Positions 1 through 64,000 of a stretch of 64,000 nt of DNA are shown piece after piece. The notes beneath the pieces are model-generated. The model was not told where the DNA came from. It ran no database searches and saw nothing but the letters and a program-made list of their open reading frames with translations. Positions within the stretch are counted from its first letter, which is position 1, and every line of letters begins with the position of its first letter. The DNA comes from a virus, in IMG/VR virus record IMGVR_UViG_3300031884_000002, positions 124,001 through 188,000 of that record; one strand, 5' to 3'. The translations under genes were made by a program, and so were the position numbers.

Positions 1-1
1 T

Positions 2-328
2 AACGCCGCTCAATTATATTTCGAGGAAAGTAATGAAAATGAGTTCACTCCACATAATAATGAACGTGGTTCAAAAAAAGAAAAAATCCTAGATGTAAAA
101 CCAGTATATATAAATAAAATGATAGATAGATTGACTAAAATCGTATCATTTGAAATGAATCCTAATGAATCTAAAAGATATTTCAATTTAGTAGATAGAC
201 ATAGAGCAGTTTGTAACGCATATTCATTTAAAATATTATTCTCACCAAATGGAATAGGAACCGGAGTTCAAATTATTTGTGGAACTTGTGATGTTAAATG
301 GGATATAACCGATTATGATAGTTGGTAA
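2..328 (+). CDS. hypothetical protein, 5' end outside window
   Basis: The reading frame is open from base 2 to a TAA at 326-328, so the gene starts before the window; the first in-window ATG (119) is probably internal because the upstream frame codes for ordinary charged peptide. The visible 108 residues end in a short segment with two cysteines (ICGTC) and a WDITDYDSW tail. I recognise no family. The next gene starts 3 bases downstream on the same strand. Confidence 0.6.
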   Translation, partial: NAAQLYFEESNENEFTPHNNERGSKKEKILDVKPVYINKMIDRLTKIVSFEMNPNESKRYFNLVDRHRAVCNAYSFKILFSPNGIGTGVQIICGTCDVKWDITDYDSW

Positions 329-331
329 TTT

Positions 332-511
332 ATGAATATTGAAACCATAAAAATAAGCGATGACGTTTCAATTGAAATATGTCATGGACACTGGACCAAA
401 ATAATATACGAAATACCAGAAGATTACGAAGACCAAAGTTGTGAGTTTCCAATTTCAATTGAAGAACTTAGAATTTTAAAAAAATATTTAAACTCCAGAA
501 CCGATTTATGA
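332..511 (+). CDS. small hypothetical protein, 59 aa
   Basis: An ATG at 332 opens a 59-residue frame that fills the space between its neighbours exactly; its TGA overlaps the next gene's ATG (ATGA, 508-511), typical of translational coupling. The protein is acidic, with one CHGHW segment and a C-terminal helix (IEELRILKKYL). No known family recognised; support is the tight packing. Confidence 0.55.
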   Translation: MNIETIKISDDVSIEICHGHWTKIIYEIPEDYEDQSCEFPISIEELRILKKYLNSRTDL

Positions 512-879
512 AATTAGTATTAACATACGATATATCGGACCACTGTACTTATTCATATCCAAATCATATTCCATTTGAATATGAATCAAAAGAAAAGGCG
601 GAATATGATTTATATGAAGAGTGGCAACGAATTGGAAGAGAATTAGTCATGTATTCCAAATGGGAAGAAAAGTGTCCCAGCACATCTTCTAAACAAGAAA
701 AATGGAAAGCGTGGGATAAAATGAAACCCAACGTTAATTTAAATATTAAATTGGGAACAATTAAAGAATTGGACGTTAATGATTTTACAATATATCAATC
801 TTTGTCCAATAAACCACGAGAATACAATGAGCCAAAAATCATGACCTTGGATGAATGGTTTAATTATTATAAAGAATAA
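508..879 (+). CDS. hypothetical protein, 123 aa
   Basis: Starts in an ATGA overlap with the preceding gene and stops one base before the next start. The sequence is rich in aromatic and charged residues (WEEKCPSTSSKQEKWKAW around residues 50-70) and has no signal peptide or membrane segment. I do not recognise the family. Position in a run of small co-oriented genes suggests an early phage accessory protein. Confidence 0.6.
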   Translation: MKLVLTYDISDHCTYSYPNHIPFEYESKEKAEYDLYEEWQRIGRELVMYSKWEEKCPSTSSKQEKWKAWDKMKPNVNLNIKLGTIKELDVNDFTIYQSLSNKPREYNEPKIMTLDEWFNYYKE

Positions 880-880
880 T

Positions 881-1111
881 ATGACAGAAAAAGATACAAA
901 CTCGGTAATTGAATTATTACAAATGGCAATATGTCCTAATTGCGATGGTAATGGAATTATCCAAACTCAATCTCGACAATATGTAACACGAGAGATGGCA
1001 CTAGATTGCGGATGTCCCGATATGGAAGGTTCAGTATTTAATGATAATGAATACGACCAATGCCAATGGTGCGATGAACGTAGGATGTTAATAAACAAAT
1101 ATAAAATATGA
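881..1111 (+). CDS. small zinc-ribbon-like protein
   Basis: The start is placed at ATG 881, directly after the upstream stop, rather than at a possible internal upstream codon at 851. The 76-residue product has a CPNCDGNG motif (DnaJ-like zinc-finger type) near residue 17, then CGC and CQWC, giving enough cysteines for one or two zinc sites. No partner or function can be read from it. Confidence 0.6.
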   Translation: MTEKDTNSVIELLQMAICPNCDGNGIIQTQSRQYVTREMALDCGCPDMEGSVFNDNEYDQCQWCDERRMLINKYKI

Positions 1112-1131
1112 ATTATTTTAGATTTGATCCT

Positions 1132-1140
1132 ATATTTATA
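1132..1140 (+). promoter_or_regulatory. ATATTTATA promoter-like element
   Basis: ATATTTATA ends 7 bases before the ATG at 1148. The same 9-mer recurs at a similar distance before many genes in this window; a role as phage (late-type) promoter is inferred. Confidence 0.4.
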
Positions 1141-1147
1141 AAACTAT

Positions 1148-1546
1148 ATGAAGAAAAAAATTAATTTATTTTTAGATGATGAACGTCTTCCAAGACATGT
1201 ATATTGGATAGAATTACCATTGGTGGAATGGACCATTGTTAGAACTTATAATGAGTTTGTAAATGCTGTTTTAAATAACAATATTAATATCGTTAGTTTT
1301 GATCATGACCTTTGTATGGAACATTATCAAGAATATCATAGAGCCAATGATACTGATAAAAATATAAATTATAATAACATTAAAGAAAAAACCGGATATC
1401 ATGCCGCTATATTTATGGCAGAATATTGTATTGAAAACAAATTAAAATTACCAGAATATTATATTCATAGTATGAATTATATGGGAAAACAAAATATTCT
1501 ATCCGTTTTAACTTCGGCTCAAAAAGTCATTGACAATAATCTATAA
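1148..1546 (+). CDS. cyclic-phosphate-processing receiver-domain (cREC-like) protein
   Basis: The 132-residue protein starts with LFLDDERLP, has FDHDL near residue 58, a TGYHAA segment, and ends with a histidine-containing IHSMNYMGKQNI motif. This matches the stand-alone receiver-like fold described as a cyclic-phosphate-processing domain, in which the response-regulator acidic pocket is kept and histidines are added. That family has been linked to RNA-repair and RNA-damage systems. It lies a few kilobases from a polynucleotide-kinase-like ATPase, two metallophosphoesterases and a tRNA gene, which fits RNA-end or cyclic-nucleotide processing. Family assignment is fairly firm; substrate is unknown. 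Confidence 0.65.
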   Translation: MKKKINLFLDDERLPRHVYWIELPLVEWTIVRTYNEFVNAVLNNNINIVSFDHDLCMEHYQEYHRANDTDKNINYNNIKEKTGYHAAIFMAEYCIENKLKLPEYYIHSMNYMGKQNILSVLTSAQKVIDNNL

Positions 1547-1557
1547 CCTGATATACT
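1530..1557 (+). promoter_or_regulatory. TTGACA-N16-TATACT promoter
   Basis: TTGACA (1530-1535) and TATACT (1552-1557) are 16 bases apart; the -35 box lies inside the end of the upstream gene. The ATG at 1567 is only 9 bases after the -10 box, so the transcript is nearly leaderless. Confidence 0.7.
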
Positions 1558-1566
1558 CCGTTCATT

Positions 1567-1821
1567 ATGAAATTACGAATTATGCTTAGTGCAATAACTG
1601 TGTTTTTATCTTTAACACTTGATAAAACAATTAACTTCTTCTATTCTCCTATTACTGGACTTGCCACTGCTAATAGTTTAAATGATAGCGTAGGTAATTA
1701 TGGATGGGCTAAGTTTGTCCGTGATGGTGAAATTAACGATTTAATCTGGTGGTCTTGTGCTGTGATTTTATCTATTATTTGGATACAATTTATGATTAAA
1801 TATAATAAACAAAATAATTAA
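1567..1821 (+). CDS. small membrane protein with two helices
   Basis: The 84-residue product has an N-terminal hydrophobic helix (IMLSAITVFLSLTL) and a second one near the C-terminus (WWSCAVILSIIWIQF), followed by a lysine/asparagine tail. It has its own promoter at 1530-1557 and is followed 6 bases later by the SPFH lipoprotein gene, so the two may act together in the envelope. No family recognised. Confidence 0.6.
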   Translation: MKLRIMLSAITVFLSLTLDKTINFFYSPITGLATANSLNDSVGNYGWAKFVRDGEINDLIWWSCAVILSIIWIQFMIKYNKQNN

Positions 1822-1827
1822 CAATTT

Positions 1828-2844
1828 ATGAAAAAACAACTACTCATCGGGCTGCTTGCTATTGGCATTGCAGCGACACTAACTGGATGTGGACCTGCTA
1901 AAGTTCAAACTCCTAAAGAAATTAAACCAAATGAAACTTGCTGGGTAATTCCACTTGATACATTGAGTCAATCAGGACAAGCAAAGTTTAATTCGGTTGA
2001 TTTTTTGAATCAACGAAAAGTTGCATCAAAACGAATTATGATTGATAAGGTTGTACGGTCAACTGGTCGTATGTGGTTTGATTATGAATGGATTGATGCT
2101 GTCCGTGTTATTACCGTTGACCGTTCATTGGTTACTCGGGAATGGACCGATAATAAAGAAACTGGAACAACTGGTAAAAGCGAAGGTATTCCGGTTAATA
2201 CCAAAGATAATATCGGATTGATTATTGGACTTACCATTACTGCAAACATCGAAGAAGATGACGCCAGCACTTATTTATATTATCACGGTGAACGAACATT
2301 AGCCGATGTCACCGACCAAAACATTCGTAGTTTTGCAGTTGCTGAATTAAATCGTCAGGTTTCGTCATTAACTCTAACTGAGTTTCAATCTAAGCAATCT
2401 GAAATATATTCCAATTTATTCCAAGATGCGGCGGCTACATTTAAAAATAAAGGTATTACTATTCAATATTTAGGAAATGCAGAAGGTTGGCATTTTAAAG
2501 ATAGTAAAATCCAAGATAGTATCAACGAAAGTTTTGTTAAACAACAAGATAATAAAACCGCTCAAATGGAACAATTGGCTACCATTACTCGTAATGCTAC
2601 CAAGGTATTAGTCAATTCCAATGAAAATGCAATCATAGTATCAACGGCTCAGGCTCAAGTTGATGCTGCAACTAAACTTGCCGCTGCTAAGGAAGCCGCA
2701 TTATTTAGAAATCAGTTACAGATTGCCCTAATCGAAGCCCAAGCCAAAATGGCAATGGCTACTAATTGGAATGGCAAGTTACCAGAAAACATTCTACCCG
2801 AAAGTTCTCCAATGTTGCTTAACCTTGGAACATCGGCAAAATAA
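1828..2844 (+). CDS. SPFH/Band 7-domain lipoprotein
   Basis: The 338-residue protein begins with a lipoprotein signal ending in a lipobox-like LTGCG (cysteine near residue 21), then a globular domain rich in beta-strands, then a long alanine/glutamine-rich helical region (residues about 230-310). This order resembles SPFH (stomatin/prohibitin/HflK-C) proteins, which form membrane rings. A lipid anchor instead of a transmembrane helix is less usual. Encoded directly after a small membrane protein and followed by a strong promoter. Possible roles include altering host membrane organisation or protease access, but nothing here fixes the function. Confidence 0.65.
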   Translation: MKKQLLIGLLAIGIAATLTGCGPAKVQTPKEIKPNETCWVIPLDTLSQSGQAKFNSVDFLNQRKVASKRIMIDKVVRSTGRMWFDYEWIDAVRVITVDRSLVTREWTDNKETGTTGKSEGIPVNTKDNIGLIIGLTITANIEEDDASTYLYYHGERTLADVTDQNIRSFAVAELNRQVSSLTLTEFQSKQSEIYSNLFQDAAATFKNKGITIQYLGNAEGWHFKDSKIQDSINESFVKQQDNKTAQMEQLATITRNATKVLVNSNENAIIVSTAQAQVDAATKLAAAKEAALFRNQLQIALIEAQAKMAMATNWNGKLPENILPESSPMLLNLGTSAK

Positions 2845-2848
2845 GTAC

Positions 2849-2876
2849 TTGACAATTCTTAAAAATCTGATATAAT
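2849..2876 (+). promoter_or_regulatory. consensus TTGACA-N16-TATAAT promoter
   Basis: Perfect sigma-70-type hexamers, TTGACA at 2849-2854 and TATAAT at 2871-2876, 16 bases apart. The ATG at 2889 lies 12 bases beyond, leaving a leader of only about 5 bases. Confidence 0.8.
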
Positions 2877-2888
2877 ATAAACTAAATT

Positions 2889-3134
2889 ATGAATAATACT
2901 ATGAATTATCGAAGAATAAATAACATCATCAATAATACTCAAGGAGCATTTGTTTCCTTGACTACTAAGAACTATTCTGGCACAGTTAATGTGCTGAATG
3001 TATCGGACCAATACGTTACAGTTAAACCTGTAAGCAATGGAATGCCATTGAAGTTTCACAAGAACTCTATTCTCCATTTGAAGTCATTTGGTATGGAATA
3101 TAACCGAAAGTATGCCAATTACCGTTTTCAATAA
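2889..3134 (+). CDS. hypothetical protein, 81 aa
   Basis: A short gene bounded by a consensus promoter and a terminator, so it appears to be its own transcription unit. The sequence includes a beta-rich middle (SGTVNVLNVSDQYVTVKPV) suggestive of a small barrel or SH3-like/Hfq-like fold, but I cannot assign a family. ATG codons at 2889 and 2901 are both possible; the first fits the promoter spacing. Confidence 0.6.
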   Translation: MNNTMNYRRINNIINNTQGAFVSLTTKNYSGTVNVLNVSDQYVTVKPVSNGMPLKFHKNSILHLKSFGMEYNRKYANYRFQ

Positions 3135-3153
3135 AAGGTTACACTAAACGGAC

Positions 3154-3181
3154 AAGCCACTCTTAATCGGGTGGCTTTTTT
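3154..3181 (+). terminator. rho-independent terminator
   Basis: AAGCCAC (3154-3160) pairs with GTGGCTT (3171-3177) across a 10-base loop and is followed by a T run. It ends the 2889-3134 unit and separates it from the convergent endonuclease gene. Confidence 0.8.
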
Positions 3182-3182
3182 A

Positions 3183-4049
3183 TTATTTATTGATATAATT
3201 TAAAAACTTTTCTCTATAATTTTTAATAAACTCTACATTTCCATTTTCAAGTTCATTTTTAATTTTAGAAATATTTATTTCAAAATCCATTAGTTTATAT
3301 GAATAATTATTTAATTTACAAAATTGTTCCATTGCTATTTTCTTAGTAATTACTGATGGGCTTGTATGTAATCTTAATGGTTTAATTTCTATAAGTTCAT
3401 TAGTATTTAAGATAAAATCCGGTCTAGTTGTCCGTGAAGTTCCTTTATAATCAATATATTCAGTAGAATATATTTTTAATTCGGCACTTTTCCATTTTAT
3501 ATTATTTTCATCCAAATATATCATATATGACAACTCTCTAAGGCTTCTAAAAAAATGTTTTTTATAATAACCTTTCCAACCTTGTCCAGAACCTTTAGGA
3601 GATGGTTTGCCGTACATAGGATTATTTTTACCGGAACTATTTTTAGATTTTTTCTTACTTGCTTCCAATTGTTTCTGGTCGGCAATTTCTTTTCCATATT
3701 TTTTAAACCAAATATCATAAACAGATTTTCCGTACATAGGATTATTTTTCCCCGATGTTACGTCGCTCATTTTTTTACGAAATCCGTCAGTTTTCCATAT
3801 AGAAATATCTCTATTTTTTAATATTTTTTCTATTGTTTTTTTAGAATGTTTTTTTCCATAAAACGGATTTCCCATTCCAATATATTGAACAGACCTTTTT
3901 TTCATATTACACATTCTACATATTTGTTGTTTTTTATCTGCAATATTACAATTATATTTATTAGAATGAAATATGTCAATATTACATAACGGACATTTTC
4001 GCATAAACTTTTCATTGACATTTAATTTATTCTGTGGTATTGTATTCAT
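3183..4049 (-). CDS. homing endonuclease with NUMOD3 repeats and PD-(D/E)XK-like domain
   Basis: The 288-residue protein has an N-terminal zinc finger (CPLCNID, CRMCNMKKR), then several NUMOD3-type DNA-contacting repeats (GMGNPFYGKKHS, GKNNPMYGKS, GKNNPMYGKP), then a nuclease-like domain with RSLRELSYM, RPDFIL and a downstream EIK. The RPDF...EIK spacing fits a PD-(D/E)XK active site. It sits alone on the minus strand between two plus-strand units, as expected for an invasive free-standing endonuclease gene. A lookalike in other aspects is the endonuclease at 39773-40675. Target site is unknown. Confidence 0.75.
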   Translation of the reverse strand: MNTIPQNKLNVNEKFMRKCPLCNIDIFHSNKYNCNIADKKQQICRMCNMKKRSVQYIGMGNPFYGKKHSKKTIEKILKNRDISIWKTDGFRKKMSDVTSGKNNPMYGKSVYDIWFKKYGKEIADQKQLEASKKKSKNSSGKNNPMYGKPSPKGSGQGWKGYYKKHFFRSLRELSYMIYLDENNIKWKSAELKIYSTEYIDYKGTSRTTRPDFILNTNELIEIKPLRLHTSPSVITKKIAMEQFCKLNNYSYKLMDFEINISKIKNELENGNVEFIKNYREKFLNYINK

Positions 4050-4053
4050 GTAA

Positions 4054-4062
4054 TATAAATAT
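4054..4062 (-). promoter_or_regulatory. ATATTTATA promoter-like element
   Basis: In the sense of the minus-strand endonuclease gene this reads ATATTTATA, ending 4 bases before its ATG. Same element as before other genes here. Confidence 0.4.
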
Positions 4063-4094
4063 CAATCCACAACCAAGAAATCCAATAAAATAAC

Positions 4095-4556
4095 ATGACA
4101 ACTGTGTATATCCTTGTAGGCTGCCCATCCAGTGGAAAATCAACTTGGGCATCAAAATGTGAGAATCATAATGCTGAATGTGTAATATCCACCGATGATA
4201 TTAGAGAAGAATTATCGGGAGATGCAACCGACCAATCAGTATCAGGAAAAGCATTTTCTATTGCTCGTAAACGATTACAAGAATACCTTAATGAAGGTCA
4301 TTCGGTGATAATCGATGCAACTAATATGTATCGTAAAACACGCAAAGATTTCCTTGATATAGCCAAGGATAATAATTCTAAAACGGTTGCGGTTGTGTTT
4401 GAAGTTACTAAAGAAACTGCAATTGAGAGAAATGCTAAACGTGCTGCTTCGGGTGGTAGGAATGTTCCTTCCCACGTTATAGAAAATATGATAGGTAAAT
4501 ACCAACGACCAGATACTATCGAGTTTAATGAAGTTTTATTTATATCAAAATTATGA
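4095..4556 (+). CDS. polynucleotide kinase-like P-loop ATPase
   Basis: The 153-residue protein has a Walker A motif (GCPSSGKSTW, residues about 8-17), an acidic STDDIR segment near residue 33 and DATNMYRKTR near residue 75, followed by a lid-like arginine-rich stretch (RNAKRAA). These match the kinase half of T4 polynucleotide kinase and related nucleotide or RNA 5'-kinases. The phosphatase half of T4 Pnkp is absent. Start codon is the first ATG after an endonuclease promoter region; the stop overlaps the next gene (ATGATG). With the cREC protein and the metallophosphoesterases nearby, RNA-end repair is plausible but inferred. Confidence 0.7.
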   Translation: MTTVYILVGCPSSGKSTWASKCENHNAECVISTDDIREELSGDATDQSVSGKAFSIARKRLQEYLNEGHSVIIDATNMYRKTRKDFLDIAKDNNSKTVAVVFEVTKETAIERNAKRAASGGRNVPSHVIENMIGKYQRPDTIEFNEVLFISKL

Positions 4557-4774
4557 TGTATTTTCAAAATAAAAATCCTAAACTTAATATAGGAAAAACT
4601 ACCGGTAAAAAGTTTGTAGTAGCATTCGATATTAAATCATATTGTATGAATGAAAATGGAGAATTAAGGGCTGAAAAAATAAATGCAGAGACTGATTTAT
4701 TAACTTTCTTAGTAGAGGGAAAATCAGTATTAAACGCTTATTTTAAAAAAGAAGATATAAAATGGAATATATGA
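4553..4774 (+). CDS. hypothetical protein, 73 aa
   Basis: Starts within the stop of the kinase gene and ends overlapping the next ATG, so it is part of a coupled series. Small soluble protein with a beta-strand core (KKFVVAFDIKSY). I do not recognise it. Confidence 0.5.
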   Translation: MMYFQNKNPKLNIGKTTGKKFVVAFDIKSYCMNENGELRAEKINAETDLLTFLVEGKSVLNAYFKKEDIKWNI

Positions 4775-4956
4775 CACAACAATATTTAACAGATTTAAAA
4801 GAACAAGTAAATCATAGATTACAAGAAGCCGAAAGAATATTATCGGGAGACCGTGATAATTATGATGGAGCAGATGGTGCAAGATATATACAAGATTTAT
4901 GCATTGATTGTTTGGATTTAATAGAATATATAGAAACCCAACCCATGACATTTTAA
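4771..4956 (+). CDS. hypothetical helical protein, 61 aa
   Basis: The start at 4771 gives an ATGA overlap with the upstream stop; an in-frame ATG at 4762 is an alternative. The product is acidic and largely helical, with a cysteine pair (LCIDCL). No family recognised. Confidence 0.5.
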   Translation: MTQQYLTDLKEQVNHRLQEAERILSGDRDNYDGADGARYIQDLCIDCLDLIEYIETQPMTF

Positions 4957-4962
4957 AAAATA

Positions 4963-5448
4963 ATGAAACAAAGAATCATAAAATTTAGAATCTGGGATAA
5001 TCAAAATCAAATATTTGTAGAAAACAGTTCATCTTTACATTGTTTTTCTAATTGGTCGATTGATACTTTTACCGGAGAAATAATTGATTATATAGGAACA
5101 TTAGGTATTGAGCCAACTTATTCTCAAAATAAAAATCCTAATTTATATATTAAAAATCTAAAAGCGGTGAAAAAACCACGTTATATATTGCAACAATTTA
5201 CCGGCTTGAAAGATTTCAAAAAGAGAGAAATCTATGAAGGTGATATCTTGGTATCTGACCAAGACAAGTCATATAAGCATAATTATAGGGTAAGATATTA
5301 CAATGCTTCTTTTGATTTAATATCGGCATCGGATGATGGGGATGAATATGGAACATATACTGTTGATTTAGAACGGGCAATTCAAATGAAAAACGCTACA
5401 ATTATAGGTAATATATTTGAAAATCCAAAATTATTAAAGAAATCGTAA
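4963..5448 (+). CDS. YopX-family protein
   Basis: The 161-residue protein opens with IIKFRIWDNQNQ and has a central QQFTGLKDFKKREIYEGD segment and a C-terminal IGNIFENP, the hallmark order of the YopX fold found in many phages and prophages (Lambda-like and Bacillus SPbeta type). The molecular role of the family is not established. Six bases separate it from the previous gene. Confidence 0.8.
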   Translation: MKQRIIKFRIWDNQNQIFVENSSSLHCFSNWSIDTFTGEIIDYIGTLGIEPTYSQNKNPNLYIKNLKAVKKPRYILQQFTGLKDFKKREIYEGDILVSDQDKSYKHNYRVRYYNASFDLISASDDGDEYGTYTVDLERAIQMKNATIIGNIFENPKLLKKS

Positions 5449-5470
5449 CTCTATTGTTTCATTCCCTGTG

Positions 5471-5479
5471 ATATTTATA
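5471..5479 (+). promoter_or_regulatory. ATATTTATA promoter-like element
   Basis: ATATTTATA ends 3 bases before the ATG at 5483; part of the recurring element set. Confidence 0.4.
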
Positions 5480-5482
5480 TAG

Positions 5483-6163
5483 ATGATAACCAATGTTAAA
5501 CGATTAAAATATGTAATACTTAGCGATTTACATTTAGGCAGTGGAGTATGCCAACATATAAAACTTATATCTTTACTAAAAAATATAAACACTGAAACTC
5601 TGGTGTTAAATGGAGACATAATTGACATCGACCATCTTAAACGATTATCTAAAAAAGATTGGAAAATATTATCATTATTAAGAAAACTAAGTAAAAATAC
5701 ACATATTGTATATATTAGAGGAAACCACGATTCTAAAATTGCCGACATAATTTCAGATTTATTGGGATTTGAATTTAAAAATAATTATGATTTTATATGT
5801 AATGAAAAAAAGTTTCATATATTACATGGCGATGAGTTTGATTCATTTATAACTAATTTTCCACTTATAACCGAAATTGCAACTGGAATATATTATTATA
5901 TACAATTACTTAGTCCTAAAAAACAAGAATTAGCCAGAGTTTTAAAACGAAGAAGTAAAAACTTTATAAAATCTTGCGAGATGACAAAAAGAAAAGCAGA
6001 AGCACTTGCAAAAGAAAAAGGATATGACTACATTGTAGCGGGTCATTGCCATTCTGCTTTCTTTTCTCCTAATAGTCCATATATTAACTCAGGATGCTTT
6101 ACGGAATTGGATTGTTCTTATATAGAAATATCAGACGATAACATTCGATTGAAATACATTTAA
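5483..6163 (+). CDS. calcineurin-like metallophosphoesterase
   Basis: The 226-residue protein carries the full metallophosphoesterase signature in order: LSDLHLG (near residue 14), LNGDIIDID (near 43), RGNHDSK (near 82), LHGDEFD (near 115) and AGHCHSA (near 188). These residues bind the two metals. Fold and spacing resemble UDP-2,3-diacylglucosamine pyrophosphatase (LpxH)-like and related phage enzymes, but the substrate cannot be read from sequence. The only leader is a few bases after an ATATTTATA element. Confidence 0.8.
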   Translation: MITNVKRLKYVILSDLHLGSGVCQHIKLISLLKNINTETLVLNGDIIDIDHLKRLSKKDWKILSLLRKLSKNTHIVYIRGNHDSKIADIISDLLGFEFKNNYDFICNEKKFHILHGDEFDSFITNFPLITEIATGIYYYIQLLSPKKQELARVLKRRSKNFIKSCEMTKRKAEALAKEKGYDYIVAGHCHSAFFSPNSPYINSGCFTELDCSYIEISDDNIRLKYI

Positions 6164-6328
6164 GATATTCATTGCTTTATCAAACTTTCTTTTTAATCCA
6201 AAGTCAAATCCGTTTGGATATAAATAATTTATTATCTTATACATTCCATTTATGTTAGTTATTCTTATATAAGAACTTTTAGAACATATTCCATTTCTTT
6301 TTTGTATAGTATATTTAATTTCTAGCGA
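6131..6328 (-). pseudogene. remnant of a LAGLIDADG-type homing endonuclease C-terminus
   Basis: The gap between the two phosphoesterase genes holds a minus-strand open frame without a good start that reads as an endonuclease tail: SSYIRITNINGM, then YLYPNGFDFGLKRKFDKAM. The IRITN...YPNG...L-RK-K pattern is what I know from the end of LAGLIDADG endonucleases. The upstream part is gone and the frame runs on into the antisense of the phosphoesterase. It is most likely the leftover of an inserted and then deleted endonuclease gene. Confidence 0.5.
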
Positions 6329-6369
6329 TTAGAAAATTGAAAGTGACATAAAAAGTGACAATAACATAT

Positions 6370-6999
6370 ATGAATATTCAAGAAATAAATGTTACATCCT
6401 ATCCAATAATTCTCGTGAGTGACATTCATTGTGATATTGACAAAATGAGGAAAATTAAATCTCTATATCCTCATAATAAAATATTATGTTTAGGAGATAT
6501 TACCGATTTATACTCTACAGGTAATAATTCAAACCAACGAACTATACAATATTTTATAGATAATGATATACCGGCGTGTTCTGGCAACCATGAAGAACAT
6601 ATTTCAGGTGTTGTAAATGGAAATACCGTCATGTTTTTGGATATTCATAACTCATTGGATATTGATGATTATAAGTTACCAAAACATCAATGTAAATATT
6701 TAAACGAATTACCAAGAGGCATTAAATTAAATGTATCAAATGGTAAATATTATTTATTATACCATCATTTACCTAAAGATGTATGGGGCAGAAAAGACAA
6801 AGGAACTCTATCACGAGAAGAATTTATATCTAATTTTAGCATAACTCACGACTGTATAGGAGTGTGTCATGGACATTTACACGTTCCATTCATAGAGGAA
6901 TATAATAATTTAACCACTAAAAGAATAAGTATAGGAGCATTAAAACATAATCATTATGCTATTATAGATGAAACCGGAGTTAAACTTAAACAATTATGA
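6370..6999 (+). CDS. second metallophosphoesterase
   Basis: Start placed at ATG 6370; a GTG at 6355 is in frame but gives a less regular N-terminus. The 209-residue protein has VSDIHCD, LGDITDLY, SGNHEEH, YHHLP and CHGHLHVP, the metal-binding series of calcineurin-like phosphoesterases. It differs clearly from the 5483-6163 protein, so they are not a recent duplication. Substrate unknown; the surroundings (kinase, cREC protein, tRNA, Pth2) suggest nucleotide or RNA metabolism. Confidence 0.75.
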   Translation: MNIQEINVTSYPIILVSDIHCDIDKMRKIKSLYPHNKILCLGDITDLYSTGNNSNQRTIQYFIDNDIPACSGNHEEHISGVVNGNTVMFLDIHNSLDIDDYKLPKHQCKYLNELPRGIKLNVSNGKYYLLYHHLPKDVWGRKDKGTLSREEFISNFSITHDCIGVCHGHLHVPFIEEYNNLTTKRISIGALKHNHYAIIDETGVKLKQL

Positions 7000-7118
7000 G
7001 TGATAATAAACAAATCAAAACTTTTGGAAAGGGTTCTAAACGTCGTAAAGAAAATTTTAAAAAAGTCCAAGATAACTGGGACCAAATAAAAGGGTTTGGA
7101 AAACGTAGATTAAAATAA
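6996..7118 (+). CDS. tiny basic protein, 40 aa
   Basis: ATG at 6996 overlaps the phosphoesterase TGA (ATGA). The 40 residues are strongly basic (GKGSKRRKENFKK, GFGKRRLK), suggesting nucleic-acid binding. Too short to assign. A similarly basic 47-residue protein lies at 63686-63829. Confidence 0.5.
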   Translation: MSDNKQIKTFGKGSKRRKENFKKVQDNWDQIKGFGKRRLK

Positions 7119-7119
7119 C

Positions 7120-7147
7120 TTTACAATTTATGTTTATATGATATAAT
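7120..7147 (+). promoter_or_regulatory. TTTACA-N16-TATAAT promoter
   Basis: TTTACA (7120-7125) and TATAAT (7142-7147), 16 apart; ATG follows at 7157, 9 bases after the -10 box. Confidence 0.7.
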
Positions 7148-7156
7148 CTATTCATT

Positions 7157-7420
7157 ATGAATATTGCTGATATAAATCCAAATCAACCAACGTCTATTAA
7201 ACAACAATCTCCAATCGATTTAAAATTAACGGGTGAAGTTAAGTGTAATAAGTGCAACGGAATAGCATTTACACAAGCCGTTATCTTTAGAAGTGTATCT
7301 GCGTTAATATCGCCAAGTGGCAAGGCTGGATTTTATCCCATCGAAACTTGGGCATGTATGTGTGGGCATATTAACGATTCATTCCTTCCTGTAGAATTAC
7401 GTGCTCCAAAACTCACTTGA
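7157..7420 (+). CDS. phage zinc-ribbon protein, 87 aa
   Basis: The product has one zinc-ribbon: CNKCNG near residue 30 and CMCGH near residue 71, separated by a beta-rich segment containing SALISPSGKAGFYP. This layout is common in small phage proteins of unknown role. It is the first gene after a near-consensus promoter. Its TGA lies inside the -35 box of the next (tRNA) promoter, showing how compressed the region is. Confidence 0.6.
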   Translation: MNIADINPNQPTSIKQQSPIDLKLTGEVKCNKCNGIAFTQAVIFRSVSALISPSGKAGFYPIETWACMCGHINDSFLPVELRAPKLT

Positions 7421-7444
7421 CAAAAATCTAAACTCTGATATATT
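7417..7444 (+). promoter_or_regulatory. TTGACA-N16-TATATT promoter of the tRNA gene
   Basis: TTGACA (7417-7422) and TATATT (7439-7444), 16 apart, place the transcription start a few bases before the tRNA 5' end at 7456. The -35 box contains the stop codon of the preceding gene. Confidence 0.7.
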
Positions 7445-7455
7445 TATTGGAGTGA

Positions 7456-7530
7456 GGCTAATTAGTTTAACGGTAAAACAAGATATTCTAAACATCTTAG
7501 TCATCGGTTCAAATCCGATATTAGCCACCA
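7456..7530 (+). tRNA. tRNA with anticodon CUA (amber suppressor)
   Basis: A 75-base cloverleaf can be folded completely. The acceptor GGCTAAT/ATTAGCC is perfect. The D stem is GTTT/AAAC with a seven-base loop containing GG. The anticodon stem AGATA/CATCT has one A-C mismatch next to the loop. The seven-base loop TTCTAAA puts CTA (7488-7490) in the anticodon position behind U33. The variable region has five bases, the T arm is ATCGG-TTCAAAT-CCGAT, the discriminator is A73, and CCA is encoded. CUA pairs with UAG, so this should be a suppressor tRNA. The short variable arm excludes Leu, Ser and bacterial Tyr types; the amino acid is not readable. Shifting the anticodon stem to make another anticodon destroys the pairing. 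Confidence 0.85.
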
Positions 7531-7532
7531 AT

Positions 7533-14711: not shown

Positions 14712-15260
14712 TTAAAATGAGAATAGTTTAATATCAAACTTTGCAGAAAATCCATCATGTTTTTGTAAAGATGCAAAATGATTCATGGCACATAAATCAG
14801 CTCTAAAATGATGATTAAAAACTACTATATCGAAATCGGCTCCAACTCCTAAAGAAAAATCCTTTGCTCCATCGTTTAAATATGTAGTTGCCGCAGATTT
14901 TAATTCAAAATCAAATTGGTCTAAAAACTTAGTAGTTGGAAATAAAAACAATCGAATATCTTCCATAACAGCAACATGATCAATCATAATTCCACTGGTT
15001 GATGTTACATCGTAGGTTCCTAATTCTAATCCCGTACCAGTATGCTCAGTCTGCCAATATTCACTTTCAAATGAAAATCCATATGTTGATTTGGTAGCAT
15101 ATTGAGGCATAAATAAAACTGGAGCAGCACTTACATCAAACTCTCCTGCTTTAAAATGGGAATCTATGTTAGTAGCAGTAATTGGTAATGCTATCTGAGC
15201 ACTCATTGAGATTGTAAAAAATACAGTCAATAATAATGTTAATATAGTTTTTAGTTTCAT
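14712..15260 (-). CDS. secreted beta-barrel-like protein
   Basis: The 182-residue protein has a signal peptide (MKLKTILTLLLTVFFTISMSA, cut after SA-Q) and alternating strand patterns ending in FDIKLFSF, a C-terminal phenylalanine as in outer-membrane barrels. A role in the host outer membrane is inferred; no family is recognised. It is the last gene of a run with 15265-15692. Confidence 0.5.
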   Translation of the reverse strand: MKLKTILTLLLTVFFTISMSAQIALPITATNIDSHFKAGEFDVSAAPVLFMPQYATKSTYGFSFESEYWQTEHTGTGLELGTYDVTSTSGIMIDHVAVMEDIRLFLFPTTKFLDQFDFELKSAATTYLNDGAKDFSLGVGADFDIVVFNHHFRADLCAMNHFASLQKHDGFSAKFDIKLFSF

Positions 15261-15264
15261 AATT

Positions 15265-15483
15265 TTATTTTTTATTAGACCCTTGGATATGACCGAAGTA
15301 AAAAGCTACAACGGTTAATACCAATGTATAAATTGGTTCAACGATAGGGATTCCTAGCGCAGACATAATACATACAGTTAAAACTAATAATATTGCAATA
15401 ACTGCTCTTGAACTTATTCCAAATAACATAGAGCCGTCTGGCTTTGTCGAAGGAACTGTCGTATCTTTGATTTCATCTGACAT
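15265..15483 (-). CDS. small two-helix membrane protein
   Basis: The 72-residue protein has a charged N-terminus (MSDEIKDTTVPSTKPDG), two hydrophobic segments (AVIAILLVLTVCIMSALG; IYTLVLTVVAFYFG) and a short basic tail. Size and topology would allow a holin, but no endolysin is next to it and many phage membrane proteins look like this. Confidence 0.55.
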   Translation of the reverse strand: MSDEIKDTTVPSTKPDGSMLFGISSRAVIAILLVLTVCIMSALGIPIVEPIYTLVLTVVAFYFGHIQGSNKK

Positions 15484-15485
15484 AA

Positions 15486-15692
15486 TTATCCTAATAGTAA
15501 TGTTTTTTTAGAATTAAAAGATTCAGTAGTATTGTCTTCATTAGACTCTTGAACTTGTCTTTTTAACATAGCCAATGCTATTTTAGGATTGACATTACCA
15601 ACTTGAAACCCAGATATACCATTTTTTTTACAAAATGATTCAAGTGCTTTATAATCTGCCGCTGACCAACTCAATAATTGTTCGTTATTCAT
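15486..15692 (-). CDS. hypothetical protein, 68 aa
   Basis: Starts after an ATATTTATA element and is followed 2 bases later by the membrane protein gene. The first half looks helical (DYKALESFCKKNGI); the tail is polar. No family recognised. Confidence 0.5.
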   Translation of the reverse strand: MNNEQLLSWSAADYKALESFCKKNGISGFQVGNVNPKIALAMLKRQVQESNEDNTTESFNSKKTLLLG

Positions 15693-15694
15693 AA

Positions 15695-16654
15695 CTATAT
15701 ATAAATATTAGGGATATATTCTTTAATTGGGATTTTATTTAACTTATTTAAAGTAAACATATTCCATTCGGTTTCCCATACATATTTTATATTATATCCG
15801 TTTTTATATAAATAACTCATACGGTTGACTGTTCTATTATATAATTCCCTATATGTTATTTTTACAACCGGATGTATATTATTATTGGGATATTTAGATG
15901 GATTACCATGCCAATAATCTCCCAAAAATTCATAAATTGTATTAGTCGTTGGATCATATCCATCTACTTTTTTTCGTAAAATGTTTACCTGTCTATGATT
16001 AACATCATTTGGTATTTTACAATATTCCAAAAATAATAATTCCGGTTTAGATATCCTTCGAATACAATACGGACATCCATGTCCGTCAAAATGGTCGTTT
16101 GGACGTTGATCGAATATATGGTTACACATATTACATATAATTTTAACAGGAATATAGGTATCAATATAATTAACTAATTTATAATCATATAACATTTTAT
16201 GAATTGATATTGCCTTTATCTTAAATGTGTCGGTATTATGATCTATGCATCCATTACATGAGGGACATCCCACCGATTTAATTAAAAATGTATCCAATTT
16301 TCTACTAAATATAAAATTACAAATACTACATTTTGCTGTTATACTATCTTCTCGTTTAATATTATTACCATCCACACAATATATAAAACTATGTTTATGA
16401 ATATTATACAACCGTTTAAGGGTAACATCAATCGAAATCACAGACAATATTGACCTTTTATCTATACCGCATTTCTTACATCCTTGCCCATGTAAATGAC
16501 TATCTGGACGAATGATAAACTCTCCATGTTTAGGACATATAATTATAACCGGTATTTTATTGTTTACATATGATACTTTTTCATATATAAAATAGTTATT
16601 ATGTTTTACATTAGATTTATTTATAAAATCTATCAATGTATTTTTCCGAGACAT
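15695..16654 (-). CDS. homing endonuclease with repeated zinc ribbons
   Basis: The 319-residue protein has about four zinc-ribbon units (such as CPKHGEFIIRP...GCKKCG, residues 38-65) and a C-terminal domain containing VDGYDPTTNTIYEFLGDYWH near residue 235, then a tail ending YVWETEW. The same architecture occurs at 62025-62951. The C-terminal domain is of the type I know from phage and giant-virus endonucleases that resemble Vsr/PD-(D/E)XK folds. It lies between unrelated genes, preceded 1 base away by a tiny ribbon-helix-helix-like gene. Unusually for this window it ends in TAG (15697-15695), with TGA two codons later. Confidence 0.65.
   Translation of the reverse strand: MSRKNTLIDFINKSNVKHNNYFIYEKVSYVNNKIPVIIICPKHGEFIIRPDSHLHGQGCKKCGIDKRSILSVISIDVTLKRLYNIHKHSFIYCVDGNNIKREDSITAKCSICNFIFSRKLDTFLIKSVGCPSCNGCIDHNTDTFKIKAISIHKMLYDYKLVNYIDTYIPVKIICNMCNHIFDQRPNDHFDGHGCPYCIRRISKPELLFLEYCKIPNDVNHRQVNILRKKVDGYDPTTNTIYEFLGDYWHGNPSKYPNNNIHPVVKITYRELYNRTVNRMSYLYKNGYNIKYVWETEWNMFTLNKLNKIPIKEYIPNIYI
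15700..15708 (-). promoter_or_regulatory. ATATTTATA promoter-like element
   Basis: Minus-sense ATATTTATA, 7 bases before the ATG at 15692; it lies inside the end of the endonuclease gene. Confidence 0.35.
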
Positions 16655-16655
16655 A

Positions 16656-16814
16656 TCACTTAGATTTATTTTTTAATATTTTAATATGTTCTTCTAATAC
16701 ATCGTTTATATATTTATTTAATTTAAGTTTATTGGAGGAACAATAAGTTTTAAGAAATGTATGGTTTATTTCCTCAATACTTATGTTTTTTAGATTTTCG
16801 GTTAATTCTTTCAT
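16656..16814 (-). CDS. ribbon-helix-helix-like small protein paired with endonuclease
   Basis: A 52-residue frame (ATG 16814; 16826 also possible) has one short strand-like start and two helices (INHTFLKTYCSSNKLKL, then YINDVLEEHIKIL). It is related by eye to the 52-residue product of 61901-62059 (shared TxLK-x-CxxNKLK pattern), which also precedes an endonuclease with the same architecture. RHH dimers usually bind DNA, so it may regulate its partner or aid DNA recognition. Confidence 0.55.
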   Translation of the reverse strand: MKELTENLKNISIEEINHTFLKTYCSSNKLKLNKYINDVLEEHIKILKNKSK

Positions 16815-16862
16815 ATGACTATACATATAATCATAAAATCCCGAAATCGTAAAAAAGTGAAA

Positions 16863-17264
16863 TTATTTTTTATTCCGTAATTCGTCTTGTAAATCACGTA
16901 AATAAAGAGATCCTTTAAGAAATGCTTCTTCTTCTAATTTTCTAAGTTTTGGATTGTTTTGGGCATACCCCGATCCAGCATCTTCATTTCCAGTAAGGTC
17001 TCCACGTTCTCGTTGTTTTTGGTGGACACATTCATGAGCAAAACTTCTAAGTATATCAACAATAAGCCTTCCTACTATATATAATTTTATTGAATTATCT
17101 TCTGGATTATAATAAGCAGTATAACCAATAGGATCTTTAGAAGCATTTTCTTCGTCGGTTACTAAAACAATACGAGGAATTGTTTTCAGTCCCTCACCAT
17201 CGGCAATTTTTTTATATAAAATTGCTATATATTTTTTTAATAATTCTTTTTTAGAATTATCCAT
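16863..17264 (-). CDS. zincin-like metallopeptidase domain protein
   Basis: The 133-residue protein contains SFAHECVHQKQRERG near residue 76, an HExxH-type zinc site preceded by a helix, and an acidic region after it. The domain resembles small zincins in phages, which may act on structural proteins, but no substrate is visible. It is followed by the RHH/endonuclease pair and preceded, 6 bases away, by the acidic zinc protein 17271-18500. Confidence 0.6.
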   Translation of the reverse strand: MDNSKKELLKKYIAILYKKIADGEGLKTIPRIVLVTDEENASKDPIGYTAYYNPEDNSIKLYIVGRLIVDILRSFAHECVHQKQRERGDLTGNEDAGSGYAQNNPKLRKLEEEAFLKGSLYLRDLQDELRNKK

Positions 17265-17270
17265 ATAAAA

Positions 17271-18500
17271 TTATTTTACTTTCTTTAAAACTTCATTAAT
17301 TTGTTTTACCAATAATACTTGTTTCATAGTCAAAAAAGGCTTTCTGGCATATGACTCTTTAAGAGCTTTCAATTTTGATATTTTTTCACTTAATGGCAAT
17401 GCTTGTCCGCTATCTTCATCCATGCCACCTTGTTCTTCTTTTTCGTCGGCAGTTAAAACATCACGTTCTCCTTTTGGAGCATCTAATGGATTTCTTTCAG
17501 GTTCTGTTTTATCGGCATATGCACTTTCAATCGGCTGGTTACAATGGTCGCAAGTTAAATCGGCATTTTCATAATTAGGTTCTGATGCAACTATGAACCA
17601 TTGAGCATCATTTGGATCAAGTGTTAGTTCTTTATTCTGGTCTGCACATAAAGGACATAAAGCTCCACCATCTTTAGTTATATAATATAAAGGATACATT
17701 CCCGGCCAAGCAAATGCTGGATACGTTCCTTTTTCATCCATAAACTTTCCACCCGATTTATCTTCGTCCATTCCTTGAATACCAGTTTCCATATCCGTTC
17801 CAGTATATGGATCTTTTTGATTTGGTTCATACATCTTATGAGGTTTAATAGCAGAAGTATCGGCTCCACCCATTCTTTCACTTCCTCTACGGGGAAGTGG
17901 TTTAGTATCGGGATGTGTATTCTTCCATATTCTATCTAAGCGTCTATTAGCATTTCTATCAGGAGTTTTAAATACACTCTCATCAACTTTAATAGCCAAT
18001 GCATCTTGATTACTATTAGGTTCTGGAGTTTCTTGTTCGGGTGTTCCGGCAGGACGAATATCGGGTTTGTCAATTCCTAATTCTGATGGATTTTCAATAT
18101 CTACTTCTAATTCATGGGCATCGTCAACTTCTCCAGCCTGTAACTGATATGGATGTTCCTCTTCTTCGGTTTCTGGCTGGTCGTTCTTTAATTGTGAAGG
18201 ATCGTTTAAATCAGAGTTTTCAGGTGTTTTATCATAGATTGTGCTGTTTTCTTTAGCATTTTCTACTTTGTCATATCCTCCCAATGCAGATTTAGTAGGA
18301 GTTTTTGGAGTAACATCGGCATCTACTTCTTGAGTATCATTAGTAAATGGATTTTTCATATCTGATGAATTATCCGGTGCTGTCGGTTGCTCGTCTTGCG
18401 ACGGAACACTAACATCATCCTTTTCAACATTGTCATCGTTAAAATTAGGATTAACAGAAAATTCGTTTAAACCGGTCTTGATAAAATATTTATTACTCAT
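17271..18500 (-). CDS. large acidic protein with zinc-ribbon-like core
   Basis: The 409-residue protein starts with about 190 residues that are acidic, proline-rich and probably disordered, then has a compact core: FAWPGMYPLYYITKDGGALC near residue 275, CPLC and CDHCNQP, a zinc-ribbon pair, and a lysine-rich helical end. The AWPG-YPLYY-GG-LCP block is one I have seen in phage and bacterial hypothetical proteins without known function. Disordered acidic length suggests a virion or scaffold-like component, which is speculative. Confidence 0.55.
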   Translation of the reverse strand: MSNKYFIKTGLNEFSVNPNFNDDNVEKDDVSVPSQDEQPTAPDNSSDMKNPFTNDTQEVDADVTPKTPTKSALGGYDKVENAKENSTIYDKTPENSDLNDPSQLKNDQPETEEEEHPYQLQAGEVDDAHELEVDIENPSELGIDKPDIRPAGTPEQETPEPNSNQDALAIKVDESVFKTPDRNANRRLDRIWKNTHPDTKPLPRRGSERMGGADTSAIKPHKMYEPNQKDPYTGTDMETGIQGMDEDKSGGKFMDEKGTYPAFAWPGMYPLYYITKDGGALCPLCADQNKELTLDPNDAQWFIVASEPNYENADLTCDHCNQPIESAYADKTEPERNPLDAPKGERDVLTADEKEEQGGMDEDSGQALPLSEKISKLKALKESYARKPFLTMKQVLLVKQINEVLKKVK

Positions 18501-18504
18501 AATA

Positions 18505-18513
18505 TATAAATAT
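18505..18513 (-). promoter_or_regulatory. ATATTTATA promoter-like element
   Basis: Minus-sense ATATTTATA, 4 bases before the ATG at 18500. Confidence 0.4.
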
Positions 18514-18540
18514 AATAAAAATAGTCAAAGTAAGAAGTAT

Positions 18541-19494
18541 TTAAACAGAAAATGAAGGAGTAAACAGATATGATAGAAGTCCTTTATTTAAGATAATATT
18601 TTTTAATTGATTATTAAAAGACAGTTCGGATAGTTCCAATGAATTAATTAAAATTGGAATGATATTTTTATTTATTATAATAGATTTAAAATTAGTAGGA
18701 ACTCCGCTTATAATCTTAGAATTAACTATTACTTTAGTTTCTTCTATATTATCATATCCTATATAAACTATATCCCATGAAGATGGAACTTGCTTAAAAA
18801 AATTAGGAAAATATTCATTAAAATCCGGAATAAACTTAACTCCATCATTAATTATTAATATATGATTATCAGTATATGATAAAATATTATTTAATAATGT
18901 ATAATAAGTTATAAAATCATTAAAATTTTCATTCGTTTTTAGTGTGGATTTATTAAACAATATTGGATTTGTTTCTTTAACTATAACACTATTAACTGAA
19001 GAAGTTGGGGTAGTAATACAAAAAGTAGATATTCCCAAGGAATCAACACTATTAAGTTTAATATTGGGATTTATTTCAAACATTCTAGCACTGGATAATA
19101 TAGACGAAATTTCTATTCCCCCGCCATCTATATTTATAGATATTAATTTTTGTCCCAATTCTCTAACATCGTTAGAGTTTTTAATTTCATCTTTAGGACA
19201 AAATGGAGATGGAGTTTTTATTATTATCTTTGATTTTGATTTTAATGATAAATCAGGGTAAAACTTAAATGAATTTACTCCTATATTTAAAATATATTCT
19301 TCTTCTAATTTGCCATGTGAAACTATTAATGTTTTCGAAGTATATTCATCTGAGTTAAATATTAGGTCTATACATCTAATAGAGTTATCAATTAAAATTA
19401 ATTCAGATTCTCTTCCAGACCAAATAAACGAGTTGCCCAATTCATCCTTTTCAATATTATACCATCCAGAACCAAACAATAATTTGTTATTCAT
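18541..19494 (-). CDS. glycosyltransferase-like protein with N-terminal sugar-binding-type domain
   Basis: The 317-residue protein opens with LFGSGWYNIEKDELGNSFIW, a GWY-type beta-domain commonly found beside phage and bacterial glycosyltransferases. The C-terminal part contains ILIINDGVKFIPDFNEYF and DIVYIGYDN, which look like a GT25-type (LPS biosynthesis) donor-site layout. I therefore think it attaches or modifies sugars. It ends the first glycan cassette. Confidence in the general class is moderate; the sugar is unknown. Confidence 0.45.
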   Translation of the reverse strand: MNNKLLFGSGWYNIEKDELGNSFIWSGRESELILIDNSIRCIDLIFNSDEYTSKTLIVSHGKLEEEYILNIGVNSFKFYPDLSLKSKSKIIIKTPSPFCPKDEIKNSNDVRELGQKLISINIDGGGIEISSILSSARMFEINPNIKLNSVDSLGISTFCITTPTSSVNSVIVKETNPILFNKSTLKTNENFNDFITYYTLLNNILSYTDNHILIINDGVKFIPDFNEYFPNFFKQVPSSWDIVYIGYDNIEETKVIVNSKIISGVPTNFKSIIINKNIIPILINSLELSELSFNNQLKNIILNKGLLSYLFTPSFSV

Positions 19495-19518
19495 TTTTAT
19501 GTAACTCTTAGTTAAGAT

Positions 19519-20118
19519 TTAAAATATTCTCTTTTTCCCGTCTAACATTCTATTTTCTTTATTCTTTAATGTATCTCTAAAAGCATCAACAATTCGCTGG
19601 TCTACATCATATTTCTTTTCTCTGGCTTTAAACATGTCAGCAAATATTTTTTTAGTTTCTTCAATATTTACTCCGTCTTTTAGGTTTATGGATTCTTTCA
19701 TATTCATTGTAAGTGCGTCTTCGGATGAGTTTAACATATTTAAATTTCTATAATATTTAGGGTCTTTTTTCAAATTGGAAAGAACAATCTCTTTGGCTTT
19801 GGCTTTATCTTTCTTAATCATTTTACCTAACTCATAATCCAGTCCCATTTCTATATCATCTACGGTAGGTTTTTCTTTTTTAGAAAAAATATCATCAACA
19901 TCTTTGTTTAAATCTTGCTGATTGGTTACATCTTGTCGAGTATTACTATTGGTTCCAAGTGCTTTATTTCCATTATTAGATGTAAATGAATTGGGATTTT
20001 GACTTACATTGGGAGAAGCAAATGTACTTAAACTAGGAGCATAACTAATAGAACCATTGTTCCCTCCCATTCCGCCATCAAATGCATTTTCGGTAATAAT
20101 ATCTTTATATTTACTCAT
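19519..20118 (-). CDS. hypothetical protein, 199 aa, disordered start
   Basis: The N-terminal 70 residues are G/S/N-rich (DGGMGGNNGSISYAP), the rest is charged and helical (lysine-rich, KEIVLSNLKKDPKYYRNLN). No family recognised. An ATATTTATA element precedes it; composition would fit a structural or assembly protein. Confidence 0.5.
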   Translation of the reverse strand: MSKYKDIITENAFDGGMGGNNGSISYAPSLSTFASPNVSQNPNSFTSNNGNKALGTNSNTRQDVTNQQDLNKDVDDIFSKKEKPTVDDIEMGLDYELGKMIKKDKAKAKEIVLSNLKKDPKYYRNLNMLNSSEDALTMNMKESINLKDGVNIEETKKIFADMFKAREKKYDVDQRIVDAFRDTLKNKENRMLDGKKRIF

Positions 20119-20122
20119 ACAC

Positions 20123-20131
20123 TATAAATAT
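20123..20131 (-). promoter_or_regulatory. ATATTTATA promoter-like element
   Basis: Minus-sense ATATTTATA, 4 bases before the ATG at 20118. Confidence 0.4.
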
Positions 20132-20733
20132 CATTTAATATCGTAAATACATAAAGTATGTTCTTCTGGATTTCCTTCTATGGAATAATCAGTTTCATAT
20201 CTGTTAGATGGTGAAAATCCATTATTTTCTAATATATTCCATGTATTTTTATATTGATTATCAATTCTATCATCATTAAACCGGCGACCATGGACTATTA
20301 GTTTAGATGTAATTTTTTTAAAATCAGTTAAATATGTATTTAAATCCTTTTCATATATATGTTGAAGCACCAAACTACAATAAATAACATCAAACTTTAT
20401 ACTTTTAATTAGTTCCCAATCATTTATAAACTTCACATTTAAAAATTGTCTATCATATTTTAATTTACAATATACGGATGTTAAATTAAGCATTTTTAAA
20501 TTATCATATCCAACCACATTCCAATTATCAGAATAGTTTCCCATTCCATATGTATTTCTACCTATACCACATCCAAAATCTAAAATAGATAATGGTCGAG
20601 ACTTATCTAATAATTCATATATTGACGTATCAGGATTAAACTCATTAACAGTCTTTCCTGTTAATATATAATCGGCTACAATTTCCAAATTATTATAATC
20701 TATATGGTTCCATCCATTAAATGTATCATTCAT
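20131..20733 (-). CDS. class I SAM-dependent methyltransferase
   Basis: The 200-residue protein has the SAM-binding glycine loop ILDFGCGIGRNTYGM near residue 55, an acidic strand end, and IYCSLVLQHIYEKDL near residue 118, which is the post-II region of small-molecule or sugar methyltransferases. Overlaps the upstream glycosyltransferase stop by 4 bases, so it belongs to the glycan cassette and probably methylates a sugar or an intermediate. Confidence 0.7.
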   Translation of the reverse strand: MNDTFNGWNHIDYNNLEIVADYILTGKTVNEFNPDTSIYELLDKSRPLSILDFGCGIGRNTYGMGNYSDNWNVVGYDNLKMLNLTSVYCKLKYDRQFLNVKFINDWELIKSIKFDVIYCSLVLQHIYEKDLNTYLTDFKKITSKLIVHGRRFNDDRIDNQYKNTWNILENNGFSPSNRYETDYSIEGNPEEHTLCIYDIK

Positions 20734-21740
20734 AGTAATCTTATATTTGTTAAACTTTCAAACTTATCACAAAACTGAGACATAACTTTTTTATTATATG
20801 TTTTATCAGGTTCGTCTTCAAACCATGTCTTATAAATATCAAATGCTTCATCCGACATTTGTTTTGTTTTTTCTTCGTTTAATAATGCGGTTTCGCAGAT
20901 TTGTTTAAAATCACTTAAATCCTTTTTATAAAACCAGACGCATTTTTGTAATTTATCCGAAAACAACCAAATACCGGGATCTTTTAAAAATGGTGCCGAT
21001 ATAATTGTCGATTTTGACCGCATTGCTTCTAATGGACGATATGAAAATACAGTATTTCCTTCAAGGCTCAAACATAACGTAGAATTAGATAGAATATTCC
21101 ACCATTCTTTATTGGATATTATAGGAACTACAAACTTTTGATAAGTAGATTTATATTCATCAGATTCTTCGGAATCTATTATATAATTGAATACTAATCC
21201 TCCTTTAAAATTAGATTTTAGATATGGATCATCGTCTATAATTTTTAAACATTCTACTCTTGGATTTTTATTATTTAATTTAAGACCTCCCGTAGTGCTT
21301 CCCCAAAATACCAATTGGTTTATTTTTGTAGATGGAATAGTAACATTTAAATTGTCTATATGAAATCTAGGAACCAATATAAACTTATTTATCAATGATG
21401 AATCATATAATCCATAATCAAAATCCCATATCATACCGGTAATCCAACCATCAATTCTATGTACTATAGTATTTTTAATTCCTATAGTTACTGTAAAACT
21501 TCCATCGTCTAAACTTATAGGTAATAACTTTCCTTTATATTTTAAAAATTTATCTTCATTTGAATTTATTCTATCAGTCAGTTTTTGCATATTTACATCA
21601 TACCAATCTACCAACCATATATCAGATGACGGAATATCAAGAGTATCACTTACAGTTACTTCATTGTTTTTTGACAATGTTGTAATTAAAGGAATAATTC
21701 TTCCATAACACACTTTATTATGAGATATATGGATTTTCAT
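20730..21740 (-). CDS. GT-B-like glycosyltransferase
   Basis: The 336-residue protein has an N-terminal Rossmann-like half and a C-terminal half with STLCLSLEGNTVFSYRPLEA (near residue 225), comparable with the sugar-nucleotide loop in GT-B glycosyltransferases, and a helical tail. I cannot place it in a numbered family. It overlaps both neighbours by one to four bases inside the cassette 20131-24617. Confidence 0.5.
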   Translation of the reverse strand: MKIHISHNKVCYGRIIPLITTLSKNNEVTVSDTLDIPSSDIWLVDWYDVNMQKLTDRINSNEDKFLKYKGKLLPISLDDGSFTVTIGIKNTIVHRIDGWITGMIWDFDYGLYDSSLINKFILVPRFHIDNLNVTIPSTKINQLVFWGSTTGGLKLNNKNPRVECLKIIDDDPYLKSNFKGGLVFNYIIDSEESDEYKSTYQKFVVPIISNKEWWNILSNSTLCLSLEGNTVFSYRPLEAMRSKSTIISAPFLKDPGIWLFSDKLQKCVWFYKKDLSDFKQICETALLNEEKTKQMSDEAFDIYKTWFEDEPDKTYNKKVMSQFCDKFESLTNIRLL

Positions 21741-22690
21741 TATAACTGAATATTATCGTACTTACAACATTCTTTTCTACATTTATAATATGGACTTTCT
21801 ACATTTAAATTATATTTCTCGGCAAACTCTCGCATATATGTAAAGGCAGTCAATACATTATTATTATATCGTTCAGATTCTTTACTATATAATGCAGGAA
21901 ATGACATAAACAATATTCTTAATTCCTCTCTAAAATTAGAATTGTTCTCTATTTTTAATTTTTTAATCAAATCATTAGAGGTTATTATATTCCATTTTTT
22001 CTTAAATGTTTTTAAATTTTGATATTCTGGAGTTTTTATTAAATCACCAATTGATAAATTGTTATTTACATGAACGTATGGATTCATAAATCCAGATAAT
22101 GTTACAGACTGAAAATACTGTAAATGAGATTTCATATGGTTAATAAAATAAGGCATATATACCCATCTATCATCTTCATTTCTAAACAGTTCATGTGCTC
22201 CAAAATTTGTCATCAATTCTATATTTTTTTTCTTTTTTATATATCTAGCACCAACAAACAGTCCCGGACAGTTCATAAATTCTTCGGTGTTCTGTGGAAC
22301 TGGACTTGGATTATAAATACCTTCTTGATGATGAGCATAGCATAATCGAACACAACTATGATTATTCAATTCGCAAAATTCTGTTATTTTATTAAGATCT
22401 TTTAGAAGGGATGGTGCTGGGGTTTCGTCAGCATCCAACCACATACACCAATCATCGAATGGTATATCACGTATTTGAGCACGGCGAGCAGATTCTAATT
22501 CAAAAAATTGTTGAAACTGATCTACTCGTACATCATTTCCAACTTCTTTTTGTAATTTTTCTTTAAACTCCAATGGTCCGCTATTAAGAATACCACACGT
22601 ATCAAAATACTGCTTAGATACTTTTATTGTATTCGCAGTCAATTCTAACCTATCATCACATCCATATAAAATTCTTAAATGTTTTTTCAT
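21740..22690 (-). CDS. GT-A (family 2-like) glycosyltransferase
   Basis: The 316-residue protein has MKKHLRILYGCDDRLELTAN at its start, DDWCMWLDADETP (near residue 80), which is a DxD-type metal/nucleotide-sugar site, and HELFRNEDDRW further on. These are features of GT-A family-2 enzymes. Coupled by overlaps with the acyltransferase gene and the previous gene, so it acts in the same glycan pathway. Confidence 0.65.
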   Translation of the reverse strand: MKKHLRILYGCDDRLELTANTIKVSKQYFDTCGILNSGPLEFKEKLQKEVGNDVRVDQFQQFFELESARRAQIRDIPFDDWCMWLDADETPAPSLLKDLNKITEFCELNNHSCVRLCYAHHQEGIYNPSPVPQNTEEFMNCPGLFVGARYIKKKKNIELMTNFGAHELFRNEDDRWVYMPYFINHMKSHLQYFQSVTLSGFMNPYVHVNNNLSIGDLIKTPEYQNLKTFKKKWNIITSNDLIKKLKIENNSNFREELRILFMSFPALYSKESERYNNNVLTAFTYMREFAEKYNLNVESPYYKCRKECCKYDNIQL

Positions 22691-23535
22691 AATAAATTAT
22701 CCCATAAAGTGTGAATAAAATAGTCATACATTCCATTTCTATAAATAAATGTATAATAATTATCAGTTAAAAATTTTTTCATTTCATCGCTATGAAATAA
22801 TCTAAATATTATTACTCTGCGTTTAGTAAAATTCTGCTCATCATCTAAAAAAGATTTAATTATAGAAACATCTATAAAATCACGAATTGCCACAAAATAT
22901 AATATTGTAGGACATCTTTTAGATTGCATTGTTTGATGTAATGGATAATCTTTACTTGTTAATTCAATACCGTCCCAATTAAATTGAGATTTCAAAATAC
23001 CCATATCATATGCATTATCAATATTGACATAATATCCATCAGTCATTCCACGTAAAATACTTATTACAGGACATTGTAATTCTTTTTTTGAAATTGCCGG
23101 ATTTCCATATACTATATCATTAGGCTCAACATTATGAGTAACTACAGAACCTGCTCCTACCATAGAATTTTCCCCTATTTCATTTCCACACACCAATGTT
23201 ACATTGGCACATATACTAGCACCCTTTTTTATGTACGTTTTCATAAATCTATGTTTCCAATCTCCTATTGCTCTTGGAAAAAAATCATTTGTAGTTATTA
23301 CATTTGGTCCTATAAATACATCATTTTCTATTTCTACGCCTTCATATATGAGAGAATGATTTTGAATTTTACAATTATCTCCCACCGTAACAGAAGGACC
23401 AATATAAACTCCCTCCCCAATTACACAATTAGAACCTATCTTTGCATCTTTACAAATATGAGCGTAAGCCCAAATTTTGGTATTATCTCCTAAAAAGGTT
23501 GTTTCAACAATTGCAGTTGGATGTATAAAAGTCAT
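22687..23535 (-). CDS. left-handed beta-helix sugar acyltransferase with C-terminal extension
   Basis: Residues 1-150 are hexapeptide repeats (IGSNCVIGEGVYIGPSVTVG, IENDVFIGPNV), the left-handed beta-helix of acetyltransferases such as those for amino-sugar N-acetylation (WbpD/WlbB type). After KKELQCPV a further 130 residues of unrelated sequence follow, which typical enzymes lack; this part (ILYFVAIRDFIDV) may be an additional domain, possibly a WxcM-like or other sugar-handling domain. The product would N- or O-acetylate a sugar nucleotide used by the neighbouring transferases. Confidence 0.7.
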   Translation of the reverse strand: MTFIHPTAIVETTFLGDNTKIWAYAHICKDAKIGSNCVIGEGVYIGPSVTVGDNCKIQNHSLIYEGVEIENDVFIGPNVITTNDFFPRAIGDWKHRFMKTYIKKGASICANVTLVCGNEIGENSMVGAGSVVTHNVEPNDIVYGNPAISKKELQCPVISILRGMTDGYYVNIDNAYDMGILKSQFNWDGIELTSKDYPLHQTMQSKRCPTILYFVAIRDFIDVSIIKSFLDDEQNFTKRRVIIFRLFHSDEMKKFLTDNYYTFIYRNGMYDYFIHTLWDNLL

Positions 23536-24617
23536 ATTTTATAAAATTTTTTCATTAATTCACTAGCATGTTCTAGGTCTGGCAATCCCCATTCACTTTC
23601 ACTGGTATATATATTTGAAAACGATTCCATTCCTTCTACTTTCCCCATTTTATATTTAACCAATCCATTATAATTAAATCCAAGATAATCTATCTGTCCT
23701 CCGTAACCAGTACAAATAATTTCATTATTATAATGAAAAGCGTCAAATATAGTAAGTCCAAATCCTTCTGATTTAGTTAAACTAACATAACAATCTCCCA
23801 ATGAATGTAATGCTAATATTTCATCACTACTTAGGTTATCTAATAGACATATTATTTCAGGCGTATTATTATATTGTTTTAATATATCAATTATTAAGGA
23901 TTTACAATACTCTTTATTTTCATTACTATATGATTTATAATGTGTTTTTAATATCAATCGGACATTATCTTGCCGATTAAATGTTTTACAATATGTATGA
24001 ATTAAATCAGATATGCCTTTACGAGCATTCAACTCACCAATGGAATAAAACGTGTATTTATCATGAGACGTAATTTCTTTATTCGTTATACTATCAGTTA
24101 ATTTAATAGTAGATTTATCGGGAAGTTTTTTAGGAAGAAATATATGAGGAACTACTTTAATAGGAATAGTTACTCCTGAATCTTTAAATGCCGCTTTATT
24201 ATATTGTGAAGGACACCATACTTCATTTACGGTTGAGTTTATACTATTAACCCATTGAGTAGGAAGTATATTAGTTTCCCAAGTACAATATCCGTATACT
24301 GATTTATCCTTTAATTTATTCTTTTTATCTATCCAAAACTTGGTCCATAAATCAGGAGTACTATGTAATATAGCCATATTATATTCTTTTATATCTTTAT
24401 ATATTAAAGATTTTATAACTATATCGTAAACATCATCACTATTTAACTTTGAGTCATCGAAATATAATGGTTCCCATGTTATAGGTATTCCTCTTGAGAA
24501 ATAATTAAATAAATATCCTTTTGCAGCCTGTGCATAACCGCTAGTTCCGTACTGCCCATAATATAATATTCCACGTATCAATGAACTTGATACTATGGAT
24601 AAAGTAGCATTAATCAT
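23532..24617 (-). CDS. GT4-type glycosyltransferase
   Basis: The 361-residue protein has YYGQYGTSGYAQAAKGYL near the N-terminus, a VPHIFLP linker near residue 155, SIGELNARKGISDLI, and the donor-site YVSLTKSEGFGLTIFDAF near residue 280, all in the GT4 arrangement (GT-B fold, E-x7-E-like glutamate). It overlaps its neighbours by four and eight bases. The upstream neighbour is an inserted GIY-YIG endonuclease, with no sign that this gene has been cut. Confidence 0.75.
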   Translation of the reverse strand: MINATLSIVSSSLIRGILYYGQYGTSGYAQAAKGYLFNYFSRGIPITWEPLYFDDSKLNSDDVYDIVIKSLIYKDIKEYNMAILHSTPDLWTKFWIDKKNKLKDKSVYGYCTWETNILPTQWVNSINSTVNEVWCPSQYNKAAFKDSGVTIPIKVVPHIFLPKKLPDKSTIKLTDSITNKEITSHDKYTFYSIGELNARKGISDLIHTYCKTFNRQDNVRLILKTHYKSYSNENKEYCKSLIIDILKQYNNTPEIICLLDNLSSDEILALHSLGDCYVSLTKSEGFGLTIFDAFHYNNEIICTGYGGQIDYLGFNYNGLVKYKMGKVEGMESFSNIYTSESEWGLPDLEHASELMKKFYKI

Positions 24618-25395
24618 TATTTAATTTATGTTCTTCTAAATATTTTTTTCTAGCATTATATGCTTCTTCTTCTGTTAAAAATGTTCCTAATTCAATATAT
24701 TTTCTATTTATATAAACATAAGATCTCCAAGGAAGTTTACTTCTTTTAGTAGATTTGCATACTCCAGTATATTGGGAAGAAGACTTAAATTTTTTACAAA
24801 ACTCTATAAAAAATTGTTTTAAGTTTATATTTCTATAAACTGATAATTTATCTGAAAAATTAAGTTTACAGTTTAACCCATATAAATAGAGAGCAACTTT
24901 ATCATATGCCTCAGCAGCTTCAATTTCAGAATGAAAATAATGACGATAATTCTTTTTATTCTTATATATTTTAACCTCAAAATGAGTATCTCCTTTTACG
25001 TCCCGGCGTTGATGAACTCCTATATACTTAGATGATGAATTTTTATTTTTAGAATGATTTCCTTGATTTAACTTACTTAATGTATTTTTTGTAATTTCAC
25101 TCATAACTTCATTTCCATATGTTCCTAAATTTAGGTTATATCCAGTAGGAGCCAATGAATTATATTTTAATATAAAAGTCTTTTCTTTTTCACATACATC
25201 TATAAAATTATTAGTAGTATATATAATTTCTTTACTAAAATTATGTTCTCCGTATTTTCGTAATGCTCGTGATAAATATGAATTAGAATATGGACTCCTA
25301 TGAGTCTTCATACGAACATTTAATGTATTTTTAGTTCTTCCTATGTATAATTTTCCATTTATTTTATTTTGTAATTTATATATTTTATGTTCCAT
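24610..25395 (-). CDS. GIY-YIG homing endonuclease with two AP2 domains
   Basis: The 261-residue protein begins with the GIY-YIG module (KIYKLQNKINGKLYIGRTK, catalytic region residues 1-90) and continues with two AP2-like DNA-binding repeats (SKYIGVHQRRD...YDKVALYLYG; SQYTGVCKSTKR...LEEHK). This is a classic phage homing endonuclease layout. It sits between the glycan cassette and a replication block, with an ATATTTATA element directly upstream. Confidence 0.85.
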   Translation of the reverse strand: MEHKIYKLQNKINGKLYIGRTKNTLNVRMKTHRSPYSNSYLSRALRKYGEHNFSKEIIYTTNNFIDVCEKEKTFILKYNSLAPTGYNLNLGTYGNEVMSEITKNTLSKLNQGNHSKNKNSSSKYIGVHQRRDVKGDTHFEVKIYKNKKNYRHYFHSEIEAAEAYDKVALYLYGLNCKLNFSDKLSVYRNINLKQFFIEFCKKFKSSSQYTGVCKSTKRSKLPWRSYVYINRKYIELGTFLTEEEAYNARKKYLEEHKLNND

Positions 25396-25401
25396 ACATA
25401 C

Positions 25402-25410
25402 TATAAATAT
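25402..25410 (-). promoter_or_regulatory. ATATTTATA promoter-like element
   Basis: Minus-sense ATATTTATA, 6 bases before the GIY-YIG ATG at 25395. Confidence 0.4.
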
Positions 25411-25477
25411 AGTACAATATGGAAAAAATATAAATTATTTTTATGAATTTATTATATGTAATGACCCAACGTTTAAA

Positions 25478-25717
25478 TTAGTTGGCTTTATTTCCATTTT
25501 GGTCTACTAAAGTGAAAAAATAAGAACACCCAGCCGCCTGAGAGAACTCGATAACATTTTTGCGTTCCACCATAGGCACATAATTTACCTTAAGTTCAAT
25601 AGTAGGGAGTCCACTATCTTCGTGTTTGGGATATACTACTACATCTCTAAACCATTCTCTAGAACCAAATACTTTAAGTGTATTTTCCAATATTAGATTT
25701 ACTCGTTCTTTTGTCAT
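25478..25717 (-). CDS. hypothetical protein, 79 aa
   Basis: Follows the clamp loader gene by 5 bases. The product is mixed alpha/beta (VNLILENTLKVFG; IELKVNYVPM). In T4 the gp44 gene is followed by gp62 and regA, but this sequence resembles neither in a way I can defend. Function unknown. Confidence 0.5.
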   Translation of the reverse strand: MTKERVNLILENTLKVFGSREWFRDVVVYPKHEDSGLPTIELKVNYVPMVERKNVIEFSQAAGCSYFFTLVDQNGNKAN

Positions 25718-25722
25718 ATATT

Positions 25723-26679
25723 TTATTTTATTGTCTTTAATATTTTGTGAATTGTTGCTACAAATGTTATTTCTCGTTCAAATACTAATGTACTTTGATA
25801 AACTGCATCGGCTAAAATTAAAATAACATCGGGCGACTTATCTCCACTATAAGTATCGACTACTTCAAATAAATACTTATATACTTCTCCATAATTAGAA
25901 AACGAAGCGTCTGCCACCAGTTGTCGTATCTCAGTAAATGCTTTCCAATTTGACGGAGATTGTTTTATTAACTCTACCAATTTTAATTTATAGTCATAAT
26001 CAATGGATGATACATTTGAAATCTTAAGTTCAGTTCCATCTATACATTGTTGAGCGTAATTGATTATTTTTCTTAAATCGGGAAAATAAGATTTTACTAT
26101 AAACGCAACCGATTCATTCTTAAATGTAATTTTTTCAAGTGTTAATATCTTAATTAAATGTTTCATTACTGCCACTTTATCCATCGGTTTAACTTCAAAC
26201 GACTGACAACGAGAACGAATTGCTTCTATAACTTTGTCTTGGTTATTAGAAGTTAAAATAAATCTAACGGAAGCCGAATATGTCTCCATTAGATTTTTAA
26301 GCATACATTGTGCTTCAGGAGAAACTCGTTCAAACTCATCTAAAAATATTATTTTAAGAGGTTGAAATCCAGTTGTCATTGCAAAATCTTGCACTTTATT
26401 ACGCATCGAGTCAATACCAGTTTCATCCGATGCGTTTACCATCAATGAATCACATGGAATATTTTTAATCAGTAATTTAGCAAGGCTGGTTTTACCTGTT
26501 CCGGGGCTTCCGTATAGTAATATCTGCGGTATTTCTTTTTTATCAAGCCACATTCGTATAGATTTAAGTAAATCTTCATTTCCTATGAAATCTTCAATTT
26601 TAAGTGGTCTATATTTCTCCACCCATAAAGATGAAGTTTTACTTACGTCAATTTCTTCTTCAAATTCAAATTTAATCAT
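25723..26679 (-). CDS. AAA+ clamp loader, gp44/RFC-like large subunit
   Basis: The 318-residue protein has a replication-factor-C-type start (LWVEKYRPLKIEDFIGNEDL), Walker A GSPGTGKTS (near residue 57), Walker B IIFLDEFERV (near 109), a sensor-1 region FILTSNNQDKV and an SRC arginine finger (AIRSRCQSF). It loads the sliding clamp (28192-28938) on DNA as a multimer with a gp62-like partner, probably 62948-63487. Function is well supported. Confidence 0.85.
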   Translation of the reverse strand: MIKFEFEEEIDVSKTSSLWVEKYRPLKIEDFIGNEDLLKSIRMWLDKKEIPQILLYGSPGTGKTSLAKLLIKNIPCDSLMVNASDETGIDSMRNKVQDFAMTTGFQPLKIIFLDEFERVSPEAQCMLKNLMETYSASVRFILTSNNQDKVIEAIRSRCQSFEVKPMDKVAVMKHLIKILTLEKITFKNESVAFIVKSYFPDLRKIINYAQQCIDGTELKISNVSSIDYDYKLKLVELIKQSPSNWKAFTEIRQLVADASFSNYGEVYKYLFEVVDTYSGDKSPDVILILADAVYQSTLVFEREITFVATIHKILKTIK

Positions 26680-26682
26680 ATA

Positions 26683-26844
26683 TTATGTTTTCCTCCAACT
26701 ATTAAATGGAACGTATAATTTTACATCATCCACAATTCCTGTTTTTTTATCTTCATATTTTATATATGCAGATATGAATGCTCTACTTTTATTTGTAATT
26801 ATAGTTAATCTGGTTCCTTTTTTATTAGATTTTATATTCCACAT
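26683..26844 (-). CDS. small basic protein, 53 aa
   Basis: A 53-residue frame fills the gap between the clamp loader and the zinc protein. Sequence is basic and strand-rich (KKGTRLTIITNKSRAFISAY). It ends 3 bases before the clamp loader ATG, so it is likely co-transcribed. Function unknown. Confidence 0.5.
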   Translation of the reverse strand: MWNIKSNKKGTRLTIITNKSRAFISAYIKYEDKKTGIVDDVKLYVPFNSWRKT

Positions 26845-26854
26845 AAATTATTTA

Positions 26855-27151
26855 TTACATCAATTCAAGGTCAATACACCAATCTTGGATATCATCACAA
26901 GTATGACATACCCAACCCCATTTAGTCGCAACTAAGTTTCGGTCCATACTTACAAATTTTTTATTGAGGTCGTTAAAATCTTCTTCGGTTTCCCTTACTA
27001 ATTTATTGTTTTTAACTACAAATCGAGTATGGTATTTATCCCTACATGGGCCACATGTATAAGGATGTCCTCCTCCATTTTCTTGGTAATCATTTAATTT
27101 TTTAACCAAATCATCAGACCAAGGTGCCGTTACATATTTTATATCACTCAT
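26855..27151 (-). CDS. phage zinc-binding protein with HPYTCG motif
   Basis: The 98-residue protein starts with VTAPWSDDLVKKLNDYQ and GGHPYTCGPCRD, then ends with CHTCDDIQDWC. This TAPW/HPxTCG arrangement with two cysteine pairs is frequent in phages of many hosts but has no established role. A short related start (ITAPWTDDK) appears in the 30285-30545 protein. Confidence 0.6.
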   Translation of the reverse strand: MSDIKYVTAPWSDDLVKKLNDYQENGGGHPYTCGPCRDKYHTRFVVKNNKLVRETEEDFNDLNKKFVSMDRNLVATKWGWVCHTCDDIQDWCIDLELM

Positions 27152-27182
27152 AATCCAAGTTTAATATAAAACTTGTAAAAAA

Positions 27183-28115
27183 TCAACTTATTTTATTTCG
27201 TTTTTCAATATTTCCAATTGATATCATATCTCCATTTTTCCTTGCTATCGCAGTAGTTTCCCATAGTGGTTGTATATTAGTATAGTGAACTGCCTTTAAT
27301 AGTTCTTCCTTATTTGTTAAATCAAAAAAACTAATAGGAATAATATGATCCAAGTTCCATCCGTTTTTTCCATAATTTTCCCAAGTCATTCCCTGTTTAA
27401 ACCTACTTTCAATATATTTTCTAAAATCTGAAATAGAACATCCTAAATCTCTAACTGCCGAACCCAATTTAGCATTACCCATTAAAGCACACCACAATCG
27501 GGTTCTTAAATTACATCCTATTTTAACATTTATGTTATTGTTTCTTCTTAATTTCCGAACTTCATTTATATGAACTCTATTATTTCTATATCGTTTTTTT
27601 ATATGTTCTCTATTTTCCACATAATATATCTTACCGGAATTGGATCGTTTCTCTTTATTTTTAAGATGATATTGTTTGTGATAAATAGACCTCTTTTCTT
27701 TGCGAGTGGACCAATATATTTTGCTTTGTTCTTTAACTTTTTCTTTATTTTTAATATAATAATTATGTCTGTTCTGCTTTATTTTATATTTGTTATTCTT
27801 CTTATAAGTAATAAAATATTCTTTTCGTTTATACTTTGTTTTTTCTCTATATATTTTATTTTTTTCTTTATTTTCTTCTTTATTTTCTTCTTTATTTTTC
27901 AATCTATACTTAATAAAATATTCTTTATTATTTTTTCTATATTCTCGACATCTAATATTATTTTTTTCTTTATTTTTTTGATGATACTTTGCTCTCTTTT
28001 CTTTTGTTGTCAAAATAGTAGAGCATTCTTTTTTTACAACATTTTTCTCTATTTCTGGTGTAATAGTCACGTCTCCATTTTCGTTGGGCGTCTCTAAGTT
28101 GTTCTTTTGTTTCAT
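27183..28115 (-). CDS. HNH homing endonuclease with basic repeats (probably frameshifted)
   Basis: The C-terminal part (from about residue 200) is an HNH nuclease: SRFKQGMTWENYG, WNLDHIIPISFF and NIQPLWETTAIARKNGD. Before it runs a long series of repeats of the type Y-x-K-N-K-E-K, rich in lysine and tyrosine, typical of DNA-contacting arms in such endonucleases. The first 35 residues from ATG 28115 (ENGDVTITPEIEKNVVK) do not look like this repeat. The matching start (MGRKKIYETKEQ) is in another frame at 28134, suggesting a frameshift near 28010-27990. Confidence 0.65.
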   Translation of the reverse strand: MKQKNNLETPNENGDVTITPEIEKNVVKKECSTILTTKEKRAKYHQKNKEKNNIRCREYRKNNKEYFIKYRLKNKEENKEENKEKNKIYREKTKYKRKEYFITYKKNNKYKIKQNRHNYYIKNKEKVKEQSKIYWSTRKEKRSIYHKQYHLKNKEKRSNSGKIYYVENREHIKKRYRNNRVHINEVRKLRRNNNINVKIGCNLRTRLWCALMGNAKLGSAVRDLGCSISDFRKYIESRFKQGMTWENYGKNGWNLDHIIPISFFDLTNKEELLKAVHYTNIQPLWETTAIARKNGDMISIGNIEKRNKIS

Positions 28116-28134
28116 ATATTTTTTTTCTTCCCAT
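27970..28134 (-). CDS. MGRK-type N-terminal segment, out of frame with HNH gene
   Basis: The 54-residue frame from ATG 28134 reads MGRKKIYETKEQLRDAQRKW, then RDYYTRNREKCCKKRMLYYF, and stops. It is the same small basic unit as 11272-11427 and 58311-58463, and it continues the repeat pattern of the HNH gene if one shifts frame near an A-rich run at about 28000. Either the two are a single gene with a frameshift (mutation, programmed, or sequencing error) or this is a separate coupled protein that overlaps the HNH start. Confidence 0.5.
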   Translation of the reverse strand: MGRKKIYETKEQLRDAQRKWRRDYYTRNREKCCKKRMLYYFDNKRKESKVSSKK

Positions 28135-28148
28135 AATTAGGTTATCCT

Positions 28149-28157
28149 TATAAATAT
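28149..28157 (-). promoter_or_regulatory. ATATTTATA promoter-like element
   Basis: Minus-sense ATATTTATA, 14 bases before the MGRK ATG at 28134; supports that ATG as the true start of this unit. Confidence 0.35.
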
Positions 28158-28191
28158 ATAACAAACAACATAAAAATCCAAACATTTACAT

Positions 28192-28938
28192 TTATTTTGT
28201 ATTACTGAATTGATAGTAATTACAGTCGAATAAATCACTGGAAAATGATAATTTAATTAAACCTCCCTCATTTTCATATATTTCCATAATACCACCCGAC
28301 ATATCAGTATTATTACGGTAACTTTCTGCTAATTGAGTAACTGGAAATTGTAATCCCTTACTTAATTTTGTATTTATAATTGCAGACGGAGGAGATATTC
28401 TAATCTTATTAGAATTAGAAGTTAAATAACCAAATACAAACTCAACTTTTTCTTTCTTATTCATTGCTACAGAAAATAATGCAGTTTCATCCAATGCAAC
28501 CTTTGCCTTTAAAAATTGCTTGGTAAAATCATCGGAAAAAGGAATAACTACATTTGGAGTTCCTATATCACCAAGTCCAATAGGAGTTTTAGGTATTGCA
28601 ATCGGGTCTGCCGCCCCGTAATACGTCTCCACATCATCCGATGCGAAATTAAGTCCTAATACCTTGTCTCCATTAAGATTTAATGATAATTTGATTTCAT
28701 CGGTAAATGGAGAAATAATTGCTTTAAGTTTTTCACAATCCCCCGCACAGATTACAGCATCATTTGGTCCTAATTCATTAAAATTTTTAAGAATGACATC
28801 ACTTAAAAATGACATATTATCTGCGGTGGCTCTTGTATGTAATATATTTTTACAAACTATATATTTAATTTTAGCCTTTGATATTATCTTACCAAGACTA
28901 AACTTTTTAATATAACTGTCCAATATTTCTTTTTTCAT
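28192..28938 (-). CDS. sliding clamp, gp45-like (probable)
   Basis: The 248-residue length is close to T4 gp45 (228). The sequence alternates strands and helices as in PCNA-type clamps, with NMSFLSDVILKNFNELGPND, an acidic stretch of exposed loops, and a second half (FLKAKVALDETALFSVAMNK) that repeats the pattern. Gene order clamp, then (inserted endonuclease), then clamp loader agrees with T4-like phages. Identification is by pattern and neighbourhood and not by a single decisive motif. Confidence 0.65.
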   Translation of the reverse strand: MKKEILDSYIKKFSLGKIISKAKIKYIVCKNILHTRATADNMSFLSDVILKNFNELGPNDAVICAGDCEKLKAIISPFTDEIKLSLNLNGDKVLGLNFASDDVETYYGAADPIAIPKTPIGLGDIGTPNVVIPFSDDFTKQFLKAKVALDETALFSVAMNKKEKVEFVFGYLTSNSNKIRISPPSAIINTKLSKGLQFPVTQLAESYRNNTDMSGGIMEIYENEGGLIKLSFSSDLFDCNYYQFSNTK

Positions 28939-28946
28939 TTCACTAT

Positions 28947-28974
28947 ATTATATCAGGTTTATTTTTACTGTAAA
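28947..28974 (-). promoter_or_regulatory. TTTACA-N16-TATAAT promoter of the clamp gene
   Basis: Minus-sense TTTACA (28974-28969) and TATAAT (28952-28947), 16 apart; the clamp ATG at 28938 lies 8 bases beyond. Confidence 0.7.
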
Positions 28975-28980
28975 GTTATT

Positions 28981-29202
28981 TTAACCCCAATACTCATATG
29001 GATTTAAATCATCCGTAGAAGTTATACCTTTAATATAAATACGAGCAACCGTTCTATCATTATCTTTAGATGTTAATTTAGCATATAAAAACGCAATATT
29101 ATCATCAATAACAACTCTGACATTAGACCACATGGGACGTTTAAGTTCCCACCATTCTTTTATTATTTGATTAGTAATAACCCCTTCCCGGAAGATACAC
29201 AT
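28981..29202 (-). CDS. hypothetical protein, 73 aa
   Basis: Starts inside the end of the upstream gene (32-base overlap). Strand-rich product (VRVVIDDNIAFLYAKL) ending NPYEYWG. No family recognised. A GTG inside could be the true start. Confidence 0.5.
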   Translation of the reverse strand: MCIFREGVITNQIIKEWWELKRPMWSNVRVVIDDNIAFLYAKLTSKDNDRTVARIYIKGITSTDDLNPYEYWG

Positions 29203-29776
29203 ACATTCCTAAATTGCGAAGATGATAATAATTACGCATACCAGTATCAAAATCATAATCATTAGAACTTCGGTCTTTTTTAAAATAAAGACCTTTCACT
29301 TTACATTCGGAAATAGTAAATCCAGCATTCCAATTTTTAGGATTCCATCCATCATCTGCTTTCTCGTAATCAAACTTGGTGAATGTATCATCAAGTCCAA
29401 TATAAAGCGTATATGCTTTCCATTGAAACTCTTTAAAAGAATCATCGATAGAAACTTTACCAAATATTTCATTAGTTGGAGATGTTAAATTACCAATATT
29501 CATTGAAATATCTGTTAGAACTCCTATTTTTCTTGCTGCTTCATATTCTTCGGGTTTCCATGTAGTATAATGATTTGGAAGAGTTAATTCTTTATATTTT
29601 TTCCAATCTTCTTCATCTGCTGGAATAAGGTCAATTACACGTTTTCCTTTTAAGGCTAATAATTGCTCGTATATACTATCTCTTGCCGAAGTTGAAATAT
29701 ATACTTTATCACCTTCCCAACTTGGAAGTGATATTGGAGCATGGTCCGATAGTAATTTTCTCCATTCAATAATCAT
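29171..29776 (-). CDS. hypothetical protein, 201 aa
   Basis: Overlaps the upstream stop (ATGA). Many aromatic residues (DDGWNPKNWNAGF, RNYYHLRNLGMYVYLPG) suggest a compact alpha/beta protein. I do not recognise the family. It lies in a coupled run between the clamp and the polymerase genes. Confidence 0.5.
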   Translation of the reverse strand: MIIEWRKLLSDHAPISLPSWEGDKVYISTSARDSIYEQLLALKGKRVIDLIPADEEDWKKYKELTLPNHYTTWKPEEYEAARKIGVLTDISMNIGNLTSPTNEIFGKVSIDDSFKEFQWKAYTLYIGLDDTFTKFDYEKADDGWNPKNWNAGFTISECKVKGLYFKKDRSSNDYDFDTGMRNYYHLRNLGMYVYLPGRGYY

Positions 29777-30114
29777 ATAGGCGTTAATGTAGCAGTTTCC
29801 TCTATCTTCATATATTCAGACAGATATACTTTTGAAGTACTATGTTCTTTCATTCGTATATTCTTTATTTTAATAGGAATAACATATCTATTTTCTTTTT
29901 TCTTAAACTTTCGAGAATACTGTAAGCATTCAACCAAAGTTCCCAGTGAATGGAAGCCGCTTAAATATTTCTTACCATTAACTCCTTCACTAACCATTTT
30001 AATATTTGCTTTAATCCATTTGTTTATAGGAAGTATTCGAGAACCATTTATTCCGTGAAATAAGGTTTTCAAGTTTCCGTGGTTATCCATCTCTACTAAT
30101 CTATATGTTCTCAT
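29773..30114 (-). CDS. conserved phage-type hypothetical protein, 113 aa
   Basis: Contains TLFHGINGSRILPINKWIKA and KKYLSGFHSLGT, a HG-NGSR ... SGFH pattern found in small phage proteins of unknown role. Coupled to the following gene by a four-base overlap. No catalytic motif evident. Confidence 0.55.
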   Translation of the reverse strand: MRTYRLVEMDNHGNLKTLFHGINGSRILPINKWIKANIKMVSEGVNGKKYLSGFHSLGTLVECLQYSRKFKKKENRYVIPIKIKNIRMKEHSTSKVYLSEYMKIEETATLTPI

Positions 30115-30123
30115 ATTGTATAA

Positions 30124-30288
30124 TCAAGGTAAAGGATGATACTGTTCTAATAATTGCGTTAAAAAATATCTATCAAATATAATCATACTTAAAATTATTA
30201 CTAATACATATATTATAACTTTAAGTGTTAATTTAATATTTTGAATCCACCACCATTGTTTAATTTTTTTAGATTTGTCTGTCTTCAT
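30124..30288 (-). CDS. single-helix membrane protein, 54 aa
   Basis: ATG 30288 overlaps the upstream TGA (ATGA). The 54-residue product has a basic, tryptophan-rich start (MKTDKSKKIKQWWW) and one transmembrane helix (VIIYVLVIILSMIIF), then a short tail. Topology suggests an inner-membrane protein with a short cytoplasmic arm. Confidence 0.55.
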   Translation of the reverse strand: MKTDKSKKIKQWWWIQNIKLTLKVIIYVLVIILSMIIFDRYFLTQLLEQYHPLP

Positions 30289-30545
30289 ATTGTATAATCT
30301 TTATAAGGTAATTTTTTCTCCCATATTCTATATGCTTCTTCTGCTAATTTATCATCTGTCCAAGGAGCAGTAATCAAAGATAATTCTTTCAATGGCTTAT
30401 GCTCATATCGCTTTAATCTTTTAGATTTTCCACCACAATATTCAAACACATATTCTGGTCTCATATCTTTTCCTTTACAATCATACGCAATGTAATATGC
30501 ACCAGACCATTCCATACCAAATATTCTATGTATTTTCATATACAT
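30285..30545 (-). CDS. hypothetical protein, 86 aa
   Basis: Begins in an overlap with the upstream gene. It carries YIAYDCKGKDMRPEYVFEYC and ends with LITAPWTDDKLAEEAYRIW; the last part resembles the start of the 26855-27151 protein. Role unknown. Confidence 0.5.
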   Translation of the reverse strand: MYMKIHRIFGMEWSGAYYIAYDCKGKDMRPEYVFEYCGGKSKRLKRYEHKPLKELSLITAPWTDDKLAEEAYRIWEKKLPYKDYTI

Positions 30546-30940
30546 TTATCCTGTGCTTCTTTTAATCCACAGTCGCATAATATGGCACTTCCCCACATCG
30601 TATCTTCCTTCCATCCTAACTCTTTAAGCATTTGTAATTGTTCTTCATTTGTTCTATATGCTAAATCCTTACATATTCCTTCATATTTTCTAATCCAACA
30701 ATTAGGTCTATGAATAGGACGTTTAGTAGCCCACATAGCGAATGCTCCAACTATATCTTTTTTAAGAGTCCATTGGTCTTTTTTATTATTCCATTCATCA
30801 TCTCCCTTTAATCTATCGAATGTTTTCGGCATATTATTTATAGCAGAAGTAAGTTCATTCATACATGCCGGATTTAAATATCCTTCATCAGTTAATAATG
30901 GTTGTTGTATAATTTCGTCGTATTTTATTTCTTTATTCAT
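30536..30940 (-). CDS. hypothetical protein, 134 aa
   Basis: A mostly helical protein with tryptophans and cysteines (AMWATKRPIHRPNCWIRKYE; AILCDCGLKEAQDKC). Overlaps both neighbours by a few bases. No family recognised. Confidence 0.5.
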   Translation of the reverse strand: MNKEIKYDEIIQQPLLTDEGYLNPACMNELTSAINNMPKTFDRLKGDDEWNNKKDQWTLKKDIVGAFAMWATKRPIHRPNCWIRKYEGICKDLAYRTNEEQLQMLKELGWKEDTMWGSAILCDCGLKEAQDKCI

Positions 30941-31152
30941 AAATTTAATATATTTTTAAGTATCTCTGGTATTTTCTTTATATTGTAATATGGGATTCGT
31001 AACAAGTCAATTTTATTTATTTTGGCATATTCATTTTTCATCTTATCATGTTTTCGTAATCGTTTAAATTCAACTTTAGTAAATTTATGTTTTCCAACTC
31101 TAATTCCATCGTAATGTTGTGCGCCCCCTATCCCTTTAGGGTAGGGGAGCAT
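30937..31152 (-). pseudogene. C-terminal remnant of a homing endonuclease behind the polymerase gene
   Basis: The 71 codons start directly after the polymerase stop and read like an endonuclease tail: KFTKVEFKRLRKHDKMKNEY, then DLLRIPYYNIKKIPEILKNI. This D-x-K-N-E-Y ... L-R-I-P-Y pattern is the usual end of phage seg/Vsr-like endonucleases. The nuclease core is missing. The ATG lies next to a GC-rich hairpin, so it may not be translated. Confidence 0.55.
31125..31147 (-). other. GC-rich hairpin after the DNA polymerase gene
   Basis: CCCCTA-T-CCC (31125-31134) pairs with GGG-TAGGGG (31139-31147) around a TTTA loop with one bulge. Nine G-C-rich pairs stand out in this AT-rich genome. It begins 6 bases after the polymerase stop and has no T run, so it is not a normal terminator. 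Confidence 0.6.
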
Positions 31153-33738
31153 TCACCAACTTTCACTAAAATCAAATGTCTTAAGTGCCTTTTGACTACC
31201 TCGATTCGGAAGTTGCCTATTTATAGCACTATATATTTCTAATAATTTACTCTTTAATTCTCGTTCATACATTTTATTTTTATCGACATATTGTGCGATA
31301 AATTCTAATAATTTATCGGGGTCGGTATCATCTCCTTTAAATGCCACGCAATCAATGGCATATGGATTATATGGAAGCAAATATATCCATTTACACTTAT
31401 CCGAATGACGAATTAAATCATATTGTTTATTTAATTTCCAAATATTAAGTAAATCATTATAATTATTACCAGATTTAGCCGTTATAGGTGCTCCTTTAAC
31501 AATATCAAATCTATCTCTTCCTTTTGGAGAATAATGTTTATCTCCTTTGCGGGATATAAACTTAATTGAGCTTGTTTTTGCTAAATCTATAGCATCAATA
31601 GATGGTATCTTTTCTTCCATTTCCATTATTTCTTCATCTATCAATAATAAATCTTTACCTCTTAATATATCCTCTAAAACTTTACCTACAACTGACTTAA
31701 AAAATTTAGGATATGAACTTCTTACTGTATCAATACCCATTACTTTTACTTGACCAATGTTTCCTTGCTTATCTTTAACTACTGACATAGTTTCCATGTC
31801 ATATACTTTAAGCATGGCATATCGTTTCTTAGCAATCCAAATAGAACGTTCAGCAATAACATCGGGAACTATTTTAATACGATTTCGTGAAGGTGAAACA
31901 TTAAACACCTTTGGCACCATATACTCATAAAACTTATTTATTCTGTCGGCTGCTTCCGTTACAAATTTAATTGTATAATCGGTCATCTCCTCTTCCTTTA
32001 TATTTTCAAGTTTTCCTAATTCTTTAGTTGAAAAATAATTAGAATCAGTATCGACATAGATAATAAAATCATTTTTAGGAGGAGTTACTTTATACTTATT
32101 AAACTTTTTAACATATAAATCATTAACTACCTGTTCGGCATATTTAATAATAGTCTGACCTGTAGAAGTAACAGATGCGGCATTATCAATATCATAAAAC
32201 CTAAAGATTGGAAGTCCCAACACGCCATATACAGAATTAAGGAAAATCTTCTGTCTTAATTGACGACGATTATAAAATGCCGCCATTTCTTTATTTCCTT
32301 CTTTGGCATACTTTTTAGCTAATTTTCGATATTCTACCCGCTCCGAAAACCATTTATCCAATATGGTAGGTATAACCCCCAGTTTATTCATTTTATAAAC
32401 AACTCCGCTGGATGATACGGAAATACTATGATTTAACATCATAATATTAAACTCATCAATAGTATAAAGCATCCCGTTAAGATTTATTTCTTTAATATTT
32501 CCATTATTAAAAGAGTTCCAATCCCAATCCTTAACAACCCCTATTTTGGTATCGGGACTTATGTTTAATGACATGATTACACTCGGATAGAGAGACGTAA
32601 TATCAGCAGAACAAACCCATTCATAAATACCGGGAGTAGGTATTTTAACATATGCTCCTTCAAATCCTTCATCATCGGAGTTTTCCATCTCTTCATATGC
32701 TTCTCTACCGCCAGCCGGTTTATTGGGAGCAATCAATTTATTAGCATGTAAATAATCTACAATAGCCCCATCAATAAACCTCGATGACATTTGAAACCAT
32801 TCATATGGAATATGACCTTTATGACATACTCCAAGAGCAAGGTTTATATAATCATACTTTTCGTTTAACTCGACTACTACTTTAACATCGACTAAATTAT
32901 ATTCTACAAATCTATCAATATCAGTTTTATACAAAGTATCTAAATTTCCTTTATATGTTAATTTTTGATGTTTAAGTTCTTCATCTTTGGCTACATTGGC
33001 TAATGAATATGAAGACTTCATCTTTTCACAAAACTTTTTATATAAATCAATGTAATCGAGAGAAGATACTCCTCCTATAACCATTTTTTTAGTATATAGA
33101 TTTTGATATACTTGCCCCAATGGGGATAATTTATAAACGGCTGATTTTCCCAATACATTTTTAGCTCTATTATATAGATATGGATTATCGAAGAAGTTTA
33201 TGTTCCATCCCGATATAATAGTAGGATTTATATTCGTCCATAGATTTATAAAATAAGTAAGCAATTCAGTCTCGGTGCTAAATGATTTAGTTATTTCGTT
33301 TCCAACAGTTTTATTTTTTACTTTTTTATCAGGGTCTAATATAAGAGAATAATATTTATCACCGGTATAATCATATGTTGCTATAGCAGTGATTGCCTTA
33401 TCTCCTTGCATTACATCGGGAAACCCACCTTCGGTTGAAGTTTCTATATCATATATCAATATTCTATGACCTTTGCTAATATCATCATTATTTGGATATA
33501 AATCCAATAATATTTTCATTTCTGGGTTTAAATCAGATTCAAATAAGGTTGGGTCATTATCATCATAAGAAGTTATACGTTCAAGTTTATCCCCAAATAA
33601 ACTAACATAACATCCTATATCTGACTTTTTATATGCGTATCTAAAATCGGTAATAGGATATTGCTGCCATCTATCATCAGCATCATCCAATACCGATACC
33701 ATTCCATTATTTTTATTATTATAAATTGCTTTATACAA
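31153..33738 (-). CDS. family B DNA polymerase (T4 gp43-like)
   Basis: The 861-residue protein has a 3'-5' exonuclease domain with ILIYDIETST (near residue 92), a second exonuclease region WNINFFDNPYL, and polymerase motifs A (DITSLYPSVIMSLN, near 380), B (KIFLNSVYGVLG, near 505) and C (IYVDTDSNYF, near 560). Length and order are as in T4 gp43 (898 residues). It replicates the phage genome with the clamp and loader encoded nearby. No intein is seen. It overlaps the TrmH-like gene upstream by eight bases. Confidence 0.95.
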   Translation of the reverse strand: MYKAIYNNKNNGMVSVLDDADDRWQQYPITDFRYAYKKSDIGCYVSLFGDKLERITSYDDNDPTLFESDLNPEMKILLDLYPNNDDISKGHRILIYDIETSTEGGFPDVMQGDKAITAIATYDYTGDKYYSLILDPDKKVKNKTVGNEITKSFSTETELLTYFINLWTNINPTIISGWNINFFDNPYLYNRAKNVLGKSAVYKLSPLGQVYQNLYTKKMVIGGVSSLDYIDLYKKFCEKMKSSYSLANVAKDEELKHQKLTYKGNLDTLYKTDIDRFVEYNLVDVKVVVELNEKYDYINLALGVCHKGHIPYEWFQMSSRFIDGAIVDYLHANKLIAPNKPAGGREAYEEMENSDDEGFEGAYVKIPTPGIYEWVCSADITSLYPSVIMSLNISPDTKIGVVKDWDWNSFNNGNIKEINLNGMLYTIDEFNIMMLNHSISVSSSGVVYKMNKLGVIPTILDKWFSERVEYRKLAKKYAKEGNKEMAAFYNRRQLRQKIFLNSVYGVLGLPIFRFYDIDNAASVTSTGQTIIKYAEQVVNDLYVKKFNKYKVTPPKNDFIIYVDTDSNYFSTKELGKLENIKEEEMTDYTIKFVTEAADRINKFYEYMVPKVFNVSPSRNRIKIVPDVIAERSIWIAKKRYAMLKVYDMETMSVVKDKQGNIGQVKVMGIDTVRSSYPKFFKSVVGKVLEDILRGKDLLLIDEEIMEMEEKIPSIDAIDLAKTSSIKFISRKGDKHYSPKGRDRFDIVKGAPITAKSGNNYNDLLNIWKLNKQYDLIRHSDKCKWIYLLPYNPYAIDCVAFKGDDTDPDKLLEFIAQYVDKNKMYERELKSKLLEIYSAINRQLPNRGSQKALKTFDFSESW

Positions 33739-34294
33739 GAGTTTTAAACTTTCTTCGTTGTTTAGTTATTTCGTATAACACTATACCAGTACAAGTTCCA
33801 AGATTCAAGCTTTCAATAATACCATACATTGGAATGTTTATGCATAGTTTACTTCGTTCTATGGCAGTATCGCTTATTCCTCTGGATTCATTTCCAAACC
33901 AAACTGCTAACTTAGGATGGGTAAACTTACCTTCATCTAATAATACATTTTCCTTACCTTTGACGTGCGGAGACGTAACCACAGAAACATACTTATTTTT
34001 ATCCAAATAATCCAAACATTTATCAGTGGTAGGAAACACTTTAACATACGTCCATTTAATGGCAGATGCCGATATTTTATTTAAAGAAGTCCTATCTCTC
34101 ATGGTTTCCCATTTATCTGGTAATATTTTATTTCCATCTACCACATATAACTTTTCAACTCCTAATGCATTTACATTTCGGATAGTCGAACCTATGTTTT
34201 CGATTGTTTTTGGATTTTCCAAAACTGCAATTAAAGTAGTGCATCGTGTGCCTTTAACTTTATCTGCTCTAATTCTCAATGATGATTTTTCCAT
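33731..34294 (-). CDS. TrmH/SpoU-family RNA 2'-O-methyltransferase
   Basis: The 187-residue protein has the three SpoU motifs: NIGSTIRNVNALGVEKLYVV (near residue 35), AVWFGNESRGIS (near 128) and CINIPMYGIIESLNL (near 150). The SPOUT trefoil-knot fold binds SAM and methylates the 2'-O of ribose, most often in tRNA (TrmH type) or rRNA. Coupled to the polymerase gene by overlap. Phage-encoded copies are uncommon; tRNA modification would fit the phage's other tRNA-related genes (CUA tRNA, Pth2). Confidence 0.85.
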   Translation of the reverse strand: MEKSSLRIRADKVKGTRCTTLIAVLENPKTIENIGSTIRNVNALGVEKLYVVDGNKILPDKWETMRDRTSLNKISASAIKWTYVKVFPTTDKCLDYLDKNKYVSVVTSPHVKGKENVLLDEGKFTHPKLAVWFGNESRGISDTAIERSKLCINIPMYGIIESLNLGTCTGIVLYEITKQRRKFKTLV

Positions 34295-34297
34295 ATA

Positions 34298-34651
34298 TTA
34301 TTTAGGTTCTATCGAAGATGTTATTGATTGTTCTACTGAGCCAGTTATCTCTTGTTTAGGAGCCTCAATAGAGGAAGTGGGTGCGGGTGGCTTAGGAGTT
34401 TCAATTTTATTTATATCTACCTTAACATCCAATTTCAACATTAAAGATTTAAAAGTTTCATGTCCTTCCGGATTTATTTTTTGAAATGAATCTAATAGAT
34501 GTTTAATTAAAATATCTTTTTTAAGCCATTTCAAATGGGAAACCTCAAATTGTCTATGAATAAACGAAATTGGGTTTACCGTATTTATAATACTTAAAAG
34601 AAGACATAACTCGTCTTCGGAAAATGAATTGATTAATTCAGACAATAACAT
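34298..34651 (-). CDS. hypothetical protein, 117 aa
   Basis: The start is ATG 34651 (MLLSELINSFS), five bases behind a -10 box; an upstream ATG at 34684 would precede the promoter. Helical first half with LLLSIINTVN, then a proline- and serine-rich tail (KPPAPTSSIEAPK). No family recognised. Confidence 0.5.
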   Translation of the reverse strand: MLLSELINSFSEDELCLLLSIINTVNPISFIHRQFEVSHLKWLKKDILIKHLLDSFQKINPEGHETFKSLMLKLDVKVDINKIETPKPPAPTSSIEAPKQEITGSVEQSITSSIEPK

Positions 34652-34656
34652 ACTGT

Positions 34657-34684
34657 ATGATATCAAATTAAAGTTAAATGTCAA
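34657..34684 (-). promoter_or_regulatory. TTGACA-N16-TATCAT promoter
   Basis: Minus-sense TTGACA (34684-34679) and TATCAT (34662-34657), 16 apart. The ATG at 34651 is near the predicted transcription start, so it drives 34298-34651 and the TrmH and polymerase genes, probably leaderless. Confidence 0.65.
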
Positions 34685-35560
34685 TTACAAAATAATCTTA
34701 CTTGCTTTTTGGTCGCAAGTACCATCTTTAGCATATTGGCAATATTTGCAATTTTTCTTTTTTAATCCGGGAATTTTAGGATATGTTTTATCAGTCAAAT
34801 ATTCCCCATCCTTATTAAAACATTCATTAACAAACTTAGAAAACTCTTGTAAGGTTTCATCGATATCTGCTTTATGAGACGACGGAACAAATACATTCAA
34901 CCTAGTTTGAGGATAATTTGCATTTTCATAGGTCTTTCGTTTTAATATAAAAAACTCAACATTTATTTTACTTAAAGGAATATTATATTTCTTACTATAT
35001 AATGCTTTATATAAACGAAGCTGTGCCAATTTTGTAAAATCTTCTTTTTCAGAAGTCCATCCCCTGCCTGAAGTTTTAAAATCTACGATTCTAATATTAC
35101 CCGATAGTTTTTCCTTAAGAACTAAATCTAAAAATGAAGTAACATTCAACTTATTAAATATTGCTTCATTGATTTCAGTTTCAATTCCTAATAATTCAAA
35201 CTTATCACGAGGGAAATATCGGCGTCTATTTTCGGGTAATATAAACTCAGACAAAATCAAACGTCCATCTTCTACAAACTCATCCAATTCGGCTTTAGTA
35301 TGAGGGATTTTTTTCTTATCTATTTCCTGTTGAAACTCTGATTTAAACATAGTATTTAAATCTATAGAGGCTGCTTGAGATTCTCCTTCATTATACAAAG
35401 TTTTTAAATAATGTTGAATTGTTTCGTGAATTGCGGTCCCAAACGATAAATTAAGAGTATCCTCAAACTTTCGTTTATTTAGAATATAATCATTATAATA
35501 TTTATTAGGGCATTTGAACCAAGTTGAAAATTGAGAATATGATACTCTTTTATTAGACAT
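34685..35560 (-). CDS. Cas4/RecB-like PD-(D/E)XK nuclease with iron-sulphur cysteines
   Basis: The 291-residue protein has an N-terminal YSQFSTWFKCPNKYYNDY, histidine motif GTAIHETIQHYL (near residue 44), then RIVDFKTSGRGW (near residue 158; D and K of the nuclease site) and QLRLYKALY (QxxxY), and a C-terminal KNCKYCQYAKDGTCDQ. One cysteine early and three late match the [4Fe-4S] cluster layout of Cas4/AddB-like nucleases. In T4-like cyanophages and jumbo phages a similar gene lies near the polymerase, where it probably processes DNA ends in recombination-dependent replication. Confidence 0.8.
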   Translation of the reverse strand: MSNKRVSYSQFSTWFKCPNKYYNDYILNKRKFEDTLNLSFGTAIHETIQHYLKTLYNEGESQAASIDLNTMFKSEFQQEIDKKKIPHTKAELDEFVEDGRLILSEFILPENRRRYFPRDKFELLGIETEINEAIFNKLNVTSFLDLVLKEKLSGNIRIVDFKTSGRGWTSEKEDFTKLAQLRLYKALYSKKYNIPLSKINVEFFILKRKTYENANYPQTRLNVFVPSSHKADIDETLQEFSKFVNECFNKDGEYLTDKTYPKIPGLKKKNCKYCQYAKDGTCDQKASKIIL

Positions 35561-35566
35561 TTAAAG

Positions 35567-35595
35567 AGTATAGCAAGAAATAGAACAACCGTAAA
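35567..35595 (-). promoter_or_regulatory. TTTACG-N17-TATACT promoter
   Basis: Minus-sense TTTACG (35595-35590) and TATACT (35572-35567), 17 apart, ending 7 bases before ATG 35560 of the nuclease gene. Confidence 0.6.
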
Positions 35596-35604
35596 GTTAT
35601 TATA

Positions 35605-36303
35605 TCAACACTCCGTAGAACGTCCTAGATTTTCATCAACTGTGAAGGTAGTATTATATCGTTCATTAGTAGAACGTTGCCGCTCTATTGTTTTAGTATG
35701 TAACAATGCATATTCTTCTTCTTTTGGAAGAATTGCATATTCTTTAAACCCATCGATTCTCTCGTGTAATTTTCCAATCCACTTGATACGAGGATAATCC
35801 CGCTTAAATATTCTACTTTGATAATCTCCGATATTCCAATTTATCCATTTATGTGGATTATTAATATCCCATCCATAACGGGTAGCATCTTCCTGTGTTA
35901 CTCCTATAAAATTATTTATACGAGGAACTCTGTATAATTCAATGTTCGGATTACTTTCCAATAAATATTTGAGATTATAATATATCAATCTATCAGGTGG
36001 AAATTCATCCGCATCAATATGAAATATATAATCGCCACTAGATTCTTCTATACATTTGTTCTTAAAAGCGGCATAATTTTTGTTAAGTGAGTGGTAAAAT
36101 ACTTTTACATTAAAAAACTCTTTATTTAAATCTTTATATGCCAATGCTACATTTTCAGTTTCTTTTATAAAATTATCTTTATCAATGACTATTATAATTT
36201 CATCTTTACCGGTTAAACATTGGTTTATTTTACATAACAATTTTTGTAATGAATCAACTTCATTACAACAAGTTATACAATATGATATATTTGGATAATT
36301 CAT
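35605..36303 (-). CDS. family 2-like glycosyltransferase
   Basis: The 232-residue protein has a GT-A start (ISYCITCCNEVDSLQKLLCK), IIIVIDKDN, and the donor/metal site GDYIFHIDADEFPP near residue 95. A later ERIDGFKEYAILP fits an acceptor-side region. It sits alone among replication and sirtuin genes, away from the glycan cassettes. Confidence 0.75.
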   Translation of the reverse strand: MNYPNISYCITCCNEVDSLQKLLCKINQCLTGKDEIIIVIDKDNFIKETENVALAYKDLNKEFFNVKVFYHSLNKNYAAFKNKCIEESSGDYIFHIDADEFPPDRLIYYNLKYLLESNPNIELYRVPRINNFIGVTQEDATRYGWDINNPHKWINWNIGDYQSRIFKRDYPRIKWIGKLHERIDGFKEYAILPKEEEYALLHTKTIERQRSTNERYNTTFTVDENLGRSTEC

Positions 36304-36307
36304 ATAA

Positions 36308-36568
36308 TTAATATTGCTTTTTTTTCAATGCTAAATATAAGGCATCTGTCCTATCAGACGTATTATTTAAGTTGGATATTAACTCATCTCGGGGTTCAGT
36401 ATCGATATAACCATAATAACTACCACTCCCCAATATAAGTAATACATTATCATATATTTGAATATCGGGACATGCAGAACTAGTATAAGTAAACGTAGAT
36501 TTTTTTATTAAATCTTCATAATATTTAACTCTATCATACCAAAACTCAAACTTAGGCGTAATATTCAT
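36308..36568 (-). CDS. hypothetical protein, 86 aa
   Basis: Starts in a four-base overlap with the sirtuin stop. Contains tyrosine-rich YDRVKYYEDLIKKSTFTY and GSGSYYGYIDTEPRDEL. No family recognised; coupling to the sirtuin may mean joint use. Confidence 0.5.
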   Translation of the reverse strand: MNITPKFEFWYDRVKYYEDLIKKSTFTYTSSACPDIQIYDNVLLILGSGSYYGYIDTEPRDELISNLNNTSDRTDALYLALKKKQY

Positions 36569-37311
36569 AATTTTATATTATCAAATACTTCTCCACAATT
36601 TTCTCTAATAACCAATGATGCTCTATGGTCGTATGGTGTATTATCTCTATTTAATATAATCAATTTACAGGTATCGGATACTTCTTCTAACAATCCTGCG
36701 GCGGGTTGAACTTGAAGGCTAGACCCTATGGCTAATACTACATCTGCCAATTTTAATTGTTTCATGGACTCTTCAAATGTTTCATCATTTAACCATTCGT
36801 CAAATAACACCGTGTTAGGACGAATAATACCACCACATTCACAAATAGGAATGTCAGTAGTTTCCATTACTTTATTAAAATATTCAACCGTATATCTGGC
36901 TCCACATGCACTGGCACATTTGAATACGGAATAATTTCCATGTAATTCCAATACATTAGTATTTCCAGCAAGATTATGTAAATTATCAATATTTTGAGTT
37001 ACAACCGCTTTAAGTTTTCCTACCTTCTCAAGATTAGATAGAAACAAATGAGACCGATTTGGTTTTTTATCTAATAATACATTCATTCTGGTTTTAAAAA
37101 ACTTAAAAAACATAGGTTTGTTTTTTCTTTCTCTTAAAAATCTGCCGCTTAATATTTGTTCGGGAGAAAGACCATCGAAATCTTTCATATATAAACCACC
37201 CGAAGAACGAAAATCAGGTATATTGGATTCGGTTGATATACCTGCACCGGTAAATGCTACTATATACTTAGCATTATTTATATATTCTTGTAATTGTTCT
37301 ATATTATTCAT
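36565..37311 (-). CDS. SIR2-family NAD-dependent protein deacylase (sirtuin)
   Basis: The 248-residue protein has all sirtuin signatures: AFTGAGISTESNIPDFRS (near residue 20), TQNIDNLH (near 107), the catalytic histidine in ELHGN, a four-cysteine zinc site (CASAC, then CEC after about 30 residues), IGSSLQVQPAAG near residue 195 and NRDNTP. Such enzymes use NAD to remove acyl groups from lysines; phage copies are uncommon. The catalytic residues look intact, so it is probably an active deacylase rather than the NADase type used in defence. Target proteins are unknown. Confidence 0.9.
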   Translation of the reverse strand: MNNIEQLQEYINNAKYIVAFTGAGISTESNIPDFRSSGGLYMKDFDGLSPEQILSGRFLRERKNKPMFFKFFKTRMNVLLDKKPNRSHLFLSNLEKVGKLKAVVTQNIDNLHNLAGNTNVLELHGNYSVFKCASACGARYTVEYFNKVMETTDIPICECGGIIRPNTVLFDEWLNDETFEESMKQLKLADVVLAIGSSLQVQPAAGLLEEVSDTCKLIILNRDNTPYDHRASLVIRENCGEVFDNIKL

Positions 37312-37889
37312 TTAAACTTTATAGTAATAGTATCTACTTCTTTATTGGATGTTAATTTATCATTCGTAAATGTTTTATTAAAATCATTAAGTGTTTTATT
37401 ATCGGTTTTCAATAAATTATTATCAATTTCTAATTGTTTAATAGTATCTTCTCGATTATAATTTTTAAGTTTTAAACTTATAATATCATTTCCAAGTTGT
37501 TTATTTTCAGTTTCTAATTTAGAAGCATTATTCTTTAAATATATAATTTGATTTTTAAGGTTAAGATTTTCAATGCTGAGTTCAGACATTCTATCTGCTG
37601 ATTCCTTAAACAAGATATGTAATAACGCATTATCAAATAAAATAGGAGTATGTTTTCCGGTTAATATGAATGCATGGTTATTGTCTGTAAAGGGAATTGC
37701 CTCTGCACAATTTCCTATTTTTTCATTTAAGATATCTGCCATTGCACTATTATGCGTTAATACAACACATTCTCTACTATCACTTGACCATGCGTAGGCT
37801 CCGTTTAACATTTTAGTAGTATGACCTACTTGACGAGTTGCATCATAATAAGCAACTAATTCGTTTAACTTACTAAATATACTTGACAT
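37308..37889 (-). CDS. P-loop-like domain with long coiled coil
   Basis: Residues 1-90 include RQVGHTTKMLNGAYAW, a possible modified nucleotide-binding loop, and VVLTHNSAMADIL; residues 95-185 form a heptad-rich coiled coil (SIENLNLKNQIIYLKNNASK). Overlaps the sirtuin start by four bases. The first part resembles short phage proteins with RQxGHTT motifs. Function unknown. Confidence 0.5.
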   Translation of the reverse strand: MSSIFSKLNELVAYYDATRQVGHTTKMLNGAYAWSSDSRECVVLTHNSAMADILNEKIGNCAEAIPFTDNNHAFILTGKHTPILFDNALLHILFKESADRMSELSIENLNLKNQIIYLKNNASKLETENKQLGNDIISLKLKNYNREDTIKQLEIDNNLLKTDNKTLNDFNKTFTNDKLTSNKEVDTITIKFK

Positions 37890-37900
37890 ATTTTATTAAA

Positions 37901-39241
37901 TTATTTCATCGGGACAAGCTTCGGGAGGCTTATTTTCTTTAATTTTGGAAGCACAATTGCCGCTTGTCTAGCTATTTCAGGAACATGTTTATCCAATATA
38001 GAATGAAATTGTTTATCCATCTCTTCAACTGAAAATTTAGTAGTATTTTCAATTCGTAATTTTTCAGCTTTATCCAATATATCTTGATTATAATTAAAGA
38101 AATAAGATTTCATTTTTTCAGCCGCTTTATTATAATCAACCACGAACCATTGACTCTCTTTAACAAACCAATCATTTACTACTTCAGCCGGAACTTGTTG
38201 AAGAGTTCCTTCAAAAAAATCAGAATGTTCTGGATTCATATAATCTAAATGACCAGACCAATTTGGTAGAATAGTAGGTTTACCCAATACAGTTCCGGTT
38301 AATCCAGACATACCCCAACTTTCACCGTGACTAAAACTAACAAATACTTTAATTTTATCAGAATTAACCAATGCATTCATTTCAGAATCGGTCAAATCTC
38401 CATAAAACAAATAAACATTAGGAAGTTTAGCATTGGGAAGATTGTGTTTTACCATACTGGTAATATCATTTAATTTATTTACACAATCATGTCTATCTAC
38501 CACTCCTATCTGAGCACCATTCACCTTAAGTATTAAACATGGTGGATTTTCAATTCCGGCGAAGGCTCGAAGAAATGTCTCAATTAATCTACCAGTATCT
38601 TTTCTATCAGAATTACCATTTCCCGACCACATTCCACTATAATAGAAAGCAAATGTTTCTGGTATTTTTACCAATTCTTCTTCAATCGAAGGAAGTTTTT
38701 CATTGGTCTTTTTATAAATAGAAGTATTTATTCCCCATGGCAATACTTCGATTGATTTATTAAATTTCAATGGTTCTTGAGTTCCATTTGGGTTTTTCTT
38801 AACATATTCGGTTTTAAGTGCAACCTCTTTATTAAAATTAGACATAACTATACTCAAGTTAAATCTATTCATTCCCTCAATAAATTGAGGGCTTAATGCA
38901 GAGTTTTCAGTAAGAGCAGAAATACCAATGTTGTAATTTCCATGTGGTTGCCATTCGTTGGGAATACTCACATGAAAATATATGTCTGGTTTTTTATTTA
39001 TATTACCTCTAACAATTAAAGATAATAATTCTTTAGTTTCTGGGTCTTGTGCCAAATCTTCTATACTACGTTGGCCCGTTGCGCCCCAAGGGGTAAGAAC
39101 TATTCCCAATTGATAATCCTTCTTTTTACAATATCGCAAAAGAGATTTACCTATTTCTAATGAATATCTACCATATCCCGACGCAGTTTGCAATGCAGAT
39201 TGGTAAATTACTAATGGTTTATTATTTAATATGTCAGTCAT
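37901..39241 (-). CDS. GT4-type glycosyltransferase, 446 aa
   Basis: The protein starts with a GT-B N-domain (QSALQTASGYGRYSLEIGKS, an acceptor-side glycine loop), has VLPWGINTSIYK (near 175) where GT4 enzymes carry PHGID, and the donor-site VFVSFSHGESWGMSGLTGTV (near residue 300; E-x7-E region). Overlaps the split-dUTPase C-half by four bases, so these are co-transcribed. Sugar and acceptor unknown. Confidence 0.75.
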   Translation of the reverse strand: MTDILNNKPLVIYQSALQTASGYGRYSLEIGKSLLRYCKKKDYQLGIVLTPWGATGQRSIEDLAQDPETKELLSLIVRGNINKKPDIYFHVSIPNEWQPHGNYNIGISALTENSALSPQFIEGMNRFNLSIVMSNFNKEVALKTEYVKKNPNGTQEPLKFNKSIEVLPWGINTSIYKKTNEKLPSIEEELVKIPETFAFYYSGMWSGNGNSDRKDTGRLIETFLRAFAGIENPPCLILKVNGAQIGVVDRHDCVNKLNDITSMVKHNLPNAKLPNVYLFYGDLTDSEMNALVNSDKIKVFVSFSHGESWGMSGLTGTVLGKPTILPNWSGHLDYMNPEHSDFFEGTLQQVPAEVVNDWFVKESQWFVVDYNKAAEKMKSYFFNYNQDILDKAEKLRIENTTKFSVEEMDKQFHSILDKHVPEIARQAAIVLPKLKKISLPKLVPMK

Positions 39242-39804
39242 AAACTTTTCATCTTTTCTCGTATTTGTTCCTCATATGGTTTAATATGAGAAATATTTCC
39301 ACCGTGTTTTTTATACTCTTCGATAATATCAGAATTGGTTCGGGGAGGAATTGGTAATGTATTATTATGTGTTACGAATCCCTTAACATTAAGGTCAACT
39401 GCTCCAATAGATTCTTTGGTTATTGATATTATATTTTTATCATATTGTTTCGATAAATCAATTGCCGCATCTAATTTATCAATCGACTTAACTGATGGAA
39501 TTGGTTCTGGTTTAATATCAGTACTTCCAAATCCTTTTTCTGCTCGTTCGGTCTGTGATAATTCATCGACTAATTTAAACTCGTGAACAGTATATGCCGA
39601 AAATATAATTTGAGCCATTTTATCTCCAATATTAATTTTATATGGCTCTTTTCCAAGATTTATTAGAATAACTTTTATTTCTCCACGATAATCGCAGTTA
39701 TGTATTAAAAAATCATTACAAAAAAAATTATGATTATTCTCTACTGTTATATCATATGTCTTTTTTTTAACTTTACTTATTGATTTTATTGTTGATAATT
39801 TCAT
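39238..39804 (-). CDS. dut: dUTPase C-terminal half fused behind a C-intein
   Basis: Residues 1-36 are a C-intein: KTYDITVENNHNFFCNDF (block F) then LIHN (block G, terminal HN). The next residue is cysteine, followed by DYRGEIKVILINLG, GDKMAQIIF and RAEKGFGSTD, which are dUTPase motifs III (second part), IV and V. The N-terminal half, with motifs I, II and the start of III, is in the separate gene 40734-41240. Splicing in trans would restore GGTID-C-DYRGE, the conserved active-site motif. After motif V a further 90-residue tail of unknown type follows. The endonuclease gene 39773-40675 ends inside this gene's start (32-base overlap). Confidence 0.85.
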   Translation of the reverse strand: MKLSTIKSISKVKKKTYDITVENNHNFFCNDFLIHNCDYRGEIKVILINLGKEPYKINIGDKMAQIIFSAYTVHEFKLVDELSQTERAEKGFGSTDIKPEPIPSVKSIDKLDAAIDLSKQYDKNIISITKESIGAVDLNVKGFVTHNNTLPIPPRTNSDIIEEYKKHGGNISHIKPYEEQIREKMKSL

Positions 39805-40675
39805 TTATTATAGTTTTTAATTCTGTTTTGGAATAACATACATAAAAGTCATTGTTATATTTTAATTTAGCCGCTAATGTTTTTTCTATTAAATTTTTAT
39901 CTGGAAACCCCTTCATCTCAATTACTATTCGTCTTCCTGTATTTAATATCAACTCAAAATCGGGTAAATATCTTCGCATTTTTCCTTCACAATCAATATA
40001 TTCTATCACATCGAAGTTTCTTCGCCAAGTTTTTATATTTTCATTAGAGTCGAATATTGTCATAGCCTCTAACTCCAATCCACTTGCATAAAAAATATTT
40101 TTATAATATCCAGTTTTAAAATGATTAGATACAAAATCCAATTCTCCAGATTTACATTTATCCGCCAATGTTTTGGATATTTTATTCCTCCATATTTCGA
40201 AATTATCTTCGTCTCTAAAATATTTAGTACACCCCCCTTCTTCTCCCCAATATTTATTATAATTTTGCTTCATAAACTCCGAATGCTTTTGTAAATATGG
40301 ATATATTTCTTTCGTCCTTCCAGTTAAGTGTTTTTTATTTTTCTCTCCAATTAACCTAACTCGGTCGTCAATTTCTTTAGTTAGACCAATATTCCAATTT
40401 TTATGACCTTCTTCATATGTTTTTTTAATTATTTTACTCTGTCGTTCTTTTAACTCTGTAGTCCATTTTGTCTTTCGAGAAGCATTAGTTTTATTTCTAT
40501 ATAATGGATTTTTCCAATTTTCCTCCATCATTTTACTTATTCTTTTCTGTTCTTCATCTGAAACGACTGGACCATATGTTTTTTTATAAACATCAACTGA
40601 TAATTTATGAGTTTTAATAATATGGTCTATTAATCTTCTATTTGTCGTATGTCCGCATATTTCACATTTTATCAT
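39773..40675 (-). CDS. endonuclease gene between split-intein halves
   Basis: The 300-residue protein starts with a zinc-finger/HTH-like region (MIKCEICGHTTNRRLIDHII; YKKTYGP), has a long basic middle (NASRKTKWTTELKERQSK) and a C-terminal nuclease domain with ASGLELEAMTIF, RYLPDFEL and RIVIEMKG, a PD-(D/E)XK-type site. It lies exactly where a splicing-domain-embedded endonuclease would be, but as an independent gene with its own start and stop. Fractured genes made of two split-intein halves with an endonuclease gene between them are known from marine phage metagenomes; the endonuclease here is the PD-(D/E)XK-looking type. Confidence 0.75.
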   Translation of the reverse strand: MIKCEICGHTTNRRLIDHIIKTHKLSVDVYKKTYGPVVSDEEQKRISKMMEENWKNPLYRNKTNASRKTKWTTELKERQSKIIKKTYEEGHKNWNIGLTKEIDDRVRLIGEKNKKHLTGRTKEIYPYLQKHSEFMKQNYNKYWGEEGGCTKYFRDEDNFEIWRNKISKTLADKCKSGELDFVSNHFKTGYYKNIFYASGLELEAMTIFDSNENIKTWRRNFDVIEYIDCEGKMRRYLPDFELILNTGRRIVIEMKGFPDKNLIEKTLAAKLKYNNDFYVCYSKTELKTIINEIINNKINK

Positions 40676-40733
40676 AATATTTCCTTAGTAATCATTATCT
40701 ATGTATAAATAGCGATTACAAAGGGAAAATTCA

Positions 40734-41240
40734 TTAAAAGTGTAATATTTTTTCACCTAATTTTAGTTCGTCGGCACGTTTTATTCCAGTTTCGGTATAT
40801 ACTTGAGTACCCGGTGTTATTTCTATATAATCATCATCAGTTTCTATTGCTAATAATTCTTTATCTCCTAAAGATACTATAGCAGATACAAAATCTCGCT
40901 CCAATTCTAAATTTTCATTAACTGAATATACAATATCATTTATTCTCAATTCTTCTATAAATTTTTGACCCTTTTCAGTCTTAATAGTACAATCCCCCGA
41001 AAAACAATCTATCGTGCCACCTAACACATCAATCCCATTTTTAAAAGATAATCCACTGCGGGGAGATATTCTTCCAAATAATCCCGTTGGAATTGCTATA
41101 TTTATACCAGTTTTAAACAGTTTTCGTTCCAATGGCTGGAGTTCATAACTTTCAATACTATATAAGTCATATCCTGCGGCATATGATGTTCCTCTAGTTG
41201 GAACAACCGCATTTACATCTGTCTTTTTAAGTTCAATCAT
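40734..41240 (-). CDS. dut: dUTPase N-terminal half fused to an N-intein
   Basis: The start is ATG 41240 (MIELKKTDVNAVV); a TTG at 41276 is in frame but unneeded. Residues 1-78 are dUTPase: AAGYDLYS (motif I), PRSGLSFKNG (motif II), GGTID (start of motif III). Directly after, CFSGDCTIKTEKG begins an N-intein of about 91 residues with RINDIVYSVNE and a block-B-like ITPGTQVYTETGIKRADEL, ending at LGEKILHF. Where most inteins have TxxH in block B there is TPGT, an unusual replacement. dUTPase hydrolyses dUTP to dUMP and keeps uracil out of DNA; activity here needs the C-half from 39238-39804. Confidence 0.85.
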   Translation of the reverse strand: MIELKKTDVNAVVPTRGTSYAAGYDLYSIESYELQPLERKLFKTGINIAIPTGLFGRISPRSGLSFKNGIDVLGGTIDCFSGDCTIKTEKGQKFIEELRINDIVYSVNENLELERDFVSAIVSLGDKELLAIETDDDYIEITPGTQVYTETGIKRADELKLGEKILHF

Positions 41241-41272
41241 ATTCACATAGTATAACCATTTTGTGAAAACAT

Positions 41273-42289
41273 TCAACTTTTTATAGAATGTGTCTCATTT
41301 TTAATACTTTCTATTTTAGATTTCATTTCATCTCTATCAATTTTGGGTATTTCAAATCCAACTTGTTCTCTGGTTGTGATATTACCAATATAATCTTTAA
41401 TTGAAAATACTCCAAATGACTTTGGTTTAACCCAATTAGAAAATACAAACTCCATAGTAGTAATAAACTCTTTACCCATTCTTTTTTCCGAGAGACCCGT
41501 TGAACTTAACATCCATTCTCTTCCTTCTTTTCCATAATGTTCTCTGGTTTTATGGGGTGTCATATACCAATACATAAATCCAACTCCAAAATCTTCCCAT
41601 CTTGTCATTTCATCAAATATGTAAGGAGTAGGAGGGCTTCCTTGAACGTAACGGGCTACTGGATATACTGGATACGCCCATCGTCCACATTTCTTAACTT
41701 TACCATCACTATTACTTCCCCAATTTCCGGTAAACTCAATTTGATTTCCATTATCATCCACGAAGTTCATCTGGTCCTGAAGACCTCCAGTTACAGTTGC
41801 AATAATAGGAGTTCCTGCCATTATACTTTCAGCCGTTGATAATCCGAATCCTTCACTTGAAGACGCACACACAGTAACATCAACGCTATTATATAACAAG
41901 TTCAATTCTTCGGGCGAAACCTTACCGGGAGAAAATATAATATTGTAATTAGGACATAATGCTTCTTTTACTGCAATATTATTAGTTCCGGCATCTAAAA
42001 TTATTTCCGAGTGAATAATAAACAAACACTTGGATGCTTCTTCTTTAGTTAAACTGTCACAAAATTGTCTATATGCTAGAATTGCATTGCTTATTCGTTT
42101 TCGGTTAATATTTCTAGAATTTAAAAATAGAACGAAATTATAATCTTTTCCTTGAAATAATTTACGTTTAAACTCTATTAACTTTGGATCGGTTGCCGCT
42201 ACCGGATGAAAAGTTTCCGATGAAATCCCATGTGGGACATGGTGAATAAGCTTCTTATTTATAATTTTCCCATTTATTTTATATGACAT
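41273..42289 (-). CDS. glycosyltransferase, C-terminal (donor-binding) part of a split gene
   Basis: The 338-residue product starts KINGKIINKKLIHHVPHGIS, the inter-domain linker of GT4-like enzymes, and continues with a complete GT-B C-domain: NFVLFLNSRNINRKR, KVSPEELNLLYNSVDVTVCA and the donor site SSSEGFGLSTAESIMAGTPII. It lacks the whole N-domain. That part is in 43385-43939, which ends with DADGNLIKF where this one starts. The 1.1 kb between them holds an endonuclease gene and two small genes. Confidence 0.75.
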   Translation of the reverse strand: MSYKINGKIINKKLIHHVPHGISSETFHPVAATDPKLIEFKRKLFQGKDYNFVLFLNSRNINRKRISNAILAYRQFCDSLTKEEASKCLFIIHSEIILDAGTNNIAVKEALCPNYNIIFSPGKVSPEELNLLYNSVDVTVCASSSEGFGLSTAESIMAGTPIIATVTGGLQDQMNFVDDNGNQIEFTGNWGSNSDGKVKKCGRWAYPVYPVARYVQGSPPTPYIFDEMTRWEDFGVGFMYWYMTPHKTREHYGKEGREWMLSSTGLSEKRMGKEFITTMEFVFSNWVKPKSFGVFSIKDYIGNITTREQVGFEIPKIDRDEMKSKIESIKNETHSIKS

Positions 42290-42293
42290 ATAT

Positions 42294-42491
42294 TTAATGT
42301 TTTAATTTATCATTTTCAAGTTTATCAAAAAATTCATTAGTTTCGTCGTTTGGATGTTTAGAATTTATAATATAAACTTTATCTTTTGTATCCTCAAAAT
42401 ATTCAGATGCGGGTCTAATTCCATCTTCTAAAGATAAACTTTCTATCTGACCTGTTATTTTATTATATTTACTTGATGTTATATTTATCAT
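42294..42491 (-). CDS. hypothetical protein inside the split glycosyltransferase, 65 aa
   Basis: Overlaps the upstream small gene (ATGA) and stops 4 bases before the C-terminal half. Acidic; VYIINSKHPNDETNEFFDKL. No family recognised; likely came with the insertion. Confidence 0.45.
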   Translation of the reverse strand: MINITSSKYNKITGQIESLSLEDGIRPASEYFEDTKDKVYIINSKHPNDETNEFFDKLENDKLKH

Positions 42492-42709
42492 AATTTATTT
42501 ATAAATGTTCTATGTTCTTTTAATGTTATAATCTTTCCATTTCCTTTATCTAAAGTTTCTATATGGGTATAATTTATATTTTCGAGTGCTATTTTCACTA
42601 ACCATTTCGACATATTATATGCATTTTCATCACAGTATTTTTTAATTCTATCAAAATCTTCTTTATCTATATTCACTACTCTTTTTTCACTTGTTTTCAT
42701 AATATTCAT
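42488..42709 (-). CDS. ribbon-helix-helix-like protein inside the split glycosyltransferase
   Basis: The 73-residue product has a strand-like KRVVNIDKEDFDRIKKYC and a second helix NMSKWLVKIALENI, as in RHH DNA-binding proteins. It is related by eye to 43945-44118, which lies on the other side of the N-terminal half. Starts 23 bases inside the endonuclease end; ATG 42700 is an alternative start. Confidence 0.55.
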   Translation of the reverse strand: MNIMKTSEKRVVNIDKEDFDRIKKYCDENAYNMSKWLVKIALENINYTHIETLDKGNGKIITLKEHRTFINKL

Positions 42710-43337
42710 TTATAATAGATTGAAGATGTTCCGTCTTATTTCCTATACTTGAATCTACTTTTTTAATTTTTTTAAGTTTATCATCTATCCTATAAAATTC
42801 ACATTTTGTATTTTCCAAAATATAATTTTGACGTATTATATCTTTTATTTTTGATTTTGTTTTATTGTGATGGGACTCATCCCATTCAATAATTACTTTT
42901 AGAGTTGGTTCATAATAATCCAAAAAATATCTATATATTCTATATTCTCCATTATTTTTTCCATGTCTTCCATTCCATTTTAGTTTTTCATTTAAGTAAT
43001 TAAAAAAATCACATGCTCTGGAATTTACAGATACTCTCGTTTTTCCATTCAATACATTTCGTATCATCACTTGTCTATGTTTCTCTTTATATTCCGGCGT
43101 ATTCATAGAATCTACCCAAATTTTTGATTTTTTATGTCCGGTTGCTATATTTTTTCTCCATTCATCCGAAAATGGAGGTCGTGGCTTGCCTTTCAATTTT
43201 TTTGATTGTGATATTAATTTACATTCCCAACATTCTCGTTTAATATTGCGATTAGCGTAATATGAACCTCGTGTTTTATAATATCTTATTTTATTACATG
43301 TAGGACAATTATCAAAATATTTTATTTCTTCACTCAT
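42687..43337 (-). CDS. Vsr-like homing endonuclease inside the split glycosyltransferase
   Basis: The 216-residue protein begins with a zinc finger (NCPTCNKIRYY; RECWECK), has NUMOD-like lysine-rich parts (KGKPRPPFSDEWRKN) and a C-terminal nuclease: NSRACDFFNYLNE, then VIIEWDESHHNKTK near residue 165 and RQNYILENTKCEFYRID. The E-x-D-x-x-H-H segment and the tail resemble the Vsr/EDxHD group of phage homing endonucleases known to sit in fractured genes. The gene starts after an ATATTTATA element and is likely mobile. Confidence 0.7.
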   Translation of the reverse strand: MSEEIKYFDNCPTCNKIRYYKTRGSYYANRNIKRECWECKLISQSKKLKGKPRPPFSDEWRKNIATGHKKSKIWVDSMNTPEYKEKHRQVMIRNVLNGKTRVSVNSRACDFFNYLNEKLKWNGRHGKNNGEYRIYRYFLDYYEPTLKVIIEWDESHHNKTKSKIKDIIRQNYILENTKCEFYRIDDKLKKIKKVDSSIGNKTEHLQSIINEYYENK

Positions 43338-43341
43338 ACAT

Positions 43342-43350
43342 TATAAATAT
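43342..43350 (-). promoter_or_regulatory. ATATTTATA promoter-like element
   Basis: Minus-sense ATATTTATA, 4 bases before the endonuclease ATG at 43337; it lies in the short gap after the N-terminal glycosyltransferase half. Confidence 0.4.
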
Positions 43351-43384
43351 AACGAAAAAATAGAAAACATTAAAAAAAATAAAA

Positions 43385-43939
43385 TTAAATAAACTTTATT
43401 AGATTTCCATCGGCATCAAATTCACCATCTATAGATAAACAATTCAACGGATCACACGTCCATTTATGAAGATTATGTGTCTGCTTACTTATTCCAAATA
43501 ACCCATCACATGAATCATAAAAAGGTCTATTCCAAATAGGATATGGCAGCGCATCCCATATACTCCAATAAACTATAGGAATACCCATAGAATGAATAGC
43601 GGCTTCAACATTAAAAAGCCACCCATAAAATCTTGGGTCTGTAATCATGCATATCGCATTTGGCTTTTCCATTTCAATTACCTGAAAAAGAATATTTGCA
43701 TCTCCATATCCATGTGTAGAATATATTTTGGCATAGGAATCTTTAATATTTAATTCGTGATTAAATACAGGGGAAATATCAGCTACTTTTCCCGCTTCTG
43801 GATGTTGACTGGCTCCTCCTATCATCGCCCAATCATATTTATGTATTGTTTGTTTTACTAATTCTTTAGAGGCACATGCTACGCCAGAAAAGAATCTTAT
43901 ATCATCTCCAATAAGTAATATTTTTTGTTTTTTATCCAT
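43385..43939 (-). CDS. glycosyltransferase, N-terminal part of a split gene
   Basis: The 184-residue product is a GT-B acceptor domain: ILLIGDDIRFFSGVACASKE (first strand and glycine loop), AICMITDPRFYGWLF, then YWSIWDALPYPIWN and GLFGISKQTHNLHKW near the end. It stops at GNLIKFI (43387-43385) just where the enzyme's linker should follow; the linker and donor domain begin the gene 41273-42289. No clear N-intein is present at the end, although CLSIDGEF starts with a cysteine. It may form a two-chain enzyme or be inactive. Confidence 0.7.
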   Translation of the reverse strand: MDKKQKILLIGDDIRFFSGVACASKELVKQTIHKYDWAMIGGASQHPEAGKVADISPVFNHELNIKDSYAKIYSTHGYGDANILFQVIEMEKPNAICMITDPRFYGWLFNVEAAIHSMGIPIVYWSIWDALPYPIWNRPFYDSCDGLFGISKQTHNLHKWTCDPLNCLSIDGEFDADGNLIKFI

Positions 43940-43944
43940 AATTT

Positions 43945-44118
43945 TTATTTTTTATAACTTCCAGATAATTCTGCATTAATGTGAATAACACATATTTTTC
44001 CTATCCATTTTCCTATAATAAAAGAATGAGGCTCACAAAACTCTGCAATTTTTTTGTAATATATATCGGGGATGGCAACCATGTGCCGATCTTCTTTATT
44101 ACTTGGACTTTTCTTCAT
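43945..44118 (-). CDS. ribbon-helix-helix-like small protein, 57 aa
   Basis: The ATG at 44118 opens a 57-residue frame with HMVAIPDIYYKKIAEFC, then SFIIGKWIGKICVIHIN. The strand-helix-helix order and the K-W-I/L pattern match the protein of 42488-42709, so the N-terminal glycosyltransferase half is flanked by two related genes. It ends 5 bases before that half starts. Predicted DNA-binding dimer. Confidence 0.55.
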   Translation of the reverse strand: MKKSPSNKEDRHMVAIPDIYYKKIAEFCEPHSFIIGKWIGKICVIHINAELSGSYKK

Positions 44119-44185
44119 ACATGTTATACATATAAGCGAATTGTAAAAAAATGTAAAATATTTTAAACTTTAGTTTTTTTCAATG

Positions 44186-44194
44186 ATATTTATA
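44186..44194 (+). promoter_or_regulatory. ATATTTATA promoter-like element of the glycan operon
   Basis: ATATTTATA lies 9 bases before ATG 44204, the first gene of the long plus-strand operon. Confidence 0.45.
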
Positions 44195-44203
44195 TCAAGT
44201 TAC

Positions 44204-44857
44204 ATGAATACAATAAATAAAAATATGAATGAAATATATGATAATACCTATTACGAATGCGGTTTGAAAACAGGAATCAGTCTATATACAAATTATAGAT
44301 GGATTCCAGAAGTAAGTTTTCCTATAGCCCATACTATAATAGAAAAAATAAAAATAAATGAAAATAACACTATCCTTGATTTTGGATGTGCCAAGGGATT
44401 TTTAGTAAAGGCATTTAGGATGTTAAATGCGTCAGCATATGGAGTTGATATTAGCCAGTATGCTATAGAAAACTGTGATCCTTATTGTAAAGATTATTTA
44501 AAACATATAAACAATATAGAAGAAATTTCTAATATATTCAATTTTAAATTTGATTTAGTAATTGCTAAAGATGTATTTGAGCATATTCCATATGAAGCCA
44601 TTGATGATACTATAAAAACATTAAAAGAAAATAGCAAAAAACTATTCGTGGTAGTTCCATTGGGCGATAATAACAAATATATTATACCAGATTATGAATT
44701 AGATAAAACCCATATTATTAAAGAAAACTTAAATTGGTGGAAAACAAAATTTAAAAATGCAGGATATAAAAACATAATTAGTAAATACTATATCAAAGGA
44801 ATAAAAGATAATTGGTCATTCGAAAAACATGGAAATGGGTTTTTTATATGTCAATAA
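44204..44857 (+). CDS. class I SAM-dependent methyltransferase
   Basis: Start set at ATG 44204; ATG 44183 would precede the promoter-like element and ATG 44225 is also possible. Contains NTILDFGCAKGFLVKAFRML (SAM loop), AYGVDISQYAIENC and VIAKDVFEHIPYEAI, all class I methyltransferase motifs of the sugar or small-molecule type. First gene of a 13-kb operon for glycan or virion glycosylation. Confidence 0.7.
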   Translation: MNTINKNMNEIYDNTYYECGLKTGISLYTNYRWIPEVSFPIAHTIIEKIKINENNTILDFGCAKGFLVKAFRMLNASAYGVDISQYAIENCDPYCKDYLKHINNIEEISNIFNFKFDLVIAKDVFEHIPYEAIDDTIKTLKENSKKLFVVVPLGDNNKYIIPDYELDKTHIIKENLNWWKTKFKNAGYKNIISKYYIKGIKDNWSFEKHGNGFFICQ

Positions 44858-45846
44858 TAAAACATAAAAAAATTAAACTATATTCGTTCGGAGCTAAAAT
44901 AAATAATAATCAATCGAATATAACATTTTTTGATTGTCATTGCATACCGCATTTAATAGATACTCTTAAAACAAAGGGATATGAAATAGAATGGTTAAAT
45001 CTTAGTGGAGATGGATCATTTACATATAACAACGATTGTAACGTATTGATAAATCAAGGATCGTTTAACATATTCGAGTTTGAAGATAAAACATTTAAAA
45101 CATGGGACTGTGGAGATCACCCAAGTCTATCATTGAAATTATGCAAATCCAAAAATTTCATAGGAGCAGCAATTGGACAATATAATAAACAATTATGGGA
45201 TGATAATATAAAAATTAAAATTTTAAGAGATAATATTAAACCAGGTGTTCATACTGAATTGCATTGGCAATTTGGTGATAACAATTATAAAGATATCTAT
45301 TTATATAGAAATCAAATAAAGTTGGACGAAAGATTATTATGGAGAGGAAGTTTATATGAAGATCGACCAGATATAAACGAATTTAAAGGAAGACAATTTA
45401 TAATAAAACTAAAAGAAAAACTAAAAGAAAAATTTATATTTGGATATTTTAGAATTCCATTTGATGAATATATAAAAGAATCTATTAATTATAAACTTGT
45501 ATTATGCAGTGGAGTTGGGGGAGGATATTCATGTGGAGATTATTGTTTCAGAGATGCTGATATGTATGCATTAGGGATTCCAACCATAAGACCCAAATAT
45601 GCTATCGAAACATATATTCCATTAATTCCAGATTACCATTACATATCAGTAGATCCCGAATTTGATGAAAGTTTTAAATATAAAAACCATGATAAAATTG
45701 CTGATAAAATAATTAAACGGTATAATGAAACTATAAATGATGACGAATATTTAAAATATATTGCAAACAATGCAAGAAAATGGTATAATGATAGCATCGT
45801 ATATCCTAACATTATAGAAAATATAATAAAATCATTAGATTTATGA
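44848..45846 (+). CDS. GT-B-like glycosyltransferase
   Basis: The start is ATG 44848, overlapping the previous stop by 10 bases. The 332-residue protein has KIKLYSFGAKINN at the start and SGVGGGYSCGDYCFRDADMY with YALGIPTIRPKY (near residue 245), comparable to the donor-site end of GT-B/exostosin-like enzymes. No numbered family can be fixed. Overlaps the next gene by four bases. Confidence 0.5.
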   Translation: MSIIKHKKIKLYSFGAKINNNQSNITFFDCHCIPHLIDTLKTKGYEIEWLNLSGDGSFTYNNDCNVLINQGSFNIFEFEDKTFKTWDCGDHPSLSLKLCKSKNFIGAAIGQYNKQLWDDNIKIKILRDNIKPGVHTELHWQFGDNNYKDIYLYRNQIKLDERLLWRGSLYEDRPDINEFKGRQFIIKLKEKLKEKFIFGYFRIPFDEYIKESINYKLVLCSGVGGGYSCGDYCFRDADMYALGIPTIRPKYAIETYIPLIPDYHYISVDPEFDESFKYKNHDKIADKIIKRYNETINDDEYLKYIANNARKWYNDSIVYPNIIENIIKSLDL

Positions 45847-46700
45847 ATAAAAAAGATTTAATAGTTACAACTATAAGTGAAAACTACAATTGGGTAGATA
45901 TTAAAAATTGGATTGTATCTCTTAAAAAAACATCATATTCTGGTGATATATTAGCAATTTGTTACAATTTCAAAGAAGGAAGTGAATATATTAAAAAATT
46001 ACAAGAGCATAATATAATTGTGTTGTGTCCTACTAACACTTATAGAGGAACCGAAGAAAAAAATTTCCTATGGCATTCGGGTTATGTTAATCCTCAAAAT
46101 GCCAATATTTTAATTCATAATATTCGTTTATTCCATTTGTGGCAATATTTTGTAGAAACAGGAGATGATGTTAATTATGATAGAATAATTTTCACCGATG
46201 GAAGAGATGTGGTATTTCAGAGAAATCCATCTGAATGGTTGGATAAGAATATGACTAAAGACATTTTAATTCCGTCCGAAGGAGTGTTATATGACAACGA
46301 ACCTTGGAATAAGAACGAAGCATTAACAAATTATGGTCCATATATTTATGAATATATTCTTAAAAATAAACCAGCTTGTAATGCCGGTACTTTTGCCTGT
46401 AAAACTTCGATATGTAGAGATTTTTTACTTATTAAATATTTAATGGTTAATAACATAGGACACGCCCATCAATCTTGTTTTAATATTATAACCAATACAT
46501 TACTCAAGGATAAATGTCAATGGGTAGATTATAAAGATTTATGGGCGTTACAAATTGGAGCAATTGTTAATGAACTTGATAAACATTCATATGTTAAGGA
46601 TAACATTGTATATTGTAAATATAAAAACGAACCATATTATTTAGTTCATCAATATGATAGAGTTCCATCTATGAAAGCATATTACGATAATAATTTATGA
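45843..46700 (+). CDS. GT-A-type glycosyltransferase-like protein
   Basis: The 285-residue protein has YDRIIFTDGRDVVFQRNPSE near residue 115, a DGRD metal-site motif, and NAGTFACKTSICRDFLL near residue 180, features of a GT-A enzyme group found in viruses and bacterial glycan loci. Coupled to both neighbours by four-base overlaps. Confidence 0.55.
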   Translation: MNKKDLIVTTISENYNWVDIKNWIVSLKKTSYSGDILAICYNFKEGSEYIKKLQEHNIIVLCPTNTYRGTEEKNFLWHSGYVNPQNANILIHNIRLFHLWQYFVETGDDVNYDRIIFTDGRDVVFQRNPSEWLDKNMTKDILIPSEGVLYDNEPWNKNEALTNYGPYIYEYILKNKPACNAGTFACKTSICRDFLLIKYLMVNNIGHAHQSCFNIITNTLLKDKCQWVDYKDLWALQIGAIVNELDKHSYVKDNIVYCKYKNEPYYLVHQYDRVPSMKAYYDNNL

Positions 46701-47992
46701 GTTTACAACACACATATCAAAACATACTTGGGTTTTTTAATTTCCAAGATATTTATCTGGACCAAATAAATAAGGCAAACAACGGATATAAATTTGTAGA
46801 AATTGGTTCTTTACTTGGTAAAAGTTCCGCTTTTATGGGAGTAGAAATTAAAAACTCTGGCAAAAAAATACAATTTGATTGTGTTGATTTCTGGGATGTT
46901 AGGGGAGTAAAAGAATTGGAAAAACCGGGAGACCAGACAGGATTATGTTATTCAGTTGATGGTGATGATATATTATTCGTTAAATTTAACGAAAATATGA
47001 AATTGGCTAATATAGATGATATTATAAATACTCACAGAATGTCTTCTATTGATGCTTCTAAGTTATACGAAGATGAATCATTGGATTTTGTGTTTATTGA
47101 TGCCAGTCACGAATATATTGATGTAAAGGCAGATTTAGAACATTGGTTTCAAAAAGTTAAATGGGGAAGAACCATCGCAGGGCATGATTATGATTGGGCC
47201 GGTGTTAAACAAGCAGTAGATGAGTTTTTCGGAGCAGAAAATATTACAGCATCCGGAACCAGTTGGATATATCATAAACCAAAATATAAATATTCAATCA
47301 TTATATCATATAGAGACAGAGAAGAACATTTACAAACATTATTACCGGTTCTACAAGATAGATTTAAAAGAGTTAAATATGAAATTATAATAAGTGAACA
47401 GAATGATGCTGAATTATTTAAACAGAATGTATTATATAATGTAGCCACATTAAATTCTACCGGAGACGTTTTAATATTCCACGATGTTGATTATATTCCA
47501 TCGGAAAATGTAAATTATTTAGTCAATGATTTAAATACTCCAGTATATCCAATAACCAATGTTATTTTTTTAGATAAAGATGGAAATGAATTGGATATGG
47601 AACAAGTTCCAGCCGGATACAGAATATTTAAAACGGATGCCTCTAATTTTCATGGTGGTGTATTTACATTAACTCGTCCAATATATGATAAAATGAATGG
47701 ATTAAATCCTTGTTTTGCGGGATGGGGATGTCCCGATGTGGATACACGAGAACGAGTAAAAGAAGCAGGATTTATATGGAAACGAAATCCAATTGGTGTA
47801 TTTTTTGCACTATACCATAAAAACCGAGACCCCGGTGTAAATGACGAAGCGGAAGTAAAAAATAGAAGTATGGCTTATAATAGACCATTAAGTATTACAA
47901 AAGGAAAAGATGATTTCTCATATACACTTGAGAAATTTGAAAGTGGCATTCCAAATGTTATATGGTTAAAAATATCTAATATAAAAATATGA
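46697..47992 (+). CDS. fused methyltransferase and galactosyltransferase-like protein
   Basis: Residues 1-195 form a class I SAM-dependent domain (KFVEIGSLLGKSSAFMG, LDFVFIDASHEYIDVKAD, GHDYDWAGV). Residues 198-431 are a GT7-like glycosyltransferase: YSIIISYRDREEHLQTLLPV, VLIFHDVDYIP (DVD metal site) and FHGGVFTLTRPIYDKMNGLN followed by GWGCPDVD, the region typical of beta-1,4-galactosyltransferases. A single chain thus could add and methylate a sugar. Both halves look complete. Four-base overlaps on both sides. Confidence 0.75.
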   Translation: MSLQHTYQNILGFFNFQDIYLDQINKANNGYKFVEIGSLLGKSSAFMGVEIKNSGKKIQFDCVDFWDVRGVKELEKPGDQTGLCYSVDGDDILFVKFNENMKLANIDDIINTHRMSSIDASKLYEDESLDFVFIDASHEYIDVKADLEHWFQKVKWGRTIAGHDYDWAGVKQAVDEFFGAENITASGTSWIYHKPKYKYSIIISYRDREEHLQTLLPVLQDRFKRVKYEIIISEQNDAELFKQNVLYNVATLNSTGDVLIFHDVDYIPSENVNYLVNDLNTPVYPITNVIFLDKDGNELDMEQVPAGYRIFKTDASNFHGGVFTLTRPIYDKMNGLNPCFAGWGCPDVDTRERVKEAGFIWKRNPIGVFFALYHKNRDPGVNDEAEVKNRSMAYNRPLSITKGKDDFSYTLEKFESGIPNVIWLKISNIKI

Positions 47993-48384
47993 ATATAGAA
48001 GTATCAACTGGCGAAATATTTGACAAAGTTACTATATTAGAAGTTAAACTGATGAATATTCCAGTAAGCGAAGAATATAAATTAGAAAATGTAAAAAAAG
48101 AATATGAAAAATTAAAGTTTATATATGAAGTTACCGATTATCATACAAATAATGAATTACATGATTTAGTCGCCGCATTATTCAATACAAACTCTACGCT
48201 ATGGCATATAGAAGATAACTTAAGAATTAAAGAAAAAAATAAAGAGTTTGATAATGATTTTATTCAATTGGCAAGGTCAGTATATTTTACCAATGATAAA
48301 CGAGCAAATATCAAAAAAGAAATAAATAAACTTACTAAATCAGAGTTAATAGAAGAAAAAAGTTACGAAAAATATACAATATAA
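47989..48384 (+). CDS. DUF6165-like protein
   Basis: The 131-residue protein reads EVSTGEIFDKVTILEVKL, then LWHIEDNLRIKE and RSVYFTNDKRANIKKEIN. These segments are the signature of a small family found next to glycosyltransferases in bacteria and viruses, filed as DUF6165 as far as I recall. Its function is not established. The gene is coupled to the previous one. Confidence 0.65.
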   Translation: MNIEVSTGEIFDKVTILEVKLMNIPVSEEYKLENVKKEYEKLKFIYEVTDYHTNNELHDLVAALFNTNSTLWHIEDNLRIKEKNKEFDNDFIQLARSVYFTNDKRANIKKEINKLTKSELIEEKSYEKYTI

Positions 48385-48389
48385 AACAT

Positions 48390-49019
48390 ATGGATAATCC
48401 AAATTTAAAATTAATATCAAAATATTTTATTCCTAAAAGGGTGTTAGACATTGGAGCGAATAGAGGACAATTTCATAATGATTGTAAATATTTTTATCCG
48501 GATTGTTTTATTTATTCTATAGAAGCAACTAGGGAATGTGAACCTGACTTAGCCAAGCAAAATCCCAATTATTATATAGGATTTCTTGGAGATGAAAAAA
48601 AATTAATTAAATTTTATAAAAACAAAACAGATTTAACTTCTACTGGTAATTCAAAATACAGAGAATTAACAAATTATTATAGAGATGATAATATAATAAT
48701 AACCGAAGAACCGGTTATATTATTAGATGAATTATTTCAAGAAAAATTTAAACCAGATGAATATTTTGACTTGATTAAATTAGATACTCAAGGATCAGAA
48801 CTCGATATTATGAAGGGGGGTAAATTAACATGTAATAAAAGCAAAGGTATATTAATAGAATTAAGTATTAAAAGATATAATGAAAATAGTCCACTAATGG
48901 GTGAAGTTAATGACTACATTCAAAATATGGGATTTGTTCCTGTAGAAGAATTATTAGTTACACGACATCCATTTACTGGAGAAATTAGTCAATGTGATGT
49001 TTTATATATAAAAATATGA
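48390..49019 (+). CDS. FkbM-family methyltransferase
   Basis: The 209-residue protein has RVLDIGANRGQFHNDCKYFY (SAM loop), IYSIEATRECE, and LIKLDTQGSELDIMKGG, the D-x-Q-G-x-E-L core of FkbM methyltransferases, which O-methylate sugars and polyketides. A second FkbM gene lies at 50609-51229; the two differ enough to be old paralogues. Confidence 0.8.
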   Translation: MDNPNLKLISKYFIPKRVLDIGANRGQFHNDCKYFYPDCFIYSIEATRECEPDLAKQNPNYYIGFLGDEKKLIKFYKNKTDLTSTGNSKYRELTNYYRDDNIIITEEPVILLDELFQEKFKPDEYFDLIKLDTQGSELDIMKGGKLTCNKSKGILIELSIKRYNENSPLMGEVNDYIQNMGFVPVEELLVTRHPFTGEISQCDVLYIKI

Positions 49020-49912
49020 ATAAATGCTTGATTATTACCTATGGATATTTTGGAGATATTTTTTTCCAAACTTCTATTGCTAAAAAATTGAAAGAAGAAC
49101 ATCGATTTGATAGAGTTGATTATCTAATAGGATTTCCACAAATATTACGATTGATTAAAAATAATCCATATATTGACAATGTATATTTAACAAATGACCC
49201 AACTCCATTTCCAAAAGCAGATGAATTACTGTTAGCACAATATGATACGATATTCCAAATGAAATCGTTCTCTTTTATTGAACCTCCTCCTATGGAATGT
49301 CAATCTTGGGTTGGTATAATAAACAAAAGTTCAGAGTTTCATATTTACACAAATCCAGAATACGATGAAATAGCCAAACAAAATATTTTAGAATTAAAAC
49401 AAACGAATAATAAACCGGTTGTTGCTATGCCAGTGGATTGGAAAGAAAGAACATTTCTATTCACGGAAGAAGAATATAAAATAGGAAAGAATCATTCTGA
49501 CCAAACTGGATATGGAGGAAAACGAAGAGATATAGAATATATAAAAGAAAAATTATCGGAACATTTAAACCTACTTATAGTGGGACTTCCTATTGATGTT
49601 AAACAGACGATGACTGTCAATGTTCCAGAAAACGATCAAACCTCAATATTATTTCAATGTTCTATTTTAAAAGCATGTGATTTATTCATCGGGTCGGAAA
49701 GTGGAATGTGTAATATGGCATCCGGAGTAGGAACAAAAACTATAATCACCGGAGATTTCGTTCATCAATTATACGGATGGAATGGAGCATTACGAAAAAT
49801 TAAAGAACCTAAACTTGGACCTATTCACTATTTCAAAGATAAAGGACATATAGAATTGAATCCATTTTTAACTGATAATGAAGTCGTAAAAGAAATATTA
49901 AAAAACATATGA
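49016..49912 (+). CDS. GT9-like (heptosyltransferase-type) glycosyltransferase
   Basis: The 298-residue protein starts CLIITYGYFGDIFFQTSIAK, matching the GD-x-(L/I) start of GT9 enzymes, and contains CDLFIGSESGMCNMASGVGT near residue 225, where family members have D-x-G-x-x-H-x-A-A. The histidine is replaced by M here, so activity or donor may differ. Coupled by four-base overlaps. Confidence 0.65.
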   Translation: MNKCLIITYGYFGDIFFQTSIAKKLKEEHRFDRVDYLIGFPQILRLIKNNPYIDNVYLTNDPTPFPKADELLLAQYDTIFQMKSFSFIEPPPMECQSWVGIINKSSEFHIYTNPEYDEIAKQNILELKQTNNKPVVAMPVDWKERTFLFTEEEYKIGKNHSDQTGYGGKRRDIEYIKEKLSEHLNLLIVGLPIDVKQTMTVNVPENDQTSILFQCSILKACDLFIGSESGMCNMASGVGTKTIITGDFVHQLYGWNGALRKIKEPKLGPIHYFKDKGHIELNPFLTDNEVVKEILKNI

Positions 49913-50607
49913 ATAACTTTTTTGTATTAGGATATAATGGATGTAATTATTTTGATAAATGGTATGATAGAGAACAATTTAAAAATACTAAATTATATTA
50001 TTTCGATAATAATAAACAACAATTATCGGATATATTGAAAAAAGATTTAGTTTATACCACTACAAAAAATATAGGATGTTCCGGAGGTTGGAACTTAATG
50101 TGTGATTATGCTTTTAAGACATTAAATTTGGATAGAATTATAATAGGACAAGAAGATGCTATGATTTCTGAAGAAATATTAGAAGCTTTATATGAAAAAT
50201 GTAATCCCAATACAATAGTTGGCACTTATGATAATAGTTTTGATTTTGCGGTGTTTTCTTTACATAAAAATACATTTCATTTGGTAGGAAGAGCCGACGA
50301 AAATTTATTATTTGCTGGATGTGAAGATGACGATTATAAATATAGATGTAAATTAAATAATATAAAAATTGAAAGTTTAGGAATTCCGCATTATTATAAT
50401 GTTAGTATTGCTAATAATGATAATTGTAAACCAAGGGAAACTTCAGTATATAATTGTGAATATGTAAAACGGAAATGGGGGAATTGCACATATAATATTC
50501 CTTTCAATGATATAAATTATAAACAAACTCCCACCGAAATGTTTATAAAATATTATGGGAACGTGCCGGAATATCCAAGTGAATCAGAATATAAAAATAT
50601 AAAATAA
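49909..50607 (+). CDS. GT-A (family 2-like) glycosyltransferase
   Basis: The 232-residue protein begins FFVLGYNGCNYFDKWYDR, has NIGCSGGWNLMCDYAF, GQEDAMISEEIL (acidic metal site) and LFAGCEDDDYKYRCKLNN with the ED motif expected in the acceptor region of GT2-like enzymes. Length is typical. Overlaps the upstream stop by four bases. Confidence 0.6.
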   Translation: MNNFFVLGYNGCNYFDKWYDREQFKNTKLYYFDNNKQQLSDILKKDLVYTTTKNIGCSGGWNLMCDYAFKTLNLDRIIIGQEDAMISEEILEALYEKCNPNTIVGTYDNSFDFAVFSLHKNTFHLVGRADENLLFAGCEDDDYKYRCKLNNIKIESLGIPHYYNVSIANNDNCKPRETSVYNCEYVKRKWGNCTYNIPFNDINYKQTPTEMFIKYYGNVPEYPSESEYKNIK

Positions 50608-50608
50608 T

Positions 50609-51229
50609 ATGGATATTTCAACCTTACAACAAATAAAAACTAAATATAATTTTAATCCATCTACTATGTTAGATATAGGTGCCAATAATGGATATTTTTC
50701 TAATTTATGTCTTCAAGTTTGGCCCAATATAGATATAACTATGATAGAGGCAAACTCTATACATGAACCGGCATTAAAACAATTAAACTTGGAATATAGT
50801 ATTTGTTTACTTGGAACCCAAGATTTACCAGAGGTTAATTTTTATAGAAGTAAAATGGAACAAGGTTCAACTGGATGTTCCATATATAAAGAAAAATCTA
50901 ATTTTTTTAGTGATGAAAACTTGGAAATTGTTAAACTTCCAATGTATAAACTTGATAATTTAACACCATATAGTTTTGATTTTATTAAAATGGATACCCA
51001 AGGCTCAGAACTTGATATAATAAAAGGAGGAATACAAACTATTAAAAGATGTAAATATCTTTTAATTGAAGTATCATTGAAAAAAACAAATGAAGGTGCT
51101 CCATTAAAATATGAAATTATTGAATACTTAAAATCCATAGAATTTAATGAAATTGATATTCTATATAATCATTACAATAATGGAGAATTATTACAACAAG
51201 ATATTCTATTCAGAAACAACAGTATATAA
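50609..51229 (+). CDS. second FkbM-family methyltransferase
   Basis: The 206-residue protein has TMLDIGANNGYFSNLCLQVW, ITMIEANS and FIKMDTQGSELDIIKGG, the FkbM core. It differs from the 48390-49019 protein throughout except in these motifs. One base separates it from the previous stop. Probably methylates a sugar hydroxyl in the same glycan. Confidence 0.8.
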   Translation: MDISTLQQIKTKYNFNPSTMLDIGANNGYFSNLCLQVWPNIDITMIEANSIHEPALKQLNLEYSICLLGTQDLPEVNFYRSKMEQGSTGCSIYKEKSNFFSDENLEIVKLPMYKLDNLTPYSFDFIKMDTQGSELDIIKGGIQTIKRCKYLLIEVSLKKTNEGAPLKYEIIEYLKSIEFNEIDILYNHYNNGELLQQDILFRNNSI

Positions 51230-51262
51230 AAACTTTACAATTAAACAAAAATATAATAAAAT

Positions 51263-52228
51263 ATGACTATGAATAACAAAAATATAAGAAACGGAGTTCC
51301 GGTAAAAATAGGAGATAAGTATTTCGAACTTACAGTTATTGAAATGGCGCAAAAAAATAAAAGAGGAGAACAATGTTGGAAATGTTTATGTGGATGTGGA
51401 AAAAATACAATCTTAGTAGGGAGTGCGATAGGAATAAATCGAACATGTGGATGTTCTCATTTCAGATTGGGAAATAAAAGCTGTCACTTTAAAGGATATG
51501 GAGAAATATATTCGTCTTTATGGACTTCTATTCAAATAGGCGCAAGGGAACGAAATTTAGAATTCAATATTACAATTGAAGATGCGTGGAATTTATTCAT
51601 AAAACAAAACAGAAAATGTGTATTATCTGGAGAAATTTTAACATTTAGATCAAAATCAGAAATTGCAGATGGAACCGCATCGTTAGATAGAATAGATTCC
51701 AGTAAGGGATATACTATTGATAATATACAATGGATACATAAAGATTTAAATTTTGCCAAACAAAAATTATCTCAACACGAATTTATAAATTTATGTAAAA
51801 AAGTAGCATATTTTAATAATAACGAATGTATCACTAAATTAGGACCATCTCATAAAGATGAACGTGGAAATATACAAATGATATTAGAAAAATGTGAATG
51901 TAAAAGTGTGTCTGTGATTACAAGCAAACCAAATACTACACGAGCAACTCATTGGCACAAATTGGATTTTCATTATTGTATAGTATCAAGAGGACAAATT
52001 TATTATTATGAAAGACCAGTTGGAAGTGTAGAAAAACCAACTTTAACCATAGTAAAAGAAGGAGAATTATTTTATACTCCTCCAAGAGCGGAACACGAAA
52101 TGTTTTTTCCTATAGATACTGAATTTTATTGTTTTAGCGGACTGGATAGAAAATCCGAACATTATGAATCGGATACAGTGAGATTACCAGAGAAATTAAG
52201 AAACATATATAATAATTGGAAGGATTAA
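51263..52228 (+). CDS. HNH endonuclease fused to a cupin sugar-epimerase-like domain
   Basis: Residues 1-190 are an HNH homing endonuclease: a cysteine-rich start (WKCLCGCGKNTIL; RTCGCSHF), GYGEIYSSLWTSIQIGAR, CVLSGEIL and TASLDRIDSSKGYTIDNIQW with the N-x-x-x-x-H-x-x-x-N type end. From about residue 192 (KLGPSHKDERGNIQMI) the chain becomes a cupin of the dTDP-sugar epimerase/isomerase group: ATHWHKLDFHYCIVSRGQIY and YTPPRAEHEMFFPIDTEF. No stop or good internal start separates them. A mobile gene has thus been captured at the start of an operon enzyme. Confidence 0.75.
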   Translation: MTMNNKNIRNGVPVKIGDKYFELTVIEMAQKNKRGEQCWKCLCGCGKNTILVGSAIGINRTCGCSHFRLGNKSCHFKGYGEIYSSLWTSIQIGARERNLEFNITIEDAWNLFIKQNRKCVLSGEILTFRSKSEIADGTASLDRIDSSKGYTIDNIQWIHKDLNFAKQKLSQHEFINLCKKVAYFNNNECITKLGPSHKDERGNIQMILEKCECKSVSVITSKPNTTRATHWHKLDFHYCIVSRGQIYYYERPVGSVEKPTLTIVKEGELFYTPPRAEHEMFFPIDTEFYCFSGLDRKSEHYESDTVRLPEKLRNIYNNWKD

Positions 52229-52229
52229 A

Positions 52230-53438
52230 ATGACTAATACTGTTACCTCTTGTCGGTTATGTGGATGTTCTGATATACCTATAATATGGGATTTCGGAAA
52301 ATCTCCATTAGCAAATGCATTTAAAACAAAAGAAGAATTAAACAATTCTGAATTGGAGTTTCCACTTAGATATTTTAAGTGTAATAATTGTCACTCGGTT
52401 CAATTAAAAGATGAAGTTAGTTCAGATATTTTATTTAAAGAATATTTATATGAAAGTCCCCCTAATTTAATTCCTCATTTCAATGAAATGGCAAAAACTA
52501 CATCCGAATATTTAGAACTTTCTAAGAATGATTGGGTATTTGATATAGGTTCTAATAATGGAATATTATTATCAGAATATAGAAAATTAGGATATAATAT
52601 AATGGGAATTGAACCGGCTGCTAATATAGCAGAAAAAGCTAGAAAAAATAATATCCCAACTATGACTGCATTTTTCACTCCTCAGACGGCAGAAGAGATA
52701 AATCTAATGTCACAGTCTCCTAAATTAGTAACGTGTTGTAATTGTTTCGCTCATATATCAGATTTAAATGAAATTGTAGTGTCATTAAAAACGATAATGC
52801 CTAAACAATCTTATTTTGTATTTGAAAATGCATATTTATTAAATACTATAGAAAATCTAGATTTTGGACAATGTTATTTCGAACATTTTTATTTACATTC
52901 AGTTGCTCCTCTATTAACATTATTCGAAAAACATGGACTTGAATTATTTAAAGTAGAATATAATAACGTTCAAATGGGGTCTATTCGAGGATATGTTAGA
53001 TGGAAAGAAAATACTAAACTCCCATTGGATTCAAGTGTTGCTAATGCAATTGACAATGAATGTCAATTTGGATTGCTTGATATGGATACATATTTAGATT
53101 TTAAAATAGATATTGATATTATAAAATCATCGGTTAGAGATACACTCGAAATATTTAAAGAAAACGGAAGTTCAATAGCGGTCTATGCTTGGCCAGCTAA
53201 AATGACATTATTAAATAAATATTTTGAAATAGAAAAATATTTAGATTATGTAGTAGAAGAATCATCTCTAAAAATAGGAAAATATGCCCCCGGAACACGC
53301 TTGGAAATTAAAAATATAGATTATTTCAAGGAAAATGACCCAGATTACTGTGTATTAGGAGCATATAACTTTGAGAAAGATATAAAAGCAAAACACAATT
53401 GGTATAAAGGACTATGGGTTAATCCATTAAAATTATGA
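52230..53438 (+). CDS. sugar C-methyltransferase (NovU/TylC3-type)
   Basis: The 402-residue protein has the N-terminal zinc-site domain (CRLCGCSDIPIIWDFGKSPL; KCNNCHSVQ), a SAM domain (WVFDIGSNNGILLSEYRKLG), GIEPAANIAEKA, and a C-terminal domain with IAVYAWPAKMTLLNKYF. This order defines the C-3/C-5 methyltransferases acting on dTDP-4-keto-6-deoxy sugars. It starts 1 base after the cupin, which may catalyse an epimerisation of the same sugar. Confidence 0.85.
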   Translation: MTNTVTSCRLCGCSDIPIIWDFGKSPLANAFKTKEELNNSELEFPLRYFKCNNCHSVQLKDEVSSDILFKEYLYESPPNLIPHFNEMAKTTSEYLELSKNDWVFDIGSNNGILLSEYRKLGYNIMGIEPAANIAEKARKNNIPTMTAFFTPQTAEEINLMSQSPKLVTCCNCFAHISDLNEIVVSLKTIMPKQSYFVFENAYLLNTIENLDFGQCYFEHFYLHSVAPLLTLFEKHGLELFKVEYNNVQMGSIRGYVRWKENTKLPLDSSVANAIDNECQFGLLDMDTYLDFKIDIDIIKSSVRDTLEIFKENGSSIAVYAWPAKMTLLNKYFEIEKYLDYVVEESSLKIGKYAPGTRLEIKNIDYFKENDPDYCVLGAYNFEKDIKAKHNWYKGLWVNPLKL

Positions 53439-54352
53439 TAAAACAAAAACTCTTAATAACCGGTGTATTGGGATATATTGCTCGTGGATTTTGTGAGTTA
53501 TATAAAAATGATTACGATATAATTGGAATTGATAATAATTTCATTCCCGATAAAGTAAAATGGCTTACTGAAAATGGAATTAAGTTTTACCATCGTGATT
53601 TATTCAACATTAAAGAGTTGTTATCCACTGCTGATATTGTATTACATACCGCAGGAATAACAGCAGTTCCAACCGTTAAAAGTCAAAGCAATCCTACAAT
53701 CGATGCCGAAATATATAAAGTAGGAGTAGAAGGAACCCGACAAATAATAGAACATACATCTAAAGAATGTCAGATAATGTTTTTATCAACTCATGTTGTA
53801 TTTGAATCATTGTCAGATTCGATTTCTGATATAACAGAAGTATATCCACCATGTCCCGAACTTGCATATGCCAAATCAAAATATCAATCAGAAAAAGATT
53901 TATTATACTCCAACAAAAAGTTTATAACATTGAGATTAGCAAGTGTGTATGGATATAATGACTGTATTAGATGGAAAATATTACCAAACTTATTTTCAAA
54001 AATGGCATCGGTTGACAATAAACTAAAAGTATTTGGAAATGGAAATAATATTAAACCGTTAGTTGGAATTGAGGATGTATGTGGAGCCATTAGATGGTTA
54101 CAATTCAGCAGCCGAACCCATGACCACAATGGACAAATATATAATATAGTAAATGACCATAAAACAGTAAAAGAATTGGCAGAAATATGCAAAACATATA
54201 ATCCCCAATTAAATATTGAGTTTACTAATGATGAAATACCAAATCTAGGATATTCATTATCAAATAAAAAAATAAAAGACACTGGATTTATATTTCATCA
54301 AACCGTGGAAGAGAATATAGGAGAGATGATGTCATTTTGGAAAAATAAATGA
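53435..54352 (+). CDS. NAD-dependent sugar epimerase/dehydratase (SDR)
   Basis: The 305-residue protein begins LLITGVLGYIARGFCELY (GxxGxxA NAD loop), has an IVLHTAGITAVPTV segment and catalytic Y-x-x-x-K in AYAKSKYQSEK near residue 148, preceded by FLSTHVVFE (S/T of the triad). An extended SDR acting on a nucleotide sugar, coupled by overlap to the C-methyltransferase. Confidence 0.8.
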   Translation: MIKQKLLITGVLGYIARGFCELYKNDYDIIGIDNNFIPDKVKWLTENGIKFYHRDLFNIKELLSTADIVLHTAGITAVPTVKSQSNPTIDAEIYKVGVEGTRQIIEHTSKECQIMFLSTHVVFESLSDSISDITEVYPPCPELAYAKSKYQSEKDLLYSNKKFITLRLASVYGYNDCIRWKILPNLFSKMASVDNKLKVFGNGNNIKPLVGIEDVCGAIRWLQFSSRTHDHNGQIYNIVNDHKTVKELAEICKTYNPQLNIEFTNDEIPNLGYSLSNKKIKDTGFIFHQTVEENIGEMMSFWKNK

Positions 54353-55299
54353 AAATATTATACATTTCTAAGTTTCATATTAGTGATTTCATGGCAGATG
54401 TAGTGTTTCATGGATTGAAATCGCTATATGGTAATGATGTTATAGATTATCATCCTCAATGGTACATGTACGATAATATTGATAAAAAATCATTATTAAC
54501 AACATTTCACGGAAGAGGATTTACATTATGTGGAAATCTTCCATTTTCAGATAAAATAGATAGGTCTGATATAGAAAATAAAATTAAAAATAAATACTTC
54601 GATTTAATAGTATATGGTGCAATATATAGAAATCTAGATTTGTTGGAATTAGTATTGGGTAATTACGAAAAAAATAAAATTATTTTTATAGATGGGCATG
54701 AAATATTAACAATATATGATGATTTGATTAAAACTGGACTGTATTTCAAAATGACAATGGAAACCGATATTAAAAATGTGTTTCCTATTTGGCTGGCTAT
54801 GCCAAAAGAAAAAATATGCAAAATAGACGTAGTTAAAGACAAACTAATAGCAACTAACGTCCCAGGAGCACATCAAACATTGATATTCAATACTGAAATA
54901 GAATACTACAAAGATTATCAACAATCTATGTTTGGATATACTTGGAAAAAGGCATGTTGGGAGTCTTTAAGACATTGTGAAATAATAATGAACAAGTGTA
55001 TTCCATTGTTTATAGATATAAAACATTGCCCAATTCAAAGTCTCCAAAAACTACCAAAAGATATTTTATTAGACGTATTCGATATTTTTAAAAATATCGA
55101 TAAATCGTTTTTAGATAAACAATTTATATATAACCAACATTTGTTAATAACAAATTTTGATTTTAATATATTTAATGAATTAGAAATAGATTTCGATAAA
55201 TACGCAGAAATCAATTCCAAATTATATAATTATTTATGTAACAATTTAACCACCGAACACGTCGCAAAATATATAATAGATACAAGTAAATCATGTTAA
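54349..55299 (+). CDS. glycosyltransferase-like protein, 316 aa
   Basis: Contains ILYISKFHISDFMADVVFHG at the start, NKIIFIDGHEI, and FGYTWKKACWESLRHCEIIM near residue 205 followed by NKCIPLFIDI. The KKxxWESLRHxEI...CIPLF pattern marks the donor-site part of a GT-B-like group in phage and bacterial glycan loci. Family not numbered. Four-base overlap with the preceding gene. Confidence 0.5.
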   Translation: MKILYISKFHISDFMADVVFHGLKSLYGNDVIDYHPQWYMYDNIDKKSLLTTFHGRGFTLCGNLPFSDKIDRSDIENKIKNKYFDLIVYGAIYRNLDLLELVLGNYEKNKIIFIDGHEILTIYDDLIKTGLYFKMTMETDIKNVFPIWLAMPKEKICKIDVVKDKLIATNVPGAHQTLIFNTEIEYYKDYQQSMFGYTWKKACWESLRHCEIIMNKCIPLFIDIKHCPIQSLQKLPKDILLDVFDIFKNIDKSFLDKQFIYNQHLLITNFDFNIFNELEIDFDKYAEINSKLYNYLCNNLTTEHVAKYIIDTSKSC

Positions 55300-55988
55300 C
55301 GATATTTTACAGAATAAGCAACAATTCATATAAAAAAAATAGGTTGACACATGCTACCAAGGAACATTGTCTTAATAATTTTTTATCTATATTTGGAAAA
55401 TATAATATAAATTTAATTGCGGATAATGTAACGGAACCATCGTTATTAGAGTTTATAAAATCGAAAGAATCTACCAATTTTAAAATAGAATATACGAATC
55501 TAAATAACGCTCATGCATTTAGACATTCCATGCGTAGAGCATGTAAAGAATTAAAAGATAATGATTTAATTTATTTGGTAGAAGATGATTATTTACACTT
55601 GCCTAATTCGGATACAATTTTATTAGAAGGATTGCAAATTGCAAATTATTGTACGCTTTATTGCCATCCAGATAAATATATAAATGCAAATTGTGGAGGA
55701 AATCCACAAGTTGAAGGTGGAGGAGAAATTACCAGAGTTGTTTTAACTAACTCATCATATTGGAAACTTACTAATAGCACAACGATGACATTTGCTACTA
55801 ATATAAAAACATTAAAAGAAGATGTAGATATATGGGAAGAAGCAACAATCGAATCATATCCACGAGATTACTGGGCGTTTTGTAAATTGATAGATAAGGG
55901 GAGAAGTCTAATATCTTCTATTCCGGCAAAATCTACACATACAGAAATACCGTGGTTATCTCCGTTGATTGATTGGACTAAAGTTTAA
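55293..55988 (+). CDS. GT-A-type glycosyltransferase
   Basis: The 231-residue protein has AHAFRHSMRRACKELKDN followed by DLIYLVEDDYLHLPNSD near residue 97, where EDD serves as the metal and nucleotide-sugar site, and a C-terminal IPAKSTHTEIPWLSPL. This layout occurs in phage glycosyltransferases of the GT2-like type. Last enzyme of the coupled operon before a promoter. Confidence 0.65.
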   Translation: MLTIFYRISNNSYKKNRLTHATKEHCLNNFLSIFGKYNINLIADNVTEPSLLEFIKSKESTNFKIEYTNLNNAHAFRHSMRRACKELKDNDLIYLVEDDYLHLPNSDTILLEGLQIANYCTLYCHPDKYINANCGGNPQVEGGGEITRVVLTNSSYWKLTNSTTMTFATNIKTLKEDVDIWEEATIESYPRDYWAFCKLIDKGRSLISSIPAKSTHTEIPWLSPLIDWTKV

Positions 55989-55990
55989 TA

Positions 55991-56019
55991 TTGACAATTT
56001 TTAAAAACTCTGTTATATT
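55991..56019 (+). promoter_or_regulatory. TTGACA-N17-TATATT promoter
   Basis: TTGACA (55991-55996) and TATATT (56014-56019), 17 apart; the box also contains ATATTTATA (56015-56023). The ATG is at 56028, so the secreted-protein gene has its own expression. Confidence 0.7.
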
Positions 56020-56027
56020 TATACTCT

Positions 56028-56654
56028 ATGAAAAATAAAATTATTACAACATTGTCAATTCTTATATTGACGGTATTAAATTCAATTGCAACTCCCACTG
56101 TTACATTGTATCAAAACTCATATTCATATGGTTCAGGTGGTCAATTTACTGCGGTAACTAGTGGTAATGGAACATTTCAAACATTTTGCATAGATACATC
56201 CCATGAGTTTACGCCCGGAACGTCGTATAACTATTCAATTGGAAACTATACGTATGTAGGGTCAGGCAATCAATTAACTATCGGAGTTGCTTATTTATAT
56301 AATTCATTCTTAGAAGGTAATTTAAACGGATACCAATATGGAGATGCTAATTCTGCTGGTTCATTACAAAATGTAATATGGTCTCTTCAAAACGAGTCAT
56401 ATGGAAACTCCGAAGCGTCATTTGTATCTGGAAACCCATTTTATAATGATTTAATTACTCAATTTTTAACTATAAACAATGCAGAATTATCATCCAATGG
56501 GGCATATGGAATAGAGGTAATGAATCTATATGATTGTAATAATAATCAAATTCAAAGTCAATTAGTATCGGTCCAAGAACATGGAACGTTATTAGTAAGT
56601 TCGTTTTTATTACTGGGATTAATTCCACTTAGAAAATATTCATATTGTAAATGA
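56028..56654 (+). CDS. secreted protein with PEP-CTERM-like sorting tail
   Basis: The 208-residue protein has a signal peptide (IITTLSILILTVLNSIAT), a cysteine-poor repeat-like ectodomain (FQTFCIDTSHEFTPG, IGVAYLYNSFLEGNL, SAGSLQNVIWSLQNES), and a C-terminal VQEHGTLLVSSFLLLGLIPL followed by RKYS. That is the PEP-CTERM layout: a short motif, a hydrophobic helix and basic residues; PEP is replaced by QEH. The ectodomain is like that of bacterial PEP-CTERM proteins exported and anchored via the exosortase system. In a phage this may mimic a host surface protein. Own promoter; the gene overlaps the next by four bases. Confidence 0.7.
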   Translation: MKNKIITTLSILILTVLNSIATPTVTLYQNSYSYGSGGQFTAVTSGNGTFQTFCIDTSHEFTPGTSYNYSIGNYTYVGSGNQLTIGVAYLYNSFLEGNLNGYQYGDANSAGSLQNVIWSLQNESYGNSEASFVSGNPFYNDLITQFLTINNAELSSNGAYGIEVMNLYDCNNNQIQSQLVSVQEHGTLLVSSFLLLGLIPLRKYSYCK

Positions 56655-57421
56655 TAAGTATAATTATTCCAACATTTAAAGAACCAAAATATTTGGATTC
56701 ATGTATAGAGTCTGCCATAATGGGGCAGACTTTTTTAACTAATCAAATTGTAGTAGTAGTCGATGGAACATATGAAGAAAATAAAGAAGTATTAGAAAAA
56801 TGGAAAAATAAAATAACTCCTATTGTATTTGAAACTACGATGGGACAAAATGCAGCAACGAACCACGGAGTTTATAATTCTGCTAATGACTATATTCTTA
56901 TAGTAAACGATGATAATGTGTTTCCCATTGGATGGGATAAAATATTAATTGATAATTATCAATCTAGAACAGTAGTAACCCCAAATCAAATAGAGCCACG
57001 CTATAGCATATTTAAATCATTTATAATTCATGATTTCGGGCAGACTATCGAAACATTTAATTTAAAAAACTTTCAAGAAAAAGAACCATCTTTTAGAAAT
57101 AAGTTATTCGCACAATCAGATGGAAACACACTTCCTATATTTATGAAACGTAAAGATTATGTTTCTATAGGAGGATGGGATGAAGGATTTCCAAGTGGGC
57201 ATGTAACTGATTTAGATTTCTTTTATAAATGTAATATAAATAATATTAAATCAGTTAGAAACATGGCATTAAACTTCTACCATTTTTCTGGCGTGGCAAC
57301 ACGCAGTCCAGAAAAAATAAAAGAAACTCAAACAAAGGAAAAATCTGGGTTTGACTATTTCTTTTATAAATGGAAATCATATCCTAAATATGATAGGGAT
57401 GTTAATTTTAGATTTGATTAA
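56651..57421 (+). CDS. family 2 glycosyltransferase
   Basis: The 256-residue protein has the GT2 start (ISIIIPTFKEPKYLDSCIES), VVVVDGTYEENKEV, DYILIVNDDNVFPIGWD (DD metal site near residue 88) and GWDEGFPSGHVTDLDFFYK (near residue 180, the DLDF acceptor region). Coupled to the PEP-CTERM-like gene by overlap. Whether it glycosylates that protein is not shown. Confidence 0.8.
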   Translation: MISIIIPTFKEPKYLDSCIESAIMGQTFLTNQIVVVVDGTYEENKEVLEKWKNKITPIVFETTMGQNAATNHGVYNSANDYILIVNDDNVFPIGWDKILIDNYQSRTVVTPNQIEPRYSIFKSFIIHDFGQTIETFNLKNFQEKEPSFRNKLFAQSDGNTLPIFMKRKDYVSIGGWDEGFPSGHVTDLDFFYKCNINNIKSVRNMALNFYHFSGVATRSPEKIKETQTKEKSGFDYFFYKWKSYPKYDRDVNFRFD

Positions 57422-58227
57422 ACAGTATGAATTAACTGTTTAATTCCATCATATATATTCACTTCTTGATAAAATCCCAATTCTTTGAGTTTAGTAATAT
57501 CTAACCACATATTCTTTACTTGTACTATTTTATGAAACTCCGTTGCATCAATAGAATGTATTTTACTCGTTGATTGTGCTTCTGATATAGAAAAGCGTAT
57601 AGCATCTCCGAATATTTGAGGTATTCCACTTCCAATATTTATAATTTGGTTAGTATCAGATTTATGTATACATAAATGTATAGCTTTACATACATCAGTA
57701 ACATACATATAATCCCTAGTAAAGTGTCCGTCATAATAAAGGTTTATATCTTTATTATTTTTAATTTCGTCTATAAGATACTGTAAAGCATTCTTTTGCT
57801 TAGATACTCGGTTATCGTCTGGTCCATACACATTACATAATCTTAGTATTCTATACTTTATATTATTAACTTTACAATATGTTTCTACCAAACGTTCTGC
57901 TGCTTGTTTGGTTATTGAATAATAACCTTTAGGATTTCCAATATATTCTTCTTTTGCCGGTAATGGAACATCTCCATATACAAACCAACTACTTATAAAG
58001 TTAAAAACAGTATGGGAATGACAATTTTCTAATACTTTGATAAGTTTAGTTAAATTAGTATCGACATCTATTTGTGGACGATTATAATTATGAGTAGTGC
58101 TTATCATATATAATACATTGTTATACGTTGGAAAATTATCTTCCCTATTATGTATGTGAGTATCAGGATATAATTTTTTATAATTACTTCCAATAAAACC
58201 CGTACCACCAAATAAATCGACTGTCAT
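57418..58227 (-). CDS. NAD-dependent epimerase/dehydratase (SDR)
   Basis: Start set at ATG 58227 (MTVDLFGGTGFIGSN), not the earlier in-frame codon at 58263, which lies in the promoter. The 269-residue protein has the GGTGFIG NAD loop, NFISSWFVYGD and YYSITKQAAERLV (Y-x-x-x-K near residue 133), and RDYMYVTDVCKAI. An extended SDR acting on a sugar nucleotide, probably for the aminotransferase pathway next to it. The gene converges with the 56651-57421 gene. Confidence 0.8.
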   Translation of the reverse strand: MTVDLFGGTGFIGSNYKKLYPDTHIHNREDNFPTYNNVLYMISTTHNYNRPQIDVDTNLTKLIKVLENCHSHTVFNFISSWFVYGDVPLPAKEEYIGNPKGYYSITKQAAERLVETYCKVNNIKYRILRLCNVYGPDDNRVSKQKNALQYLIDEIKNNKDINLYYDGHFTRDYMYVTDVCKAIHLCIHKSDTNQIINIGSGIPQIFGDAIRFSISEAQSTSKIHSIDATEFHKIVQVKNMWLDITKLKELGFYQEVNIYDGIKQLIHTV

Positions 58228-58234
58228 ATAGAAT

Positions 58235-58263
58235 ATATTACAACTTTTATTAAATATTGTCAA
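58235..58263 (-). promoter_or_regulatory. TTGACA-N17-TAATAT promoter
   Basis: Minus-sense TTGACA (58263-58258) and TAATAT (58240-58235), 17 apart, ending 8 bases before ATG 58227. Confidence 0.6.
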
Positions 58264-58310
58264 TTAAAAATATTTGATTGTGTTTCGTTTATCGTATATA
58301 CTTATAATAT

Positions 58311-64000: not shown

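What the first reader, a model, noticed from the sequence alone, without database searches (positions are those of the whole stretch)
39238..41240. dUTPase encoded in two genes that carry split-intein halves, with an endonuclease gene between them
Seen: the N-half ends in the motif GGTID followed by CFSGDCTIKTEKG (N-intein, about 91 residues). The C-half starts with a 36-residue C-intein ending LIHN, followed by C-DYRGEI. The join falls inside dUTPase motif III, the active-site motif. Between them lies a complete PD-(D/E)XK-like endonuclease gene. Known: fractured genes with split inteins and an internal endonuclease gene were described from marine phage metagenomes. I do not recall a dUTPase example. 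Inferred: trans-splicing is needed for dUTPase function.
Basis: partly seen in the sequence, partly recalled or inferred. Interest (0 to 1): 0.9.

Follow-up and report, generated by a model that had tools for sequence, protein, structure and literature searches.

The report
Phage dUTPase split by homing intein
A giant phage makes its uracil-removing enzyme dUTPase as two separate proteins that should be stitched together by a split intein, with the mobile DNA-cutting gene that spreads the insert lying between them; at least 52 other viral contigs carry the same arrangement, and all the full N-inteins lack a histidine thought to be nearly essential for protein splicing.

Summary
On the minus strand of a 353,772-base phage record, dUTPase is encoded as N-half (40734-41240), PD-(D/E)XK endonuclease (39773-40675) and C-half (39238-39804). 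The halves join between the motif III Asp and a +1 Cys, and the predicted spliced product aligns without a gap to human dUTPase. Fifty-two other IMG/VR contigs (21 distinct full N-intein sequences with the window's) carry the cassette at exactly this codon: 41 as N-endonuclease-C (one endonuclease is broken), 6 as N-C without endonuclease, 5 truncated. A near-identical intact allele supplies the empty site. No second dUTPase was found in the window's record or in 14 other records. Synonymous divergence shows that the intein-endonuclease unit is younger than the dUTPases around it, so it homes. Purifying selection acts on the intein even where the endonuclease is gone. Unexpected: all 21 N-inteins replace the block B histidine by Thr/Ser, while Cys1, block B Thr, penultimate His and Asn are kept and -1 is always the dUTPase's motif III Asp. 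Splicing was not shown. I found no earlier report of a dUTPase host, but the founding 2009 paper was not readable. New variant of a known kind.

The parts
41007..41240 (-). N-extein: dUTPase residues 1-78 (motifs I, II and first part of III), ending GGTID; motif III Asp at -1
40737..41006 (-). N-intein, 90 aa: Cys1, block B T-P-G-T (Thr in place of the block B His); stop TAA at 40734-40736
40676..40733 (-). 58-nt gap between N-half and endonuclease gene, with AAGGAA-like ribosome site before the endonuclease ATG
39773..40675 (-). free-standing homing-type endonuclease, 300 aa: N-terminal C2H2 (Ros/MucR-like) zinc finger, helical middle, C-terminal TnsA/VRR-like PD-(D/E)XK nuclease (E201, PD239, E253-x-K255)
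39697..39804 (-). C-intein, 36 aa: block F Asp18 and His25, penultimate His35, Asn36; start codon overlaps the end of the endonuclease gene by 32 nt
39517..39696 (-). C-extein: dUTPase from +1 Cys (CDYRGEI, rest of motif III, motifs IV and V)
39241..39516 (-). C-terminal extension of the C-half (92 aa), not found in the related C-halves examined, unknown

Best explanation
The dUTPase gene of this phage is a naturally fractured gene. Two half-proteins are translated from one region (inferred). Their intein parts associate and splice in trans through Cys1, the +1 Cys and Asn36, giving one dUTPase chain that carries a Cys just after the motif III Asp (inferred from sequence). The gene between them encodes a TnsA-like PD-(D/E)XK homing endonuclease with a zinc finger. 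It would cut intein-free dUTPase genes at the motif III codons, and repair then copies the whole N-intein/endonuclease/C-intein unit, together with the +1 Cys codon, into them. Lateral spread is shown by comparison; cutting is inferred. The intein family most simply lost the block B His once. First-step catalysis must be rearranged, possibly with help from the invariant -1 Asp and the Thr/Ser at B:10.
For: Halves, join and motifs. Same site in 52 other contigs, endonuclease intact, broken or deleted. Empty-site allele L166 whose dUTPase is 96% identical to the spliced L098 product; joins exact, the +1 codon changed from CAA to TGT. Intein and endonuclease dS 0.57-0.65 against extein dS 1.7-2.2 for L036/L039. 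Intein dN/dS 0.04-0.11, lowest in the endonuclease-free pair. No other dUTPase in the window's record or 14 other intein-bearing records. Cys1, block B Thr, block F Asp, penultimate His and Asn invariant; B:10 Thr/Ser in 21 of 21. No self-splicing intron found. PD-(D/E)XK fold.
Against: No splicing, cutting or dUTPase activity was measured. The block B His, described as the single most highly conserved residue of inteins (PMC6333167), is absent, so efficient splicing is not guaranteed. One relative (L073) also lacks the block F His. The endonuclease target is inferred only. All records are metagenomic.
Confidence: 0.86

Rival explanations
1. The two halves form an active dUTPase by association without splicing; the intein pieces act only as an association clamp.
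For: Block B His missing in all members; split enzymes can complement.
Against: Cys1, penultimate His, Asn36 and the +1 nucleophile are kept in every lineage, and the intein evolves at dN/dS 0.04-0.11, also without endonuclease; a clamp would not need them. The join separates adjacent residues of the catalytic motif.
Confidence: 0.07
2. Only intein cleavage, not ligation, takes place: the two dUTPase fragments are trimmed and work as a two-chain enzyme.
For: Asp at -1 is known to favour N-terminal cleavage in some inteins (own knowledge); loss of block B His could unbalance the steps.
Against: The +1 nucleophile, needed for ligation, is Cys in 21 of 22 distinct C-halves and Ser in the other; in the L098 lineage it stands where its intact relative has Gln.
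Confidence: 0.04
3. Assembly artefact or pseudogene.
For: Metagenomic contigs; a few relatives (L042, L074) have damaged C-halves.
Against: Identical architecture in many samples and divergent lineages; purifying selection; no other dUTPase in the records.
Confidence: 0.01
4. The halves are joined at RNA level by a self-splicing intron.
For: Interrupted phage genes are often intron-bearing.
Against: No Rfam intron near the locus; both halves have complete intein termini and their own start and stop codons, and match intein profiles.
Confidence: 0.01

Closest known systems
Fractured genes with split inteins and free-standing endonuclease (Dassa et al. 2009, doi 10.1093/nar/gkp095; split inteins such as gp41-1, NrdJ-1, IMPDH-1)
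   Same: Gene broken into N-extein-N-intein, endonuclease gene, C-intein-C-extein; phage metagenome origin; nucleotide metabolism or replication host gene (host list from memory).
   Different: A dUTPase host was not found in the literature held, nor a split intein without block B His. The endonuclease is TnsA-like PD-(D/E)XK rather than the VSR-like type which, from memory, that paper described and which resembles the DUF559-type nucleases in this genome's helicase and NrdJ split genes. The paper itself was not available.
Split intein of phage UvsW helicase (Salmonella phage CF-SP2, phage S16; contigs L327-L332)
   Same: Nearest intein relatives in the tree (placement weakly supported); same N/endonuclease/C order (seen in CF-SP2 and L327); inserted next to a catalytic acidic residue with +1 Cys.
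   Different: Keeps the block B His (TENH, TGNH); helicase host; the gene between the halves is not the same endonuclease.
Tko CDC21-1 intein (block B His absent, Lys compensates)
   Same: Natural intein without block B His (PMC7765530, PMC6333167).
   Different: Archaeal, -1 Leu; here -1 is Asp, B:10 is Thr/Ser, the intein is split and phage-borne.
M86/Ssp DnaB intein with block B His removed and bulky -1 residue
   Same: Shows that a -1 residue can compensate for the missing His (PMC6333167); the N-intein profile aligns to Ssp DnaB with H73 opposite Thr/Ser.
   Different: Engineered; here the -1 residue is fixed by the host enzyme.

Membership tests
Trimeric-type dUTPase (PF00692) | Five motifs including motif III G-x-I-D-x-D-Y-x-G, full domain | tested here: met
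   Halves cover profile 3-74 and 68-128; joined product aligns over residues 8-137 to human dUTPase, E 6e-36
Split intein (class 1) | Cys/Ser at intein position 1 | tested here: met
   Cys in all 21 distinct full N-inteins
Split intein (class 1) | Block B T-x-x-H | tested here: not met
   Thr kept, His replaced by Thr/Ser in 21 of 21; 10 non-dUTPase inteins compared keep His
Split intein (class 1) | Block F Asp (F:4) and His | tested here: met
   Asp invariant; His in all but L073
Split intein (class 1) | Penultimate His, terminal Asn, +1 Cys/Ser/Thr | tested here: met
   His and Asn invariant; +1 Cys, or Ser in L044
Split intein (class 1) | Trans-splicing activity | not testable with these tools
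   needs co-expression
Fractured gene with endonuclease (Dassa type) | Endonuclease gene between the two halves, not fused to either | tested here: met
   window plus 41 other contigs, one with a broken endonuclease; secondarily lost in 6
Fractured gene with endonuclease (Dassa type) | Endonuclease of the VSR-like type (definition recalled from memory) | tested here: inconclusive
   best fold matches are TnsA and VRR-NUC; Pfam TnsA-like N in 10 of 13; a VSR match is not listed, which does not exclude one
Homing element | Empty-site alleles and lateral spread of the unit | tested here: met
   L166/L098 pair; dS contrast between extein and intein/endonuclease
Homing element | Endonuclease cuts the empty site | not testable with these tools
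   biochemical assay needed

The most novel reading that the evidence does not exclude
This intein family splices without the block B histidine because it uses an active-site residue of its host: the dUTPase motif III Asp, held at -1 by selection on the enzyme, together with the Thr/Ser at B:10, takes over first-step catalysis. Enzyme and intein would then share one catalytic residue, which would tie the intein to dUTPase.
Probability: 0.25. Interest if true: 0.82.

Novelty: new variant of a known kind. Interest (0 to 1): 0.64.

Why it matters
It adds dUTPase, a small enzyme of phage nucleotide metabolism, to the hosts of fractured genes, with a homing cycle visible in sequence: empty site, endonuclease present, endonuclease broken, endonuclease deleted. 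It gives a natural, diverse family of split inteins that all lack the residue called the single most highly conserved in inteins. That makes the question how the first splicing step can work without it directly testable, and the family may be useful as splicing tools.

Tried and rejected
RNA splicing of the two halves: no intron family near the locus. A second, intact dUTPase in the same records: none. A cis (unsplit) form of the dUTPase intein: none among all loci; single-frame inteins found were in other genes. Relatives of the N-intein in bacterial or archaeal genomes: none with the conserved pattern. First search with the window's N-half alone in viral contigs found nothing, probably because its patterns were too specific; the alignment search worked. 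Idea that the +1 Cys is always foreign to dUTPase: rejected; among 77 intact alleles near the L098 lineage it is Gln, Ser, Asn or Glu and never Cys, but a search whose pattern contained IDCDYRGE naturally returned intact dUTPases with Cys there, so Cys is native in other lineages and only in the L098 lineage does it look co-converted. Dassa et al. 2009 could not be read. The PHROG label 'head closure' for the endonuclease reflects a nuclease domain shared with T4 gp4-like proteins, not a capsid role. VSR-like folds were not among the listed fold matches of the endonuclease.

Full report
OBSERVATION. On the minus strand of the window three adjacent open frames were read. The first (41240 to 40734, ATG to TAA) is 168 aa: residues 1-78 are the first part of dUTPase (PF00692 positions 3-74, E 1.3e-14; TIGR00576 6e-21) and residues 79-168 begin CFSGDC and match intein/Hint profiles weakly. 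The second (40675 to 39773) is a complete 300-aa gene. The third (39804 to 39238) begins with 36 residues ending LIHN that match the intein C-terminal profile (TIGR01443 E 6.9e-6, above its cut-off) and goes on as dUTPase from CDYRGEI (PF00692 positions 68-128, E 7.8e-14). Joined, the product matches human dUTPase at E 6e-36 without a gap at the join. The residue before the join is the motif III Asp, the catalytic general base by established knowledge of the family; the residue after it is Cys.

GENOME. The window is bases 124001-188000 of a 353,772-base virus record. The only dUTPase sequences in that record are the two halves. The terminase is nearest to Flavobacterium phage immuto (47% identity). 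The record carries further fractured genes beyond the window: a B12-dependent ribonucleotide reductase in three pieces with two split inteins, a DnaB-like helicase and RecA.

RELATIVES. Searches of IMG/VR with the C-half, and with alignments of N-inteins, C-halves and endonucleases, gave 52 distinct other contigs with the same interruption of dUTPase at the same codon. Forty-one show N-half, endonuclease, C-half; 6 show N-half and C-half with a 65-base gap; in the other 5 one or two of the pieces were not seen, as expected of short contigs cut within the unit. In the gapped form compared (L028/L034), the gap is the 3' end of the endonuclease gene, left after a deletion; in L031 the endonuclease is broken into two frames. 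No unsplit (cis) form was found in dUTPase. No annotated phage record showed the split dUTPase, and no relative of the N-intein was found in genome contigs.

EMPTY SITE AND MOBILITY. Locus L166 holds an intact dUTPase 96% identical to the spliced product of L098, in contigs whose flanks are 83-95% identical in DNA. The joins are exact; at the site itself the change is the +1 codon, CAA (Gln) in the intact allele and TGT (Cys) in the invaded one. Of 77 intact alleles in that search none has Cys there (Gln 45, Ser 16, Asn 11, Glu 5), although intact dUTPases of other lineages do have Cys (a pattern-selected set). So in this lineage the Cys most likely arrived with the insert and would stay in the mature enzyme as a one-residue scar. 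For L036 against L039, exteins differ at synonymous sites by dS 1.7-2.2, but N-intein and endonuclease by only 0.57-0.65: the insert is younger than its hosts. Over 19 representatives intein identity exceeds extein identity by up to 30 points (L036/L042: 86 against 56). This is lateral spread of the unit; cutting by the endonuclease is inferred.

SELECTION. Intein dN/dS is 0.04 for the endonuclease-free pair L028/L034 and 0.05-0.11 for other pairs. The intein is kept functional even after it can no longer home by itself. In 14 other intein-bearing records the two halves are again the only dUTPase.

THE MISSING HISTIDINE. In all 21 distinct full N-inteins the block B motif T-x-x-H reads T-x-x-T or T-x-x-S. 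The alignment is supported from outside: the N-intein profile aligns to the Ssp DnaB intein structure 1mi8 (E 2.5e-7) with its block B Thr opposite Thr and its block B His opposite Thr/Ser, and ten other inteins, among them three from this genome, keep His in the same column. A maximum-likelihood tree puts the dUTPase inteins in one group (support 91/92), so one loss is the simplest reading. Cys1, the block B Thr, block F Asp, penultimate His and Asn are invariant. The literature calls this His the single most highly conserved intein residue and knows few natural exceptions (Tko CDC21-1, where a Lys compensates, and a degraded pseudogene: PMC6333167, PMC7765530). Two published facts point to the -1 residue: a large -1 side chain rescues an engineered His mutant (PMC6333167), and in the CL intein an Asp at -1 contacts the block B His in the crystal (PMC13014065). 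Here -1 is always Asp, because dUTPase needs it. That the intein borrows this residue is a hypothesis, not shown.

ENDONUCLEASE. The AlphaFold model (13 sequences, mean pLDDT 78.7) has a C-terminal domain (181-300) whose best structural matches are TnsA (Z 9.8, rmsd 3.2, 123 aligned) and VRR-NUC (Z 9.2, rmsd 3.2, 89 aligned), followed by other PD-(D/E)XK nucleases. E201, P238-D239, E253 and K255 are invariant. Ten of 13 members match the Pfam TnsA-like nuclease, and three match Ros/MucR zinc fingers. The endonucleases of the helicase and ribonucleotide reductase split genes in the same genome instead match DUF559/MTES_1575, which I take as the VSR-like kind. The C-intein start codon lies inside the end of the endonuclease gene (32-nt overlap in the window; a similar overlap in L036 and relatives).

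VERDICT. A real, mobile, fractured dUTPase gene. Trans-splicing is inferred with good support. The arrangement belongs to a known kind. The dUTPase host and the consistent absence of the block B His in a split-intein family appear not to have been described, as far as the held literature shows.

Noticed in passing
L004 2568-6552 (G000:190568-194552): B12-dependent ribonucleotide reductase in three pieces with two split inteins; an endonuclease gene lies between pieces 2 and 3 only.
   Followed up: partly
L004 6612-9501 and 12581-15305: DnaB-like helicase and RecA genes also fractured with endonuclease-like genes between the halves; the RecA intein is split after only about 13 residues (atypical split).
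   Followed up: partly
L007 1-2838: ORF next to the terminase, probably portal, with two cis inteins carrying HNH-like domains.
   Followed up: no
window 7456-7530: tRNA with CUA anticodon (possible amber suppressor); TAG ends only 1 of 40 larger genes.
   Followed up: no
L327-L332 and L304: Split intein in UvsW helicase inserted between D-E and C-H of the DEAD-box motif; keeps block B His; in L327 the residue before the terminal Asn is Ala, not His.
   Followed up: partly
L044 1739-2032: Divergent member with +1 Ser and FFAN instead of FFCN: the conserved Cys near the C-intein end may co-vary with the +1 nucleophile (one case).
   Followed up: no
L073 5174-5497: C-intein lacks the block F His (NNSNFF), while its N-intein partner lacks the block B His.
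   Followed up: no
L074 2064-2246 and L042 3349-3615: C-halves with internal deletion or early stop; may be decayed genes or sequence errors.
   Followed up: no
window 39241-39516: 92-residue C-terminal extension of the C-half, absent from the relatives examined, no family found.
   Followed up: no
L043 5731-6648: A second gene similar to the endonuclease lies just downstream of the split dUTPase in the closest relative.
   Followed up: no
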